From assembly GCA_012932865.1 (NCBI GenBank), contig SAXG01000015.1, positions 434,001 to 498,000 on the forward strand: a stretch of DNA of 64,000 bases, given 5' to 3'. The notes beneath the pieces were generated by a model, which was given only the letters and a program-made list of their open reading frames with translations, was not told the DNA's origin and did no database searches. Made by a program: the position numbers and the translations under genes. The first letter of the stretch is position 1; each line of letters begins with the position of its first letter. Positions 1 through 64,000 of this stretch are shown piece after piece. The DNA is from Amylostereum areolatum. Taxonomy: Eukaryota > Basidiomycota > Agaricomycetes > Russulales > Stereaceae.

Positions 1-35
1 CTTCCTCACCTCCTTCCGCTGTTTCCTCTCTCTCA

Positions 36-106
36 CCCTCGCCCTCGCCCTCGCCCTCGCCCTCGCCCTCGCCCTCGCCCTCGCCCTCGCCCTCGCCCTC
101 GCCCTC
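36..106. repeat. (CCCTCG)n simple repeat
   Basis: About twelve tandem copies of the hexamer CCCTCG run without interruption. It opens a GC-rich tract and no gene is supported here. Confidence 0.95.
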
Positions 107-191
107 AACGCGCACAGCGCTCACCCTCGACGTGCCATCGCAGCCACGCGCCGTCGCGCTTGCTGCCACGTGCCCGTTACAGGCGGGCAAA

Positions 192-403
192 GATGCCATC
201 ACTCGTGTGATGGCATCCTCGCCCTCATGTGGTATGATGTTTTTCGGAGTCTATTCTCAGGAATGGACTCCGAAAATCGTCATACCGTGCTGGTGAACGG
301 CAACGCCGGCCTGGCATTTTTTTTGGCCCGAAACCATCGTTATGACGTGGTTTCAGGACATGGGCTCATTCCATGTCCCGAAAACACGTCATAACAACGG
401 TTT
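192..403. repeat. Three consecutive stem-loops
   Basis: Three inverted repeats follow each other. The first (192-202 with 207-217) is a perfect 11-bp stem with loop TCGT. The second (231-251 with 266-286) pairs at 19 of 21 positions. The third (331-363 with 371-403) pairs at 29 of 33 positions around a 7-nt loop. Function is unknown; they could be remnants of transposon subterminal repeats. Confidence 0.8.
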
Positions 404-1880
404 TGAACCTTTGCCTCTCCCATCATGTCCAACCCTCGTCCTCCGCGCGCACTACCCTGCCATCCCTGTTTCCGTCCCGTGGCCGTCGCTATCATCTCGG
501 TGCTCAATGCGGACTGCTCCTCAATGCTTGCTCACGCGTCCAACAATGTTTTTCAGGTGCCAGCATGCACCTCCGGTTCCCAGTGAGTGCCCCCATTTGT
601 CCCCTCCCGTGCCCTTGCCCGCATCTGCGCCCCCTCGCGCCCCCACCTGCCATGCCCACGCCACCCTCAATGTGCACTCACCCCCACTCAAACCTGCCCT
701 TCGGGTGCCCACCCCCGCCTTCAACGCAATCCCACCCTCGCTTCAATGTGCGTTTCCGCACCGTGCACGCCCGCACGCCGTTTCCTCTCACGCGCGCCCT
801 AGCCCCTCAAGCATACACCCCCGTCCATGTCCTCAATGTGCACGCACGCATCCCCACCCTCAACACACACACACACACACACACCCCTTGCCTTCTACGC
901 GCACGCGCTCAACACCCATGTTTGATGCCCGCCCCCGCACCCCGCCCTCAATGTCCGACACCGCTAGACGTGAGCGACGGTGTCACCACATGCGATGCAC
1001 GTGTGTACGCCATAGTTCACGTGGTGAGTGTGCTGAGGCCTGCGTTGGGGGAAGAAGGTAGAACACAACAGCAGGTGTTTGGCGTGCTGGACAGGAGGAA
1101 GGGGTGGAGACGGACGGTGGTTGAGGAGCGGGAACGGGCGTATGCACGCACACCCGCAATGCACCAGACTGCACGCATGCACACCCGCCTGCACGCGCGT
1201 ACCTCGCCCACCCGAACGCATGCACACCTGCCCGCATCACGCCCACACACCCGCACACCCGCACCCTACAGTCACACCCACACCCGCAACGGGCGCGTGC
1301 GCACACCGTGCATGCCCGAATGCCCACTCGCAAGCCCGCACGCCCGTCCGCAACCTGCATGCCCGCCCCCGCCTGGGACTCCGTGTCCTGCCCGCGGTGC
1401 GCGCTCTCACCCTCACCCTCGCCTGTGCTCGTGCCTTCACCTGCGCTCCTCCGCACCCTCGCCCGTACCTCTCGCCCTCGCCCGCACCTCTCGCCCTCGC
1501 CCTTTCTAGCACACCCCGCCCTCTTCCTCGCCATCTCCCACCCTCACCTGCACCTACCGTCCACGTCCGTGCCGCCTCTTGCCCACCCACACCCTCCACC
1601 ATCTCGCGGAGTCGGGCGGGGATGTCATCACTCACGTGAGTGGTGTCATCCTCGCCTGCTTGTGTCCGCTGCTTTGCCCCCGCCTTCGCGTCGCGCCCAC
1701 GGCTTCACGCCGTGCGAGCATTGTCGACATGGGTGAAGGGACCGGGGTGCAGAAAGGGCGGGGGCGGGGGCGGCCTGTATGAGAAGACTGGGTGGGGACA
1801 AGGGTGAAGGGGGGACAAGGGGGTGCGTGCATGTCGAGAAAAACTCAGCGGTTGCCGGGTGGTTGTCTGAGGAGAGCATC
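404..1880. repeat. GC-rich low-complexity tract
   Basis: C-rich sequence with degenerate short repeats, an (AC)n run at about 863-884 and a near-perfect 30-nt palindrome at 1621-1650 (core CACTCACGTGAGTG). Long open frames on both strands are Pro, His, Arg and Cys rich. They are explained by composition, so I call no gene. The same type of sequence fills the interior of the hAT-like elements at 17602-18889 and 26746-28006. Confidence 0.7.
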
Positions 1881-2230
1881 AACAGGAGTGAGATTTATAT
1901 AGTTCGAAAAAAAATTGACTGAGACTGTAGCCAAGAAGAACATAAGAATAGAAATGTTCCTGTGTAATCAAATGTCTGTGTTAAGACTGTATGAGATGAA
2001 GAGGAAAGAACCTATGTAGGGTGGAATGGTTGTGAGACCCGCCTTATTGACAGTTGTAAGAAAATTTGTAGGAAACCTTGAGAAAAAATGTAGTAGTGGT
2101 TGTATATAAGTGTACAAGTTGATAGAAATTGGATTGTATCGGATTAACCCTGACTTTAACCGTCTGAGCGTCACAAACCGTCGCGCCTCTCCCAAAATTG
2201 ATGACATAATAAATGTTCCTCGAGGAACCG
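1881..2230. other. No gene seen
   Basis: AT-richer sequence between the GC-rich tract and the truncated gypsy copy. It has no convincing open frame, RNA gene or repeat. The gypsy similarity starts abruptly at about 2231. Confidence 0.5.
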
Positions 2231-4103
2231 TAACAGAGGTCGTGCGATTTTGGAGAAGTCCTTGACGAAGTGTCGGTAGAAGTTGCCAAACCCGAGGAAG
2301 GACTGTACGTCCTTGACCGTCCGGGGTGTTGGCCAGTCCTAGATACCAGCTACCTTGACGGGGTCCATTGCGATCTTGTCGTGCGAGATGATGAGTCCTA
2401 GGTATTCAACGGAGTCCTGCTCGAAGACACATTTCTCCGGCTTGAGGAACAGGTTGTTGTCTTGTAGGCGCTAGAGAACCTGTTGCACTATGGTGCAATG
2501 TTCTTCCATAGTTTGAGTGAATACAAGGATGTCGTCCATGTAGATGATGACCTTGCCCGAGTCAATGAGGTCCTTGAAAAGTTCGTTTATCATTGCCTGG
2601 AACGTCGCAGGGGAGTTCATAAGGCCGAAAAACATCACCGTAGGTTCAAAGAGGCCGCAGTTCGTCTTGAATGCATGCAGCCTTCCACTTGTCGCCTTCC
2701 TTGATGCAGACATTGTTGTATCCCCAGCAGACGTCCATCTTGGAGAAGATCTTTGCACCTTTGAGGCGGTCGATGATTTCTGAGATCAGCGGCAAGGGAT
2801 ACTTGTTCTTGACAGTACCCTTGTTCAGCTCTCAATAGTCCTGTACAGGCCGCAGCTTCCCATCCTTCTTCTTGACAAAGAAGAACAGACTTGCCTGCAG
2901 CGACTTTGGCGGGTGGATGTAGCCCTTCTTCAGGTGTTCATCGAGGAAGGCATCAAGCTCGATCTGCTCGGAGGAGGAGAGCGGATAGATCTTGCATGGC
3001 TTGGGTTCAAAGCCGTCCTTCATATCAATGGTGTGATCCCACGGCCGTCGGTCGGGTAGTCGTTCAGAGGTTTTTTTGTCGAATACGGGTGCAAAGTCAC
3101 AGTACGGAGGGGGGACCAAGTCTTTGAAGGTTTGCGGACGTGCATTTTCCTTTGAGTGCTCTGCGAGTTCTTGCGCTTTGGTGAAGCCTGCGCGGATTGG
3201 CACTGCCTCTGGGTTGGGGCCTTCGGTTTCAGGGAGGATCCCAGCGCGGCATAGGCCATTGATCTCCCAGTCTCGGAAGACTATGGGTCATTCGTGGTCA
3301 TCCTCCGTGAAAAGCCGGGCGGGTAGGGGTAAGCAATGAAATGTGCGGATGCGAACACCTTGGACTCGGCGCGCGGGGATAACATACGTAGGGATTGGAG
3401 CCCAGGAGACATATGTCGGTTCTGGGAAGGGATCATCCAGGACTAGAGGCACTTTAGGGGCTTCATCAATTTGAACCTTACATTGCGGTCGGGTCGATGA
3501 TGGCTTGCTCGGCTTTGTTGCAAGGTTTGTCACGGTCGGTTCAGAGAGAGTGCAGGAGGGAGGGCAGTGGAGTATGTCAACGCAATCTTGCTGCCAGTCT
3601 ATGGTGGGGTTGTGCTCATCAAGCCAGTCTGTTCCAAGGATCATGTCATGGTCACTGATGTCGGTGATGAAGAACTCAGCTTCTTCCTCATGGTATGCCC
3701 TTGAACCTTGCGAGTATATCCAGATCCGCTGGGTCGTCATATCACGTACCCAGCCCATGATGTTCTCGGTGCCGTCCACATTACGCACGGGGAACAGGTT
3801 TTCTAGTTTTCTAGTGGTCAGCTTCCTGCATTCAGCGAAGCTTCGGTTGATGATAATTCCTTCTGCACCACTGTCAAGCAGTGCGTCTGCGTCGATTTGT
3901 CGGCCTGTCGCTCATCCAATTATTTTGACTTTGAGCATTATCAAGGGTGTCTGCCTGTTCTTTGTGATGATAGAGAGGTGCACACACGATAGATACAATT
4001 GCTCACATGAAGTCATAGATGATAGTACAGAAAAGTGATTGTAAGACACCGATGATATCAGTCCTTCGCCTCCGCCAGACGACACGGCTGGGGGGTGTTT
4101 CAA
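2231..4103 (-). pseudogene. gypsy A protease-RT remnant
   Basis: On the minus strand an aspartic protease segment with the DSGAEG motif (about 3880) is followed by the block ending [17 protein letters not shown], then RT with [13 protein letters not shown] and the catalytic YMDD box (about 2555). At least three in-frame stops occur: after IIG near 3914, after VQDY near 2834, and near 2341. A small insertion in the block after GYNNV shifts the frame. The frame ends at the truncation in the FLGFGNF motif. It cannot make a working enzyme. Each lesion is also present in the copy at 30008-31880. Confidence 0.88.
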
Positions 4104-5505
4104 AAATCCTGCAATTCCAGGATGTCCTTCAACAACGCTACTGCCTGCTCCTTGCCTTCCATATCCAGATCTTTTAGCTGGCGAGTGATCGTTGTGATGG
4201 TTTGGGACGGGTCGGGGGTTGCCTTTGCAGCAGACGAGGCCGAGCTATCCGGCGGGGGGGAAGTCTTGGATCGCAGGAGACGTGACCAGCTTGTCAGCAC
4301 ATGAAGCACTTGCCTTCACGCATCATCTTGGCCCGTTCGTCATCTGTCAGCTTCGCAGGGCAGGTCGTGGTGTTGGTGAAGGCGCCGACTCGGCACGACC
4401 AGGAGTTGTTGGCGGAACCGTTCAAGGTGAGCACAACAGCCCCCTTGGACTGTCTGCTCTTCCTCTCCAGGTTCTCCTCCAGCCATTGGTGGTTGATGCG
4501 GCGAGCGCACTCCTTCCACTCCGCGAGGTCGGTGGGGAATGGGTACGATCAAGCCACCTGCTTGCCAAGGTCACGCTGTAGTCCTTTCTTGAAAAAGTGG
4601 ATCAGTGCCTTGTCATTGTATTCCAACATGGTCGCCAGCATTTCGAACTTGGTGATAAAGTCGGTGACGTCCCAGGTGGTCATTGTGAGCTCGTTGATCT
4701 TGCACTGAGCTTCCATCTTCGGCTCGATGGGTATGAAGTCTTTGTTGAACTTTTCAAAGAGCTCCTTGTAGGTGCTATAGTGGAGCGGCGAGGCCGGGAG
4801 GCTGAGGCTTTTGGCGTCCTCCTTCTTGTCTTTGTTGTCGAAGAGCTCCATGCAGCGATGCGTGGCCCAGGATTTTGCCATGTCGTCCTCCATCAGGATG
4901 AGAAGGAGCATCATCTTCGCGTCATCTGTGGCGTAAACATCTTTGTTAACGCGCAGAAACATGCGAAGCTCGAGGGAGAACTGGAGGGTGTGGCGTCTGT
5001 CGCCCTTAAAGGGCTTCGGCTTGGGGCCGAGCTCACGCTTGGAGGCAGTCGAGGGTTTGGTTTGTTCGTCAGACATTTTGTCAGCGGGGAGGGTGACGTC
5101 AAGGGATCGGGTGAAGGCTTCTTCTTGTTGGCGTCGGAGTTCCTTGCAATGTTCTTCAGCTTCGTCGAGTTCAACTTGGACTTCACGTGCGACTTGAAAT
5201 TTGAGGGGTGTGACGAGTTCCTGGTTGTGTCTCCAAAACCAGAGATCCTGAACAGGGTCTGTGCTAGAGGGTTGCCACTCAACTACTATGTGCCCTGGTG
5301 TTCCTTGCTGGTTTCGTCAATACGTGTACCACTTCTTGGTGACACTGTTGAACTTGAATCCTTTGGGGGGGAAGAGGACAGTGGATCGGCGGGGCAGTGG
5401 GGAGGAGGATGACAGTGGGTTGTAGAAAGCGGTGAGGACGTCGGTTGCAAGGTCAAGGCCTTCATCGGTGAGATATTTGGCTTCGCCTTCGTAGAAGTAC
5501 CAGTC
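4100..5505 (-). pseudogene. gypsy A gag remnant
   Basis: The minus strand encodes a gag-like capsid region: KPKPFKGDRRHTLQFSLELR, FLRVNKDVYATD and FFKKGLQRDLGKQVA are readable at 5076-4549. An N-terminal block with KKWYTYWRNQQGTPGH and DLWFW lies upstream, near 5330-5220. The C-terminal zinc knuckle is partly deleted: the start CFMC of the knuckle runs directly into the PPPDSSASSAAKATPDPSQ linker. Frames shift between blocks. The equivalent region of the full family A element (9275-10717) keeps the knuckle. Confidence 0.8.
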
Positions 5506-5662
5506 TTACCTGCTCTCTTCCGTGGGGTTGTGGGCCCAATGTACGGGTCTCTTGGTGTCTAGGGAGGTGAGGACAGAGTACTCGTGTGGGCAGTAGTCAC
5601 GGAAGATGCCCGGGGGAAACTCGGGGGTGGGGGGAGGGGCAAAGGGTTGGGAAGTGATGGTT

Positions 5663-6214
5663 CTAGAAGAAGTCGGCCGCGACAGGGCGACGACCAAGGA
5701 GTTTCTGGGTGAGGTAGCCGGCTTTCACTGCCTGGCGGATCTTGTGTTCGTGGTGGTGGCGGCAAATGGTCTTACCCTTGATGGTGGGACGGAGGACTGG
5801 TGGCGGGGTAGATTCGGGGGTCCAGCAATTAAACTGGGAGACAGAGGCGAAGCTCGTCTGGAGGATTGGGTTGGGGGTGCTCTGGACGAGGTAGGTGTGG
5901 TAAGTGGGGGTGTGGAGGGTAAACTTGAGGCGTTCGAGATCTGCATTGATGCACGTAGTGATCCAAACGTATAGAGCGAGGACGACAGTACCATGATCCT
6001 TATGCCACCTCCACTCGAAGATGCGGAAGTTGAGGCCGTGCACGGTCCAAGGATCTTTCTTGCAGAGGTTCTGTATGGGGACGAGGCAGTTGACAGTGAT
6101 GGCGTCAGACCAAGGGTAGGGGAGTGGTGCATTGTTGCGGGGGGTGATTGGCTTTCCGTTGAATGGGAGGAAGACTGGTGCGTTTGGGAGGTCTGTGGTG
6201 GGAGGTTTTAACAT
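5663..6214 (-). CDS. gypsy A ORF1, conserved unknown protein
   Basis: A 183-residue open frame between the 5' LTR leader and gag, starting MLKPPTTDLPNAPVF. I do not recognise a domain. The centre reads LCKKDPWTVHGLNFRIFEWR and the end reads HKIRQAVKAGYLTQ then LLGRRPVAADFF and a stop. The family C element at 16250-16800 has a matching protein with the same centre and the same C-terminus and stop, and the full A copy has a frameshifted version at 8541-9103. This frame is the only intact one of the three. Preservation between diverged families suggests a real element-encoded product. Fusion to gag by readthrough, frameshift or splicing is another possibility. Confidence 0.65.
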   Translation of the reverse strand: MLKPPTTDLPNAPVFLPFNGKPITPRNNAPLPYPWSDAITVNCLVPIQNLCKKDPWTVHGLNFRIFEWRWHKDHGTVVLALYVWITTCINADLERLKFTLHTPTYHTYLVQSTPNPILQTSFASVSQFNCWTPESTPPPVLRPTIKGKTICRHHHEHKIRQAVKAGYLTQKLLGRRPVAADFF

Positions 6215-6279
6215 CGTAGAGACGGCAGAGGTAGATGGAGAGAGGGGTGCGAGGTAGGCGTAGGGGTAGACTGTCTACG

Positions 6280-6702
6280 TGTCAGAAACGCAGTTTATGA
6301 GACCAAAGGAACTGCCTAAGTCGTGACGATGGGAGGAGCAAGGAGAAACAAATGGATTCGAGAGTGCCGGGCCTAGGGTAGTGCAACACAAGCTACAGTA
6401 CCGTATGATGAGATGGACAGTCTAGGGAAAAGGAAAAGGAAACACTGCCCTTGTATGCAAGTGGGAACAATGATGCAATACAATGTGATGGTGGTGCAAG
6501 CAGGGGGAACAATAAGAAAGGAGTCATGGGGCAGAGGATGGAAGTCTGGAGTGATGATGTCATAAATAAGGATGTGGAGCCCTGCTCGGAAGTCCAGGCA
6601 ATGATGTTGTTGGAGCATGTGATGTGAAGGAAAGTCATGTGCCGTGACGTGTTGTGTGTACGAAGTCTGCAAACGAAGAGAGAAATGGAGTGATCCGTGA
6701 CA
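6280..6702 (-). mobile_element. gypsy A LTR (5' LTR of A-left)
   Basis: A 423-bp LTR with TGTCACGG...TTTCTGACA ends on the minus strand. The primer site follows after 2 nt (complement of 6268-6277) and matches the predicted mRNA start AGACTGTCCA inside the LTR at 9 of 10 positions. The flank at 6703-6707 is TGCAG, but the partner TSD is lost with the truncated end. Confidence 0.9.
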
Positions 6703-8050
6703 TGCAGCACGTAGGCTATCTTGGGTCCAGGAGGCCAGGACAATATCTGACTGCTTGTTGTCATCTTCTGTGAACCACTTTGCACGTGAAGGTGTACGGC
6801 AGGGAGAACAAACATGGGCATGATGTACGCGGCGGGCAGGGATCACGTACTTTGTGTTGCATGGATGGTTGGTCATAGTGTGGACACAAGGTTCTTCAAC
6901 TTCAACTTTGTCGACTTCGGTGACATCAATGAGCGGTTATGGCCCAGACCAATGTTCTGGTTTGGTGCAAAGCTTCTTGACCGGAGGTTTGTGTAGGACG
7001 CAGGTAGGTGGGCAGCGCGTCATGTTGACTTCTTCTTTGTCCCAGTTGATTTCTGGGTTATGGTCCTTCAGCCAGTCAGTTCCTAGGATCATGTCGTGGT
7101 TGCCAATATCTGTGACAAAGAACTCGGCAGTCTCTTCATGATACGATTCTGTGGATTGGGCGTAGATGCGAACACACTAGGTAGTCGAATGACACACCCA
7201 TCCCATTATGTTCTCCGTCCCATCTACATTGGGAACGGGAACGGGCAATCAAGGGTGTCTAACGAGAGCCCTCTCTTTTCTGCAAATCTTCGGTTAATTA
7301 TAATGCCTTCAGCACTGCTATCAAGCAGGGCTTCAGCGTCGATTTTTCTTCCAGTGACTCGTCCAATCAGTTTGACATCCAGCAGTATTGAGGGTGTGTG
7401 CCTATTCTTTGTGACTGTTGACAGTTTCAAGCAGGTTGGAAGGACACGCTCACTGGATTGCATGGATGATAATACAGAGAAATGATTTGACGATGTGATA
7501 GAAAAACCTTTGCCACCCACAGATGACACAACTGGGGGGTGTTCTAAAAATCCAAACTGCCAGCAAGATCCTTCAACATCGCTGTGGCCTCCTCACACTC
7601 CTCCTTGCCCAACTTCTTCATCTTGTTGATTAGGACCGACATCTCCTTGACTGGATCTGTATCCGAGGTCGTTGCCACTTGAGGGGACAACAAAGCAGGC
7701 ACGGAGGGTACTCCTGAGTTTGAGTCAGTTTCCAATGCTCCTACATGTCTTCCGCTGCTTGAGTCCTTGTTCGGAACAGTTGTGCAGCATGCAACCTGGT
7801 TGGCGACAGAGGAAACAACCACCTTCCTTGCGCAGGCGTTCATGCTCAGCATCAGTCAGACGTCCTGGACACCCTCCTTGGATACTGACTGCTCCAACAC
7901 GCAGTCCACCACTGGTGGAGGATGAGGGTCGTGCGCTAGTGGTCGACAGCGAGGTCTTCTGCTTCCGGTCTGCAGGCGAGACGAGCCTGCGGTTGCGGAG
8001 AAAGGCTTCGTTGAGTGCACACGTGCGAGTCTTCTAGTTATCAAGGGTGG
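6703..8050 (-). pseudogene. gypsy C gag end, protease and pol fragment
   Basis: Downstream half of the family C element, minus strand. It begins where the family A insertion ends (8050) with the gag C-terminus. A zinc knuckle CFLCRQPGCMLHNC is readable near 7800, where the usual His position is displaced. A linker ending LKDLAGSLDF follows at about 7544. The protease frame (7529-7224) contains ALLDSSAEGIIINRRF, with DSS in place of the catalytic DSG. Further blocks end in YVIPARRVHHAH and AKWFTEDD near 6850-6770. The gene stops at 6703, where A-left inserted; RT and later domains are absent. Confidence 0.8.
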
Positions 8051-8476
8051 TGTCACGGATCGCTCCATTTCTCTCTTTGTTTGCAGACCTCGTGCACACA
8101 ACGTGTCACGGCACATGACTTTCCTTCACATCACATGCTCCAACAACGTCATTGCCCGGACTTCCGAGCGGGGCTCCGCATCCTTATCTATGACATCATT
8201 GCTCCGGACTTCCGTCCTCCGCCCCATGACTCCTTTCTTATTGTCTCCCCTCCGCTCGCACCACTATCGCATCACATCGCACCATCGCTCCCACCTGTAT
8301 ATAAGGACAGTGTTTCTCTCCCCTTTTCCCCAGACTGTCCATCTTGTCATACGGTACTGTAGCTTGCGTTGCACTACCCTAGACCTGGCACTCTCGAATC
8401 CATTTGTTTCTCCTCGCTCCTCCTATTGTCGCAACTTAGGCGGTTCCTTCAGTCTCATAAACTACGTTTCTGACAC
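8051..8476 (+). mobile_element. gypsy A 5' LTR
   Basis: A 426-bp LTR with TG..CA ends. A TATA box TATATAA is at 8298-8304. The sequence AGACTGTCCA at 8332-8341, about 34 nt downstream, is the likely RNA start. Two CGGACTTCCG boxes lie upstream of the TATA box. The LTR is the only promoter visible for the element. Confidence 0.92.
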
Positions 8477-8478
8477 CT

Positions 8479-8488
8479 GGACAGTCTA
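8479..8488 (+). promoter_or_regulatory. Self-primer binding site, family A
   Basis: TGGACAGTCT lies 2 nt after the LTR end and is the exact reverse complement of AGACTGTCCA at 8332-8341, the predicted first bases of the mRNA. This is the arrangement known for self-priming Tf1/sushi-type elements, where the RNA 5' end folds back to prime reverse transcription. Confidence 0.75.
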
Positions 8489-8540
8489 CCCCTCCGCCTA
8501 CCTCGCACCCCTCTCTCCATCTACCTCTGTCGTCTCTACA

Positions 8541-9103
8541 ATGTTAAAACCTCCCACCATGGAGCCTCCCGAAACGCACCAGTTTTTCTCCCGTTCAACG
8601 GAAAGCCAATCACCCCCCGCGATGACGCACCACTCCCCTACCCTTGGTCCGATGCCGTCACTGTCAACTGCCTCATCCCCATGTACAGAACCTCTGCAAG
8701 AAAGATCCTTGGACCGCGCACGGCCTCAACTTCCGCATCTTCGAGTGGAGGTGGCATAAGGATCACGGTACTGTCGTTCCTCGCTCTATACTGTTCGGAT
8801 CACTACATGCATCAACTGTAGATCTCGAACACCTCGAGTTCACCCTCCATGCACCCCCACCTACCACACGTACCTCTATCCAGAATGCCCCCAACCTGAT
8901 CCTCCAGACAAGCTTCACCTCTGTCTCCCAGTTTAATTGCTGGACCCCCGAATCTACCCCGCCACCAGTCCTCCATCCCACCGTCAAGGGTAAGACCCTT
9001 CGCCACCGCCACCACGAAACACAAGGTCCGCCAGGCATTAAAAGCTGGCTACCTCACCCAGAAACTCCTCGGTCGTCGCCCCATCGCGGCCGACTTCTTC
9101 TAG
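8541..9103 (+). pseudogene. gypsy A ORF1, frameshifted
   Basis: Counterpart of the 183-residue ORF1 at 5663-6214. It starts ATG TTA AAA (MLKPPT) after the leader and ends at a TTC TTC TAG triplet run, giving the shared DFF-stop terminus. The frame shifts near 8570 and again before the block LCKKDPWTAHGLNFRIFEWR, so the protein is broken. The central and C-terminal blocks remain readable in different frames. Confidence 0.65.
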
Positions 9104-9274
9104 AACCATTGCTTCCCAACCCTTCACCTGTCCCCCTACCCCCGAGTTTCCCCCGGGCATCTTCCGCGACTACTTCCCATATGAATACTGCATCCTCACC
9201 TCCTCGGAAACCAAGAGATCGGTACACTGGGCCCATAACCCCCCCCGAAGAAAGCAGGCAAGACTGGTACCTCT

Positions 9275-10717
9275 ATGAAAGCGACAGGCAGATACCTCAC
9301 AGACGATGACTGCAACACCACTGCCAATGTCCTCACCGCCTTCTACGACCCACCTTCATCTTCTTCCCTACCACCCCGCCGATCCACCGTCCTCCTCCCC
9401 CCCAAGGGAATCAAGTTCGACAACATCACCAGGAAGTGGTACACATATCGACGAAACCGGCAAGGAACACCAGGGCGCACAGTAGTTGAGTGGCAACCTT
9501 CTAGCACAAACCCCGTTCAGGATCTCTGGTTTTGGAAACACGGCCAGGAACTCGTTACCCCTCTTGAATTCCAAGTCGTGCGCAAAGTCCAAATTGAGCT
9601 TGACGAAGCTGAAGAAAACTGTAAAGAACGCCGACGCCAACAAGAAGAAGCCTTCAACCAATCCCTCGACATCGCCCTCCCCGACACCATGCCCGACACC
9701 AAATCCAAGCCTGCCGTCTCCAAGCGGGAGATCGGCCCCAAACCGAAGCCTTTCAAAGGCGATAGACGCGACACCCTCCGGTTCTCCCTCGAGCTCCGTA
9801 TGTTCCTGCGCGTTAACAAGGATGTTTATGCCACAGACAACGCCAAGATGATGCTCCTCCTCAGCTTGATGGAGAACAACACGGCGAAAGCCTGGGCCAC
9901 GCATCGCCGCATGGAACTCTTCAATGACAAAGACAAGAAGGAGGACACCAAAAGCCTCAGCCTCCCGCCTCCGGCACTCCACTACAGCACCTACAAAGAG
10001 CTCTTTGAGAGATTCGGTAAAGACTTCGTGCCCGTCGATCCAAAGATCGAGGCTCAGCGTAAGATCAACGAGCTCGCAATGACCACCCGGGACGTCACGG
10101 ACTCTATCACCGAGTTTGAGACTGCTGGCGGCCATGTCAGGGATACGACAATGAAGCGCTGATCCACTTTTTCAAGAAAGGATTGCAGTGTGACCTTGGC
10201 AAGCAGGTAGCCCGGTCGTACCCATTCCCCACCAACCTTGCAGAGTGGAAGGAACATGCCCGCCACATCAACCACCAATAGCTGGAAGAGAATCCGGAGA
10301 GGAAGAGCAGACAGTCCTAAGGGGGCTGTCGCGCTCACCTCGAACGGTTCTGCTAACAACTCCTCGTCGCGCTGAGTCAGCACCTTCACCAACACCTCGA
10401 CCCGCCCTGCAAAGCTGACAGATGATGAGCGCGCAAAGATGATGCACGAAGGCAAATGCTTCATGTGTCGACAAGCTGGCCACGTCTCCTGTGACTGCCC
10501 CAACTGCGACCCGAGCGCGGGACGGGTGGGCGCAGCAGAAACTGGATCCAAGGCCCCTCCCCCGCCGACGAGCATGGCTCCGCCCACTACAAAAGCGGCC
10601 CCCGACCCGTCCAAAACCATTGCGGCGATCACTCGCCAGCTGAAGGATCTGGACACAGAAGGTAAGGAGCAGGCAGTGGCACTGTTGAAGAATATCCTGG
10701 AGTTGCAGGATTTTTGA
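9275..10717 (+). pseudogene. gypsy A gag (nucleocapsid included), frameshifted
   Basis: Structural protein of the element. The first frame (9275-10162) carries an N-terminal region with KWYTYRRNRQGTPGR and VVEWQPSS, then the capsid-like part KPKPFKGDRRDTLRFSLELR, MFLRVNKDVYATDNAKMM and YKELFERFGKDFVPVDPK. It shifts frame near 10130. The second frame (10439-10717) has a canonical CCHC knuckle CFMCRQAGHVSCDC (about 10459-10500) and a C-terminal helix ending KNILELQDF just before the protease. The N-terminal module is shared with family C, so it defines this lineage. The frameshift makes the copy inactive. Confidence 0.82.
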
Positions 10718-13700
10718 AATACCCCCCAGTCGTGTCGTCTGGTGGAGGCAAAGGACTTTTGGTATCATTGTCGAATCATTTTGCTGTACTATCATCTATG
10801 CATACCTGTGAGCAATCGTATCCCTCGTGTTTGTATCTGTCTACTGTCACCAAGAACAGGCAAACACCATCAATCACGCTCAAGGTCAAGCTGATCGGAC
10901 GAATTACCAAAAGAGAAATCGATGCAGACGCGCTGCTTGATAGTGGCGCAGAAGGAATCATCCTGAACCGAAGCTTCGTTGAACGCAAGAAGCTTACTCA
11001 TCACCGACATTGGCGATCATGACATGATCCTTGGAACAGACTGGCTCAACGAGCACAACCCCACCATAGACTGGCAATGGGACCATGTTGACATGCTCCG
11101 CTGCCCTCTCTCGTGCACTCTATCCGAACCTCCTGTGACAAACCTCGCAACCAAGCCACGGAAGCCATCATCGATCCGATCACAGCATAAGGTCAAAACA
11201 GGCAAAACCCTGAGGACACCTCTCGTTCTGGACTGATCCCCTTCCCAGAGCCAACATATGTCTCCTGGACCCCGATCCCCACTTATGTTATTCCTGCGCA
11301 TAGAGTCAAAGGTGTTCGTGTTTGTACGGTCCACCACTCCCCTCTACCTGCGCGACTCTTCACTGAAGATGACGACGAGCGGCCCACGGTACTCCGAGAC
11401 TGGGAGATCAATGGACCACGCCGCGCTGGAATCCTCTCCGAAACCGACGGTTTTAACCCAGAGGCAGTACCCATCCGCACAGGGCTTCATAAAAGCGCAG
11501 GAACTCGCAGAGCATTCGAAGGAGAACGCACGCCCACAAACCTTCGAAGACCTGGTTCCCCCTCCGTACCGTGACTTTGCAGCCTGTATTTGACAAGAAG
11601 ATCCTCCGAGCGACTTCCTGACCGACGGCCATGGGACCATGCTATTGATATGAAAGATGGCTTTGAACCTAAACCGTGCAAGATCTACCCCCTCTCACCT
11701 TCCGAACAGATCAAACTTGACACCTTCCTCGATGACCACCTGAAGAAGGGCTATATCCGCCCATCAAAGTCACCTCAGGCAAGTCCGTTCTTCTTTGTGA
11801 AGAAGAAAGACGGAAAGCTGCGCCCCGTACAGGACTATCGAGAGCTGAACAAGGGCACTGTCAAGAACGAATGCCCCTTGCCGCTGATCTCTGAAATCGT
11901 CGATCGCCTCAAAGGTGCAAAAATCTTCTCAAAGATGGATATTCGCTGGGGCTACAACAACGTCCGCATCAAGGAAGGCGATGAGTGGAAGGCTGCGTTC
12001 AAAATGAATCACGGTCTCTTTGAACCTATGGTGATGTTTTTTGGACTTATGAACTCCCCTGCAACATTTCAGACAATGATGAATGAACTGTTCAAGGATC
12101 TCATCAACTCAGGCAAGGTCATCATCTACATGGACAACATTCTGGTGTTCACTCGCACCATGGACGAGCACCGCACCATAGTACGACAGGTCCTGCAACG
12201 TCTGCAAGACAACAACCTCTTCCTCAAACCAGAGAAATGTGTCTTTGAGCAAGACTCCGTTGAATATCTCGGACTCATCATCTCGCACGACAAGATCGCT
12301 ATGGACCCCGTCAAGGTAGCAGGTATTCAGGACTGGCCGACGCCACGAATGGTCAAGGACGTGCAATCCTTCCTCGGCTTTGGCAACTTCTGCCAATGTT
12401 TCATCAAGGACTTCTCCAAGGTTGCACGACCCCTATTCGATCTGACAAAGAAGGACTGCACGTGGGGCTGGTCGACAGACTGCCAAACTGCGTTTGACTG
12501 CACTGAAAGCTGTGTTCACTTCCTCCCCCGTCTTAGTCATGCCTGACCCAAAGAAGCCCTACCTCAGTTGAAGTCGACACCTCGGACTTTGCTACCGGAG
12601 GTATACTCTCGCAGAAAGGCGACGACAGCCACTGGCATCCGGTGGCGTATCTAGTCCAAGGCCCTATCAGGAACCAGGAACACGGAACTACGAACATCTA
12701 CGACAAGGAGCTGCTTGCGATCATCCATGCGCTCAAAGCCTGGCGCCACTACCTCGAAGGAGTCCCCGACACCGTTGAAGTCTGGACTGGATCACAAGAA
12801 CCTGGAGCACTTCAAGATGGCGCAGAAGCTGAGCCAGCAGACAGGTGCGTTGGGCTCTCTTCCTCACCCGGTTTGACTTCTTGCTCGTTCATAAACCAGG
12901 AGTATCCCACCGCCCAGACCCAATGTCCCGACGACCTGATCACAAGCACGGTGTTAAAAACGACAACAAGGAGCACGTCTTGCTCGACCCCAAGTACTTC
13001 CAGGTATGCGCAACAAGGCCAGGAGCGGTAATCTCCCTTGGTGATGTCGAACTCCGATGACGGATCCGCGACTGCAAAACCAAGGACACCGAGGTTGTTC
13101 AAGCCCTGGACGCCATCCTACGAAATGGACCAGCGCATGCTCATTAAGAACCTCCAGGAATGGAACTACGAGGATGGCCTAGTCCTGTTCAGGGGAAAGG
13201 TATATGTCCCTGCAGATGACGAGTTGCGACGCAACATTGTCAAAATGTACCACGAATTACCCCTGGCTGGACACCCGGGCCGCTTCAAGACCTACGAACT
13301 TGTGAGTTGTGAATACTGGTGGCCTGGCATGTCCATCTTTGTTCGCGACCTTGTAGCAGGATGCGCAACCTGCCAGTTGATGAAGATGCAGAGCAGCCAA
13401 CCCCACGTTGACATAATCCCAAACGAAGTACCCGATCGACCATTCGGCGTCATCTCTACTGACTTCATTGTGGAGCTCCCTGACTGCGAAGGCTATAACA
13501 CCGTCAATGTTGTGGTCGATCGCCTCACCAAGATGGTGGTTACCACCCCATGTACGACAAAGATCACCAGCGATGGCACGGCCGACATTCTCTTTGACAA
13601 GGTATACCGACACTATAGCTTAGCAGACAAGATCATCTCGGACCAAGGACCTCAGTTCGCTGGACAGGTGATGCGTATGCTCAACGAGAAACTCGGGATC

Positions 13701-14500
13701 AAGTCCACCCTCAGCACGGCGTATCACCCACAGACAGACGGCCAGACCGAATACGAGAACCAGAACCTCAAACAGTTTTTGCGAGTGTTCTGCAACTACC
13801 GTCAAGATGACTAGGTGAAGTGGTTGCCCTTCTTTGAGTTTTCTCACAACTCCCGCACCCATGCAGCCACCGGAAAGGCCCCCTTTGAGTCCTCTACGGC
13901 TTCCTCCCCAAGATGTACCCGTCCGTGAACCCGTCCTCAAAGGTCCCTGCAGTCGAAGAACACCTTTGTCAACTCGAAGAAGTCCGACAGGAGATCAAGG
14001 CCAGCCTCACCCTCACATCGGACTTGATAAAGCACTACAACGGCGACACGGTCAAATCAACGCAATTCGCCGTCGGAGACAAAGTATGGCTATAAGGCAA
14101 GAATCTGAAGACGACGAGACCGAAAGCTAAGCTCGCTGCCAAACAATTTGGACCCTTCGAGATCATTGACATCATCAGCCCAGTCAAGCTACCACTTGAA
14201 GCTGCCGAAGATGTGGCGAATCCATCCAGTCTTCCACGCCTCGTTGCTCACCGCGTACAAGGAGACAACCGCTCACGGGCCAAACTACGAACAGCCACCA
14301 CCTGACCTCATTGACGACAAAGAAGAATACAACAGTTGAAGACATTGTCGACTCCAAACCAACTCGTAACAAGAAAGGTATTCAGTACCTCGTCAAGTGG
14401 GCTGGCTATCCCGACTCCGAAAACACCTGGCTCCCGCGTTCGTCGCTCTCAAAGGTTACCTGACATGATCGACACCTTCCACAAAGCACCATCCAAATGC
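10714..14500 (+). pseudogene. gypsy A pol: protease, RT, RNase H, integrase, chromodomain
   Basis: Domains in order: protease with DALLDSGAEGIILN (about 10925-10970); RT in the 11590-12546 frame, with [20 protein letters not shown] and [13 protein letters not shown]; RNase H remnants with YDKELLAIIHALKAW (about 12690-12750); integrase (13038-13814) with HPGRF..CATCQ zinc-finger parts, the DFIVELPDCEG Asp, DQGPQFAG and HPQTDGQTEY; and a C-terminal chromodomain with IQYLVKWAGYPDSENTW (about 14380-14430). The RT catalytic box is YMDN instead of YMDD, which should abolish activity. There are frameshifts near 11000, 12510, 12800 and 13880 and a stop near 13812. The chromodomain places it in the chromovirus clade. 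Confidence 0.9.
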
Positions 14501-14609
14501 GCCCCGCCCTAGTGCGTTCCCTCGGCATCTCCTTTGACGGTTTTCTCGCATCTACCCTTGCAGATGACATCAGCGCTCCAGGCGAAAGCACGTCTTAAAG
14601 GGGGGGTAA

Positions 14610-15034
14610 TGTCACGGATCGCTCCATTTCTCTCTTCGTTTGCAGACCTCGTACACGCGACGTGTTACTGGCACATGACTTCCTCTCGCATCACATGCTC
14701 TGATGATGTCATTGCCCGGACTTCCGAACAGGGCTCCACCTCCTTATCTATGACATCACCACTCCGGACTTCCGTCCTCTGCCCCATGACTCCTTTCTTA
14801 TTGTCTCCCCCCGCTCGCACCGCTATTGCATCACATCGCACCATCGCTCCCACCTGTATATAAGGACAGTGTTTCTCTCCCCTTTTCCCCAGACTGTCCA
14901 TCTCGTCATACGGTACTGTAGCTTGCGTTGCACTACCCTAGACCCGGCACTCTCGAATCCATTTGTTTTCCCTCGCTCCTCCCATTGTCGCGACTTAGGC
15001 GGTTCCCTTGGTCTCATAAACTGTGTTTCTGACA
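14610..15034 (+). mobile_element. gypsy A 3' LTR
   Basis: A 425-bp LTR with the same ends as the 5' copy. It differs at scattered sites, for example around the GTCACGGCACATG block and near the CGGACTTCC boxes. It is followed at once by TSD GGTGG and by the interrupted family C gag. Confidence 0.92.
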
Positions 15035-16245
15035 GGTGGTGGGGAGTGGCCAAGTCCTCTCGCACTCCTTGCAAAGGCCACTGTTCAACCCTTCTTTGAA
15101 GAAGTAGAGGACAGACTCGCCTTGGAATCCTGAGCGCGGGAGGAGGGACTCGAACTCAGTGATGTACTGCTGTACTGGGAGGTCACCTTGTCTGAGGTCC
15201 GCAAGGGCATTCTGAGAAGTGATGGTTTTGTCGAACTGTTTGAAGTCTTTGTCGAATTGGGTGAGGACATCCTTGAGGGTGAGCCACTTCGCACGAGTGG
15301 TCGTACCCGCTGGCTTATTGTCCTCGGCGTTGAGGATCTCCTCCTGGCGCAGCTCCGCCCACACGCCGGCGACTGAGCCTTCCATCAGGGAGAGCGTCAG
15401 CTGTATCTGGTCGTTGTCGCTTGCGTACTTCTTGCTGTTCGCCCTGAGGAACATGCTGATGGCATTTTTGAAGTGACGTGACTACCTTGTGATTGCCAGT
15501 GAATGGCTTAGGCTTAACACCTATTTCGCCGATTGAGGAAGCGGAGGTGGTCGAGGCTGGTTGAGACATGGTGGTCGTGGGCGGTTGAAATGGGGGAAGA
15601 GGGTTAACGGGAGCTTTAGGGGACTGATGGGGACTTTGAACGGCTGGAGAGCCTGGGGTAGAAGGAGGTAGGGGAACTGCGAGCGCGTTGCGGAAGGTTG
15701 CAACACGTTCGTTGTATGCAAGAGTGATCCTGTAGAATGCTTCTGCAGCAACCTTGAGTTCTTTGTCTAAGAGGAAGGTTTTTTCACCTGTGGCCCAGGT
15801 CCAACAATCAACGTCTGTGTCGTAGAAGCTGGGATACCACTCTACGACTGCGCGTCCGTTCTTCTTGTAGGTGTACCACTTCTTTGTACGCTCGTCGAAT
15901 CTGATACCGAGGGGAACAGACCAAGGTTGATCTCGTCGCGGTGGGGGTGGAGGGGTGCCTTCTTCTTTAGGAGCAGTGGCGACTTCTTCTCGCTTGGGAG
16001 TCTGGGGGTTATAGAAACGGTCGTGCTCCTGGGCCGCAACATCGAGATCAGTTTATTCTATGTAAGGGAGGCCCTCCTTGTCGTTGAAGTACCACTGGGC
16101 AGTGACTCCGTCATTGTGTGTCCAATGTATGGTTCATCGTCCACCAAGGGTGAGGGCGTAGTACTCGCCTGGGGTAGCTCTGCGAGTGAAGCCGAGGGGG
16201 AGGTCTGGAGTAGTGGCACGGGGGGAGGATTTGGAAGCAATGGTG
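15035..16245 (-). pseudogene. gypsy C gag, N-terminal part
   Basis: Upstream half of the family C gag, cut at 15035 by the family A insertion and continued at 8050. The capsid-like frame (15454-15014) reads MFLRANSKKYASDNDQIQLT, SLMEGSVAGVWAELRQEEIL and VLYFFKEGLNSGLC. Upstream the block KKWYTYKKNGRAVVEWYPS (about 15885-15830) matches the family A gag N-terminus. A start-like MSQPASTTSASSIGEIGVKP lies at about 15569. The frame is broken near 15475, where an insertion disrupts the KPKPFTGNH block. It is a defective copy; identity rests on block-by-block match with family A. Confidence 0.78.
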
Positions 16246-16249
16246 GTGT

Positions 16250-16800
16250 CTAAAAGAAGTCCACCGCAATGGGGCGACGGCCTAGGAGGCGAGCGGTGAG
16301 GTAGGAGGCTCTGAGAGCCTGGCGGATCTTGTGCTGATGATGATGCTGCTGCAGCTCCTTATGGCTAGTGACCGTTCAACGAAGTGGTGGTGGCGGTGTA
16401 GATTCAGGTGTAGGGAGGGCAAAGTTATAGACAGTGGGGAAGCTTTGATGGACAAGTGATGGTGGCAGATGGGTGTTAGAACAGGTGTGCCAGGTGGGGA
16501 GTGGATGGAGAACTCGAAGCGGTTCTGATCTATGTTAAAGCGCACAACAATGTGAGCGTAGAGGCAGAGGATCATCTGCCTACTGTGACCGTGATTCCAG
16601 CGCCACTTGTAAATGTGACAGTTGATGCCGTGGACTTTCCAGGTGTGCTCTTTGCAGAGGAGCTCGAGGGCACGTAGGCGATCAATGGTGACGGTGTTTT
16701 CTTGAGGCCAGGGGAAAGGAGCGTCGCGATTAGAGTTGAAGGTTTGGAGATTGAATGCGGTTGATCGAGTGGTTCCAGGATGGAGGATTTAATGTTGTAG
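16250..16800 (-). pseudogene. gypsy C ORF1 homologue
   Basis: A minus-strand region matching the unknown ORF1 of family A. Readable blocks are LCKEHTWKVHGINCHIYKWR near 16640-16580 and, at the end, HKIRQALRASYLTARLLGRR then PIAVDFF and a TAG stop at 16250-16252. The expected ATG is ACA in this copy. Frames shift in between. Function is unknown; the value of the entry is the conserved C-terminus and stop compared with family A. Confidence 0.6.
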
Positions 16801-16835
16801 AGACAGCAAGGAATGTGGTGAGGTGGATGTGGGGG

Positions 16836-16845
16836 AGATTGTCCT
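16836..16845 (-). promoter_or_regulatory. Self-primer binding site, family C
   Basis: On the minus strand AGGACAATCT lies 2 nt after the LTR end. It is the exact reverse complement of AGATTGTCCT, which lies at 16967-16976 (minus), 33 nt downstream of a TATATAAGG box (17001-17009). Same geometry as family A but different bases. Confidence 0.75.
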
Positions 16846-16847
16846 AG

Positions 16848-17213
16848 TGTTAGGGATCGGTCCAGCGACTGGCAGATCACCTAAGTCACCCAAAGAGAGA
16901 AAAGGAAAAGGATGGATTGACATCCAAGTCCAGGCGTAGGGCCAAAGCAGTCCGTGGGGAACAAAGAGGACAATCTAGGGAAAAGGGACGCAGAGGAGAG
17001 CCTTATATATGTACAGGATCGATGATGCAAGAATGGTGCGAGCGGGAGGGAACAATAAGGAAAAGGAAGGAGGAGGACAGAGTCCAGAGCAATGATGTCA
17101 TAGATGAAGAGATAAGGGAGGAGTCAGGTTGATGACGTCATGTGATAGGAAATGGGATCATGTGACCAAACACAATGCAGCAAAAAGGGAAAGAATTGAG
17201 GCAATCTGTGACA
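16848..17213 (-). mobile_element. gypsy C 5' LTR
   Basis: A 366-bp LTR on the minus strand, TGTCACAG...CCTAACA, with a TATA box at 17001-17009 and a palindromic CRE-like TGACGTCA at 17133-17140. It begins the family C element that runs down to 6703 through the family A insertion. No 3' LTR of this family is visible in the window. Confidence 0.8.
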
Positions 17214-17601
17214 GCTCGAAGTCAACACGACGCTGTGACCGCCAATGCGATACTCGCTAGGCAACATATCGACACCTTGCAAGGCTCCCATTTTGGTCAG
17301 AGAACAGGCCAACACTTGCGTGTTGTGCACATCAAGGCCAGGATTGCAACTACAGACAAGGTCCGGGATAAAGCCATCGTGCAGCAAAGTCAACGAGAAG
17401 TCAAGCAGCACAAACAGCTGGCCGCTTCCGAGCAGAAGAAGGACGCCAAGGCGGTGGTCTGTGTTGAGCGCCTCCAGCATCATCGAGATGACATCACATT
17501 TCCCAAGGGCACTCTCACTGTCCAGACCAGGCCACAGTTGTGCAATATCGCGTGGTCCCTCAGTCTTGACAAGGCTGGCATGCGCCCTGTTCTTATTGGA
17601 C
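17214..17601 (+). pseudogene. Unrecognised coding-like fragment split by hAT-like insertion
   Basis: A plus-strand open frame enters from the gypsy C LTR boundary and is cut at 17602 by a transposon. It reads ARSQHDAVTANAILARQHID, then a lysine/glutamine-rich helix with QQSQREVKQHKQLAASEQKK. The helical, charged character resembles the C-terminal tail of DDE transposases of the pogo type, but that is only an impression. Sequence after the insertion (from 18890) gives no clear continuation. Confidence 0.3.
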
Positions 17602-18889
17602 CAGAGCTCTTCATGAGTACCAAAACCTGTGAGTACCCATTCAAGTACTCGTCAGGCACATCCGCGGGTATCGGCATCCGCGGATACGAGTATCCGTCGC
17701 CGAAATACCCGTGAGAGTACGAGTAGGCCATTTCGGACAACGGGTAACCCATGAAGGTACCCGTTGAATACTCGTGGCCGGCCGGTATGCCAGTCTGAGT
17801 ACTCTGATTGGTTGCCGCGTCATCAGACCCGTGGGATACCTGGGCTCTGGTGACTCGTCACCTTTCTTTTCTTCCTCATCCTCATCCTCATCGTCCGCCG
17901 CCGTCGCCGCCACCGCCTCCACCGCCTCCACCGCCTTCCTCGCCCGCCTTCCTTGCTTCAGCAGCGGCGTCGTCACTCACAGTGACGACACCGTCGCCGC
18001 TCCCGCCCTCACTCTCGCCCACGCCCACACACCCACGCGCTGCCCACCCTCCCTCCACGCCCGCCTTCCTCCCCCTACACCCGCCTTCCTCCCCCCTCAA
18101 TGTCTGCGCCCGCGCCCGCCCAAGCTGTATGCGCCCCGCGCATGCTCAAGCCGTCCGCGCCCACGCGCTCAAGCTGCCCGTGGCCACGGCCACGCCCTCG
18201 AACCGTCCACGCCTGCGCCCTCAAGCTGTTCACGCCCTCAACAATCGTGCCCGCGCATTCTCAAGCCGCCCGCGTCCGCGCCCTCAAGCCGCCCGCGCCC
18301 TCGAGCCACCCGCGTCCGCGCCCTCGAGCCGCCCACACCCTCAAGCCGCCCACACCCACGCCCTCGAGCCGCCTGCACCTCGCGTGTCCTCGCCACCTAC
18401 CGCCGCCGCCGCCTCTGCTGCCTCTGCCCCCGTTGCCTCTGCCCCCGTTGCCGCTGTTGCCCCTGCCCCTGCCCCCGTCGCCTCTGTCGCCGCTGCCCCT
18501 GCCGCCGCTGCCCAGCCGTCGCACGATCGCGCGCTAGGCACGCCCTTCCGAAGCCCCTACATTCATAGTGATCGCACGTGTAGTCCCTACAATATATTAC
18601 CTACTTGAATCTATTTCTATGTTGAACTATATATTATGTGAGCCTGAGTAAAGGCAAAAGAAAAGAAAAGAGGGTAGATTGAGGATCACCATAAATGGTA
18701 AGTAAGATCGTTTGTACCTGAGCGCGGACGAGTACTCACAATACCCGTATCCGCACAGGTTTCAACATCCGCGGATACGAGTATCCACATGTCTAAAACC
18801 CGTGCGGATGCGGGTAGTGGTCTGGGATGTCATGGGTACCTGTCCCATGGATACGGGTATATTTGCGGATATACTCGTGAAGAGCTCTG
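17602..18889. mobile_element. hAT-like non-autonomous element, copy 1
   Basis: A 1288-bp element with terminal inverted repeats: CAGAGCTCTTCATGAGTAC at the left, and the right end reads back as CAGAGCTCTTCACGAGTAT. A perfect 8-bp duplication TATTGGAC flanks it (17594-17601 and 18890-18897), the size made by hAT transposases. Subterminal parts hold many GTATCCGCGGATAC-type palindromes. The centre is a C-rich minisatellite with a stem-loop at 17969-17989. No transposase is encoded; the long Ser/Pro/Arg-rich frames are composition artefacts. An inverted related copy lies at 26746-28006. Confidence 0.9.
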
Positions 18890-18897
18890 TATTGGAC

Positions 18898-20399
18898 GCA
18901 TAGCCACCTTCTTCCATGATCCGGCTAACTCTTCTTATGCCACAGACCCTCACTACAGTGGCCTCCTCAGCAGCCGCTGTGGCAAACAGACATCAACGGA
19001 GATTCCAACAGCGGCACCTGCACCCTACCCTGTCGCTTCCTCGTTGTCATTGCACTGACACAATGCAGAAAATGTCCCACCTGTCTCATCCCTACCGACC
19101 TCCGGAGCACCACACCGGCCTAGACAATGACAATGTGTCGACAATAATTCACCGCCTTCATTATCTCCCCTTCCTTTTCCTGCATCTCTCCCCACTACTT
19201 AGATTCCACCATACAATACCATACCCATTCCCCCATATTATAGCCCTCCTTCACTATACCATTCTGCCCCACCTTTCCCATTGAGTCCAGGTCCTTCTCA
19301 TCACGTCGAGTACCACTTTGACCCTCCATTCTCTAATTTACACTAATGCTCAATGAGTCCTCGTCCTCATCAATTACCACCAGAATTTTGATCATCCTGC
19401 TTGATACACTGTCTCTTACTCTCTTTCAATGTTCAAGCACCCACTTTGCAGGGTCGTGCACAGTGCAGGTTCCAGGAGAGTTACCAACATGGACTTGAGA
19501 AACAACTTTGCGCACGGTCACGTGCTCTTCATTTTCCATCTACCGGCACCCAAAATGTCCACCCTACCTTCCTCCCTCAAAAGACCCCTTAGCTCGTGGT
19601 GTGAGGGTTGTCTTTTAGTCTCTATAATGCATTCTATATATTTTAGCTAGCTCTCAACCTCAATCATGCTTGTCCCCACTATGTTTAGACATATGTTTTG
19701 ATTTTGATTTGTCAGCATACCTGCGGGAAGCGACTGGTGTGACGCACTGGCAAGCAGGCACATTTGTGACTCAGCTTCAATGCCGGTGTGACGGGTGTGT
19801 GATCATGCATAACCACCACAACATTTGGCCGAGGAAACAGCCCTGACGATACGAGGGATGTGTGATGGACTCAACCTCCCTGAAAATATACTAGGATTTG
19901 TGAGGTGCACTAAGAGATGCATACATACAATCTTAGGTATTTAGAATGTTGAACGGGGTAGGTTCGAAGAGACGCAGACAGTAATGCAAACCATTTGCAT
20001 TACCGGGACATCAATAGTATCCCATTTTCACTGTTGAATATTGAACTCGCCGTAGGCATCCACACGTCTATACCTTACACTGGCCTCACCTTTGTTGACT
20101 CCATTACCTCTTCCGACATACCGCGCCGTGGTATATCCGACAGGTGCGCTGTGTATCCTCTCTTTCTTCTCAACCTTTTTGATCGTGTTATTCAACAGTG
20201 TTCAATTGACGGACCCTTGTCTTGGCATGATCGACATTGTTGAAGCCACTGGCAAGGACCTGGACACCTTTAGAGACAGCCACGTTCACTCTTCACTTCT
20301 TTGACCATGAACCTTCACTCTTCGCGCTCTATCCCCCTGACTCTGATCCTTTCCCTTGTGGGCATACCACCAACTCTACATCATTGTTCATGCCATGGA
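18898..20399. other. No gene seen
   Basis: Mixed-composition sequence between the hAT-like element and a gypsy B LTR. Short frames only, with no recognised domain, RNA gene or terminal repeats. It may hold strongly decayed element sequence. Confidence 0.4.
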
Positions 20400-20864
20400 T
20401 GTCATGAACAGGCTATAATTTTCTTTTACTTTACATTGGTTACACACTTTAGGACTTATCGGCTTATCATCAGTCTGGCTCCACTTCGGCCCGGAGGGCC
20501 GGACCCGGTTCATCTATATCCTGCCTGGGCCCACGTGCCTCATCTCGGCCCAGGTATGACTCCTTTCTCTTGACTTATGCTGTACAATACTGACTCATGC
20601 TGTGCTTTTTTACATACATCTGCTTACTTATACTTGGTCTGCTTATTGATCACCGCGTATCGGTTGCTTACCTAAGTCTCCCTCCTCTCATGTATATAAG
20701 GCTCGCTCTTGCTGTACATATTCCCTATCTTGAGCTAGCCAATTCTACCGACTTTGCTTGCTTTCCCTTGTCTGTCGCCGTGTCTGATTGGCTCCCTTCC
20801 GTTGTCCTCATCTTCTAGTCAGCTGTGTTGCAACTTGGTGCTGTCGCACTAGTTGTTGCTGGCA
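20400..20864 (+). mobile_element. gypsy B LTR heading a chimeric element
   Basis: A 465-bp LTR, TGTCATGA...GCTGGCA, matching the LTRs at 35403-35858 and 43939-50340. A TATA box TATATAAG lies at 20693, and the predicted RNA start ATCTTGAGCT at 20727-20736. The primer site AGCTCGAGAT follows 2 nt after the LTR (20867-20876) and pairs with the RNA start with one G-U pair. Confidence 0.85.
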
Positions 20865-21750
20865 TAAGCTCGAGATCTGTTTACTCTTGCACCACCCTAC
20901 GACTGTCCCTACGTACTGTAGCGTAGTAGTAGTACCCGTCTGGTACTGACTCTGTTCTCCCCCCATGCCGCCCTAGACCGTTGCCCCCAGAGTACACGAC
21001 TTGTTACCCTGATATTGTGGTTGTGCGCACGTATACCAGTGCCAGCTTGATGTTTTCCTGAAACGTTACACCTACTCGAGACTCTCCAATACCAGGAGTT
21101 GAAAGCTCAGAGGTGACAGTAGAAGGTGCACCTTTGGTGTAGGAAACTGAGTAAAAGCGGCAAAAGGAAAGCGGTTTAGGAAGTCTTTGGGCTCGTGTCC
21201 CCTAGACAAAGAGACAGCCAACAGGTCGAGAAGACTGAGGCAGACCGTCTTGCGATTTTATAACAGAACCACTCTCCCCTTGACAAAATCTTCCCTTGCT
21301 GCACAGAGTAACCATTTCAGCTGGGGGCTCGTGCATGGAAGATTGGTGCTTGCAAGTATAAGAATTCATCCCATCAGTGACAAAGCCCTCATCTTCCTCA
21401 TCAACGAGTCTAAAGACCCTTGGGCCTGGCACAACTGGAAGGTCGCCCTCGCAGTAGAAGAACTCGAAGACTCCGTCATAGACGTTCATTTCTACCGTCT
21501 CAAAATTGAAAAGGATGTTTACACCACAGACAACACCAAGATGATGCTCCTCCTCAGCCTGATGGAGGGAGACATGGCGAACTTCTGGGCCACGCACCAC
21601 TGCATGGAGCTCTTCCTCGACGAGGACAAGAAGGAAGAAGCCGAAAGCTCCGGCATCACGCCCCCGAAGCTCCATTACAGCATCTACAAAGAGCTTCTGG
21701 ATAGGTTTGGTCGAGATTTTGTACCCATTGAACCAAAGATGGAGGCCCAG
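20865..21750 (+). pseudogene. Chimeric 5' region: gypsy B ORF1 joined to gypsy A gag
   Basis: After the family B LTR comes its leader and ORF1-like frame (from about 21187: GSCPLDKETANRSRRLRQTV, DPWAWHNWKVALAVEELEDS). Near 21512 the frame passes without a break into family A gag (KDVYTTDNTKMMLLLSLMEG, YKELLDRFGRDFVPIEPK). The similarity ends at 21750 in the motif MEAQ. The missing continuation, starting at the next gag bases (CGTAAGATCAAC), is at 29382. The B-to-A junction is in frame, as expected from template switching or recombination between co-packaged RNAs, but a simple deletion is not excluded. Confidence 0.7.
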
Positions 21751-22620
21751 TGTACACCAGTGACCAGACCCTGCAGCCTTAGTGCAATGGCTAGGGCAAA
21801 ATGCCCTAGAGCCAGTGCAACTTGCCCGACAATTGCCGTGTGGCAACTGCCTCACACACTACAATGTGCCCTCAGCCAGGCTACATTGCAATGCATTGGA
21901 GGGCCTCGGCAAGCTCCGCCACCGCCGGTCATGAGCCCTCCACCACCGGTGTCAGGGATGCCTGGAGTTCTCGGAGGCATCACCGCCGCGCCTTGCTTCC
22001 ACGCCTTCTCGCTGCCACGTCTCACTTCCTCTCCTTCCACCGCTGCCGCGCGCGCCACCAACACGCGCGGCACCGACATGCGCTCCGCACGCACGCTGCC
22101 GTCGCATGTGGCATGCGTGCACATCACCTCGAGTGCGCATATGCGTGCGTGCTCACCCACGTGGCAAACACCGGCTTGTGCCACGCATTTGCCAGTCACG
22201 TGCCCGAGCACAGCGACCAATGCCCATACTGGGTGTGGTCACCATGGCAATGAGGCGGGGCAGGAGAGTAGGGGACGCGGCGGGCAAGCAGGGGGGCAGC
22301 AGGCAAGCAGGGGGGGAAGGGCGGTAGAGGGGTGAGGCTGGGGAGAGAGACAAAGGCGTGGGCACTTACCTGTGGCCCAGCTGGTCTGCTGGCACCCGGG
22401 AACACGTCGTTGGATGTGGGAAGGTGGCCTGAGGGGCACACACTCCATCCGCTTGAGGGGTGTGCACTCAGGGGAGTTGGGGACGAGTGGCGGGGTGGAG
22501 GAGGGGTGGAGGGGCTGAGGCGGAGGCAAGGGCAGGGGCCTGGAGGTGCGCGCTGGCACCAAAAGAGTGTCATTGGACGTGGTGAGTGGGGCTTGAGGAG
22601 CGCAGCGGGGGGACCACCAG

Positions 22621-25600
22621 ACCCTGTAATTTTAGTGCAATGGCTAGGGCAAATTGCCACAAAGCCATTGCAAGTTTTGCCTTTCTTGCCGCATGGCAGG
22701 CGTCACGCGCATTACAATGCGAGCCAGCCAGCTCGCATTGTAACGCGTCATGGAGCCTGCACGTGCAGCAGTTGGTGCAGCTGCCATCACCGTCAGGGAC
22801 CGCGGGGGGTCCCTAACCGTGCCGCTGCCGCTGCACTCGCCGCCGCCTGCTGCTGTGCGTGTGTGCCGTCAACTACGCCCGCACACCCATTCCACTCGCA
22901 CCCGCACCCGCACCCGCCCGCCCACGCACCCGCCCGCCCACGCACCCGCCCGCACCTGCACCCGCCGCTTGTCCCCGCACGCACCCGCACACCCTGGGCG
23001 CACCCGCGCCCGCTCGCACCTGTGCGCGCTCCTGCTCCCGCGCTCGCCCACGCACACCACCTACGCCCGCTCGCCATGCACCCGCACCTGCTTGCATCTG
23101 CCACACACACCCCGCGCTTGCTGCCACGTGGTTGCAGTGCAGGCGCCACGCATGTGCCACGTGGCGCATGCGGCTGGCGCCCGATCGCATGCCACGTGGC
23201 GGCTCCGTGCCCGCCGCCTGCAAGCGCACCGCAGGGCGCGGACACGCCCGGCCCACGTGCCCTCGTGACGTGCGGACAGTGGTGGCTAGGCGTGTGGCCT
23301 GGGCACAGGGGCAAGAAGCGGCAAGGAGCGGCGAGGGAGTGGCGAGGAGGGGTGAGAGGCGGAGGAGGGGCAAGGAAGGTGTCGTTGGGGGGGCCGTTGC
23401 ACTGGCGCTTTGAGCGCGTCGTTGGACGCGAGGTGGCGGCGTAGGATACGAGGGCGGCGGCGTGGATGCATTGGCATCGCTATTGAGCACGGCAGGGGTG
23501 GTGAGGGGCGAGGGAGGGGCGAGGGAGGGATGAGGGGAAGGGGAAAAGGGGGAGAGGAGGTGGTGGAAGGAGGAAGAAAGAGATGAGGTGGCAGGAACAG
23601 CGCAACTTCCCAATTGGGGCCGCGTCTCGGCAGTTCCCGCCGCTCGGCAACTGCCAAAAGTCAAGCTCGTAACGGCGAGCACCGCTTTCCCACCACTTCT
23701 GATAACCATTCTGAGTATTAGATAAGGTAATATGCATGTATATTAGTCCAAATCTGGAATATCAAGTCCATTGGTCCAGTAAGTATGATGTAATACACAA
23801 ATTATGTATTCTACAGCCAAAAAATGCCCAAAATACCCTACCACATGTGTTACTACTGCATTGTAGACATCGGGCTGGTAATCCAAGTTAATGGATGGTT
23901 TAATATAGCAGAAATATTACCTATCGTGTCATTAGAACTATCTCAAATGTCTGATTGGAGAGAAGATAGTGTGATCAGTGCCGGTCAGGCGTCTCGGATG
24001 TCAGAAACGCGGTTTATGAGACCGATGGAACCGCCTAAGTCGCGACGAGGGGAGGAGCAAGGAGAAACGATAGATTCGAGAGTGCCGGGGTCTAGGGTAG
24101 TGCAACGTGCGCTACAGTACCGTATGACGAGATGGACAGTCTAGGGAAAAGGGAAGAGAAACACTGTCCTTATATACAAGTGGGTACGATGGTGCGATGT
24201 GATGTGATAGTGGTGCGAGCGGGGGGAACAATAAGAAAGGAGTCATGGGGCGGAGGACGAAGGTCCGGAGCAATGATGTCATAGATAAGGATGCGGAACC
24301 CCGCTCGGAAGTCCGGGCAATGACGTCGTTGAAGCATGTGATGCAAGGGAAAGTCATGTGCCGTGACACGTCGCGTGTACAAGGTCTGCAAACGAAGAGA
24401 GAAATGGAGCGATCCGTGACATCGGGCGCAAAACATCATTAATTTTCCTGACTTGCCAATATGCACTGACTGTCAAGTTGAGGGTGCAAAATGAGTCATA
24501 TATGTGCTTCGATTATGTGTATAGATTACCAGCATGACCAATTGCCTGTGGAAAGAGATATGATCTAAGAAGTGGTGGTTTTGAGTGTATTTGACCCAAA
24601 ATATCAGGAATACATGAATACATATTTTTATGGGCTGAATAAAATTGTGAAACAGATTGTATTCATGTTCAGTATGATGCCCCTTGATGCACAAAAAGAT
24701 TTGGAGTGAGAGGGACAAGGGAAGTGTGAGATATAGGTATTCGGATCGGAAGGCCTGATGTCGCGGCAGTTGCTCTGACTACACTTGGTATCCGCTTCAG
24801 CACCGTGCACACTCATATCTCATCCTTCCCTTGCTCCTCTTACTCCAAATTGTCTTGTGCATCAAGGGGCATAGTACTGGACATGAATACGACTTGTTCT
24901 GAAATTTTACTCAGCCCCCCAAAAATGTATTCATGTATTACTGATATTCCGAGTCAAATACACTCAAAACCACCACTTTCGAGATCATATCTCCTTCCAC
25001 GGGCAATCTATTATTCTGATAATTTATATACATAATCTATGCGCACATGTGACTCATTTCGCACCATTAATTTCCCAGACAGTGCGTATGTGTGAGCCAG
25101 GAAAATTGAAGATGTTCTACGCCCGATATGCCTGATCAGCACTGATCTTACTATCATCTCCTGAATCAGACATTTCAGACAGTTCTACCAGCGCGATAGG
25201 CATTATCATGACTATGTTAAGCCATTTATCTGCTTAGATTACCAACCCGATGTTCACAATGACGTTGGAATGCATGCGGTGGGGTATTTTGGGTGTTTTT
25301 TGGCTGTAGAATGCATAATTTGTGTATTACATCATACTTACTGAACCAATGGACTTGATATTCCAGATTTGGACTAATATACATGCATATTACCTTATCT
25401 AATACTCAGAATGGTTATCGGAAGTGGTGGGAAAGCGGTGCTCGCCGTTGTGCACGACGAGCTCAACTTTCAGCAGTTGCCAAGTGGCGGGAACTGCCAA
25501 GACGCGTCCCCAATTGGGAAGTCGTGTCGTTCCTGCCACCTCATCCTCTTCTTCCTCGTCCACCACCTCCTCTCCCCCTTTTCCCCTCTCCTTGTCCCTC

Positions 25601-26475
25601 CCTCGCCTCTCACCACCCCCGCCGCGCTCAACAGCGATGCCAACATGTCTGCGCCGCCGCCCTCGTATTCCACGCCGCCACCTCGCGTCCAACGACGCGC
25701 TCAAAGCACCAGCGCAACGGCCCCCCCAACAACACCTTCCTTGCCCCTCCTCTGCCTCTTGCCGCTCCTCGTCGCTCCCTCGCCGCTCCTCGCTGCTCCT
25801 CGCCCCTCTCGCCACTCCTCGCCCCTGTTCCCAGGCCACACGCCCGGCCGCCGCTGTCCGCGCATCGCGTGGGCACATGGGCTGGGCGTGTACGCACCCT
25901 CACGTGCAGTGGACGGACCCGCCACGTGGCACCCGTATGGGCGCTAGGTGCATGCGCCACGTGCCGCCCGCGCTGCAGCTGCGCTATGGGCGTGGGTAGT
26001 ACCACGGGCGGTGCGTGGGCAGTTTCGTGGGGGCGAGAGCGGGGGAAAGCGCGGGTGCGCGGGCAGTGCAAGTGAGTGGGTACGGTGCGTGCGGGGGCGG
26101 CGCAAGCGAGCACGGTGCAAGTGCGTGCGGGGGCGGTGCCAGCGCGGGCGGGTGCCAGCGGAACGGGGGCAGGTGCGGAACGCGCACGGCACGTGCACTG
26201 GTGGGCGCGCAGTAGGTGGCGCGCGTGTGTGCAGCATCTGGCGGCGGGAGTGGAGGCAGGAGCAGCGGCGGCGACACGGTTGGGGACCCCCCGCGGTCCC
26301 TGATGGCGACGGCAGCCACGCCAACTGCTGCACGTGCAGGCTCCGCGACGTGTTACAATGCGAGCAGGCTGGCTCGCATTATAATGCACGTGAGGCCTGC
26401 CATGCGGCAAGAAAGGCAAAACTTGCAATGGCTTTGCGGCAATTTGCTCTAGCCATTGCACTAAAATTACAGGGT
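22621..26475. repeat. Inner long inverted repeat
   Basis: Two arms of roughly 2 kb with ends ACCCTGTAATTTTAGTGCAA. A subterminal palindrome at 22717-22745 (GCGAGCCAGCCAGCTCGC core) is mirrored near 26360-26385. Arms are imperfect and diverged, so the structure is not recent. Flanks show no clear TSD. Confidence 0.75.
23999..24421 (-). mobile_element. Solo gypsy A LTR
   Basis: A 423-bp LTR, minus orientation, with TSD TCGGA/TCGGG (4 of 5). It lies in the left arm of the inverted repeat and is absent from the matching place in the right arm, so it inserted after the duplication. Confidence 0.9.
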
Positions 26476-26745
26476 TGCCTCGGGGGACAGTGGGCGCTGG
26501 AGAGCACGGTTTGGCATGTTGGGGACGAGCGGGGGTGGAGGGACGAGGGGAAGGAGTGGGGGTAGAGGGAGGAGGTGGTGGTGGTAAGAGAGGAAGAGTG
26601 TGACGTGGCAAAGACGATGCGGCTTCCCATTTGGGAATGCGCGTCGGAAATTGCCGCGACTTGGCAGTTGCCGACGCGCATCCCCAAACAGGAAATCACG
26701 CGTCACTTTGCCAGCTCATCGCATTCCTCCCTTCTACCACCACCA

Positions 26746-28006
26746 CAGAGCTCTTCACGAGTATATCCGCGGATATACCCGTATCCGTGGGACAGGTACC
26801 CGTGACATCCCAGACCACTACCCGCATCCGCACGGGTTTTAGGCATGCGGATACTCGTATCCGCGGATGTTGAAACCCGTGCGGATACGGGTATCGTGAG
26901 TACTCGTCCGCGCTCACCGAGCTCAGGTACAAACAATCTTACTTACCATTTATGGTAATCCTCAATCTACCCTCTTTTCTTTTCTTTTGCTTTTACTCAG
27001 GCTCACATAATATATAGTTCAACATAGAAATAGATTCAAGTAGGTAATATATTGTAGGGACTACACGTGCGATCACTATGTATGTAGGGGCTTTGGAAGG
27101 GCGTGCCTGGCGTGCGATCGTGCGACGGCTGGGCAGCGGCGGCAGGGGCAGTGGCGACAGCGGCAACGGGGGCAGAGGCAACGGGGGCAGAGGCGGCAGA
27201 GGCGGCGGCGGCGGCAGGTGGCGAGGACACGCGAGGTGCGGGCGGCTCGAGGGCGTGGGCGTGGGTGGCTTGAGGGCGTGGGCGGCTCGAGGGCGCGGAC
27301 GCGGGTGGCTCGAGGGCGCGGGCGGCTCGAGGGCACGGACGCGGGCGGCTTGAGAACGCGCGGGCACAGTCGTTGAGGGCGTGAACAGCTTGAGGGCGCA
27401 GGCGTGGACAGTTCGAGGGTGCGGCCACGGCTGCGGGCAGCTTGAGCACGTAGGCGTGGACGGCTTGAGCATGCGTGGGCGCGGACAGCTTGGGCAGGCG
27501 CGGGGCGCAGACATTGAGGGGGGAGGAAGGCGGGCGTGGGGGGAGGGTGGGAAGCGCGTGGGTGTTGTGGCGTGGGCGAGAGTGAGGGCGGGAGCGGCGA
27601 CGGTGTCGTCACTGTGAGTGACGACGCCGCCGCCGAAGCGAGGAAGGCGGGCAAGGAAGGCGGTGGAGGCGGTGGATGGGCGGTGGAGGCGGTGGCGGCG
27701 ACGGCGGCAGGACGATGAGGATGAGGATGAGGAAGAAAAGAAAGGTGACGAGTCACCAGAACCCAGGTATCCCACGGGTCTGATGACACGGCAACCAATC
27801 AGAGTACTCGGACCGGCGCATACCGGCCGGCCACGGGTATTCAACGGGTACCTTCACGGGTTACCCGTTGTCCGAAATGGCCTACTCGTACTCTCACGGG
27901 TATTTCGGCGACGGATACTCATATCTGCGGATGCCGATACCCGCGGATGTGCCTAACAAGTACTTGAATGGGTACTCACAGGTTTTGGTACTCATGAAGA
28001 GCTCTG
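26746..28006. mobile_element. hAT-like non-autonomous element, copy 2
   Basis: A 1261-bp element with ends CAGAGCTCTTCACGAGTA and, inverted, CAGAGCTCTTCATGAGTAC. A perfect 8-bp duplication CACCACCA flanks it (26738-26745 and 28007-28014). It is the reverse-oriented relative of 17602-18889, with the same subterminal palindromes, minisatellite core and stem-loop (27605-27625). Core repeat numbers differ. No transposase. Confidence 0.92.
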
Positions 28007-28814
28007 CACCACCACCACCCTCTCCTCACTGCCTCCCGCCCCCTGCCATTTGTGTGCGCGCCCAACCGCAGCTCCTGAAGTGACGCCGCCCCTGTCCGCT
28101 GCACTCGTCAGCACCCTCTCCAGCGTCCAATGACGTGTTTGAGAGTGCCAGCTCATCAACACGGCCCTAGGTGAGCCCCCCCCTCCTTTCTCCTCTTTCT
28201 CCACGTCACCCACGTCACCCGCCTCCCCACCATCCTCAGCGCACCCAGCGCCGCTTGCCAATTGCCACCACCACTACCACCTTCCCACCCCCCCCTCAAG
28301 TCACCTCCGCCCCAGGTGAGTGGCCCCACCCCCGTCTTGTCTCCTCCCCCTCGTCTCTCCCACCCCATCCCGTGTACCCCTCTTGCCCCCGCCTCTTGCC
28401 CCCTCTGCCACTCCCCTCCCGTGCTCGCAGCCCCGTTGCCACGGCAACCATGCCCAGTATGGGCATTGGTTGCTGTGCACGGGCACGTGACTGGCAAACG
28501 CGCAGTGCGTGCCCGTGTTTCCCACGTGGGTGAGCACGTGCATGCTCAAGGTGATGCACGTGCACGCAGCACGCGGCGGCGGCAGCGGGCGTGCAGAGCG
28601 CATGTCGGTGGCGCAGGCGGAGGTGGCGGAAGGAGAGGAAGTGAGACGAGGCAGCGAGAAGGCGCGGAAGCGAGGCGCGGTGGTGACACCTCTGAGAACC
28701 CCGGGTGTCCCTGACAGCAGCGGCGGAGGGCTCGTGACCAGCGGCGGTGGAGTCTCCCAGGGCCCTCCGACGCATTACAATGCAGCCCAGCTGAGGGGAC
28801 ATTGTAATGCGTGA

Positions 28815-29010
28815 GGTAGAGCTCTTCACGAGTGGCTATCCTCGTGAGTACCTGTATGAGTACCTGTAAGGCACATCCGTGGGTATTGCCATCCGCGGAT
28901 ACCAGTACTCGTGTGCCTGATACTCGTGAGAGTACAGGTATGACTTTGAGCTCACAGGTTACCTGTGCAAGTACCTGTCAAATACCTGTCAGGTACTTTG
29001 GCAGGGTTGA
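28815..29010. mobile_element. Decayed relative of the hAT-like family
   Basis: It starts AGAGCTCTTCACGAGTGG like the intact copies and continues with CATCCGCGGATAC-type motifs and repeated GAGTACCTGT units. The other end is not clear. It lies inside the right arm of the inverted repeat, where the left arm has no counterpart. Confidence 0.55.
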
Positions 29011-29381
29011 TCTTGATATAATTACAGATAATAGCTGTTGGATTGATAAGCATTCTCTCTTGCAGATCTTTATGTACTGTTGTTTCTATTGTGGCCCCTT
29101 TCCCATCTATTTCCTCTCCTCCCCTCACATATATAGCTGAAAGCTTGCGTGCGAGCATACCTGTACATGTTTGGCAAGTTGCACTGCCTTAAGAGGTGTT
29201 TGGCCACTAACCTCTTGTATCACTAAAGCTACAGCGGTCGCATCCACGTAAGATAGCACAGGCAACGAGGCTCGTGAACACTGCGTGAGGCTTGCTGCGC
29301 GGCAATGGTTGGGCAAGGTTGCACTGGCTCTAGGGTGTTTTGCCCTAACCATTGCAACTAAAGCTACAGGGTCGCCTCCAG

Positions 29382-30011
29382 CGTAAGATCAACTGAGCTC
29401 ACAATGACTACTCGGGGACGTCACTGACTTCATCACCGAGTTCGAGCTACTGGCGACCATGTTGGAATACGACGAAGAAGCACTGATCCATTTCTTCAAG
29501 AAAGGACTGCAGCGAGACCTTGGCAAGCAGGTGGCCCGGTCGTACCCGTTCCCCACCAACCTCGCGGAGTGGAAGGAGCGCACCCACCGCATCAACCACC
29601 AAGCTGTCAGTCCAAGGGGGCTGTCGTGCTCACCTTGAACAGTTCTGCCAGTGGCTCCTCATCGCGTCGGGTCGGTACCTTCACCAACAACATGACTCGC
29701 CCTGCGAAGCTGACGGACGACGAACACGCCAAAATGATATGCGAAGGCAAGTGCTTTATGTGCCGACAGGTGGTCACGTCTCCCGTGACTGCCCCAACTG
29801 TGACTCAAGCGTGCGACGGGTGGGCGCAGTGGAGACTGGATCCAAGACTTCCCCCCTGCCGGATAGCTCGGCCTCGTCTGCTGCAAAGGCAACCCCCGAC
29901 CTGTCCCAAACCATCACAACGATCACTCGCCAGCTAAAAGATCTGGATGTGGAAGGCAAGGAGCAGGCAGTAGCGTTGTTGAAGGACATCCTGGAATTGC
30001 AGGATTTTTGA
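29382..30011 (+). pseudogene. gypsy A-right gag C-terminal part
   Basis: Capsid end (FFKKGLQRDLGKQVARSYPF near 29490-29550) and a zinc-knuckle start CFMCRQ near 29753-29775, then the linker PDSSASSAAKATPDLSQTIT ending LKDILELQDF at 30011. Frames shift several times. From about 29851 onward it becomes almost identical to the inverted copy at 2231-4260; upstream of that the two are clearly diverged. Confidence 0.8.
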
Positions 30012-32495
30012 AACACCCCCCAGCCGTGTCGTCTGGCGGAGGCGAAGGACTGATATCATCGGTGTCTTACAATCACTTTTCTGTACTATCATCTATGACT
30101 TCATGTGAGCAATTGTATCTATCGTGTGTGCACCTCTCTATCATCACAAAGAACAGGCAGACACCCTTGATAATGCTCAAAGTCAAAATAATTGGATGAG
30201 CGACAGGCCGACAAATCGACGCAGACGCACTGCTTGACAGTGGTGCAGAAGGAATTATCATCAACCGAAGCTTCGCTGAATGCAGGAAGCTGACCACTAG
30301 AAAACTAGAAAACCTGTTCCCCGTGCGTAATGTGGACGGCACCGAGAACATCATGGGCTGGGTACGTGATATGACGACCCAGCGGATCTGGATATACTCG
30401 CAAGGTTCAAGGGCATACCATGAGGAAGAAGCTGAGTTCTTCATCACCGACATCAGTGACCATGACATGATCCTTGGAACAGACTGGCTTGATGAGCACA
30501 ACCCCACCATAGACTGGCAGCAAGATTGCGTTGACATACTCCACTGCCCTCCCTCCTGCACTCTCTCTGAACCGACCGTGACAAACCTTGCAACAAAGCC
30601 GAGCAAGCCATCATCGACCCGACCGCAATGTAAGGTTCAAATTGATGAAGCCCCTAAAGTGCCTCTAGTCCTGGATGATCCCTTCCCAGAACCGACATAT
30701 GTCTCCTGGGCTCCAATCCCTACGTATGTTATCCCCGCGCGCCGAGTCCAAGGTGTTCGCATCCGCACATTTCATTGCTTACCCCTACCCGCCCGGCTTT
30801 TCACGGAGGATGACCACGAATGACCCATAGTCTTCCGAGACTGGGAGATCAATGGCCTATGCCGCGCTGGGATCCTCCCTGAAACCGAAGGCCCCAACCC
30901 AGAGGCAGTGCCAATCCGCGCAGGCTTCACCAAAGCGCAAGAACTCGCAGAGCACTCAAAGGAAAATGCACGTCCGCAAACCTTCAAAGACTTGGTCCCC
31001 CCTCCGTACTGTGACTTTGCACCCGTATTCGACAAAAAAACCTCTGAACGACTACCCGACCGACGGCCGTGGGATCACACCATTGATATGAAGGACGGCT
31101 TTGAACCCAAGCCATGCAAGATCTATCCGCTCTCCTCCTCCGAGCAGATCGAGCTTGATGCCTTCCTCGATGAACACCTGAAGAAGGGCTACATCCACCC
31201 GCCAAAGTCGCTGCAGGCAAGTCTGTTCTTCTTTGTCAAGAAGAAGGATGGGAAGCTGCGGCCTGTACAGGACTATTGAGAGCTGAACAAGGGTACTGTC
31301 AAGAACAAGTATCCCTTGCCGCTGATCTCAGAAATCATCGACCGCCTCAAAGGTGCAAAGATCTTCTCCAAGATGGACGTCTGCTGGGGATACAACAATG
31401 TCTGCATCAAGGAAGGCGACAAGTGGAAGGCTGCATGCATTCAAGACGAACTGCGGCCTCTTTGAACCTACGGTGATGTTTTTCGGCCTTATGAACTCCC
31501 CTGCGACGTTCCAGGCAATGATAAACGAACTTTTCAAGGACCTCATTGACTCGGGCAAGGTCATCATCTACATGGACGACATCCTTGTATTCACTCAAAC
31601 TATGGAAGAACATTGCACCATAGTGCAACAGGTTCTCTAGCGCCTACAAGACAACAACCTGTTCCTCAAGCCGGAGAAATGTGTCTTCGAGCAGGACTCC
31701 GTTGAATACCTAGGACTCATCATCTCGCACGACAAGATCGCAATGGACCCCGTCAAGGTAGCTGGTATCTAGGACTGGCCAACACCCCGGACGGTCAAGG
31801 ACGTACAGTCCTTCCTCGGGTTTGGCAACTTCTACCGACACTTCATCAAGAACTTCTCCAAAATCGCACGACCTCTGTTTGACCTGACAAAAAAGGACTG
31901 CACATGGAATTGGTCGGTGGAATGCCAGACGGCATTTGACGCACTGAAAGCTGTGTTCACCTCTTCCCCTATCTTAGTTATGCCTGATCCAAGGAAACCC
32001 TACCTCGTTGAGGTCGATGCCTCAGACTTTGCTACTGGGGGCATCCTTTCGCAGAAAGGCGACAACGGCCACTGGCACCCAGTGGCGTACCTCTCCAAGG
32101 CCCTCTCGGAACCAAAACAAAACTACGACATCTACGACAAGGAACTGCTTGCAATCATTCGTGCACTCGAAGTGTGGCGCCACTATCTCGAAGGAGCCCC
32201 CAACACAGTTGAAATCTGGACAGATCACAAGAACCTGGAGCACTTCAAGATGGCGCAGAAGCTGAGCCACCGACAGGCACGTTGGGCTCTTTTCCTCACT
32301 CGATTCGACTTTTCGCTCGTTCACAAACCAGGGGTATCCCATCGCCTGGACCCGATGTCTCGACAACCCAATCACAAGCACGGCGTTGAAAATGACAACA
32401 AGCAGTGCATCTTGCTTGACCCTAAGTACTTCCAGATACGTGCTACAAAGCCAGGAGCAGTAACCTCCCCCGGCGATGTCGAACTCCGACGATGA
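30008..32495 (+). pseudogene. gypsy A-right protease-RT-RNase H
   Basis: Protease with DSGAEGIIINRSF near 30240; RT with [13 protein letters not shown] then a TGA stop (31277), and YMDD intact near 31575; RNase H in the 31917-32495 frame with VEVDASDFATGG, YDKELLAIIRALEVW and TDHKNLEHF, ending HKPGVSHRLDPMSR. In-frame stops at about 30198, 31277, 31638 and 31770 and a frameshift near 31436 disable it. Where the full copy at 8051 has the sense codon, most stops look like C-to-T changes (CGA to TGA, CAG to TAG). Confidence 0.88.
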
Positions 32496-34000
32496 ATCTG
32501 TGACTGCAAGACCAAGGATATCGAGGTCGTTCAAGCCCTGGATGCCATCCTACGGAAAGGACCGCGTACACTTGTCAAGAACCTCCAAGAGTGGAACTAT
32601 GAAGAAGGCCTGGTCCTGTTCAGAGGAAAGGTATATGTCCCTGCAGATGACGAGTTGTGATGCGACATTGTCAATATGTACCACGAATCGCCCCTAGCTG
32701 GACACCCTGGTCGTTTTAAGACCTACAAACTGGTGAGTCGTGAATACTGGTGGCCCGGCATGTCTGTCTTTGTCCACAACTTTGTAGCAGGATGCGCAAC
32801 CTGTCAGTCAACGAAGACACAGAGCAGCCGACCCCATGTCGACATGATTCCAAATGAAGTGCCTGATCGACCATTTGGTGTCATTTCCACCGACTTCATT
32901 GTCAAACTCCCTGACTGCGAAGGCTACAATGCTGTCAATGTTGTGGTTGATCGCCTCACCAAGATGGTGGTTACCACCCCATGTACAACAAAGATCACCA
33001 GCGATGGCACGGCTGACATTCTCTTCGACAAGGTATACCAGCACTACGGCCTAGCAGACAAGATCATCTCGGGCCGAGGGCCCCAGTTCACTGGACAGGT
33101 GATGCGTACACTCAACGAGAAGCTCGGGATCAAATCCGCCCTCAGCATAGGGTATCACCCACAGACAGATGGCCAGACCGAACGCGAGAACTAGAACCTC
33201 GAGCAGTTCTTGCGGGTGTTCTGCAACTACAGTCAAGACGACTGGGTGAAGTGGCTGCCTTTCTTTGAGTTTTCTCACAACTCTCGCACCCATGCAGCTA
33301 CCGAAAAGGCTCCCTTCGAAGTCCTCTACGGCTTCCTCCCCAAGATGTACCCATCTGTGAACCCATCCTCAAAGGTTCCTGCAGTCGAAGAACACCTCTG
33401 TCAACTCGAAGAAGTCCGACAGGAGATCAAGGCCAGCCTTGCCCTCGCATCAGACTTGATGAAGCACTACAACGGCAACACGGTCAACAAGCCGACACAA
33501 TTCGCCATCGGAGACAAGGTCTGGCTTGAAGGCAAGAACCTGAAGACGACGAGGCCGAAAGCTAAGCTTGCTGCCAAGCGATTTGGACCCTTCAAGATTG
33601 TTGATGTAACTCCCGCCTAAAGTTGCCGAAGACATGGTGAATCCACCCAGTCTTCCATGCTTCGCTACTCACTGCGTACAAGGAAACAATGGTGCATGGT
33701 CCGAACTATGAACAATCACCACCCGACATCATCGACGATGAAGAAGAATACAATGTCAAAGACATCATCGACTCGAAGCCAACCCGCAACAAGGGTATTC
33801 AGTATCTCGTCAAGTGGGCTGGCTATCCCGGCTCCAAAAATATCTGGCTCCCTCGCTCCTCGCTCTCAAAAGTCACTGATATGATTGATGCCTTCCACAA
33901 GCGCCACCCAAATGCACCCCTCCCCGTGTGTTCACTCAGCATTTCCTTTGACAATTTTCTTGCATCTACCCTTGTAGATGACATTGCACTCCAGGCAAAA
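32476..34000 (+). pseudogene. gypsy A-right integrase and chromodomain
   Basis: Integrase (32676-33194) has HPGRFKTYKLVSREYWWPG and CATCQ of the zinc-binding end, the catalytic STDFIVKLPDCEGYN block and HPQTDGQTEREN, then a TAG stop. The frame goes on at 33210 with WVKWLPFFEFSHNSRTHAAT. The chromodomain (about 33740-33900) reads VKDIIDSKPTRNKGIQYLVK and WAGYPGSKNIWLP. GRGPQF replaces the DRGPQF-type block with the second catalytic Asp (full copy: DQGPQF), so the Asp is lost as well. Confidence 0.87.
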
Positions 34001-34022
34001 GCACATCTTAAAGGGGGGGTAA

Positions 34023-34445
34023 TGTCATGGATTGCTCTATTTCTCTCTTCATTCGCAGACCTCCTACATGCGACACGTCACGGCACGTGACCTTTTTCAC
34101 ATCACATGCTCCAATGACGTCATTGCCTGGACTTCCGAGCGGAACTCCGCCCCCTTATCTATGACATCATCACTCCGGACTTCCATCCTCCGCCCCATGA
34201 CTCCTTTCCTATTGTCTCCCCCCACTTGCACCACTATCACATCGCATCGCACCATCGTTCCCACTTGTATATAAGGACAGTGTTTCTTTTCCCTTTTCCC
34301 TAGACTGTCCATCTCGTTGTACAGTACTGTAGCTTGCATTGCACTACCCTAGGCCTGACACTCTCGAATCTATTTGTTCTCTCTCGCTCCTCCCATCGTC
34401 GCAACTTAGGCGGTTCCCTCAGTCTCATAAACTGTGTTTCTGACA
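34023..34445 (+). mobile_element. gypsy A 3' LTR
   Basis: A 423-bp LTR, TGTCATGG...TTTCTGACA, preceded by a polypurine tract (AAAGGGGGGG). It keeps a palindromic CRE-like TGACGTCA at 34115-34122, the TATA box and the RNA-start decamer AGACTGTCCA. The 3' flank is ATTTT. Confidence 0.92.
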
Positions 34446-34790
34446 ATTTTGTGCTGGGGCGCGTGAGTGCACAAGTGCTCACACTATTTTGTGTTACAGT
34501 GCAGGAGCACTAATATAGAGTTGCAAGACAAGGGTGGTATAGAAACATTACATATTGCTCTTCATCTAAGGAGTTGTAGTCTATTGTAATGTAATTTGTG
34601 TGATGGTATACTAGTTGCTGTTTCAATTCCTGCCTGTGACAATTTCATTTTATTCAAATCTCAACCTACAAACAGTTTTGAAGCCAATATACAGTTCCTC
34701 GATCCTGTCTTACAATTCCTGAATGAAATCCACTATGGTACAAAAAAACCTTTAAAGATCCTCGAGCCCGTGTCCGGTGGGTCCCCCTTT
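34446..34790. other. No gene seen
   Basis: AT-rich flank of the gypsy A LTR with a short inverted repeat around 34460-34485. No open frame or RNA gene is supported. Confidence 0.4.
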
Positions 34791-34797
34791 CGCCCGT

Positions 34798-35402
34798 CTA
34801 CACAAGTGGTGCAAATATCTGGTCTAGGATGCCTGCAAGCCAGATCCTTCCCATGGCAAATAGCTTCTCCACCACCCACTCCTGCTCGATGTGTCCCCAA
34901 TACTTGGGCGTATCCAGCTCGAGATAATGCCCCCTCGGCATGCGCGGCACCCTCTGCAGCACACCGAGCTTGTCCTTGTCCTTGTCCTTAGTGCCGCATG
35001 TGCTAGTCTCGCACACATTGTGCATGCAGTACTCGGGTGCATCGAGTGCAGGCGGCCACACGAGCTCGCAATTGAGCACGTGGATGGGTTTGGCCCAGGC
35101 GTACGGACAGAGTGTTGTGTCGTCCATTGTCTGTTACGGGACGGTGGTTCTGCGCCGTGGTGTGACAAGCACAAGCATGGCTTGCTTGAGGGAGTTCATC
35201 TACCCGGGCGCAACAGGTGTGAGGCAGTTGAGCCAGCTCTCAACTTCAGTTTCCCAGTGCGCGGCGTGTTCATTGTATGCGCCAATGCCGATGCCTTTCC
35301 ACATGATGCGGCAGATGTAAAGGTTGTAGATTGCACTGCAGAGCGCAGCCTCAATCTCGGAGACTGGGAGCGGGTGGGAGTAGTTCTCAGAGCAAGTGCG
35401 GG
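34798..35402 (-). pseudogene. Possible host gene exons, unrecognised, cut by gypsy B
   Basis: A single minus-strand frame stays protein-like across about 600 bp with only two stops. The first part reads CSENYSHPLPVSEIEAALCS, AIYNLYICRIMWKGIGIGAY and HAAHWETEVESWLNCLTPVA. After a stretch with both stops comes MDDTTLCPYAWAKPIHVLNC and later GHYLELDTPKYWGHIEQEWV, ending at 34798. The stop-containing stretch could be a short intron (GTAGAT..CCGTAACAG), but that length would not keep the frame. Gypsy B inserted at 35402. The sequence that was adjacent before insertion (50341 onward, minus) ends in a pyrimidine-rich TTGTCTTCCCTAG, like a splice acceptor. I recognise no domain. Confidence 0.35.
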
Positions 35403-35858
35403 TGTCAGCAACGACTAGTGCGATAGCACCAAGTTACAACACAGCTGACTAGAAGATGAGAACGATGGAAGGGAGCCGATCAGACACGGCGACAGACAAG
35501 GGAAAGCAAGCAAAGTCGGTAGAATTGACTAGCTCGAGATAGAGAATATGTACAGCGAGAGCGAGCCTTATATATACGAGAGGAGAGCGACTTAGGTAAG
35601 CAACCAATACACGGTGATCAGTAAGCAGACCAAGTATAAGTAAACAGATATATGTAAAAGGGCACAGCATGAGTCAGTATTGTACAGCATGAGTCAATAA
35701 AAAGGAGTCAGACCCGGGCCAAGAGGAGTCACGTGGGCTCGGGTGGAGTATGGATGAGCTGGATCTAGGCTGAAGTGGAGCTGGACTGGTGATAAGCCAA
35801 TAAGTCCTAAAGCGTGTAACCGATGTAAAGTAAAAAAAATTATAGACCATTCATGACA
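35403..35858 (-). mobile_element. gypsy B 3' LTR
   Basis: A 456-bp LTR, minus strand, TGTCATGAATGG...GCTGACA, the same family as 20400-20864. A TATATAAGG box lies near 35571-35580. Confidence 0.9.
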
Positions 35859-35869
35859 TCACCCCTTCC

Positions 35870-37480
35870 TTAGATTCGACGTCCTTGTCGCAATTAGATC
35901 CAGCTTCCTCTTCCGACAGGAGTTCCCAACAATTAAGGTGTGCTGGCTTCGGGGAACCCAGATGTTCGCGGTGGAAGTCGTTGATACGTTTTTTGGCATT
36001 CTGGAGATTGGCGAGAGGTTCCCAAGTATTGTCATTGTCTGGGTAGCCTTTCCATTTGACGAGGTACTTGAAGTCACGACCAACCTTCTTGGAGTCTATA
36101 ATCTTTTTGATCTCATAGACTTCCTCTCCTTGGACTAACTCTGGGGGTGGAGGTGCAGGTGCTTTCTAGTTGTCAAAGGTGGGACCATTGTGTGGAGACA
36201 GGAGGGACTCATTGAAGACCGGGTGTTTTTGTGACCAGAATGCAGGGAGGCGAAGCTTATAAGCTGAAGCTCCGACTTTTTCCAGAATTTCGAAAGGACC
36301 AAAGCGCTTGTCGTCTAGCTTTTGCATAGGACGTGCCATTTTGATTACGGTTTGGCCATCTCTTGTTTTGGCTTCCAACCAGACAAAGTCGCCGATTTTG
36401 TAATCTATTGGTTCGTCCTTTTTACGATCGTAAAAGCACTTTTGATCATCTTATGCTGCCTTTAGTGCAGAGCGGGCTTCTTCATAGATGTCTCACATGT
36501 GTTGTGCAAACTCGTTTGCCGATGGGTTGTCTGTTTCATGTTGCGGATTCATTCCTAGGTAGAGTTCCTGGCCATAGTTGGCAAAGTTGGGAGACATCCC
36601 AATCAAACTATGGACCATGTTGTTGAGCGCGGTCATGACAAGTGGGAGGTAACATGTCCAATTGTCCTGTCATTGATTGACAAAGATGCGAAGGTAGTTT
36701 TCCATGGTCATGTTAGAGTGTTTGGTCTGTCCGTCCGTCTGAGGGTGGTACGCCGTGGACAGATTTCCTTCGATGCCTAACAGTTAGAACAATGCTGTGG
36801 TGAACTTGGAGACAAACACACTGCCGCGGTCGCTGACAATCTTTCTAAGAATTCCATGATGGGGGACCACTTCTTGTAGGTATTCGAAGGCAAGTTCGTC
36901 TTCCATTAGGTCCTTGGTTGTGGCCCAGAATACAACCTGCTTGGTGCCCATGCAGTTCACATTACAGATGGCATCTTTTCCATCCGAGACTGGGAGTGGC
37001 ATGACAAAGTCAATAGACATGTGTTCCCAAGGTGCTTGTGGTGGGTCATGTGGGTGGAGCAGGGCAGCGATACGGTCATGTCTGATTTTAGTTTGTTGGC
37101 AGGTTTCACAGCCTTCAACGTATTTTTGGACGTCATCTCTAATGGCAGGCCACCAGTAGTTGCGCGTGATGAGCTCATGGGTCTTGTATCGTCCTGGATG
37201 ACCGACAAGCGGGCCGTCATGATGAGGGCCGTCATGATGAGCTTGGATGATGTCCGCACAGAGTCCTTTGTCTTTTGGGACATAGAGTCTGTGTTTCCAG
37301 GTGACCGTTCTGCCTGCGTGTTCCAGCCATCCCTTCACTTTGAGTGCTAAGGCGCATTCTACTGCATGGTCTCGAAGTAAGGTAGCCTCCTGGATCTGTT
37401 CAATGAAGGCATTGTCAGGTCCGTTGGTTACAATTCCTGCACAATTGAGGGCACAGAAGAGTTGGTTTCAGGAGGACAAT
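35870..37480 (-). pseudogene. gypsy B integrase and chromodomain
   Basis: Integrase (37338-36784): HPGRYKTHELITRNYWWPAI and CETCQQTK form the zinc-binding end, with SIDFVMPLPVSDGKDAICNV and KIVSDRGSVFVSKFT around the two catalytic Asp residues. A stop at about 36784 interrupts it, and HPQTDGQTKHSN with the Glu region follows in frame. The zinc-finger His region has a small in-frame duplication (HHDGPHHDGP). The C-terminal chromodomain (about 36105-35960) reads FKYLVKWKGYPDNDNTWEP. Several TGA and TAG stops inactivate the copy. Integrase joins cDNA to the target; the chromodomain guides targeting to chromatin in known chromoviruses. Confidence 0.88.
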
Positions 37481-37485
37481 GTTTT

Positions 37486-37938
37486 TGTTGAAGATATTCA
37501 GTTTATGTCTGATTTCTACGCCTTTATTCCGTTCTATCTCCGTTCTATTCGCTTCTATTCCGCTCCATTCACCCTCTTATTATCTCATTCCGCGTCTATA
37601 CCCTCACATGCCCTCTCCACTTCACCCTACTGTTCGCTATTGTACTGTACTTACTGTAGTTCAGCCTGAGCTAGCTTCCCTAGCTTCAGTTTCGAGTTAG
37701 TTGCCGCTTTAGGTCGATTCTCGGCTTATTCCAAGTTTCCTCCCACGCTCCGTGGCCTCTACCTGCAGCCACACGCGTCTGCTCCTCCTCAGTCGCTCAT
37801 TCTGTGCTGCAGGTATGCCCCTTGCTCGTTTCTGTCTTGTTTCTTAGTCGCTCATTCTGTGCTGTAGCAATCCACTGTTTGTGTCAGTTCTGAGCGTCCC
37901 TAGCTAGTTGGCTAGCCCCTTCAACTGCGACTTCAACA
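37486..37938 (+). mobile_element. Solo copia LTR
   Basis: A 453-bp LTR, TGTTGAAG...CTTCAACA, with a perfect TSD GTTTT (37481-37485, 37939-37943). It interrupts gypsy B pol between RNase H and integrase. Confidence 0.95.
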
Positions 37939-37977
37939 GTTTTCATTGTCTTTCCCCCCCTTCTCAAGGCCCACTAG

Positions 37978-40009
37978 TCAGGAAATAGCATCTGGTTTAC
38001 CCATTGTTTTTCCAGGCTTGTGGAGTAGCGTACAATGATACTCTTGTAGCTCCGTCAACCATTGTGCTTGTCTCCAATTTAGCTTCTGTGCCTTGCAGAA
38101 GTACGTGAGATTACGATGATCTGACCAGATTTCAAACTCCTGTTGTGCACCCATGAGGTATTGTCTCCATTCCTCCAGTGCCTTCATGATAGCCAGCAGT
38201 TCCTTGTCATAAATCTCATAGTTCCGCTCAGCTTTGCTGAGGGACTTTGAGAGGAAGGCAACCGGGTGCCATTTGCTATTGTCCTGTTGTTGTGAAAGTA
38301 CCGCACCCGTGGCGTAGTCAGAGGAGTCTGCTTTGACACGGAACTGCCCATCATCTGTAGGGATCACTAGAACTGGCTGTGATGTTATACGTCACTTGAG
38401 TTCCTCGAACACCTCCTGCTGCGGGGTGTCCCAGAACCATTCCGTCTTCCCAGTGAGCTTAGTCATTGGGTGAGCGATGCCACTGAAGTCCTTGATAAAG
38501 CGACAGTAGAAGTTGCAGAAGCCCAAAAACGATTGAAGTTGTTTTTTTGTTTTGGAGGCTGGCCAATTGGTGATTGCTGCAACCTTTGCTGGATCCATGT
38601 GAACCCTTCCTCCGCCCACGATCATGCCTAGATATTCAATTTATGCCTTCTCAAACTCGCACTTTTCTGGCTTCAGATAGAGTTTGTTTTCTCGCAGGAT
38701 CCAGAGGGCCTCTTTGACTATCCGACGATGTTCTTCTAGCGTATGCGTGAAAATGAGGATGTCATCCAAATAGACAACTACAACTCCTTGGTGGATCAAG
38801 TCTTTGAATAGGTCGTTTATCATGGCTTGGAACATAGACAGGGAGTTGGTAAGTCCAAAGAACATGACCGTAGGCTCATAGAAACCTTTGTTTGTGCGGA
38901 ACACAGCTTTCCATTCAACCCCTTCTTTAATCCGAACATTGTTGTACCCCCATCGGACATCGAGCTTGGTAAAATGCCGTGCTCCCTTGAGCTTGTCAAC
39001 CAACTCTTGGATGAGTGGGAGTGGGTAGTGGTTCTTTATCGTCATCTCATTGAGCTTTCGATAGTCTTGCACAGGACGTAACAAGCCGTCTTTTTTCTTG
39101 ATGAAGAAGAATGGGGAGGCCATGGGTGATTTGGATGGTTGGATCCGGCCAGATCTCAGGGGACTCTTCCAAAAAGGCGTCCAGTTGCTTCTGCTTGTCT
39201 AATGTGAGGGAGTAAACTTTGCAATCGACCGGTTTGAAGTTTGGAGTGAGCTCAATGGTGTGGTCCCATGGGTGTCGCTCAGGGAGCTTGTCAAAGTTGT
39301 CTTTGTCAAAGATGTCCTTGAATTCATGGTACACTGTTGGGACTCGCTCAGGAGAAGGCCTGTTCCTTTTTCTTAGCGTGTTCTTCAATTGCAATGTCCA
39401 ATGCATAGGTTCGGATGTGGTATGTCGCTTTGTAACCGTCCCAGTCAAAAGCGAACAGCTGCTCGTCTTTTTCTATGTGGACCAGCTCTTCCTCCTCTTC
39501 TTCATCATCATCAATATTGAGAAGGGGAGGTGGGCAAGAATAGCTGGTAGGGCATCAGTCGAATTCAATTGATCCTGATTTCCAGTCGATGCGAGGGTTG
39601 TGCTTTTTTAGCCACTCATGTCTAATGAAGAGGTCCGTATCTCCTAGATTGGAGACTGCCAAGTCAATGTTTTCTTCATGGTTTTGAATAATTAGACGAA
39701 GTGTGACATATTCCATGATGGGACCCCCTGCGTTGAGGGTGCCATCTGCATTTTGTACTAGGATTGGGCGAGCAGTCCGATGAGATTTTCCTGCACAAAC
39801 TTTGTGTTGATAGACGAGCCAGTGCAACCACGGTCTAGGAGTGCGAGAGCTTTGACAATGCGCCTGGAATCTACCACAAGTTGTGTGGGAATGACCGTTT
39901 GTTCCTTAGCGCTTGAGGAGCATATGAACTGCATGGGAGTGGCAAGCTCTAGTAGAGCTTGACATGCTAATTCTGTTGAAATAAGGCTAAGCCCTGGCCT
40001 GTTGCACAC
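37978..40009 (-). pseudogene. gypsy B protease-RT-RNase H
   Basis: Protease (40009-39780) reads ALLDRGCTGSSINTKFVQEN: DRG replaces the catalytic DSG. RT (39448-38641) has [40 protein letters not shown] and the active-site YLDDILIF. A frameshift lies near 39160. RNase H (38367-37978) has RVKADSSDYATGAVLSQQQD, YDKELLAIMKALEEW and SDHRNLTYF. Stops are present near 38640 and 38392. The tRNA-carrying LTR inserted at 39974, within the upstream part of the protease frame. The domain order is normal for chromoviruses. Confidence 0.88.
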
Positions 40010-40182
40010 AATCAGAGCTCAGTGATATCCTCTATATCAACTGCCAACCTGTTCCCACTATCAGACAGGTAGCTCAGTTGGTTAGAGCACCCTTCTAGAA
40101 TATGGGAGGTCCTGGGTTCAATCCCCGGCCAGTCCACTTTGTGTTTCACTTTATGACTGAAGGTCCCTCTGTGTTTTCAACA
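39974..40182 (+). mobile_element. tRNA-carrying LTR of the miniature retrotransposon family
   Basis: A 209-bp unit, TGTTGAAA...TTTTCAACA, the same length as and nearly identical to each LTR of the element at 57535-58037, here in plus orientation. A tRNA-like gene lies inside at 40063-40136. Its right end abuts the copia LTR at 40183 with no intervening base. The TSD AATTC lies at 39969-39973 and only reappears after that copia LTR, at 40635-40639. Confidence 0.9.
40063..40136 (+). tRNA. tRNA-like sequence, anticodon AGA by position
   Basis: A 74-nt cloverleaf: D stem GCTC/GAGC, T arm CTGGG/CCCGG with loop TTCAATC, variable loop of 5 nt. The acceptor stem pairs at 5 of 7 positions, with A-C at the first pair and A-A at the fifth. 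Box A TAGCTCAGTTG and box B GTTCAATCC fit Pol III promoters. The anticodon loop CTAGAAT gives AGA, but serine tRNAs need a long variable arm, so a working tRNA-Ser is doubtful. The first TTTT lies near 40173, at the LTR end. Confidence 0.6.
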
Positions 40183-40634
40183 TGTTGAAGATATTCATTT
40201 ATGTCTGATTTCTACGCCTTTCTTTTGTTCTATCTCTATTCTATTCGCTTCTATTCTGCTCCATTCACCCTCTTATCGCCTCATTCTGCGTCTATATCCT
40301 TTCCGCTTCCTCTCCCCTTCACCTACTGTACCCATTTGTACTATACTTACTGTAGTTCAGCCTGAGATAGCTTCCCTAGCTTCAGTTTTGAGTTAGTTAC
40401 CGCTTTAGGTCTATTCTCGGCTTATTCCAAGTTTCCTCCCACGCTCCGTGGCCTCTACCTGCAGCCACACATGTCTGCTCCTCCTCAGTCGCTCATTCTG
40501 TGCTGCAGGTATGCCCCTTGCTTGTTTCTGTCTTGTTTCTCAGTCGCTCATTCTGTGCTGCAGCAATCCACTGTTTGTGTCAGTTCTGAGTGTCCCTAGC
40601 TAGTTGGCTAGCCCCTTCAACTGCGACTTCAACA
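40183..40634 (+). mobile_element. copia LTR joined to the tRNA-carrying LTR
   Basis: A 452-bp copia LTR in plus orientation. It has no TSD of its own: its left neighbour is the last base of the tRNA-carrying LTR, and its right flank AATTC matches the base run left of that LTR. The two LTRs therefore behave as one insertion. Confidence 0.92.
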
Positions 40635-40639
40635 AATTC

Positions 40640-41083
40640 CTCTCCCATGTCAGTTATCTCCTTGATGGCTTCATAAGTAGCCTCATCGCGGTGTTGGTGG
40701 TGTGTCCAGATCGCGCTTTTGGGTTTGTCTTCCCTTAAGCGATGAAGCGTCCATTAAGCCGTTCCAGGTGCCATATAACATGATTTGGGCACTGTGCCCC
40801 TTCCATTGCATAGTTTTGTCCCTGACCTCACAGGGTCCATATCCAAAACCAAGTCCGTATTCAAAGCCGTATCCGAAACCAATGCTGTATCTAAAGCCGA
40901 AGGCTCATAAATCGAAGCCTGAGTATCTAAAATAACAATGGGACACATGCCCGTACCGATAGAGTCTATAAGAGAAGTCATAATGGTGATATCCCCCGTA
41001 GTAGTACAGTCCGAATCAACAATGCGCATATGCAAACGAGAAGCAGGCCACCGAGGCATAACAAACTCAGACGAGCGAGAAAC
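40640..41083 (-). pseudogene. gypsy B gag-protease linker region
   Basis: A minus-strand frame (41113-40754) with PRWPASRLHMRIVDSDCTTT and SIGTGMCPIVILDTQASIYE lies between the gypsy A solo LTR and the composite insertion. A short near-repeat of AAGCCGTATCCG-like units at 40845-40925 encodes SDTAL/NTDLV-like repeats. It occupies the place of the gag-pol linker; no domain is recognised. Confidence 0.45.
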
Positions 41084-41512
41084 TGTCACAGATTGCTCCA
41101 TTTCTCTCCTCATTTGCAGACCTTGTACACATGACGCGTCATGGCATATGACTCTCCCTCACATCACATGCTCCAACGACGTCATCGCCCGGACTTCCGA
41201 GCGGGGCTCCGCATCCTTATCTATGACATTATTGCTCCGGACTTCCATTCTCTGCCCCATGACTCCTTTCTTATTGTTTCCCCCACTCGCACCACCATCA
41301 CATTGTATTACATCATTGTTCCCACTTGTATATAAAGGCAGTGTTTCCTTTTCCTTTTCCTTTTCCCTAGACTGTCCATCTTGTCATATGGTACTGTAGC
41401 CTGCGTTGCACTATTCTAGACCCGGCACTCTCGAATCCATTTGTTTCCCCTCGCTCCTCCCATCGTTGCGACTTAGGTGGTTTCTTTGGTCTCATAAACT
41501 GTGTTTCTGACA
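41084..41512 (+). mobile_element. Solo gypsy A LTR
   Basis: A 429-bp LTR, TGTCACAG...TTTCTGACA, with a perfect TSD GAAAC (41079-41083, 41513-41517). It interrupts gypsy B after gag. Confidence 0.95.
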
Positions 41513-41517
41513 GAAAC

Positions 41518-42660
41518 AGAACCTTGGGCTTCAGATGCCGTGCACATTATCAGCCCCCTCAAAAACCCTCCTTTTTCTCCTCCACCTTCGGCTGAGCTTG
41601 AAGCACGTCCATCACACTTTTCCGATCTTTGGCCGACAGGCTCCTAGCCCAAGCGGTGGGCGTCTTGAACGTTTGTGCTCGAGCTTCCCGCTTCGGCGGC
41701 TCCATGTACTGGTCCCTCCCCCACATATCCTAGATGTTCTTCACGTCCACCCTGCAATCCTGCACCTGGTGGCCATTCTTCCCACAGCGGAAGCATCGGC
41801 CCTTAATGTCGACGTGGTTGATGTCCATTGACTGACCTTTGCCGCTGTGCACCATGCCGGTTCCATTGCAGTGCCATGGGACCTGCCCCCCTTGCTGCCC
41901 ATTAGATGATTCTTGTCCTCTGGGTTTTTGGTTCTGCACGGGTCCGTTGCACTGGGTCTTCAGGTCCTCTTGCTCCTGCCGCAGACCATTGATCAAGATG
42001 ATGCGCTCCTTGAGGTCCTCATATTTTTGAGGGACGCTGCCGCTGTTGTAGATGGAGTCGATGGTCTGGTAGTAGATGTTGTGCTTGAGCAGCTGCATGA
42101 GGTGAATGGGGTCCTGCACTGTCAAGTACCTTGCCTTCCTTGCCAGTTGTTCAAACTTGGCAAAGTATTTATAGGTGGTGGTACCCTTTGTCTGCTTGAA
42201 CCTGTCTAGTTCGACTGCAGCGCGGTGCTGCTCATTGATGTTGGTGAAGGCTCCTTTGAGCGCTTTGTGGAAGTCCACCCAGGCAACCATGGCTCCATTG
42301 GCCAGATGTGCATCTTTGTATTTGGCCTTCCAGGTGCGTGCTACCTCTCCCGTCATGTAAGTGAGGATGAAGAGAACTTTGTCCTTATCCGTGATGAGAT
42401 AATCCTCGGTGGCTCACATGTACTCCTTGCATGACCGCATCCAGTCATTGACGTCCTCTCTTTTTCCAGAGAATCCTTCAGGGATTTTTGTGTGGACCTT
42501 CTTTCGAGGGGGTCTGGCGGTGGCGGCGGCTGGGGCGTTGACGGTGATAGCCGGGTTGACAGTGACAGGAGGGGCGGTAACATTGACGGTGGGGGGTGGT
42601 AGGTTGAGGGCAGAGATGAGCACTGCTGGGATGCCGACCCATTGACCATTTATTTCCATG
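41518..42660 (-). pseudogene. gypsy B gag
   Basis: Minus-strand gag of the LTR-gypsy capsid type. It begins about 42659 (MEINGQWVGIPAVLISALNL) with a Pro/Ala/Val linker. The capsid core holds FSGKREDVNDWMRSCKEYM, FILTYMTGEVARTWKAKYKD and WVDFHKALKGAFTNINEQHR; the C-terminal zinc knuckle CFRCGKNGHQVQDC lies at about 41785-41745. There is one TGA stop at 42416 after KEYM and another after the knuckle near 41730; otherwise the frame is open for about 300 residues. Gag assembles the particle and the knuckle binds RNA. It is the best preserved gypsy gag in the window. Confidence 0.88.
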
Positions 42661-42662
42661 AG

Positions 42663-43700
42663 CTATGCATTGTTTGTTCCATTGTTCATATGCTGGATTG
42701 GAGACCTGGATTGGCCAATAACAATATTCCATCTTCCGCCGATTTTGGTGCAGTTGACAAGTTCGGCAGGGAGAGAGGTTTGGGGGTCGGTGTGAATCCA
42801 CGGGGCGGCCATGGCTGGTTCGTTGGTGATGGGCGGTAGGGTGGAGGCGGCAATGAAGTCGAAGTCGGCTTCAGTGAGGTCATTTTGGTTTTTGTCAGTG
42901 AAATACCAACTGATGCCACCTGTTTGTGTTGCTATAAAGGCGACTTCGACAGTGGTGTCTCCAAGTTGGACAAAGAAGTTGTCGCCTTGTTCAGTGAAGC
43001 CTAGAGGGAGGGGATATATGTAGCAGCTTTTGTCCTTGACGTCGGCAGCAGAGTCGGAGCTGGAGTTGGAGCCGTTGAGTCCGAATGAGGGAATGTTTAA
43101 AGTTTGGTGAGGTTGACAACCTCTGGTTCGGGTGTGGGACTGGGGGTTCTGCCTGGTGTAGGGAGGCAGTGGGTGTGTCAGGTGTCTACTGACTTTTCTT
43201 ATTGGATGCGTAGAAGGTGTTTGGGAGGTGCTCAAGTCCGTAGCAGTAGGTGATGTACAGGATGAAGCTAATGTAGAGGCTCTCAGTTCCTAGTTCTTCA
43301 ATCCAAATGCGGTAGAAGTGGACGTCGATGACTGAGTGGCCTAGTTCTTCTACGGCGAGGGCGACCTTCCAGTTGTGCCAGGCCCAAGGGTCTCTGGATT
43401 TGTTGACAAGAGAGATGACGGTGTTGTTGTCGAGGGGAATGAATTCTTGTACTTGTGAGCGCCAATCTTCCATGCACGAGCCCCCGGCTGAAATGGTTAC
43501 TCTGTGCAGCAAGGGAAGATTATGTCGAGGGGAGGTGGCTCTGTTATAAAATCGCAAGATGGTCTGCCTCAGTCTTCTCGACCTGTTGGCTGTCTCTTTG
43601 TCTAGGGGACATGAGCCTAAAGACTTCCTAAACTGCTTTCCTTTTGCCGCTTTTACTCGTTTCCTACACCAAGGGTGCACCTTCTACTATCACCTCTGAG
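42663..43700 (-). pseudogene. gypsy B ORF1-like leader protein and gag N-terminus
   Basis: Two frames precede gag. The first (about 43680-43186, 164 residues) has CPLDKETANRSRRLRQTILR and DPWAWHNWKVALAVEELGHS, and is shared with the chimeric copy at 21187. Its position equals the ORF1 of families A and C, but I see only the DPW..H motif in common. The second (43235-42663) holds FFVQLGDTTVEVAFIATQTG and ISWYFTDKNQNDLTEADFDF, comparable in place to the KWYTY module of family A. Functions are unknown. Whether the two are read as one product cannot be told here. Confidence 0.5.
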
Positions 43701-43926
43701 CTTTCAACTCCTGGTATTAGAGATCTCGAGTAGGTGTAATACTTCAGTCAAGCCGGCACCGGTATACATGCGCACGACCACAATGTCAGGGTAATGAGTC
43801 GCATACTCTGGAGGCAACAGTCTAGGGCGGCACAGGGAAAGAACAGAGTCAGTACCAGATGGGTACTACTACTACTATGCTACAGTGGGTAGGGATGGTC
43901 GTAAGGTGGTGCAAGAGAGTAAAGAG

Positions 43927-43936
43927 ATCTCGAGCT
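43927..43936 (-). promoter_or_regulatory. Self-primer binding site, family B
   Basis: AGCTCGAGAT (minus) starts 2 nt after the 5' LTR end. It is the exact reverse complement of the predicted RNA start ATCTCGAGCT at 44067-44076, which lies 35 nt below the TATATAAGG box (44103-44111). The CTCGAG core is itself palindromic, so part of the match is trivial. Confidence 0.65.
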
Positions 43937-43938
43937 TA

Positions 43939-44209
43939 TGTCAGCAACAACTAGTGCGACAGCACCAAGTTACGACACAGCTGACTAGAAGATGAGGACG
44001 ATAGAAGGGAGCCGATCAGACACAGCGATAGACAAGGGAAAGCAAGCAAAGTCAGTAGAATTGACTAGCTCGAGATAGGGAAATATGTACAGCGAGAGCA
44101 AGCCTTATATATATGAGAGGAGGGAGACTTAGGTAAGCAACCGATACACGGTGATCAGCAAGCAGACCAAGTATAAGTAAGCAGATGTGTGTAAAAGAGC
44201 ATAGCATGA
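43939..44209 (-). mobile_element. gypsy B 5' LTR, inner part
   Basis: The LTR segment next to the primer site, minus strand. It is interrupted by the copia element at 44210 and continues at 50149-50340. Confidence 0.9.
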
Positions 44210-44660
44210 TGTTGAAGATATTCGTTTATGTCTGATTTCTACGCCTTTATTCTGTTCTATCTCCCTTCTATTCGCGTCTATTCCGCTCCATTCACCCTAT
44301 TATCATCTAATTCCGCGTCTATACCCTCACATGCCCTCTCCACTTCACCCACTGTTCGCTATTGTACTGTACTTACTGTAGTTCAGCCTGAGCTAGCTTC
44401 CCTAGCTTCAGTTTCGAGTTAGTTACCGCTTTAGGTCGATTCTCGGCTTATTCCGAGTTTCCTCCCACGCTCCATGGCCTCTACCTGCAGCCACACGCGT
44501 CTGCTCCTCCTCAGTCGCTCATTCTGTGCTGCAGGTATGCCCTTTGCTCGTTTCTGTCTTGTTTCTCAGTCGCTCATTCTGTGCTGCAGCAATCCACTGT
44601 TTGTGTCAGTTCTGAGCGTCCCTAGCTAGTTGGCTAGCCCCTTCAACTGCGACTTCAACA
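44210..44660 (+). mobile_element. copia 1 5' LTR
   Basis: TGTTGAAG...CTTCAACA. It contains two copies of a 23-nt unit (CAGTCGCTCATTCTGTGCTG plus CAG) around 44512 and 44568, with GTATGCC following the first. No strong TATA box is seen. Confidence 0.95.
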
Positions 44661-44672
44661 GGTTATGGGCCC
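44661..44672 (+). promoter_or_regulatory. copia primer binding site (initiator-Met tRNA anticodon arm)
   Basis: GGTTATGGGCCC begins directly after the LTR. It is complementary to the conserved anticodon stem-loop GGGCCCAUAACC of eukaryotic initiator tRNA-Met, the half-tRNA priming site known from Drosophila copia. Confidence 0.75.
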
Positions 44673-45367
44673 TGCGCTCTAGCCAACATCCATCGCTTTT
44701 ATCTCGCCTCACAGCACCCCCCTCGCCTCGTCCTTCTACACACCTCTCCTACCATCCCTAGAGGCCCCAGCCCTCGAGTTTCAAGTCGAACGACCCATCC
44801 GTCGCCTCCCAACGCCATCCCCATCCTCCAGGGCGCGCATTTCGCAACATCAAGCGCGCACGCAACGCCCCTTCATCCGTTCGCCTCGCCCTTGCATATT
44901 CCGCATCTACTACTCCCTATCCAACTTCGTGCCAAGCCCCAAGGCCGTCGCTTTTGTCGCTGCGCGTCCACAGCCTGTGACGCTTCCTCCTCCTCCTCCC
45001 ACAAACATCAAAGGCGCCCTCAGCGCCCCTTCAACCGTTTGCTACCTCGCTTCGCGTCAGCCCTCCCTACCACCCTACCTACCCCCTCGCCAAACGCGGT
45101 AGCCGTCGCTGAAGCCGTTCGCCCTCAGGAGCTCGTTGTTTGCAGGAGGCTGTTTCGAGAAATTTTCACCTTGGGATCGGACGAGTGTAGCTTCCCATCG
45201 CGTTGTGCTATCGGTACGCGCTCTTCAGGCCTCCATCTAGACCATCCACCCTCCCCATCGCCGTCGTACCCGCCCCCATCGCCCTATCCCATCGCCCTCG
45301 GCGCCCCCTCGAACCTCTGCTCGTCCAAATCGTCGCTTTTTGCGTATATCCTCTCCAATTCCTCATT
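44673..45367 (+). other. copia leader (untranslated region)
   Basis: A C/T-rich leader of about 700 nt. An in-frame start at 45203 would add 55 residues (MCYRYALFRPPSRPS...) to the polyprotein. I prefer 45368 because the MSDSIPKIDALTGQNYKDW start resembles copia gag N-termini. Short upstream frames look accidental. Confidence 0.5.
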
Positions 45368-48300
45368 ATGTCCGACTCTATCCCCAAAATCGACGCTCTC
45401 ACCGGCCAAAACTACAAGGACTGGTCGAACGAGGTTCTGGCCTGGCTCCAGACCAAGGGCTGGGACGCTGTAGTGCTGGGGGAGACGTCCAAGCCGGCGG
45501 ATACTGCTGCTGCCGCCCTCAAGGAGTACACCTCGATCTGCTCCAAGGCTGGGGGTGCCATCTACCTCCTCATCTCCAAGGACCAGCGAGGTCCTGTGGA
45601 CGACCTTAGGCGCGACGCCCCTGCTATGTGGACGAAGCTCGAGGCGCTGCACGTCAAGAAGGCGCCTGGCGCGCGCTTCAACGCGTATGACGACCTCTTC
45701 AATGTCCGCAAGAAGGAGGACGAGTCCCTGCTCGCTATGGCGACGCGAGTCGACGATGCTATGCGTCGCATTCGTTCCCTTCGCCCTGCGTCTCTCACCC
45801 TCGAGGAGCTCGACAAGGAGCTCACCACCATGGCGTACATCCGCGCCCTCCCCTCGGAGTACTCCTCCTTCGTCTCCTCCCTCCTCCTGCTCGAGAAGCT
45901 CGACCCCGACAGCGTCAAGGACGTGTTTGTGCGCGAGGAGACCAACAGGGAGCGCAACCCCGAGTTCTTCAAGCCGGACGCTTCGTCTGCGCTCAGTGCG
46001 TCGTCGTCTGGCGCATCTGGCAAGGCCAAGGGGCAGTCCTCGCGTCCACGTCTCACTTGCGCGTTCTGCAAGAAGAGCGGGCACGAGGAGAAGACCTGCT
46101 ATCAGAAGCAGATCAAGGACCTGCGTTCTCGCCTTGGGGACAAGGCCAACGCCGCTTCGTCGTCGTCTGACGGCTTCAATCCTGCTGGCGAACACGCTGG
46201 CAGCGCTGCATCCGCAAGTGTCGCTCCTTCCGACCCCCTCTCGCCGCTGCAGCTCGATGCTGACGTCGATTGGAATGCAGACACCGGCGCCACGTCTCAT
46301 ATGACCCCGCATCGCCACTTCTTCGCCTCCTACCGTCCCCTTCGCACGCCCATTCGCCTCGCAGACGGAAAGACGGTGTACAGTGCAGGAGTCGGTTCAG
46401 TGGTGTTCAATCCGGTTGTAGCAGGAAAGGCGCAGGGTGCCGTCGAGTTTACTAGAGTCCTCCATGTTCCCCATCTTCGCAATAATCTCCTCTCTGTCCT
46501 CTACCTTGCGAAGCATAAGGCGTTCGTCGTCACCATCAAGGGGAGCCGCGTCTCCTTCGCTAAGGACGGCGCTGTGTGGTTCACTGCAACGATCAACGAT
46601 GCGAACACCGCCTATCTCGATGGTTCCACCTCTACAGCGTCGCACTACGCCCTATCCGCCGCGCTCGCCGCCTCTACGCCGCTCGACGCGTCCCTATGGC
46701 ACCGCCGCCTGGCTCACTTCAACCACGCTGGTCTCCAGCGCATAGTGCGCGAGAATCTCGTCACCGGTCTCGTCTTCAACTCGTTAGAGAAGCCCGACCC
46801 TATCTGCGAGCCCTGCCTCGCTGGCAAGATGCATGCCGACCCGTTCCCCTCCTCTACCACCGTCTACACAAAGCGCCTCGCCCTCGTCCACTCTGACCTG
46901 CACGGTCCGCTTCCAGTCCGCACCGCCTCTGGCTATCGCTACTGGGTCCTCTACATCGACGCCGCCTCGCGTTTCTACGCCGTCTACCTGCTTCGCAAGA
47001 AGTCGGACCAGTACGAGGCGTTCAAGGACTTCAAAGCGTGGGCCGAGAAGCAGACAGGCGAGAAGCTGCTCGCGCTGCAGGACGACAAGGGGGGCGAGTA
47101 CATGGGGCGCAACATGGACGAGTTCTGTTCGCTGCACGGGATCGAGCGCCGTCATACGACGCGCAATCGCCCTCAGCAGAACGGCGTGGCGGAGCGTGCA
47201 AATCGCACCATTGAGGAGGGTGTCACCGCGATGCTTGCGGAGTCCGGCCTGCCTGCGTCTTTCTGGGGAGAAGCGCTCAGTGCCTACATCCACGTCCGCA
47301 ACCGCCTGCCCACCGCCGCCATCAAGGCGCACACCACGCCCTTCGAGCTCTGGCACGGGTCCAAGCCGGATGTGAGTCGTCTGCGCGTGTGGGGATGCAC
47401 CGCATACGTCCATATCCAGCGCGACAAGCGCAAGGGCCTGCAGCCGCACATGGTGAAGGCCGCCTTCATCGGGTATCCGGAGGGGTACAAAGGCTGGAAG
47501 TTCTGGGACCCTATAGCGAAGAAGGTCATCATTTGCGAGCGCGCCGACTTTGATGAGCGCGATTTCCCTCGCTCCAGGCTCAACAAGCCGCTCCTGCCCT
47601 CGCCTTCCGCTCCCCTCTTCCCTCCTCCGCCTCCATCGGAGCCTGCTCCCTCTCAGCCGGTGCTGGATGCCGGGGGAGACGACGACTCGTCCTCTGCTGA
47701 GCAAGACGAGCCTGATCTGCCTCCAGCTCCGCCTGCTGATGAGCATGATCAGGATGCGGCCGATCCCGCTCCTGCGCCGCCTGCAGCCGATCCTGCACCT
47801 CCCTCTCCACATGCGGGTCCTTCGCGGCCTGCTCCTCGAGGGAGGAAGCGCGCCGCCTCGCCCACCGGTCCTCTGCGCCGTAGCACGCGCGACGCCGTGG
47901 TCAAGGCGCGATCGAACAGCTGGCAGCCTCAACCAGTGCCCTCCAAGGCGAAAGTGCGCGAGCCGCTTCCTGCAGTCGAATCCGACGAGGAGGACGATGC
48001 TCACAGCGACTCTCCTGAGCCGTGGGCGAATGACGACGTCTACTCTGCGCAGGAGACGCCTGAGGCCGCCTTTGCCATCCACACCGCGTTGGAGACTGCC
48101 CTTCTATCCGCAGACGGCGAGCCGCTCTCCTACAGGCAGGCTATGCAGCGTTCAGACGCGGAGATGTGGCTTGCAGCGTGCAGAGAGGAGCTCGACGCGC
48201 ATGCAGCCAATGGCACCTGGTCTATCGCTTCCCTTCCCCCTGGCGCGCACGCCGTCGCATCGCGCTGGGTCTTCAAGGTCAAGCGCAAGGAGGACGGCTC

Positions 48301-49678
48301 CATCGAGCGCTACAAGGCGCGCGTCGTCGCGAAGGGCTTTGCCCAGCGTCCTGGCTTCGACTACTTCGAGACCTTCGCTCCCACTGCCAAGTTCCAGGCC
48401 ATCCGCACTGTCCTCGCCCTCGCCGCCGTCGAGGATCTCCACCTGCGCTCCATCGACATCTCCCATGCCTTCATCAATGGCGACCTCGATGCGGAGGTCT
48501 ACATGAAGCAGCCTGAAGGCTTCGAGGAGGGTCCTCCTGGCGCGGTCTGCAAGCTGCAGAAGTCGATCTACGGCCTCAAGCAGGCCGCTCGCCTGTGGAA
48601 GATCAAGCTGATGGAGGTCCTGTGCGACAAGATGGGATTCCGCTGCATCTACAGCGACGCGTCAATCTACGTGCTCCAGCGCGACGCTGTGCGCGTTCTC
48701 CTCCCTGTCTTCGTCGACGACGGCACCCTGGCGTCGAATTCGGAGCCTGTTCTCGACGAGATCATCGCCACTCTTCGCACGCACTTCAAGCTGCGAGACC
48801 TCGGCCCCACCTCCTTCCTCCTTGGCATCCACATCACTCGAGACCGCTCCCTTCGCACCCTCTTCCTCTCCCAGCGCCAGTACATCATCGACACGCTTGC
48901 GCGCTACAATCACGCCGACTGCCACCCTGTCACCACGCCTATGCTTCCTGGCTCGCGTCTGACGAAGGCCATGTCGCCCCAGAATGCTTCTGAGCGCGAA
49001 TTCATGCAAAAGGTGCCCTATGGCAGCGCCGTCGGCTCCCTGCTCTACATCGCGACTGCGACCCGTCCAGACATCGCCTACACTGTCTCCAATCTCTGCC
49101 GCTTCATTTCGGACCCAGGTCCTCAGCATTGGCGCGCCGTCCAGCATCTGTTCAAGTACCTCCAGGGCACGAAGGACTTGAAGCTCGTGTACAGGCCGAC
49201 CGACGACTCCGAGCTGTTCACCACCTTCACAGACTCGGACCACGGCGGAAACGTCGACAATGGCCGCTCCACAGGCGGGTATCTCGTCCGCATTGGTTCT
49301 GGCGCTGTCAGCTGGAGCTCTCGCCTCCAATCGCTCGTCGCACAGTCGACGACCGAGGCGGAGTACATTGCTGCCGTCGAGGCTGGCAAGGAGATCGTCT
49401 GGATGCGCAACCTGCTCTCTGAGTTTGGCTACACAGTCGAGGGCGCTTCGCTCCTGTACTCGGACAATCAGTCGTCTATCAACGTCTCAAAGAATCCCGA
49501 GCATCATGGACGCATGAAGCACCTCGACCTGCGCTTCTACTGGCTGCGAGACGAAGTGGAGGCCGGCCGGATTGTTCTCAAGTTTGTGGGGACAAACGAG
49601 ATGCCGGCCGACATCCTGACGAAGGCGCTGCCTCGGGAGCGCGTTGTGCGCTGCAGGGAGATGATGGGACTCGAGTAG
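45368..49678 (+). CDS. copia polyprotein: gag, protease, integrase, RT, RNase H
   Basis: 1436 residues, no stop or shift. Gag spans about 1-230 (GQNYKDWSNEVLAWL, then a helical copia-type capsid). A CCHC knuckle CAFCKKSGHEEKTC lies at about 231-244. The protease has DTGATSHM at 305. The integrase has its zinc end from His445 (HRRLAHFNHAG...CEPC) and the catalytic triad Asp510, Asp573, Glu609 (35 residues between the last two, as expected for DD35E). A Pro-rich linker lies at about 740-850. The RT has FVDD with Asp1117-1118, and the RNase H contains TDSDHGGN at about 1289, ending with ADILTKALPRE. Order PR-IN-RT-RH defines Ty1/copia. All visible catalytic residues are kept, so it may be functional. 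Copy 2 differs at two residues. Confidence 0.96.
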   Translation: MSDSIPKIDALTGQNYKDWSNEVLAWLQTKGWDAVVLGETSKPADTAAAALKEYTSICSKAGGAIYLLISKDQRGPVDDLRRDAPAMWTKLEALHVKKAPGARFNAYDDLFNVRKKEDESLLAMATRVDDAMRRIRSLRPASLTLEELDKELTTMAYIRALPSEYSSFVSSLLLLEKLDPDSVKDVFVREETNRERNPEFFKPDASSALSASSSGASGKAKGQSSRPRLTCAFCKKSGHEEKTCYQKQIKDLRSRLGDKANAASSSSDGFNPAGEHAGSAASASVAPSDPLSPLQLDADVDWNADTGATSHMTPHRHFFASYRPLRTPIRLADGKTVYSAGVGSVVFNPVVAGKAQGAVEFTRVLHVPHLRNNLLSVLYLAKHKAFVVTIKGSRVSFAKDGAVWFTATINDANTAYLDGSTSTASHYALSAALAASTPLDASLWHRRLAHFNHAGLQRIVRENLVTGLVFNSLEKPDPICEPCLAGKMHADPFPSSTTVYTKRLALVHSDLHGPLPVRTASGYRYWVLYIDAASRFYAVYLLRKKSDQYEAFKDFKAWAEKQTGEKLLALQDDKGGEYMGRNMDEFCSLHGIERRHTTRNRPQQNGVAERANRTIEEGVTAMLAESGLPASFWGEALSAYIHVRNRLPTAAIKAHTTPFELWHGSKPDVSRLRVWGCTAYVHIQRDKRKGLQPHMVKAAFIGYPEGYKGWKFWDPIAKKVIICERADFDERDFPRSRLNKPLLPSPSAPLFPPPPPSEPAPSQPVLDAGGDDDSSSAEQDEPDLPPAPPADEHDQDAADPAPAPPAADPAPPSPHAGPSRPAPRGRKRAASPTGPLRRSTRDAVVKARSNSWQPQPVPSKAKVREPLPAVESDEEDDAHSDSPEPWANDDVYSAQETPEAAFAIHTALETALLSADGEPLSYRQAMQRSDAEMWLAACREELDAHAANGTWSIASLPPGAHAVASRWVFKVKRKEDGSIERYKARVVAKGFAQRPGFDYFETFAPTAKFQAIRTVLALAAVEDLHLRSIDISHAFINGDLDAEVYMKQPEGFEEGPPGAVCKLQKSIYGLKQAARLWKIKLMEVLCDKMGFRCIYSDASIYVLQRDAVRVLLPVFVDDGTLASNSEPVLDEIIATLRTHFKLRDLGPTSFLLGIHITRDRSLRTLFLSQRQYIIDTLARYNHADCHPVTTPMLPGSRLTKAMSPQNASEREFMQKVPYGSAVGSLLYIATATRPDIAYTVSNLCRFISDPGPQHWRAVQHLFKYLQGTKDLKLVYRPTDDSELFTTFTDSDHGGNVDNGRSTGGYLVRIGSGAVSWSSRLQSLVAQSTTEAEYIAAVEAGKEIVWMRNLLSEFGYTVEGASLLYSDNQSSINVSKNPEHHGRMKHLDLRFYWLRDEVEAGRIVLKFVGTNEMPADILTKALPRERVVRCREMMGLE

Positions 49679-49697
49679 GCGTCTCATCACGGGGGAG

Positions 49698-50148
49698 TGT
49701 TGAAGATATTCGTTTATGTCTGATTTCTACGCCTTTATTCTGTTCTATCTCCCTTCTATTCGCGTCTATTCCGCTCCATTCACCCTATTATCATCTAATT
49801 CCGCGTCTATACCCTCACATGCCCTCTCCACTTCACCCACTGTTCGCTATTGTACTGTACTTACTGTAGTTCAGCCTGAGCTAGCTTCCCTAGCTTCAGT
49901 TTCGAGTTAGTTACCGCTTTAGGTCGATTCTCGGCTTATTCCGAGTTTCCTCCCACGCTCCATGGCCTCTACCTGCAGCCACACGCGTCTGCTCCTCCTC
50001 AGTCGCTCATTCTGTGCTGCAGGTATGCCCTTTGCTCGTTTCTGTCTTGTTTCTCAGTCGCTCATTCTGTGCTGCAGCAATCCACTGTTTGTGTCAGTTC
50101 TGAGCGTCCCTAGCTAGTTGGCTAGCCCCTTCAACTGCGACTTCAACA
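49698..50148 (+). mobile_element. copia 1 3' LTR
   Basis: 451 bp, apparently identical to the 5' LTR. It starts 19 nt after the polyprotein stop, with the purine tract in between. Confidence 0.95.
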
Positions 50149-50340
50149 CATGAGTCAGTACTGTACAGCATGAGTCAAAAGAAAGGAGTCAGACCCGGGC
50201 CAAGATGAGTCACGTGGGCCCGGGCGGGATATGAATGAACCGGGTCTGGGCCGAAGTGGAGCTGGACTGGTGATAAGCCGATAAGTCCTAAAGTGTGTAA
50301 CCAATATAAAGTAAAAGAAAATTATAGATCGACCATGACA
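50149..50340 (-). mobile_element. gypsy B 5' LTR, outer part
   Basis: Continues 44209 after the copia insertion. Its minus-strand start TGTCATGGTCGATC is at 50340. Confidence 0.9.
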
Positions 50341-50345
50341 CCGGG

Positions 50346-51239
50346 CCTAGGGAAGACAAATTGGAGGGGTGGAAAGGTGGACAAGTGACAGGTGCACGTG
50401 GTTCGACGGAAGCAAAAGGATAAGGTATCGTAATGGGAGATGACGGGTGTGTGCAGCGGTAATGGAGAAGGGTTCGGATGGGACGCCCTCGCGGAACATC
50501 GAGAGCACAGATCCGGTGGAGAAGAGATGTTGGGACTATTAGTGAGCATCCACATGCGAGCGACACTCCGCTGACCAGGCAGAGGACGTTGGGAAGTGCT
50601 CAGGCTCCCCATCTGTTGTCATTGTGCGCGGCAGTCCATGTCCCTAGCTCCTGGGCTGCCGCATGCTCGATGATCGGGTTGGGGATGTTGGGTGATAGGC
50701 AGCGGGGGAGTGTGGGAGAGATAGAAAGACAAGAAAGGCGATGTAGGAAAAGGGGAAAGTTGGAGGTGATAGGCATTGATCAGGGGTATGAGAAAGAACA
50801 AGGGAGAAGTTCAAAAGAGGGGAAAGGAGCATACGGTAGAGGCAGAAAGGGTTATGTTGACGGAAGCAAAAAGTGATGGCCAGCCCTGATCCTTCCAGTC
50901 CATCCAGCTCGTCTGTGGGCGCATGGGCCTTGATGTGTAGTCGACGGCTGCTTCTCGGCCGGACTCGGGACACGTAGGATACAACGAGGGGGGGTTTCTT
51001 GAGGTACGGGAAACGGGAGGAGAGAGCGGGGAGTCTGTGGGAAGAGTAGAAGAGTGAGAGCCCTGACGCATGTGCTAATCTACATTAGGCCAGCGCAGGT
51101 CACGTGGTGCATGTGCGAGATGGTTTGCAAGGGCTAAGTCCAAAAAGTAGGGAGCGGGAAGGGAAAGCGAAACACAGGTAAACGGAGGGGGACCGAGCAG
51201 AGTAGGTGCGTAATGGGTATATCCTGGGTGGTCTACAAA
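50346..51239. other. No clear gene
   Basis: Flank of gypsy B. The minus strand next to 50341 has a pyrimidine tract ending CTAG that could be the acceptor of the exon at 35402. Otherwise only short frames without recognisable domains occur. Confidence 0.35.
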
Positions 51240-51800
51240 AGAGCTCGTAGACACTACCACACCGCGCCCACATGTGCTCAAGCTGCCTGCACTCTTGAGC
51301 CATGCCCTCAAGTTGTCTACACCTGTGTGCTCAAGCCCACCTGCCTTCTTCTTCCCTCAATGACCGTTCCCGTGTGCACTCAAGCCATCTATGCCCACGC
51401 CTGCACCCTTGAACTGTCCATGCCCATGCCCTCGAGCCATCCATGCCTGTGCCATCAAGGTGTTTGCGCCCTCAAGCCCTCCACACCCACGCCCTCAACA
51501 ACCGCATCTGTGCATCCTCAAGCTATCTGCACCCGTGTGCCCTCCATGCCAACCTCTGCGCAACACGCACAGCCGGGCGCACTGCCTGCCTCTTTCTCCA
51601 CTGATGCCCTTCTTCTGCACACCCGCCAATGCATATGCCCTCGCCACAATCTATTTGTGTGCATGCTCCACCTCTGCACTGATCTCTCGTGGTGCAAACC
51701 TACCCGCCCTCATTACTCATGACCCCCATGCCTATGCTGCCCATGTCCCTCTGCCATGCCGCCGACTGCCACCCTGTCCGCACCATAGTACACCTGTTGG
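51240..51800. repeat. Decayed C-rich minisatellite
   Basis: Degenerate units such as CCCTCAAGCC.TCCACGCC repeat through the region. They resemble the core of the hAT-like elements (18100-18400) with many T for C changes. A GAGCTCGTAGACA sequence at 51241 may be a remnant of the terminal repeat. No gene. Confidence 0.5.
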
Positions 51801-52099
51801 TTTCTCCTCCTCCACCGTACACTCTCTTTTCTCTCTCATTATCATCCCTTGTCTGCCTCAAAAACCCCGATTGTTACCTATCGTCCCCAACTATTCTCAT
51901 CCTCTACGTCCCATTTCTCGGTGCTCCACCCTCTCGCACTCATTCCTCCCCCACTCACCACCGCCATCCAGATCTGATCGCCTATTATGAACATTGCCAT
52001 ATCGGACAACTCGGGCATCCCAGGCATCTCGGGGATATTATCCCCATTCATTTTCTATTTCCTTTCTTGTTGACATTCCACCCTCTAGTCGTACTCCGA

Positions 52100-52368
52100 T
52101 ACTCTGCTCCGAACTCGGCTCATTTTTATTGTCTCGCTTACTGATCCTACTGTGCACGTGTCTATACTTAGCTCTGCTTACTGACCACCATGTATCGTAG
52201 CTTACTATGTGACTCTACTCCTAGTATATAAGGGCTCTGTTCCTCCTGTACATATTTCCTATCTTGACCTGGTCAATACTACTGACCTTATCCTTCATTG
52301 CTCCTCGTCTCCTTTGCCCTGTGTCACACGTTGTCGCCTAGTGCTCATCACTAAGGCCGTTGCTGACA
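52100..52368 (+). mobile_element. Decayed gypsy LTR related to family B (type D)
   Basis: Aligns with the 3' part of the family B LTR (CTGCTTACTGACCACCATGT, ACATATTTCCTATCTTGACC, GTTGCTGACA). The TATA box TATATAAG is at 52225 and the RNA start ATCTTGACCT at 52261-52270. The primer site AGGTCGAGAT (52371-52380) is 2 nt after the end. Leader-like sequence continues to about 52510. The left end is unclear. Confidence 0.65.
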
Positions 52369-52510
52369 TAAGGTCGAGATCTACTTATCATTGCACTACC
52401 CGACGACCATCGTAGTATAGCACATTGTGTCCATAGTAGTTGCCCCTTCTGTGCTACTGACCCTTCTTTGTTTCTCTTTTATCACCGCCTCAGATTGTTA
52501 CAGTGTACCA

Positions 52511-53047
52511 CCGCTTCTTTAGACACCACTGTTCCTTTAGACACCGGGCGATTTCTCAGCCAGTTCCTGATGGATCCCTTTTGTCTTGGGCTCAAATTAA
52601 AGATATATATCTATACTACAAACCCCTAAAGGGAATAAGGTCATAGAGAAGTCCTTCTTCTTCTGTTAGGAGAAGAAGGGGAGATTTTGGTGTAATCAGA
52701 AAAAAAAGTCGGCCTTTATCATGGTCTAGAGGCTTCAGTTCATGCTCGATTTTCGTTGTTATAGGCTCAGATTGTTCCCTACGTTCATAGTTTTCTGCTG
52801 ATCCTACATATGTCTATATTCCGTGCACAGGATATTGTGTTATACCTAATCTTGTGCAAGTCAAGAAAAGTGTGACTCAGAACATGTGATCTGTGATGTC
52901 ACAGCATCTTGTCACTGGCCTCGGACTTTGCCCTTGGACTTTCTAGTGGGGTCATCCTCTCCGCTTTGCTCTCAACCACCACCAGTATTCTACAACTCAG
53001 CCTCTTGCTCTCTGTGCTATTATGTGCTGCTCTTTGCTCTCTCTCAG
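52511..53047. other. Leader region of the pogo-type element, no gene
   Basis: AT-rich sequence upstream of the transposase frame. The frame is open in phase from 52886, but the upstream part (HWPRTLPLDFLVGSSSPLCS) does not look conserved. I saw no terminal inverted repeat. Confidence 0.35.
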
Positions 53048-54540
53048 ATGGCTCCTTCTAAATCTTTGACTCTCAAAGCTCATGAGGCTAGGGCTGAAAA
53101 AGATTCTCTGTATGCAAAGGCTGTGGCTGCTTATAAAGCTGAGCAGGAGAAAGATCCAAAGCTGCGGAGAGGTGCTCAGTCTATCTGTCGAGAATTTGAA
53201 AACCTGCGTCGTCTTGAGACTGGGAAGATGGTGAGTCTGAATCATCAGACACTGCTCAATCATGCTTGTGGCGGAAAAACTCTGAGCGAGTTTAATCGGG
53301 AGAAAAGCTGGTTGACTAAAGATGAGACAGAGGTTATCATTTATTATCTCATTAAGACTGCATCTTGGGGATTTCTGCTCAGTCATCGACGACTTAAAGA
53401 GCATGTTGATGAAGTTTTGCATGCTCGTCTTGGTGATAAATTTCCTGAGTTTGGAGTTGGCGTAAACTGGACCCATCGTTACCATGATGAAATAAAAATG
53501 TGCTGGGCACACCCTCTTAACTCTGTGCGCGGACGTGCTATTAATCCAGCAACTTATGATGCTTGGTTTACTATGATTGACAAGCTGTTCACCAATCTTA
53601 GCATTGACGAGGAATGTCTGTGGGCTGCTGACAAGACTGGATTCCCACCAAATGATGGTGAGGATGAGCGTGATATTGCAGGGGCTGCTGTATGACATCA
53701 GTATCAACAAAAAGGTGGAAACAAAGAAAATATTACTGTCATGGTTACTATCTGTGCGGATGGCACAAGTATTGCACCTACTGTCGTATACAAGGGACAG
53801 GCATTTATGGCATCATGGAAGCAGAATAACCCTTTGCATGCATCATTAGATATTCCAAAAAGGGCTGGATTAATGGTGAAATTGGTGCTCTTTGGATGCA
53901 GGACTTTGACAAAAAGACTGAGCATAAAGCAGCTGATCATGCTCGTATTTTGCTTGTAGATGGGCACAATTCGCATTACACCCGTGATTTTCTTGAATAT
54001 GCATGTGGTCATAATATTCATGTGCTGTGTTATTCTGCTCATGCTACACATGTTTATCAGGGCCTAGATGTTGTGATATTTGGTCCATTGAAAAAATACT
54101 GGTCTCAGGAGCGGAATAAGCATGAACGCCAAATAGGCGAAGCTATCTCAAAGGAAATTTTTCTAGCTGTATATGCTGCTGCACATCTTCGCGCATTGAC
54201 AAGAGATAATATTTAGAGTGCATTCGTAAAACTGGTATTTGGCCATTGAACAAAGATGCTATATCATCTGAAAAGCTTGCACCGAGTAAAGAGACATCAC
54301 AGAAGGCATATATTCCTGCTGAAATTTCACCAGAGCTTCAGGCAGTAGCGCTCGTGCTTGACTCGATAGGACAAAAAGATCGTGCCCGTGTATTCTGGCC
54401 TACACCACCATTCCGTCGGGAGAGCTGCAAGATCTTTGTAAGCCGAGAGCTAGCAAAAGATGTCATACCAAACTCTGTGAGAGACCACCCAGTGATTTTT
54501 TCCACAACATCTGCCAGTTATCCGGCCTCTCTCGGTGTGA
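53048..54540 (+). pseudogene. pogo/Fot-type DDE transposase, broken
   Basis: Starts MAPSKSLTLKAHEARAEKDS. A helix-turn-helix/CENP-B-like DNA-binding part follows (GGKTLSEFNREKSWLTKDET, then GVNWTHRYHDEIKMCWAHPL). The DDE domain has DEECLWAADKTGFPPNDGED with the first Asp, VTICADGTSIAPTVVYKGQA, then ILLVDGHNSHYTRDFLEYAC with the second Asp, and THVYQGLDVVIFGPLKKYWS. The tail reads TGIWPLNKDAISSEKLAPSK. Defects: a TGA stop at 53693, a frameshift in an A run near 53865, and a stop plus frameshift near 54214-54230. It cannot make a full protein. It stops abruptly at 54540 against a partial copia LTR; a matching C-terminal piece lies inverted at 56350-57390. Confidence 0.85.
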
Positions 54541-54801
54541 TCCTAGCTTCAGTTTCGAGTTAGTTACCGCTTTAGGTTGATTCTCGGCTTATTCCGAGCT
54601 TCCTCCCACGCTCCTGGGCCTCTACCTGCAGCCACACGTGTCTGCTCCTCCTCAGTCGCTCATTCTGTGCTGCAGGTATGCCCCTTGCTCGTTTCTGTCT
54701 TGTTTCTCAGTCGCTCATTCTGTGCTGCAGCAATCCACTGTTTGTGTCAGTTCTGAGTGTCCCTAGCTAGTTGGCTAGCCCCTTCAACTGCGACTTCAAC
54801 A
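54541..54801 (+). mobile_element. Partial copia LTR (3' part)
   Basis: The last 260 bp of the LTR, from CCTAGCTTCAGTTTCGAG to CTTCAACA. The 5' part is missing. A complementary 5' part lies inverted at 58584-58811, with about 36 nt of LTR present in both. Confidence 0.9.
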
Positions 54802-55089
54802 AGCCCTCCCCTGTCTCTGACAATGGTCCTTGGCCTTTATTGATCGAAAGGACGTCCTTTGCGGGTGTCATATAGTACAGGCATTCTGCCATGGTCGTAC
54901 GTTCAACTCTTCTCTAGTATGTGACAGCAAAGAACGAAAGGCTTACTACATTTCTTAGTGAGCACCTGCTACAGCCCATACACAGTGTATCACTAATAAT
55001 TGCTAGATTTCCAGATAGAGATACCCTCATGTGGTACTACTGGGGCATGGCAGTAGGACTTTTCTATCATGGAATCACCGCCAATGATG
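54802..55089 (+). other. Unrecognised short open frame
   Basis: From 54921 (non-ATG start) the frame reads LSEHLLQPIHSVSLIIARFP then MWYYWGMAVGLFYHGITAND. It looks coding-like but has no recognised domain and runs into hAT-related sequence near 55090. Confidence 0.25.
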
Positions 55090-55620
55090 CACTGTCAGGT
55101 ACTTGCCCAAGTACCTTCTAGGCACACCTGTATGGGTTAACATCCGTGAGTGGGGATATCTAACCGTGAGAGTACAGGTCTGCCTTTAGAGCTAGCAAGT
55201 ACTCATTACAGGTACCTTTCAAAACCTGTCAACTGAGTGACCAGGATCAGGTAATTATCTGAGTTTGACAAAGCTAAATTCAGTAGGGCTCCATTTATGA
55301 GGGTTTAGATTGGTATCAGCACTTCTTACTGTAGTTTGTATGCATATACTTCTACTATAGCTTTTCTCTCACCCCCTTCCTCTATCACCTTCTTATGTAC
55401 TATTAGAAATGCAAGATATGCTATGTCAAGATCATTGTATAAGTACTATATCTACATCCTACAAGTACTCACAATACTCGTGTACCTGGGAGTGGGGATA
55501 TCCGTGGCGTAGATACCTATGTGCCTGATACCTGTGAGGATACAGGTATGATGTTTCGTGTCACAAGTACTCGTCTGGGGAGTGTGGGTACCCGTACGAT
55601 GTACTCGTGACAAGCTCTAG
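55090..55620. mobile_element. Decayed hAT-like element
   Basis: Contains repeated AGTACCT/AGGTACT motifs, CATCCGTGAG and GGATATCC units like the subterminal parts of 17602-18889. It ends GTACTCGTGACAAGCTCTAG, a degenerate inverse of the CAGAGCTCTTCACGAGTA terminus. A short AT-rich interior without coding replaces the GC-rich core. Confidence 0.55.
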
Positions 55621-55729
55621 GGGGTACAGTGTATCACCACTCCTTTAGATAGCAAAATTTGATTTCTTCATTTTGTCCCTTCTACCGAACAGAATCGCAT
55701 ACAAATGATATATCCTGAAAGCTATCATA

Positions 55730-56180
55730 TGTTGAAGTCACAGTTGAAGGGGCTAGCCAACTAGCTAGGGACGCTCAGAACTGACACAAACAGTGGATTG
55801 CTGCAGCACAGAATGAGCGACTGAGAAACAAGACAGAAACGAGCAAGGGGCATACCTGCAGCACAGAATGAGCGACTGAGGAGGAGCAGACGCGTGTGGC
55901 TGCAGGTAGAGGCCACGGAGCGCGGGAGGAAACTCGGAATAAGCCGAGAATCGACCTAAAGCGGCAACTAACTCGAAACTGAAGCTAGGGAAGCTAGCTC
56001 AGGCTGAACTACAGTAAGTACAGTACAATAGCGAACAGTGGGTGAAGTGGAGAGGGCATGTGAGGGTATAGACGCGGAATGAGACGATAACAGGGTGAAT
56101 GAAGCGGAATAGAGGCGAATAGAAGGGAGATAGAACAGAATAAAGGCGTAGAAATCAGACATAAATGAATATCTTCAACA
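55730..56180 (-). mobile_element. Solo copia LTR
   Basis: A 451-bp LTR on the minus strand with a perfect TSD TCATA (55725-55729, 56181-56185). Confidence 0.95.
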
Positions 56181-56349
56181 TCATATACAAGGTCTCAGAT
56201 CTGAATATTCTAAGGGATTGGTGGGGAGGTGCATATGAGAGGTCCAAAACATTCCAAACTCTGATTCTGTCACATATCCAGTCCTTTAGACAGGTCAGGG
56301 TCACACATTTTGTCACATCAGTGATATCACGTACCTGGGCGCTTATTTA

Positions 56350-57390
56350 AGTGCTTATTCATTGTCACTGCTATCCTCCTCATCTATGTCCTAAAGCTGA
56401 GCCATGAATGACTCATCATCATCATCATCTTCTTCTTCAAGGTCTTCTGAAGCTTTAGAAAGCTTGGGACAAGGCTGAGCTTTCTCCTAGAAGTCTCAAA
56501 GAAGGGGTTTGGTCACTTTAAAGGCCTTTTTTGCACGCTTTGCTTTGTCTTTAGCATCCTCCCATTTTCCAACTGCCACCTTCCATTGAAGCTTCCCAAG
56601 TTCATTGCACTTTTTACGCTCTGCTTCCCCAGCACTCCAAAGTTTTATAGTTGCAGCATGTTTGGCACAGAGAGCACGTTTATGCAGTTTTTCCACCGCT
56701 TCTCTCTACCGCCACTCAGTATGCTCAATGACAACTTCAACAAAGGCAGGATCAGTGAGCAGTTTGGGAAGTCCATCTCCCATAATTTTTCCACCCCCAC
56801 TGCTAACCTTTTTTCTCTCCTCAGCTCCAAGCTGACGACAAACACGTGCACAGTACATGCGCAGGATAATAGCAGCCTGCTGACCACGAAGCTGGCCTTG
56901 TTAAGATATGCCTCCTGTATATCGGCATTCCGCAAAGCAATCTGAAGAAGCTTTTCTAATTCAGTCTCTGCATTGACTGTCAAGAGATCTTCAAATCGAG
57001 GTTTTGTAAGAGAAATCAAGATTGGATTAATAGTTGGTGGGGCAGGCCTGATTCGACTTTATCGGTGACATCAAGACAAGATACTTAAATGCAGTATGTA
57101 GATGACTTGGAACATTCAATGTTGCATGCCCTTGTGCACAGGGAGTAGGAAGACCTATCTCATGGTTGAGACTTAGAGCCAAAAATGGATCATCCAAGTC
57201 ACTATGCATAATGGAGGAACTCGATGCAGCTGTCTGTATCTTTCGCTGCACCCGACGAGGAGTATGGGGACTCTGGAGAGTGACAAGATGTGAACCAGAT
57301 ATCTGTGCAGGCCTAACAGGAGTTGCACACTGCCGTTCCGCCCAGAGCTCTTTTTGAGAGCGTGCAGGAATCTCATGGGCTCCCGCTCCA
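56350..57390 (-). pseudogene. C-terminal part of a pogo-type transposase
   Basis: The minus strand reads KELWAERQCATPVRPAQISG, TPRRVQRKIQTAASSSSIMH, HLHTAFKYLVLMSPIKSNQA and LEKLLQIALRNADIQEAYLN, then a Lys-rich helix (KLQWKVAVGKWEDAKDKAKR) and an acidic end with EEEDDDDDESF. This order (Ser-rich linker, helical region, charged tail) resembles the C-terminal half of fungal pogo/DDE_1 transposases after the catalytic domain. No DDE domain lies upstream on this strand, so it may be the missing end of the gene at 53048-54540 after an inversion. Frames shift near 57025 and 56700. Confidence 0.55.
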
Positions 57391-57580
57391 GAGAGCGACG
57401 TGATGCCCTCCAGATCTCAATGTTCAAACATCGTCAAATCAGACAGCTCTCGTGTGAGACCGCTCTCATTCAGAGATCTCTAGGATCTCCCAGAGGTCTC
57501 CCGACGAGACCCTGCTGTTCACTCTGGCTGCTCGTGTTGAAAACACAGAGGGACCTTCAGTCATAAAGTGAAACACAAAG

Positions 57581-57654
57581 TGGACTGGCCGGGGATTGAA
57601 CCCAGGACCTCCCATATTCTAGAAGGGTGCTCTAACCAACTGAGCTACCTGTCC
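57581..57654 (-). tRNA. tRNA-like sequence in the TRIM 3' LTR
   Basis: Same 74-nt cloverleaf as at 40063-40136. The acceptor stem GGACAGG/CCAGTCC pairs at 6 of 7 positions (A-A at the fifth), discriminator A. Box A and box B are intact and the anticodon is AGA by position. The first TTTT downstream on the minus strand is at the LTR end (57542-57539). Short variable loop, so charging with serine is doubtful. Confidence 0.6.
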
Positions 57655-57811
57655 GATAGTGGGAACAGGTTGGTAGTTGATATAGAGAATATCACCGAGC
57701 TCTGATTGTGTGCAACAGGCCAGGGCTTAGCCTTATTTCAACACACCCCCGTAAGACCAGGCCTGATGTGATCTTAGGCACTCGCCACTTGTGCCCAACA
57801 GTAATCATGAA

Positions 57812-57828
57812 GGCGGGTGCTGCTACCA
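57812..57828 (-). promoter_or_regulatory. TRIM primer binding site
   Basis: TGGTAGCAGCACCCGCC directly follows the 5' LTR on the minus strand. TGGTAGC is the complement of the GCUACCA 3' end of initiator tRNA-Met, as used by Ty1. Confidence 0.6.
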
Positions 57829-57874
57829 TGTTGAAAACACAGAGGGACCTTCAGTCATAAAGTGAAACACAAAG

Positions 57875-57948
57875 TGGACTGGCCGGGGATTGAACCCAGG
57901 ACCTCCCATATTCTAGAAGGGTGCTCTAACCAACTGAGCTACCTGTCC
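57875..57948 (-). tRNA. tRNA-like sequence in the TRIM 5' LTR
   Basis: Identical to the copy at 57581-57654. Being in the 5' LTR, its Pol III promoter could drive transcripts within the LTR. A Pol III start inside the tRNA would not by itself give full-length element RNA, so a Pol II start upstream is still needed for mobility. Confidence 0.6.
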
Positions 57949-58042
57949 GATAGTGGGAACAGGTTGGTAGTTGATATAGAGAATATCACCGAGCTCTGAT
58001 TGTGTGCAACAGGCCAGGGCTTAGCCTTATTTCAACAGCTCG

Positions 58043-58583
58043 TGATTTTGTTCCTGCATTATTTTGCACCCCCCCTCCCCCTCCGCTGAAATTCTGCATC
58101 ACACATCAAGACAGATGACATGAAAGGTGGTATTTTACTTGTAGATCATAGAACATGAGCTGTGATAAGCAAAAACATAAAAAGTCACGAGTGGCTACAA
58201 GTGAAGAGTGAGGAGAGAGCCTGAGGGCAACAAGAGAGAGCAAGCCTAACAGGGAGCAAGCCTGACAGAGAGCAAGCCTGACAGAGAGCAGCACAAGAGC
58301 AGCATGAGAGTGACGAGAGAGAACAGCACGAGAGGGCAACACGAGAGGGCGACGAGCGAGCAAGGACAATGAGAGCAGTAGCCAGCGGGGGTGGATGGAT
58401 AGTGGGACCTTGCGTTAGCGGTTGAGTTAAGGCTGGAGGCCAAAACTAATGGTCCAACTGGGCGATGGATGATCCAACGGGGGAGACGGGAATCTAACAG
58501 GGGGGCGGGTGATCTAATGAGAGTGTGGGCATACCCTTGCACTTGCGTTGGTTGTGTTCATTGCGGTAATGGGTTCTAATGTA
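58043..58583. other. No gene seen
   Basis: Low-complexity repeats (AGAGAGCAAGCCTGAC-like units at about 58240-58350) and no convincing frame. Confidence 0.4.
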
Positions 58584-58811
58584 ACCTAAAGCGGTAACTA
58601 ACTCGAAACTGAACCTAGGGAAGCTAGCTCAGCCTGAACTACAGTAAGTACAGTACAAATGGGTACAGTGGGTGAAGTAGAGAGGGCATGTGGAGGGTAT
58701 GGACGCGGAATGAGGCGATGATAGGGTTAATGGAGCGGAATAGAAGCGAATAGAAGGGAGATAGAACGGAATAAAGGCGTAGAAATCAGACATAAATGAA
58801 TATCTTCAACA
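58584..58811 (-). mobile_element. Partial copia LTR (5' part)
   Basis: The first 228 bp of the LTR in minus orientation, ending near CGCTTTAGG. The 3' part is missing here; see 54541-54801. Confidence 0.88.
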
Positions 58812-59193
58812 CTAGCAAGCTGTAACGTGTTGCACAACGTCATGGATGCAAGTGCCAAGGTATTTAAACCTTTTTCCACTCACCCACATGGGCCGACAGT
58901 AGACATCTTAACTAGGTGTGGCGTGTTTTATGGAAGCGAGGGCATGGAAGTTGTGCTTGTCAGTATGTCGCACATGTTTGAACCTGAACAATTCATACAC
59001 TCCGGTATCCAGAAGAAAGGAGGGAACCTTGGAGAAGTGATGACTTGGGGATCTCGCCATGGCACGTGAGTAAATAAGCTTATCTGTAAGGACATCCTGT
59101 CAGGACCTCACCAAACTATTGAACAAGGTTGATGACATCATAAAAAATGCGGCGCAAACATGGAGAAGCTGCAATGCCTATCTCAATGGTTCC
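58812..59193 (+). pseudogene. Unrecognised coding-like fragment cut by copia copy 2
   Basis: An open frame from the LTR edge reads LASCNVLHNVMDASAKVFKP, GPTVDILTRCGVFYGSEGME and VVLVSMSHMFEPEQFIHSGI, then GEVMTWGSRHG. It ends at 59067 beside CACGTGAGT, which resembles a splice donor. About 45 nt later another frame reads DLTKLLNKVDDIIKNAAQTW and RSCNAYLNGS up to the copia LTR at 59194. The phase does not fit for the obvious acceptor. It could be exons of a host gene or part of another element. No domain is recognised and the 5' end is lost. Confidence 0.35.
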
Positions 59194-59644
59194 TGTTGAA
59201 GTCGCAGTTGAAGGGGCTAGCCAACTAGCTAGGGACGCTCAGAACTGACACAAACAGTGGATTGCTGCAGCACAGAATGAGCGACTGAGAAACAAGACAG
59301 AAACGAGCAAAGGGCATACCTGCAGCACAGAATGAGCGACTGAGGAGGAGCAGACGCGTGTGGCTGCAGGTAGAGGCCATGGAGCGTGGGAGGAAACTCG
59401 GAATAAGCCGAGAATCGACCTAAAGCGGTAACTAACTCGAAACTGAAGCTAGGGAAGCTAGCTCAGGCTGAACTACAGTAAGTACAGTACAATAGCGAAC
59501 AGTGGGTGAAGTGGAGAGGGCATGTGAGGGTATAGACGCGGAATTAGATGATAATAGGGTGAATGGAGCGGAATAGACGCGAATAGAAGGGAGATAGAAC
59601 AGAATAAAGGCGTAGAAATCAGACATAAACGAATATCTTCAACA
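59194..59644 (-). mobile_element. copia 2 3' LTR
   Basis: 451 bp, same sequence by eye as the LTRs of copy 1, followed (towards the gene) by the same purine tract. Confidence 0.95.
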
Positions 59645-59663
59645 CTCCCCCGTGATGAGACGC

Positions 59664-62600
59664 CTACTCGAGTCCCATCATCTCCCTGCAGCGCACAACG
59701 CGCTCACGAGGCAGCGCCTTCGTCAGGATGTCGGCCGGCATCTCGTTTGTCCCCACAAACTTGAGAACAATCCGGCCGGCCTCCACTTCGTCTCGCAGCC
59801 AGTAGAAGCGCAGGTCGAGGTGCTTCATGCGTCCATGATGCTCGGGATTCTTTGAGACGTTGATAGACGACTGATTGTCCGAGTACAGGAGCGAAGCGCC
59901 CTCGACTGTGTAGCCAAACTCAGAGAGCAGGTTGCGCATCCAGACGATCTCCTTGCCAGCCTCGACGGCAGCAATGTACTCCGCCTCGGTCGTCGACTGT
60001 GCGACGAGCGATTGGAGGCGAGAGCTCCAGCTGACAGCGCCAGAACCAATGCGGACGAGATACCCGCCTGTGGAGCGGCCATTGTCGACGTTTCCGCCGT
60101 GGTCCGAGTCTGTGAAGGTGGTGAACAGCTCGGAGTCGTCGGTCGGCCTGTACACGAGCTTCAAGTCCTTCGTGCCCTGGAGGTACTTGAACAGATGCTG
60201 GACGGCGCGCCAATGCTGAGGACCTGGGTCCGAAATGAAGCGGCAGAGATTGGAGACAGTGTAGGCGATGTCTGGACGGGTCGCAGTCGCGATGTAGAGC
60301 AGGGAGCCGACGGCGCTGCCATAGGGCACCTTTTGCATGAATTCGCGCTCAGAAGCGTTCTGGGGCGACATGGCCTTCGTCAGACGCGAGCCAGGAAGCA
60401 TAGGCGTGGTGACAGGGTGGCAGTCGGCGTGATTGTAGCGCGCAAGCGTGTCGATGATGTACTGGCGCTGGGAGAGGAAGAGGGTGCGAAGGGAGCGGTC
60501 TCGAGTGATGTGGATGCCAAGGAGGAAGGAGGTGGGGCCGAGGTCTCGCAGCTTGAAGTGCGTGCGAAGAGTGGCGATGATCTCGTCGAGAACAGGCTCC
60601 GAATTCGACGCCAGGGTGCCGTCGTCGACGAAGACAGGGAGGAGAACGCGCACAGCGTCGCGCTGGAGCACGTAGATTGACGCGTCGCTGTAGATGCAGC
60701 GGAATCCCATCTTGTCGCACAGGACCTCCATCAGCTTGATCTTCCACAGGCGAGCGGCCTGCTTGAGGCCGTAGATCGACTTCTGCAGCTTGCAGACCGC
60801 GCCAGGAGGACCCTCCTCGAAGCCTTCAGGCTGCTTCATGTAGACCTCCGCATCGAGGTCGCCATTGATGAAGGCATGGGAGATGTCGATGGAGCGCAGG
60901 TGGAGATCCTCGACGGCGGCGAGGGCGAGGACAGTGCGGATGGCCTGGAACTTGGCAGTGGGAGCGAAGGTCTCGAAGTAGTCGAAGCCAGGACGCTGGG
61001 CAAAGCCCTTCGCGACGACGCGCGCCTTGTAGCGCTCGATGGAGCCGTCCTCCTTGCGCTTGACCTTGAAGACCCAGCGCGATGCGACGGCGTGCGCGCC
61101 AGGGGGAAGGGAAGCGATAGACCAGGTGCCATTGGCTGCATGCGCGTCGAGCTCCTCTCTGCACGCTGCAAGCCACATCTCCGCGTCTGGACGCTGCATA
61201 GCCTGCCTGTAGGAGAGCGGCTCGCCGTCTGCGGATAGAAGGGCAGTCTCCAACGCGGTGTGGATGGCAAAGGCGGCCTCAGGCGTCTCCTGCGCAGAGT
61301 AGACGTCGTCATTCGCCCACGGCTCAGGAGAGTCGCTGTGAGCATCGTCCTCCTCGTCGGATTCGACTGCAGGAAGCGGCTCGCGCACTTTCGCCTTGGA
61401 GGGCACTGGTTGAGGCTGCCAGCTGTTCGATCGCGCCTTGACCACGGCGTCGCGCGTGCTACGGCGCAGAGGACCGGTGGGCGAGGCGGCGCGCTTCCTC
61501 CCTCGAGGAGCAGGCCGCGAAGGACCCGCATGTGGAGAGGGAGGTGCAGGATCGGCTGCAGGCGGCGCAGGAGCGGGATCGGCCGCATCCTGATCATGCT
61601 CATCAGCAGGCGGAGCTGGAGGCAGATCAGGCTCGTCTTGCTCAGCAGAGGACGAGTCGTCGTCTCCCCCGGCATCCAGCACCGGCTGAGAGGGAGCAGG
61701 CTCCGATGGAGGCGGAGGAGGGAAGAGGGGAGCGGAAGGCGAGGGCAGGAGCGGCTTGTTGAGCCTGGAGCGAGGGAAATCGCGCTCATCAAAGTCGGCG
61801 CGCTCGCAAATGATGACCTTCTTCGCTATAGGGTCCCAGAACTTCCAGCCTTTGTACCCCTCCGGATACCCGATGAAGGCGGCCTTCACCATGTGCGGCT
61901 GCAGGCCCTTGCGCTTGTCGCGCTGGATATGGACGTATGCGGTGCATCCCCACACGCGCAGACGACTCACATCCGGCTTGGACCCGTGCCAGAGCTCGAA
62001 GGGCGTGGTGTGCGCCTTGATGGCGGCGGTGGGCAGGCGGTTGCGGACGTGGATGTAGGCACTGAGCGCTTCTCCCCAGAAAGACGCAGGCAGGCCGGAC
62101 TCCGCAAGCATCGCGGTGACACCCTCCTCAATGGTGCGATTTGCACGCTCCGCCACGCCGTTCTGCTGAGGGCGATTGCGCGTCGTATGACGGCGCTCGA
62201 TCCCGTGCAGCGAACAGAACTCGTCCATGTTGCGCCCCATGTACTCGCCCCCCTTGTCGTCCTGCAGCGCGAGCAGCTTCTCGCCTGTCTGCTTCTCGGC
62301 CCACGCTTTGAAGTCCTTGAACGCCTCGTACTGGTCCGACTTCTTGCGAAGCAGGTAGACGGCGTAGAAACGCGAGGCGGCGTCGATGTAGAGGACCCAG
62401 TAGCGATAGCCAGAGGCGGTGCGGACTGGAAGCGGACCGTGCAGGTCAGAGTGGACGAGGGCGAGGCGCTTTGTGTAGACGGTGGTAGAGGAGGGGAACG
62501 GGTCGGCATGCATCTTGCCAGCGAGGCAGGGCTCGCAGATAGGGTCGGGCTTCTCTAACGAGTTGAAGACGAGACCGGTGACGAGATTCTCGCGCACTAT

Positions 62601-63974
62601 GCGCTGGAGACCAGCGTGGTTGAAGTGAGCCAGGCGGCGGTGCCATAGGGACGCGTCGAGCGGCGTAGAGGCGGCGAGCGCGGCGGATAGGGCGTAGTGC
62701 GACGCTGTAGAGGTGGAACCATCGAGATAGGCGGTGTTCGCATCGTTGATCGTTGCAGTGAACCACACAGCGCCGTCCTTAGCGAAGGAGACGCGGCTCC
62801 CCTTGATGGTGACGACGAACGCCTTATGCTTCGCAAGGTAGAGGACAGAGAGGAGATTATTGCGAAGATGGGGAACATGGAGGACTCTAGTAAACTCGAC
62901 GGCACCCTGCGCCTTTCCTGCTACAACCGGATTGAACACCACTGAACCGACTCCTGCACTGTACACCGTCTTTCCGTCTGCGAGGCGAATGGGCGTGCGA
63001 AGGGGACGGTAGGAGGCGAAGAAGTGGCGATGCGGGGTCATATGAGACGTGGCGCCGGTGTCTGCATTCCAATCGACGTCAGCATCGAGCTGCAGCGGCG
63101 AGAGGGGGTCGGAAGGAGCGACACTTGCGGATGCAGCGCTGCCAGCGTGTTCGCCAGCAGGATTGAAGCCGTCAGACGACGACGAAGCGGCGTTGGCCTT
63201 GTCCCCAAGGCGAGAACGCAGGTCCTTGATCTGCTTCTGATAGCAGGTCTTCTCCTCGTGCCCGCTCTTCTTGCAGAACGCGCAAGTGAGACGTGGACGC
63301 GAGGACTGCCCCTTGGCCTTGCCAGATGCGCCAGACGACGACGCACTGAGCGCAGACGAAGCGTCCGGCTTGAAGAACTCGGGGTTGCGCTCCCTGTTGG
63401 TCTCCTCGCGCACAAACGCGTCCTTGACGCTGTCGGGGTCGAGCTTCTCGAGCAGGAGGAGGGAGGAGACGAAGGAGGAGTACTCCGAGGGGAGGGCGCG
63501 GATGTACGCCATGGTGGTGAGCTCCTTGTCGAGCTCCTCGAGGGTGAGAGACGCAGGGCGAAGGGAACGAATGCGACGCATAGCATCGTCGACTCGCGTC
63601 GCCATAGCGAGCAGGGACTCGTCCTCCTTCTTGCGGACATTGAAGAGGTCGTCATACGCGTTGAAGCGCGCGCCAGGCGCCTTCTTGACGTGCAGCGCCT
63701 CGAGCTTCGTCCACATAGCAGGGGCGTCGCGCCTAAGGTCGTCCACAGGACCTCGCTGGTCCTTGGAGATGAGGAGGTAGATGGCACCCCCAGCCTTGGA
63801 GCAGATCGAGGTGTACTCCTTGAGGGCGGCAGCAGCAGTATCCGCCGGCTTGGACGTCTCCCCCAGCACTACAGCGTCCCAGCCCTTGGTCTGGAGCCAG
63901 GCCAGAACCTCGTTCGACCAGTCCTTGTAGTTTTGGCCGGTGAGAGCGTCGATTTTGGGGATAGAGTCGGACAT
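59664..63974 (-). CDS. copia polyprotein, copy 2
   Basis: 1436 residues, intact. Gag, CCHC knuckle, DTGATSHM protease, DD35E integrase, FVDD reverse transcriptase and RNase H are as in copy 1. By comparison of the translations the two proteins differ only at gag residue about 187 (Ala here in SVKDAFV, Val in copy 1) and in the region before RT (QRPDAEMW here, QRSDAEMW in copy 1). Neither change touches a catalytic residue. With copy 1 it shows that this family moved recently. Its enzymes are candidates for moving the TRIM at 57535-58037 in trans. Confidence 0.96.
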   Translation of the reverse strand: MSDSIPKIDALTGQNYKDWSNEVLAWLQTKGWDAVVLGETSKPADTAAAALKEYTSICSKAGGAIYLLISKDQRGPVDDLRRDAPAMWTKLEALHVKKAPGARFNAYDDLFNVRKKEDESLLAMATRVDDAMRRIRSLRPASLTLEELDKELTTMAYIRALPSEYSSFVSSLLLLEKLDPDSVKDAFVREETNRERNPEFFKPDASSALSASSSGASGKAKGQSSRPRLTCAFCKKSGHEEKTCYQKQIKDLRSRLGDKANAASSSSDGFNPAGEHAGSAASASVAPSDPLSPLQLDADVDWNADTGATSHMTPHRHFFASYRPLRTPIRLADGKTVYSAGVGSVVFNPVVAGKAQGAVEFTRVLHVPHLRNNLLSVLYLAKHKAFVVTIKGSRVSFAKDGAVWFTATINDANTAYLDGSTSTASHYALSAALAASTPLDASLWHRRLAHFNHAGLQRIVRENLVTGLVFNSLEKPDPICEPCLAGKMHADPFPSSTTVYTKRLALVHSDLHGPLPVRTASGYRYWVLYIDAASRFYAVYLLRKKSDQYEAFKDFKAWAEKQTGEKLLALQDDKGGEYMGRNMDEFCSLHGIERRHTTRNRPQQNGVAERANRTIEEGVTAMLAESGLPASFWGEALSAYIHVRNRLPTAAIKAHTTPFELWHGSKPDVSRLRVWGCTAYVHIQRDKRKGLQPHMVKAAFIGYPEGYKGWKFWDPIAKKVIICERADFDERDFPRSRLNKPLLPSPSAPLFPPPPPSEPAPSQPVLDAGGDDDSSSAEQDEPDLPPAPPADEHDQDAADPAPAPPAADPAPPSPHAGPSRPAPRGRKRAASPTGPLRRSTRDAVVKARSNSWQPQPVPSKAKVREPLPAVESDEEDDAHSDSPEPWANDDVYSAQETPEAAFAIHTALETALLSADGEPLSYRQAMQRPDAEMWLAACREELDAHAANGTWSIASLPPGAHAVASRWVFKVKRKEDGSIERYKARVVAKGFAQRPGFDYFETFAPTAKFQAIRTVLALAAVEDLHLRSIDISHAFINGDLDAEVYMKQPEGFEEGPPGAVCKLQKSIYGLKQAARLWKIKLMEVLCDKMGFRCIYSDASIYVLQRDAVRVLLPVFVDDGTLASNSEPVLDEIIATLRTHFKLRDLGPTSFLLGIHITRDRSLRTLFLSQRQYIIDTLARYNHADCHPVTTPMLPGSRLTKAMSPQNASEREFMQKVPYGSAVGSLLYIATATRPDIAYTVSNLCRFISDPGPQHWRAVQHLFKYLQGTKDLKLVYRPTDDSELFTTFTDSDHGGNVDNGRSTGGYLVRIGSGAVSWSSRLQSLVAQSTTEAEYIAAVEAGKEIVWMRNLLSEFGYTVEGASLLYSDNQSSINVSKNPEHHGRMKHLDLRFYWLRDEVEAGRIVLKFVGTNEMPADILTKALPRERVVRCREMMGLE

Positions 63975-64000
63975 AATGAGGAATTGGAGAGGATATACGC

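Follow-up and report, generated by a model that had tools for sequence, protein, structure and literature searches.

The window analysed here, a stretch of 64,000 nucleotides of Amylostereum areolatum DNA on contig C56, contains two tRNA-like sequences side by side on the minus strand, and raises two questions: are they a tandem pair of tRNA genes or parts of a mobile element, and, if the latter, what moves an element whose interior is too short for a retrotransposon gene? A sequence-only reading had proposed a complete miniature LTR retrotransposon (TRIM) with a tRNA-like gene in each LTR. Its anatomy was reproduced when all parts were measured again (identical 209-bp LTRs, 85-bp interior, target-site duplication (TSD) GCTCG), and ARAGORN and Rfam agree on a tRNA-like sequence in each LTR, where box A-like and box B-like stretches are also present. 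The proposed primer site and purine tract are both present; the orientation had to be corrected, as the TRIM reads on the minus strand. The features of the locus, and of its relatives in the window, are as follows.

57530-57534, no strand: TSD GCTCG on the 3' side of the TRIM (flank reading)
57535-57743, minus: 3' LTR, 209 bp (LTR alignment)
57540-57543, minus: T4 run (TTTT in the sense strand) of the 3' LTR, candidate Pol III terminator
57581-57654, minus: tRNA-like sequence of the 3' LTR (ARAGORN, Ser-AGA; Rfam tRNA, 56.1 bits)
57744-57828, minus: TRIM interior of 85 bp, with no room for a retrotransposon gene
57744-57752, minus: polypurine-tract (PPT) end ACGGGGGTG before the 3' LTR, with GGGGGTG at 57744-57750
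57816-57828, minus: primer-binding site (PBS) TGGTAGCAGCACC (match to a tRNA-Met 3' end)
57829-58037, minus: 5' LTR, 209 bp, same sequence as the 3' LTR (LTR alignment)
57834-57837, minus: T4 run of the 5' LTR
57875-57948, minus: tRNA-like sequence of the 5' LTR (ARAGORN; Rfam)
57886-57896, minus: box B-like GGTTCAATCCC of the 5' LTR (LTR positions 142-152)
57930-57941, minus: box A-like TAGCTCAGTTGG of the 5' LTR (LTR positions 97-108)
57973-57978, minus: TATATC in the 5' LTR, preceding its tRNA-like sequence by about 30 nt, role putative
58038-58042, no strand: TSD GCTCG on the 5' side of the TRIM (flank reading)
39974-40182, plus: solo LTR of the TRIM family, 98.1% identical, fused to a Copia solo LTR
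44210-50148, plus: Copia of the likely helper family, TSD CATGA, its two 451-bp LTRs identical to each other
59194-64000, minus: second Copia, TSD GTTCC, continuing past the window end to C56:499132

The complete element is thus 503 bp long (209-bp LTR, 85-bp interior, 209-bp LTR; 57535-58037), its LTRs are 100% identical and lie 294 bp apart from start to start, and on the sense strand each LTR begins with TGTTGAA and ends with TTCAACA. Each LTR has a TATATC 30 nt upstream of its tRNA-like part and a TTTT run downstream of it, near the LTR end; these two TTTT runs are the only ones in the TRIM. The LTR ends, the PBS and PPT, the TSDs and an empty site (described below) rule out a tandem tRNA gene pair. 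A tRNA-derived SINE lacks LTRs and has a LINE-like tail and variable TSDs; the LTRs, PBS, PPT and constant 5-bp TSDs found here rule out a SINE.

A search of the genome (57.13 Mb, 182 contigs) with the LTR, as the sequence-only reading had suggested, returned full-length and solo copies with differing 5-bp TSDs, and such TSD-flanked copies at many places bear out its claim of a mobile element: 168 LTR starts were found at up to 2 mismatches (0 in a backward-read control). A 36-nt interior pattern, with up to 3 mismatches allowed, found 55 TRIM interiors, of which 52 match it exactly. A divergent solo LTR pattern taken from the window gave 42 matches at up to 2 mismatches. Flanks were read for 41 of the 55 interiors: 35 have exact 5-bp TSDs (two once a nested insertion was resolved), five have none, and one was unreadable to its end. 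Flanks shared beyond the LTRs, which had been named in advance as evidence against transposition, do occur in four of the 35 TSD-flanked copies (C1 twice, C56:513679 and C72:17679), which came from copying of a larger segment or from a second haplotype; with these removed, 31 separate insertions with 30 different TSDs remain. Solo LTRs carry a TSD in 10 of 14 non-duplicate cases, with four further rows from C1 left out as duplicates. Among 105 LTR rows, in which a few LTRs are counted twice via overlapping loci, 78 are identical to the window LTR and 17 distinct forms occur.

Direct evidence of recent movement comes from the window's own contig. The segment C56:507172-515350 repeats 492038-506668 at 99.9-100% identity, and two additional pieces alone distinguish the longer copy: the TRIM of 503412-503914, whose TSD reads TCTAG in sense orientation, and the Copia of 493194-499132 (TSD GTTCC), which is the second Copia of the window. 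When the flanks of each piece are joined minus one TSD, they give sequences present in the shorter copy. The near-identical duplicate therefore preserves the empty sites of one TRIM and one Copia, which is recent transposition of both; the second window Copia inserted very recently, because it is absent from the nearby duplicate segment.

The kind of element is already known. Kojima (2024) described as Helenus the TRIMs with tRNA-like sequences in their LTRs (PMC10886601), and that paper names Pucciniales, Agaricales and Amylostereum (Russulales) as fungal hosts. By structure, rather than by a match to a consensus sequence, the TRIM described here belongs there: two short LTRs and no coding capacity within 503 bp (the Helenus/TRIMp3 limit is about 1.3 kb), boxes A and B within a tRNA-derived stretch of each LTR, a PBS and a PPT at the ends of the interior, and 5-bp TSDs as in fungal Helenus (35 of 41 interiors read, out of 55). 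The likeness extends to many copies and solo LTRs, to mis-calling as tRNA genes with Ser-AGA among the types, and to some fungal families that also use the 3' end of initiator-Met tRNA (PMC10886601). Several Helenus families have a Copia partner with the same PBS, a feature that the paper does not make part of the definition (PMC10886601); no Copia sharing the PBS was found in two pattern searches of this assembly, and the LTR ends, the PPT-LTR junction and most genomic zones are shared instead. Among the papers listed by a literature search on TRIMp3/Helenus, which left most subscription journals outside its reach, none but PMC10886601 dealt with them. Helenus is also a nearer parallel than the one first proposed, the plant Cassandra elements: both are TRIMs laid out with a Pol III gene for a small RNA in either LTR, but Cassandra carries 5S rRNA and the element here a tRNA-like sequence; no 5S rRNA was found in the LTR by an Rfam scan of the window, which returned only three RF00005 tRNA matches. 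Transcription of Cassandra is stated as validated in PMC10886601, whereas the tRNA-like TRIM here is known from sequence alone.

What, then, mobilises the TRIM? The two Copia elements of the window are 99.9% identical over 4,807 bp and have open frames of 1,491 and 1,436 codons, with gag and RVT_2 domains (Pfam) and an integrase-core match below the Pfam cut-off. Relatives of the reverse transcriptase among the matches listed come from Sparassis crispa, Taiwanofungus camphoratus and Trametes sanguinea, all Polyporales, and also from plants (Lupinus, Centaurea; 38-42% identity). This Copia shares with the TRIM the 7-nt LTR termini TGTTGAA and TTCAACA, and a scan of 127,956 window positions for the PPT-LTR junction of the TRIM, at 16 or more of 22 bases, turned up just the two Copia junctions besides the TRIM's own. 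Beyond the LTR termini and this junction, a comparison of TRIM and Copia gave no significant similarity. Copia LTR sequences also touch those of the TRIM family in other ways. At 39974-40634 of the window, solo LTRs of the TRIM and of Copia stand end to end within one AATTC duplication. Two cDNAs may have been inserted jointly, or a slip of 5 bp may have followed a nested insertion; this fusion was met once within 356,034 bases examined (overlaps counted). Copia LTR sequence lies within a TRIM LTR at C139:1142314-1142799, with a CAATC duplication on both sides, and at C94:635483-635546, where the CAATC target is seen on one side. Elsewhere, Copia LTR starts are evenly spaced at C41:5856-20796 (3,728 bp), C85:67285-80148 (about 4,278 bp) and C108:364195-366161 (969 bp), a regularity suggestive of tandem arrays that include Copia LTRs.

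The genomic distributions of the two elements point in the same direction. Another TRIM interior lies within 50 kb of 50 of the 55 interiors, against a mean of 4.9 and a maximum of 19 in 20,000 uniform draws that ignore contig ends, and the same holds for 43 of 48 after seven suspected duplicates or recombinants are dropped; the interiors fall on 19 contigs with a summed span of 319 kb. The Copia of the window clusters likewise (48 of 57 5' ends have a same-family neighbour within 50 kb), whereas a second Copia-type family is dispersed, with such a neighbour at 2 of 23 places in 20 contigs. The LTR-end/primer-site junction of this dispersed family (for example at C5:84535, with 22 similar places) is nearly, but not exactly, that of the zone Copia; its Copia-type gag was checked at one place, where the first 1.3 kb shares just the 21-nt junction with the window Copia. 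A zone-Copia 5' end lies within 50 kb of 46 of the 55 TRIM interiors and a dispersed-family one within 50 kb of five; conversely, a TRIM interior lies within that distance of 42 of 57 zone-Copia 5' ends vs. 2 of 23 dispersed-family ends. TRIM and zone Copia therefore cluster in largely the same zones, which do not overlap fully: 15 of 46 exactly matching zone-Copia 5' ends are more than 50 kb from any TRIM interior; nine of the 55 TRIM interiors are farther than 50 kb from every zone-Copia 5' end; the TRIM contigs C1, C72 and C117 have no zone-Copia 5' ends; and Copia contigs without a TRIM interior include C2, C85, C131, C137 and C142. Five TRIM interiors have no other within 50 kb; on C76, an interior at 624 kb is distant from the LTRs of that contig (845-859 kb), and on C165, 64 kb separate two interiors.

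In most contigs the zone Copia is limited to one zone, a pattern reminiscent of GlCEN427, a centromeric Copia of Ganoderma leucocontextum (Polyporales) that is confined to one repeat zone per chromosome and has LTRs of about 427 bp, compared with 451 bp here (PMC10817607). The two are likened by description, and on this analogy the zones would be candidate centromeres; the available text of PMC10817607 mentions no TRIM with GlCEN427, which sets the present case apart. A distribution in Copia zones likewise has no counterpart in the accessible parts of PMC10886601 on Helenus. Two further open frames accompany the elements: a PIF1-like helicase frame (Pfam PF05970; 6702-8519 of locus L036, minus strand) in a TRIM zone, which could belong to a Helitron, and a 269-codon frame at 52886-53695 of the window (plus strand) without a Pfam match. 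The latter appears to resemble the N-terminal part of a pogo-type transposase.

The primer site complicates the choice of helper. The TRIM site TGGTAGCAGCACC pairs over 13 nt, counting the added CCA, with the very 3' end (GAGGTGCTGCTA) of the tRNA-Met gene in locus L054, and over 12 nt with a second tRNA-Met type (L055). By features characteristic of initiators, both genes are of the initiator type. A pattern of the initiator T-arm and acceptor end has six matches in the genome, of which four belong to the L054 type and two to the L055 type (controls 1 and 0), and ARAGORN was applied to two of the six, those in L054 and L055. The Copia primer site GGTTATGGGCCCTGCG instead matches the anticodon arm of the same tRNA-Met; TRIM and Copia differ in primer site. 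A helper with the same site as the TRIM was not found in the assembly: CATGGTAGCAGCACC, required flush after CA at up to 1 mismatch, gave 56 matches, namely 55 TRIM interiors and a single one-mismatch place (controls 1 and 2), and an exact search with a longer form of the site, without CA, gave two matches, both TRIM copies.

Taken together, we consider it probable that the element is a recently mobile, non-coding TRIM of the Helenus type, the tRNA-like part of which serves as a Pol III promoter and which the Copia of the shared zones reverse-transcribes and inserts; from the shared ends and zones, the zone Copia likely mobilises the TRIM. Transcription would start, Pol III fashion, upstream of the tRNA-like part in the 5' LTR, read through the T4 run of that LTR and stop at its counterpart in the 3' LTR; in some fungi, four Ts terminate Pol III weakly. 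The repeated R region would then comprise the tRNA-like part and its tail, leaving a U5 of 5 nt ahead of the primer site. Reverse transcriptase, integrase and the initiator-Met tRNA would come from Copia particles, with the TRIM primed from the intact 3' end of this tRNA and Copia itself from the anticodon arm, and the Copia integrase would insert the TRIM cDNA with 5-bp TSDs into zones of Copia insertion.

Because the primer site is not common to Copia and no other user of it was found, a lost or unassembled helper is possible: another LTR retrotransposon with a primer site for the initiator-Met 3' end might have been lost, lie unassembled or survive in other strains. The differing primer sites speak for such a helper, as do Helenus families that share their PBS with a Copia, one such Copia using the initiator-Met 3' end (PMC10886601). 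Nevertheless, we regard it as unlikely, given that no second user of CATGGTAGCAGCACC was found in the assembly at up to 1 mismatch, that the LTR ends, the PPT-LTR junction and most zones are common to TRIM and zone Copia, and that the zone Copia moved after the same duplication as did a TRIM copy.

The role of the tRNA-like part is a separate matter from that of the helper. ARAGORN places Ser-AGA tRNA-like sequences at 57580-57654 and 57874-57948, both on the minus strand, and Rfam RF00005 recovers the same two, one base shorter (56.1 bits, E 2.2e-9); tRNA-Ser(AGA) was called in 60 of 64 LTRs at the 23 loci scanned. The part varies at 14 of 73 positions, vs. 21 of 136 in the remaining LTR, and is no more conserved than the remainder. 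This lack of excess conservation among the LTRs read would fit an inert cargo in an element transcribed by Pol II, a reading to which we give a small chance: of the 17 distinct LTR forms, 16 retain box A and 13 box B, and the sole two T4 runs occupy matching positions in the two LTRs, downstream of the tRNA-like part. A promoter role, as set out above, also appears likelier than the roles in RNA stability or packaging that had been offered beside it.

That the sequence yields a working or regulatory tRNA, with the element mainly spreading tRNA genes, is very improbable, despite the tRNA-Ser(AGA) calls and the Rfam score. We take the variable loop to be of the short class I type, at odds with a Ser anticodon, and it is for this reason that a functional tRNA-Ser from the TRIM LTR appears unlikely; the sequence also shows mismatches in two stems, A against A in the acceptor stem and T against T in the anticodon stem. 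RNA folding compared with shuffles found the tRNA-like part not markedly better (z −1.25, or 0.28 with downstream sequence) and lent no support to a stable cloverleaf. As a statement about sequence, the proposal that the element spreads a Pol III gene is borne out (60 of 64 LTRs), and annotators should note that up to about 168 "tRNA-Ser(AGA)" calls in this genome could be retrotransposon ends.

The TRIM copies have in turn been caught up in rearrangements. The copy at C56:506669-507171 sits between the two repeated segments described above; its 5' flank is that of the window TRIM and its 3' flank that of the TRIM at 515351, each identical to the respective parent over the 400 bp compared, and beyond. 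It bears what reads as the mark of unequal crossover between TRIM copies; a haplotype misjoin at a TRIM would give the same picture, and the empty sites would stand under either. The region C56:491535-515853 has the form of a tandem duplication with the recombinant TRIM at its junction, and on C1 (1630520-1648358) a block of two opposite TRIMs and several solo LTRs is repeated 11,327 bp on. That segmental duplication and recombination, with little transposition, produced most of the clusters is highly improbable, since the duplicated blocks (C1, C56 and C72/C134) and the recombinant copy are outweighed by 31 separate insertions that contradict it for most copies read, by the direct empty site on C56 and by the clustering that persists without the seven suspects; as the sole source of the copies, duplication is ruled out by these insertions, although four TSD-flanked copies are duplicates.

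Against this known background, four points are new: a 13-nt primer site for an initiator-type Met tRNA, with no other element bearing the site in two pattern searches, and differing from the shared-site pairs of Helenus (PMC10886601) in not being that of the likely helper; LTR termini and a PPT-LTR junction common to the TRIM and a young Copia that appears to prime from the anticodon arm; the clustering of TRIM and zone Copia in zones that largely coincide, in contrast to the dispersal of a second Copia-type family; and the flanks of three TRIM copies, which appear to mark an unequal crossover. It is conceivable, and we put it forward tentatively as the less probable extension of our reading, that the TRIM seeks centromeres by using the integrase of a centromeric Copia and the same initiator-Met tRNA from the opposite end, seeding Pol III tRNA-like genes into the centromere-like zones and helping to reshape these by unequal crossover between its copies.

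In conclusion, we describe a young tRNA-bearing TRIM family for which the genome itself proves recent transposition and a helper candidate can be named, and the transcription, priming and targeting of Pol III-promoted TRIMs thereby become testable. Pol III-type sequences act as chromatin barriers in other fungi; if the zones of A. areolatum are centromeres, such sequences would have been placed inside them by transposition.
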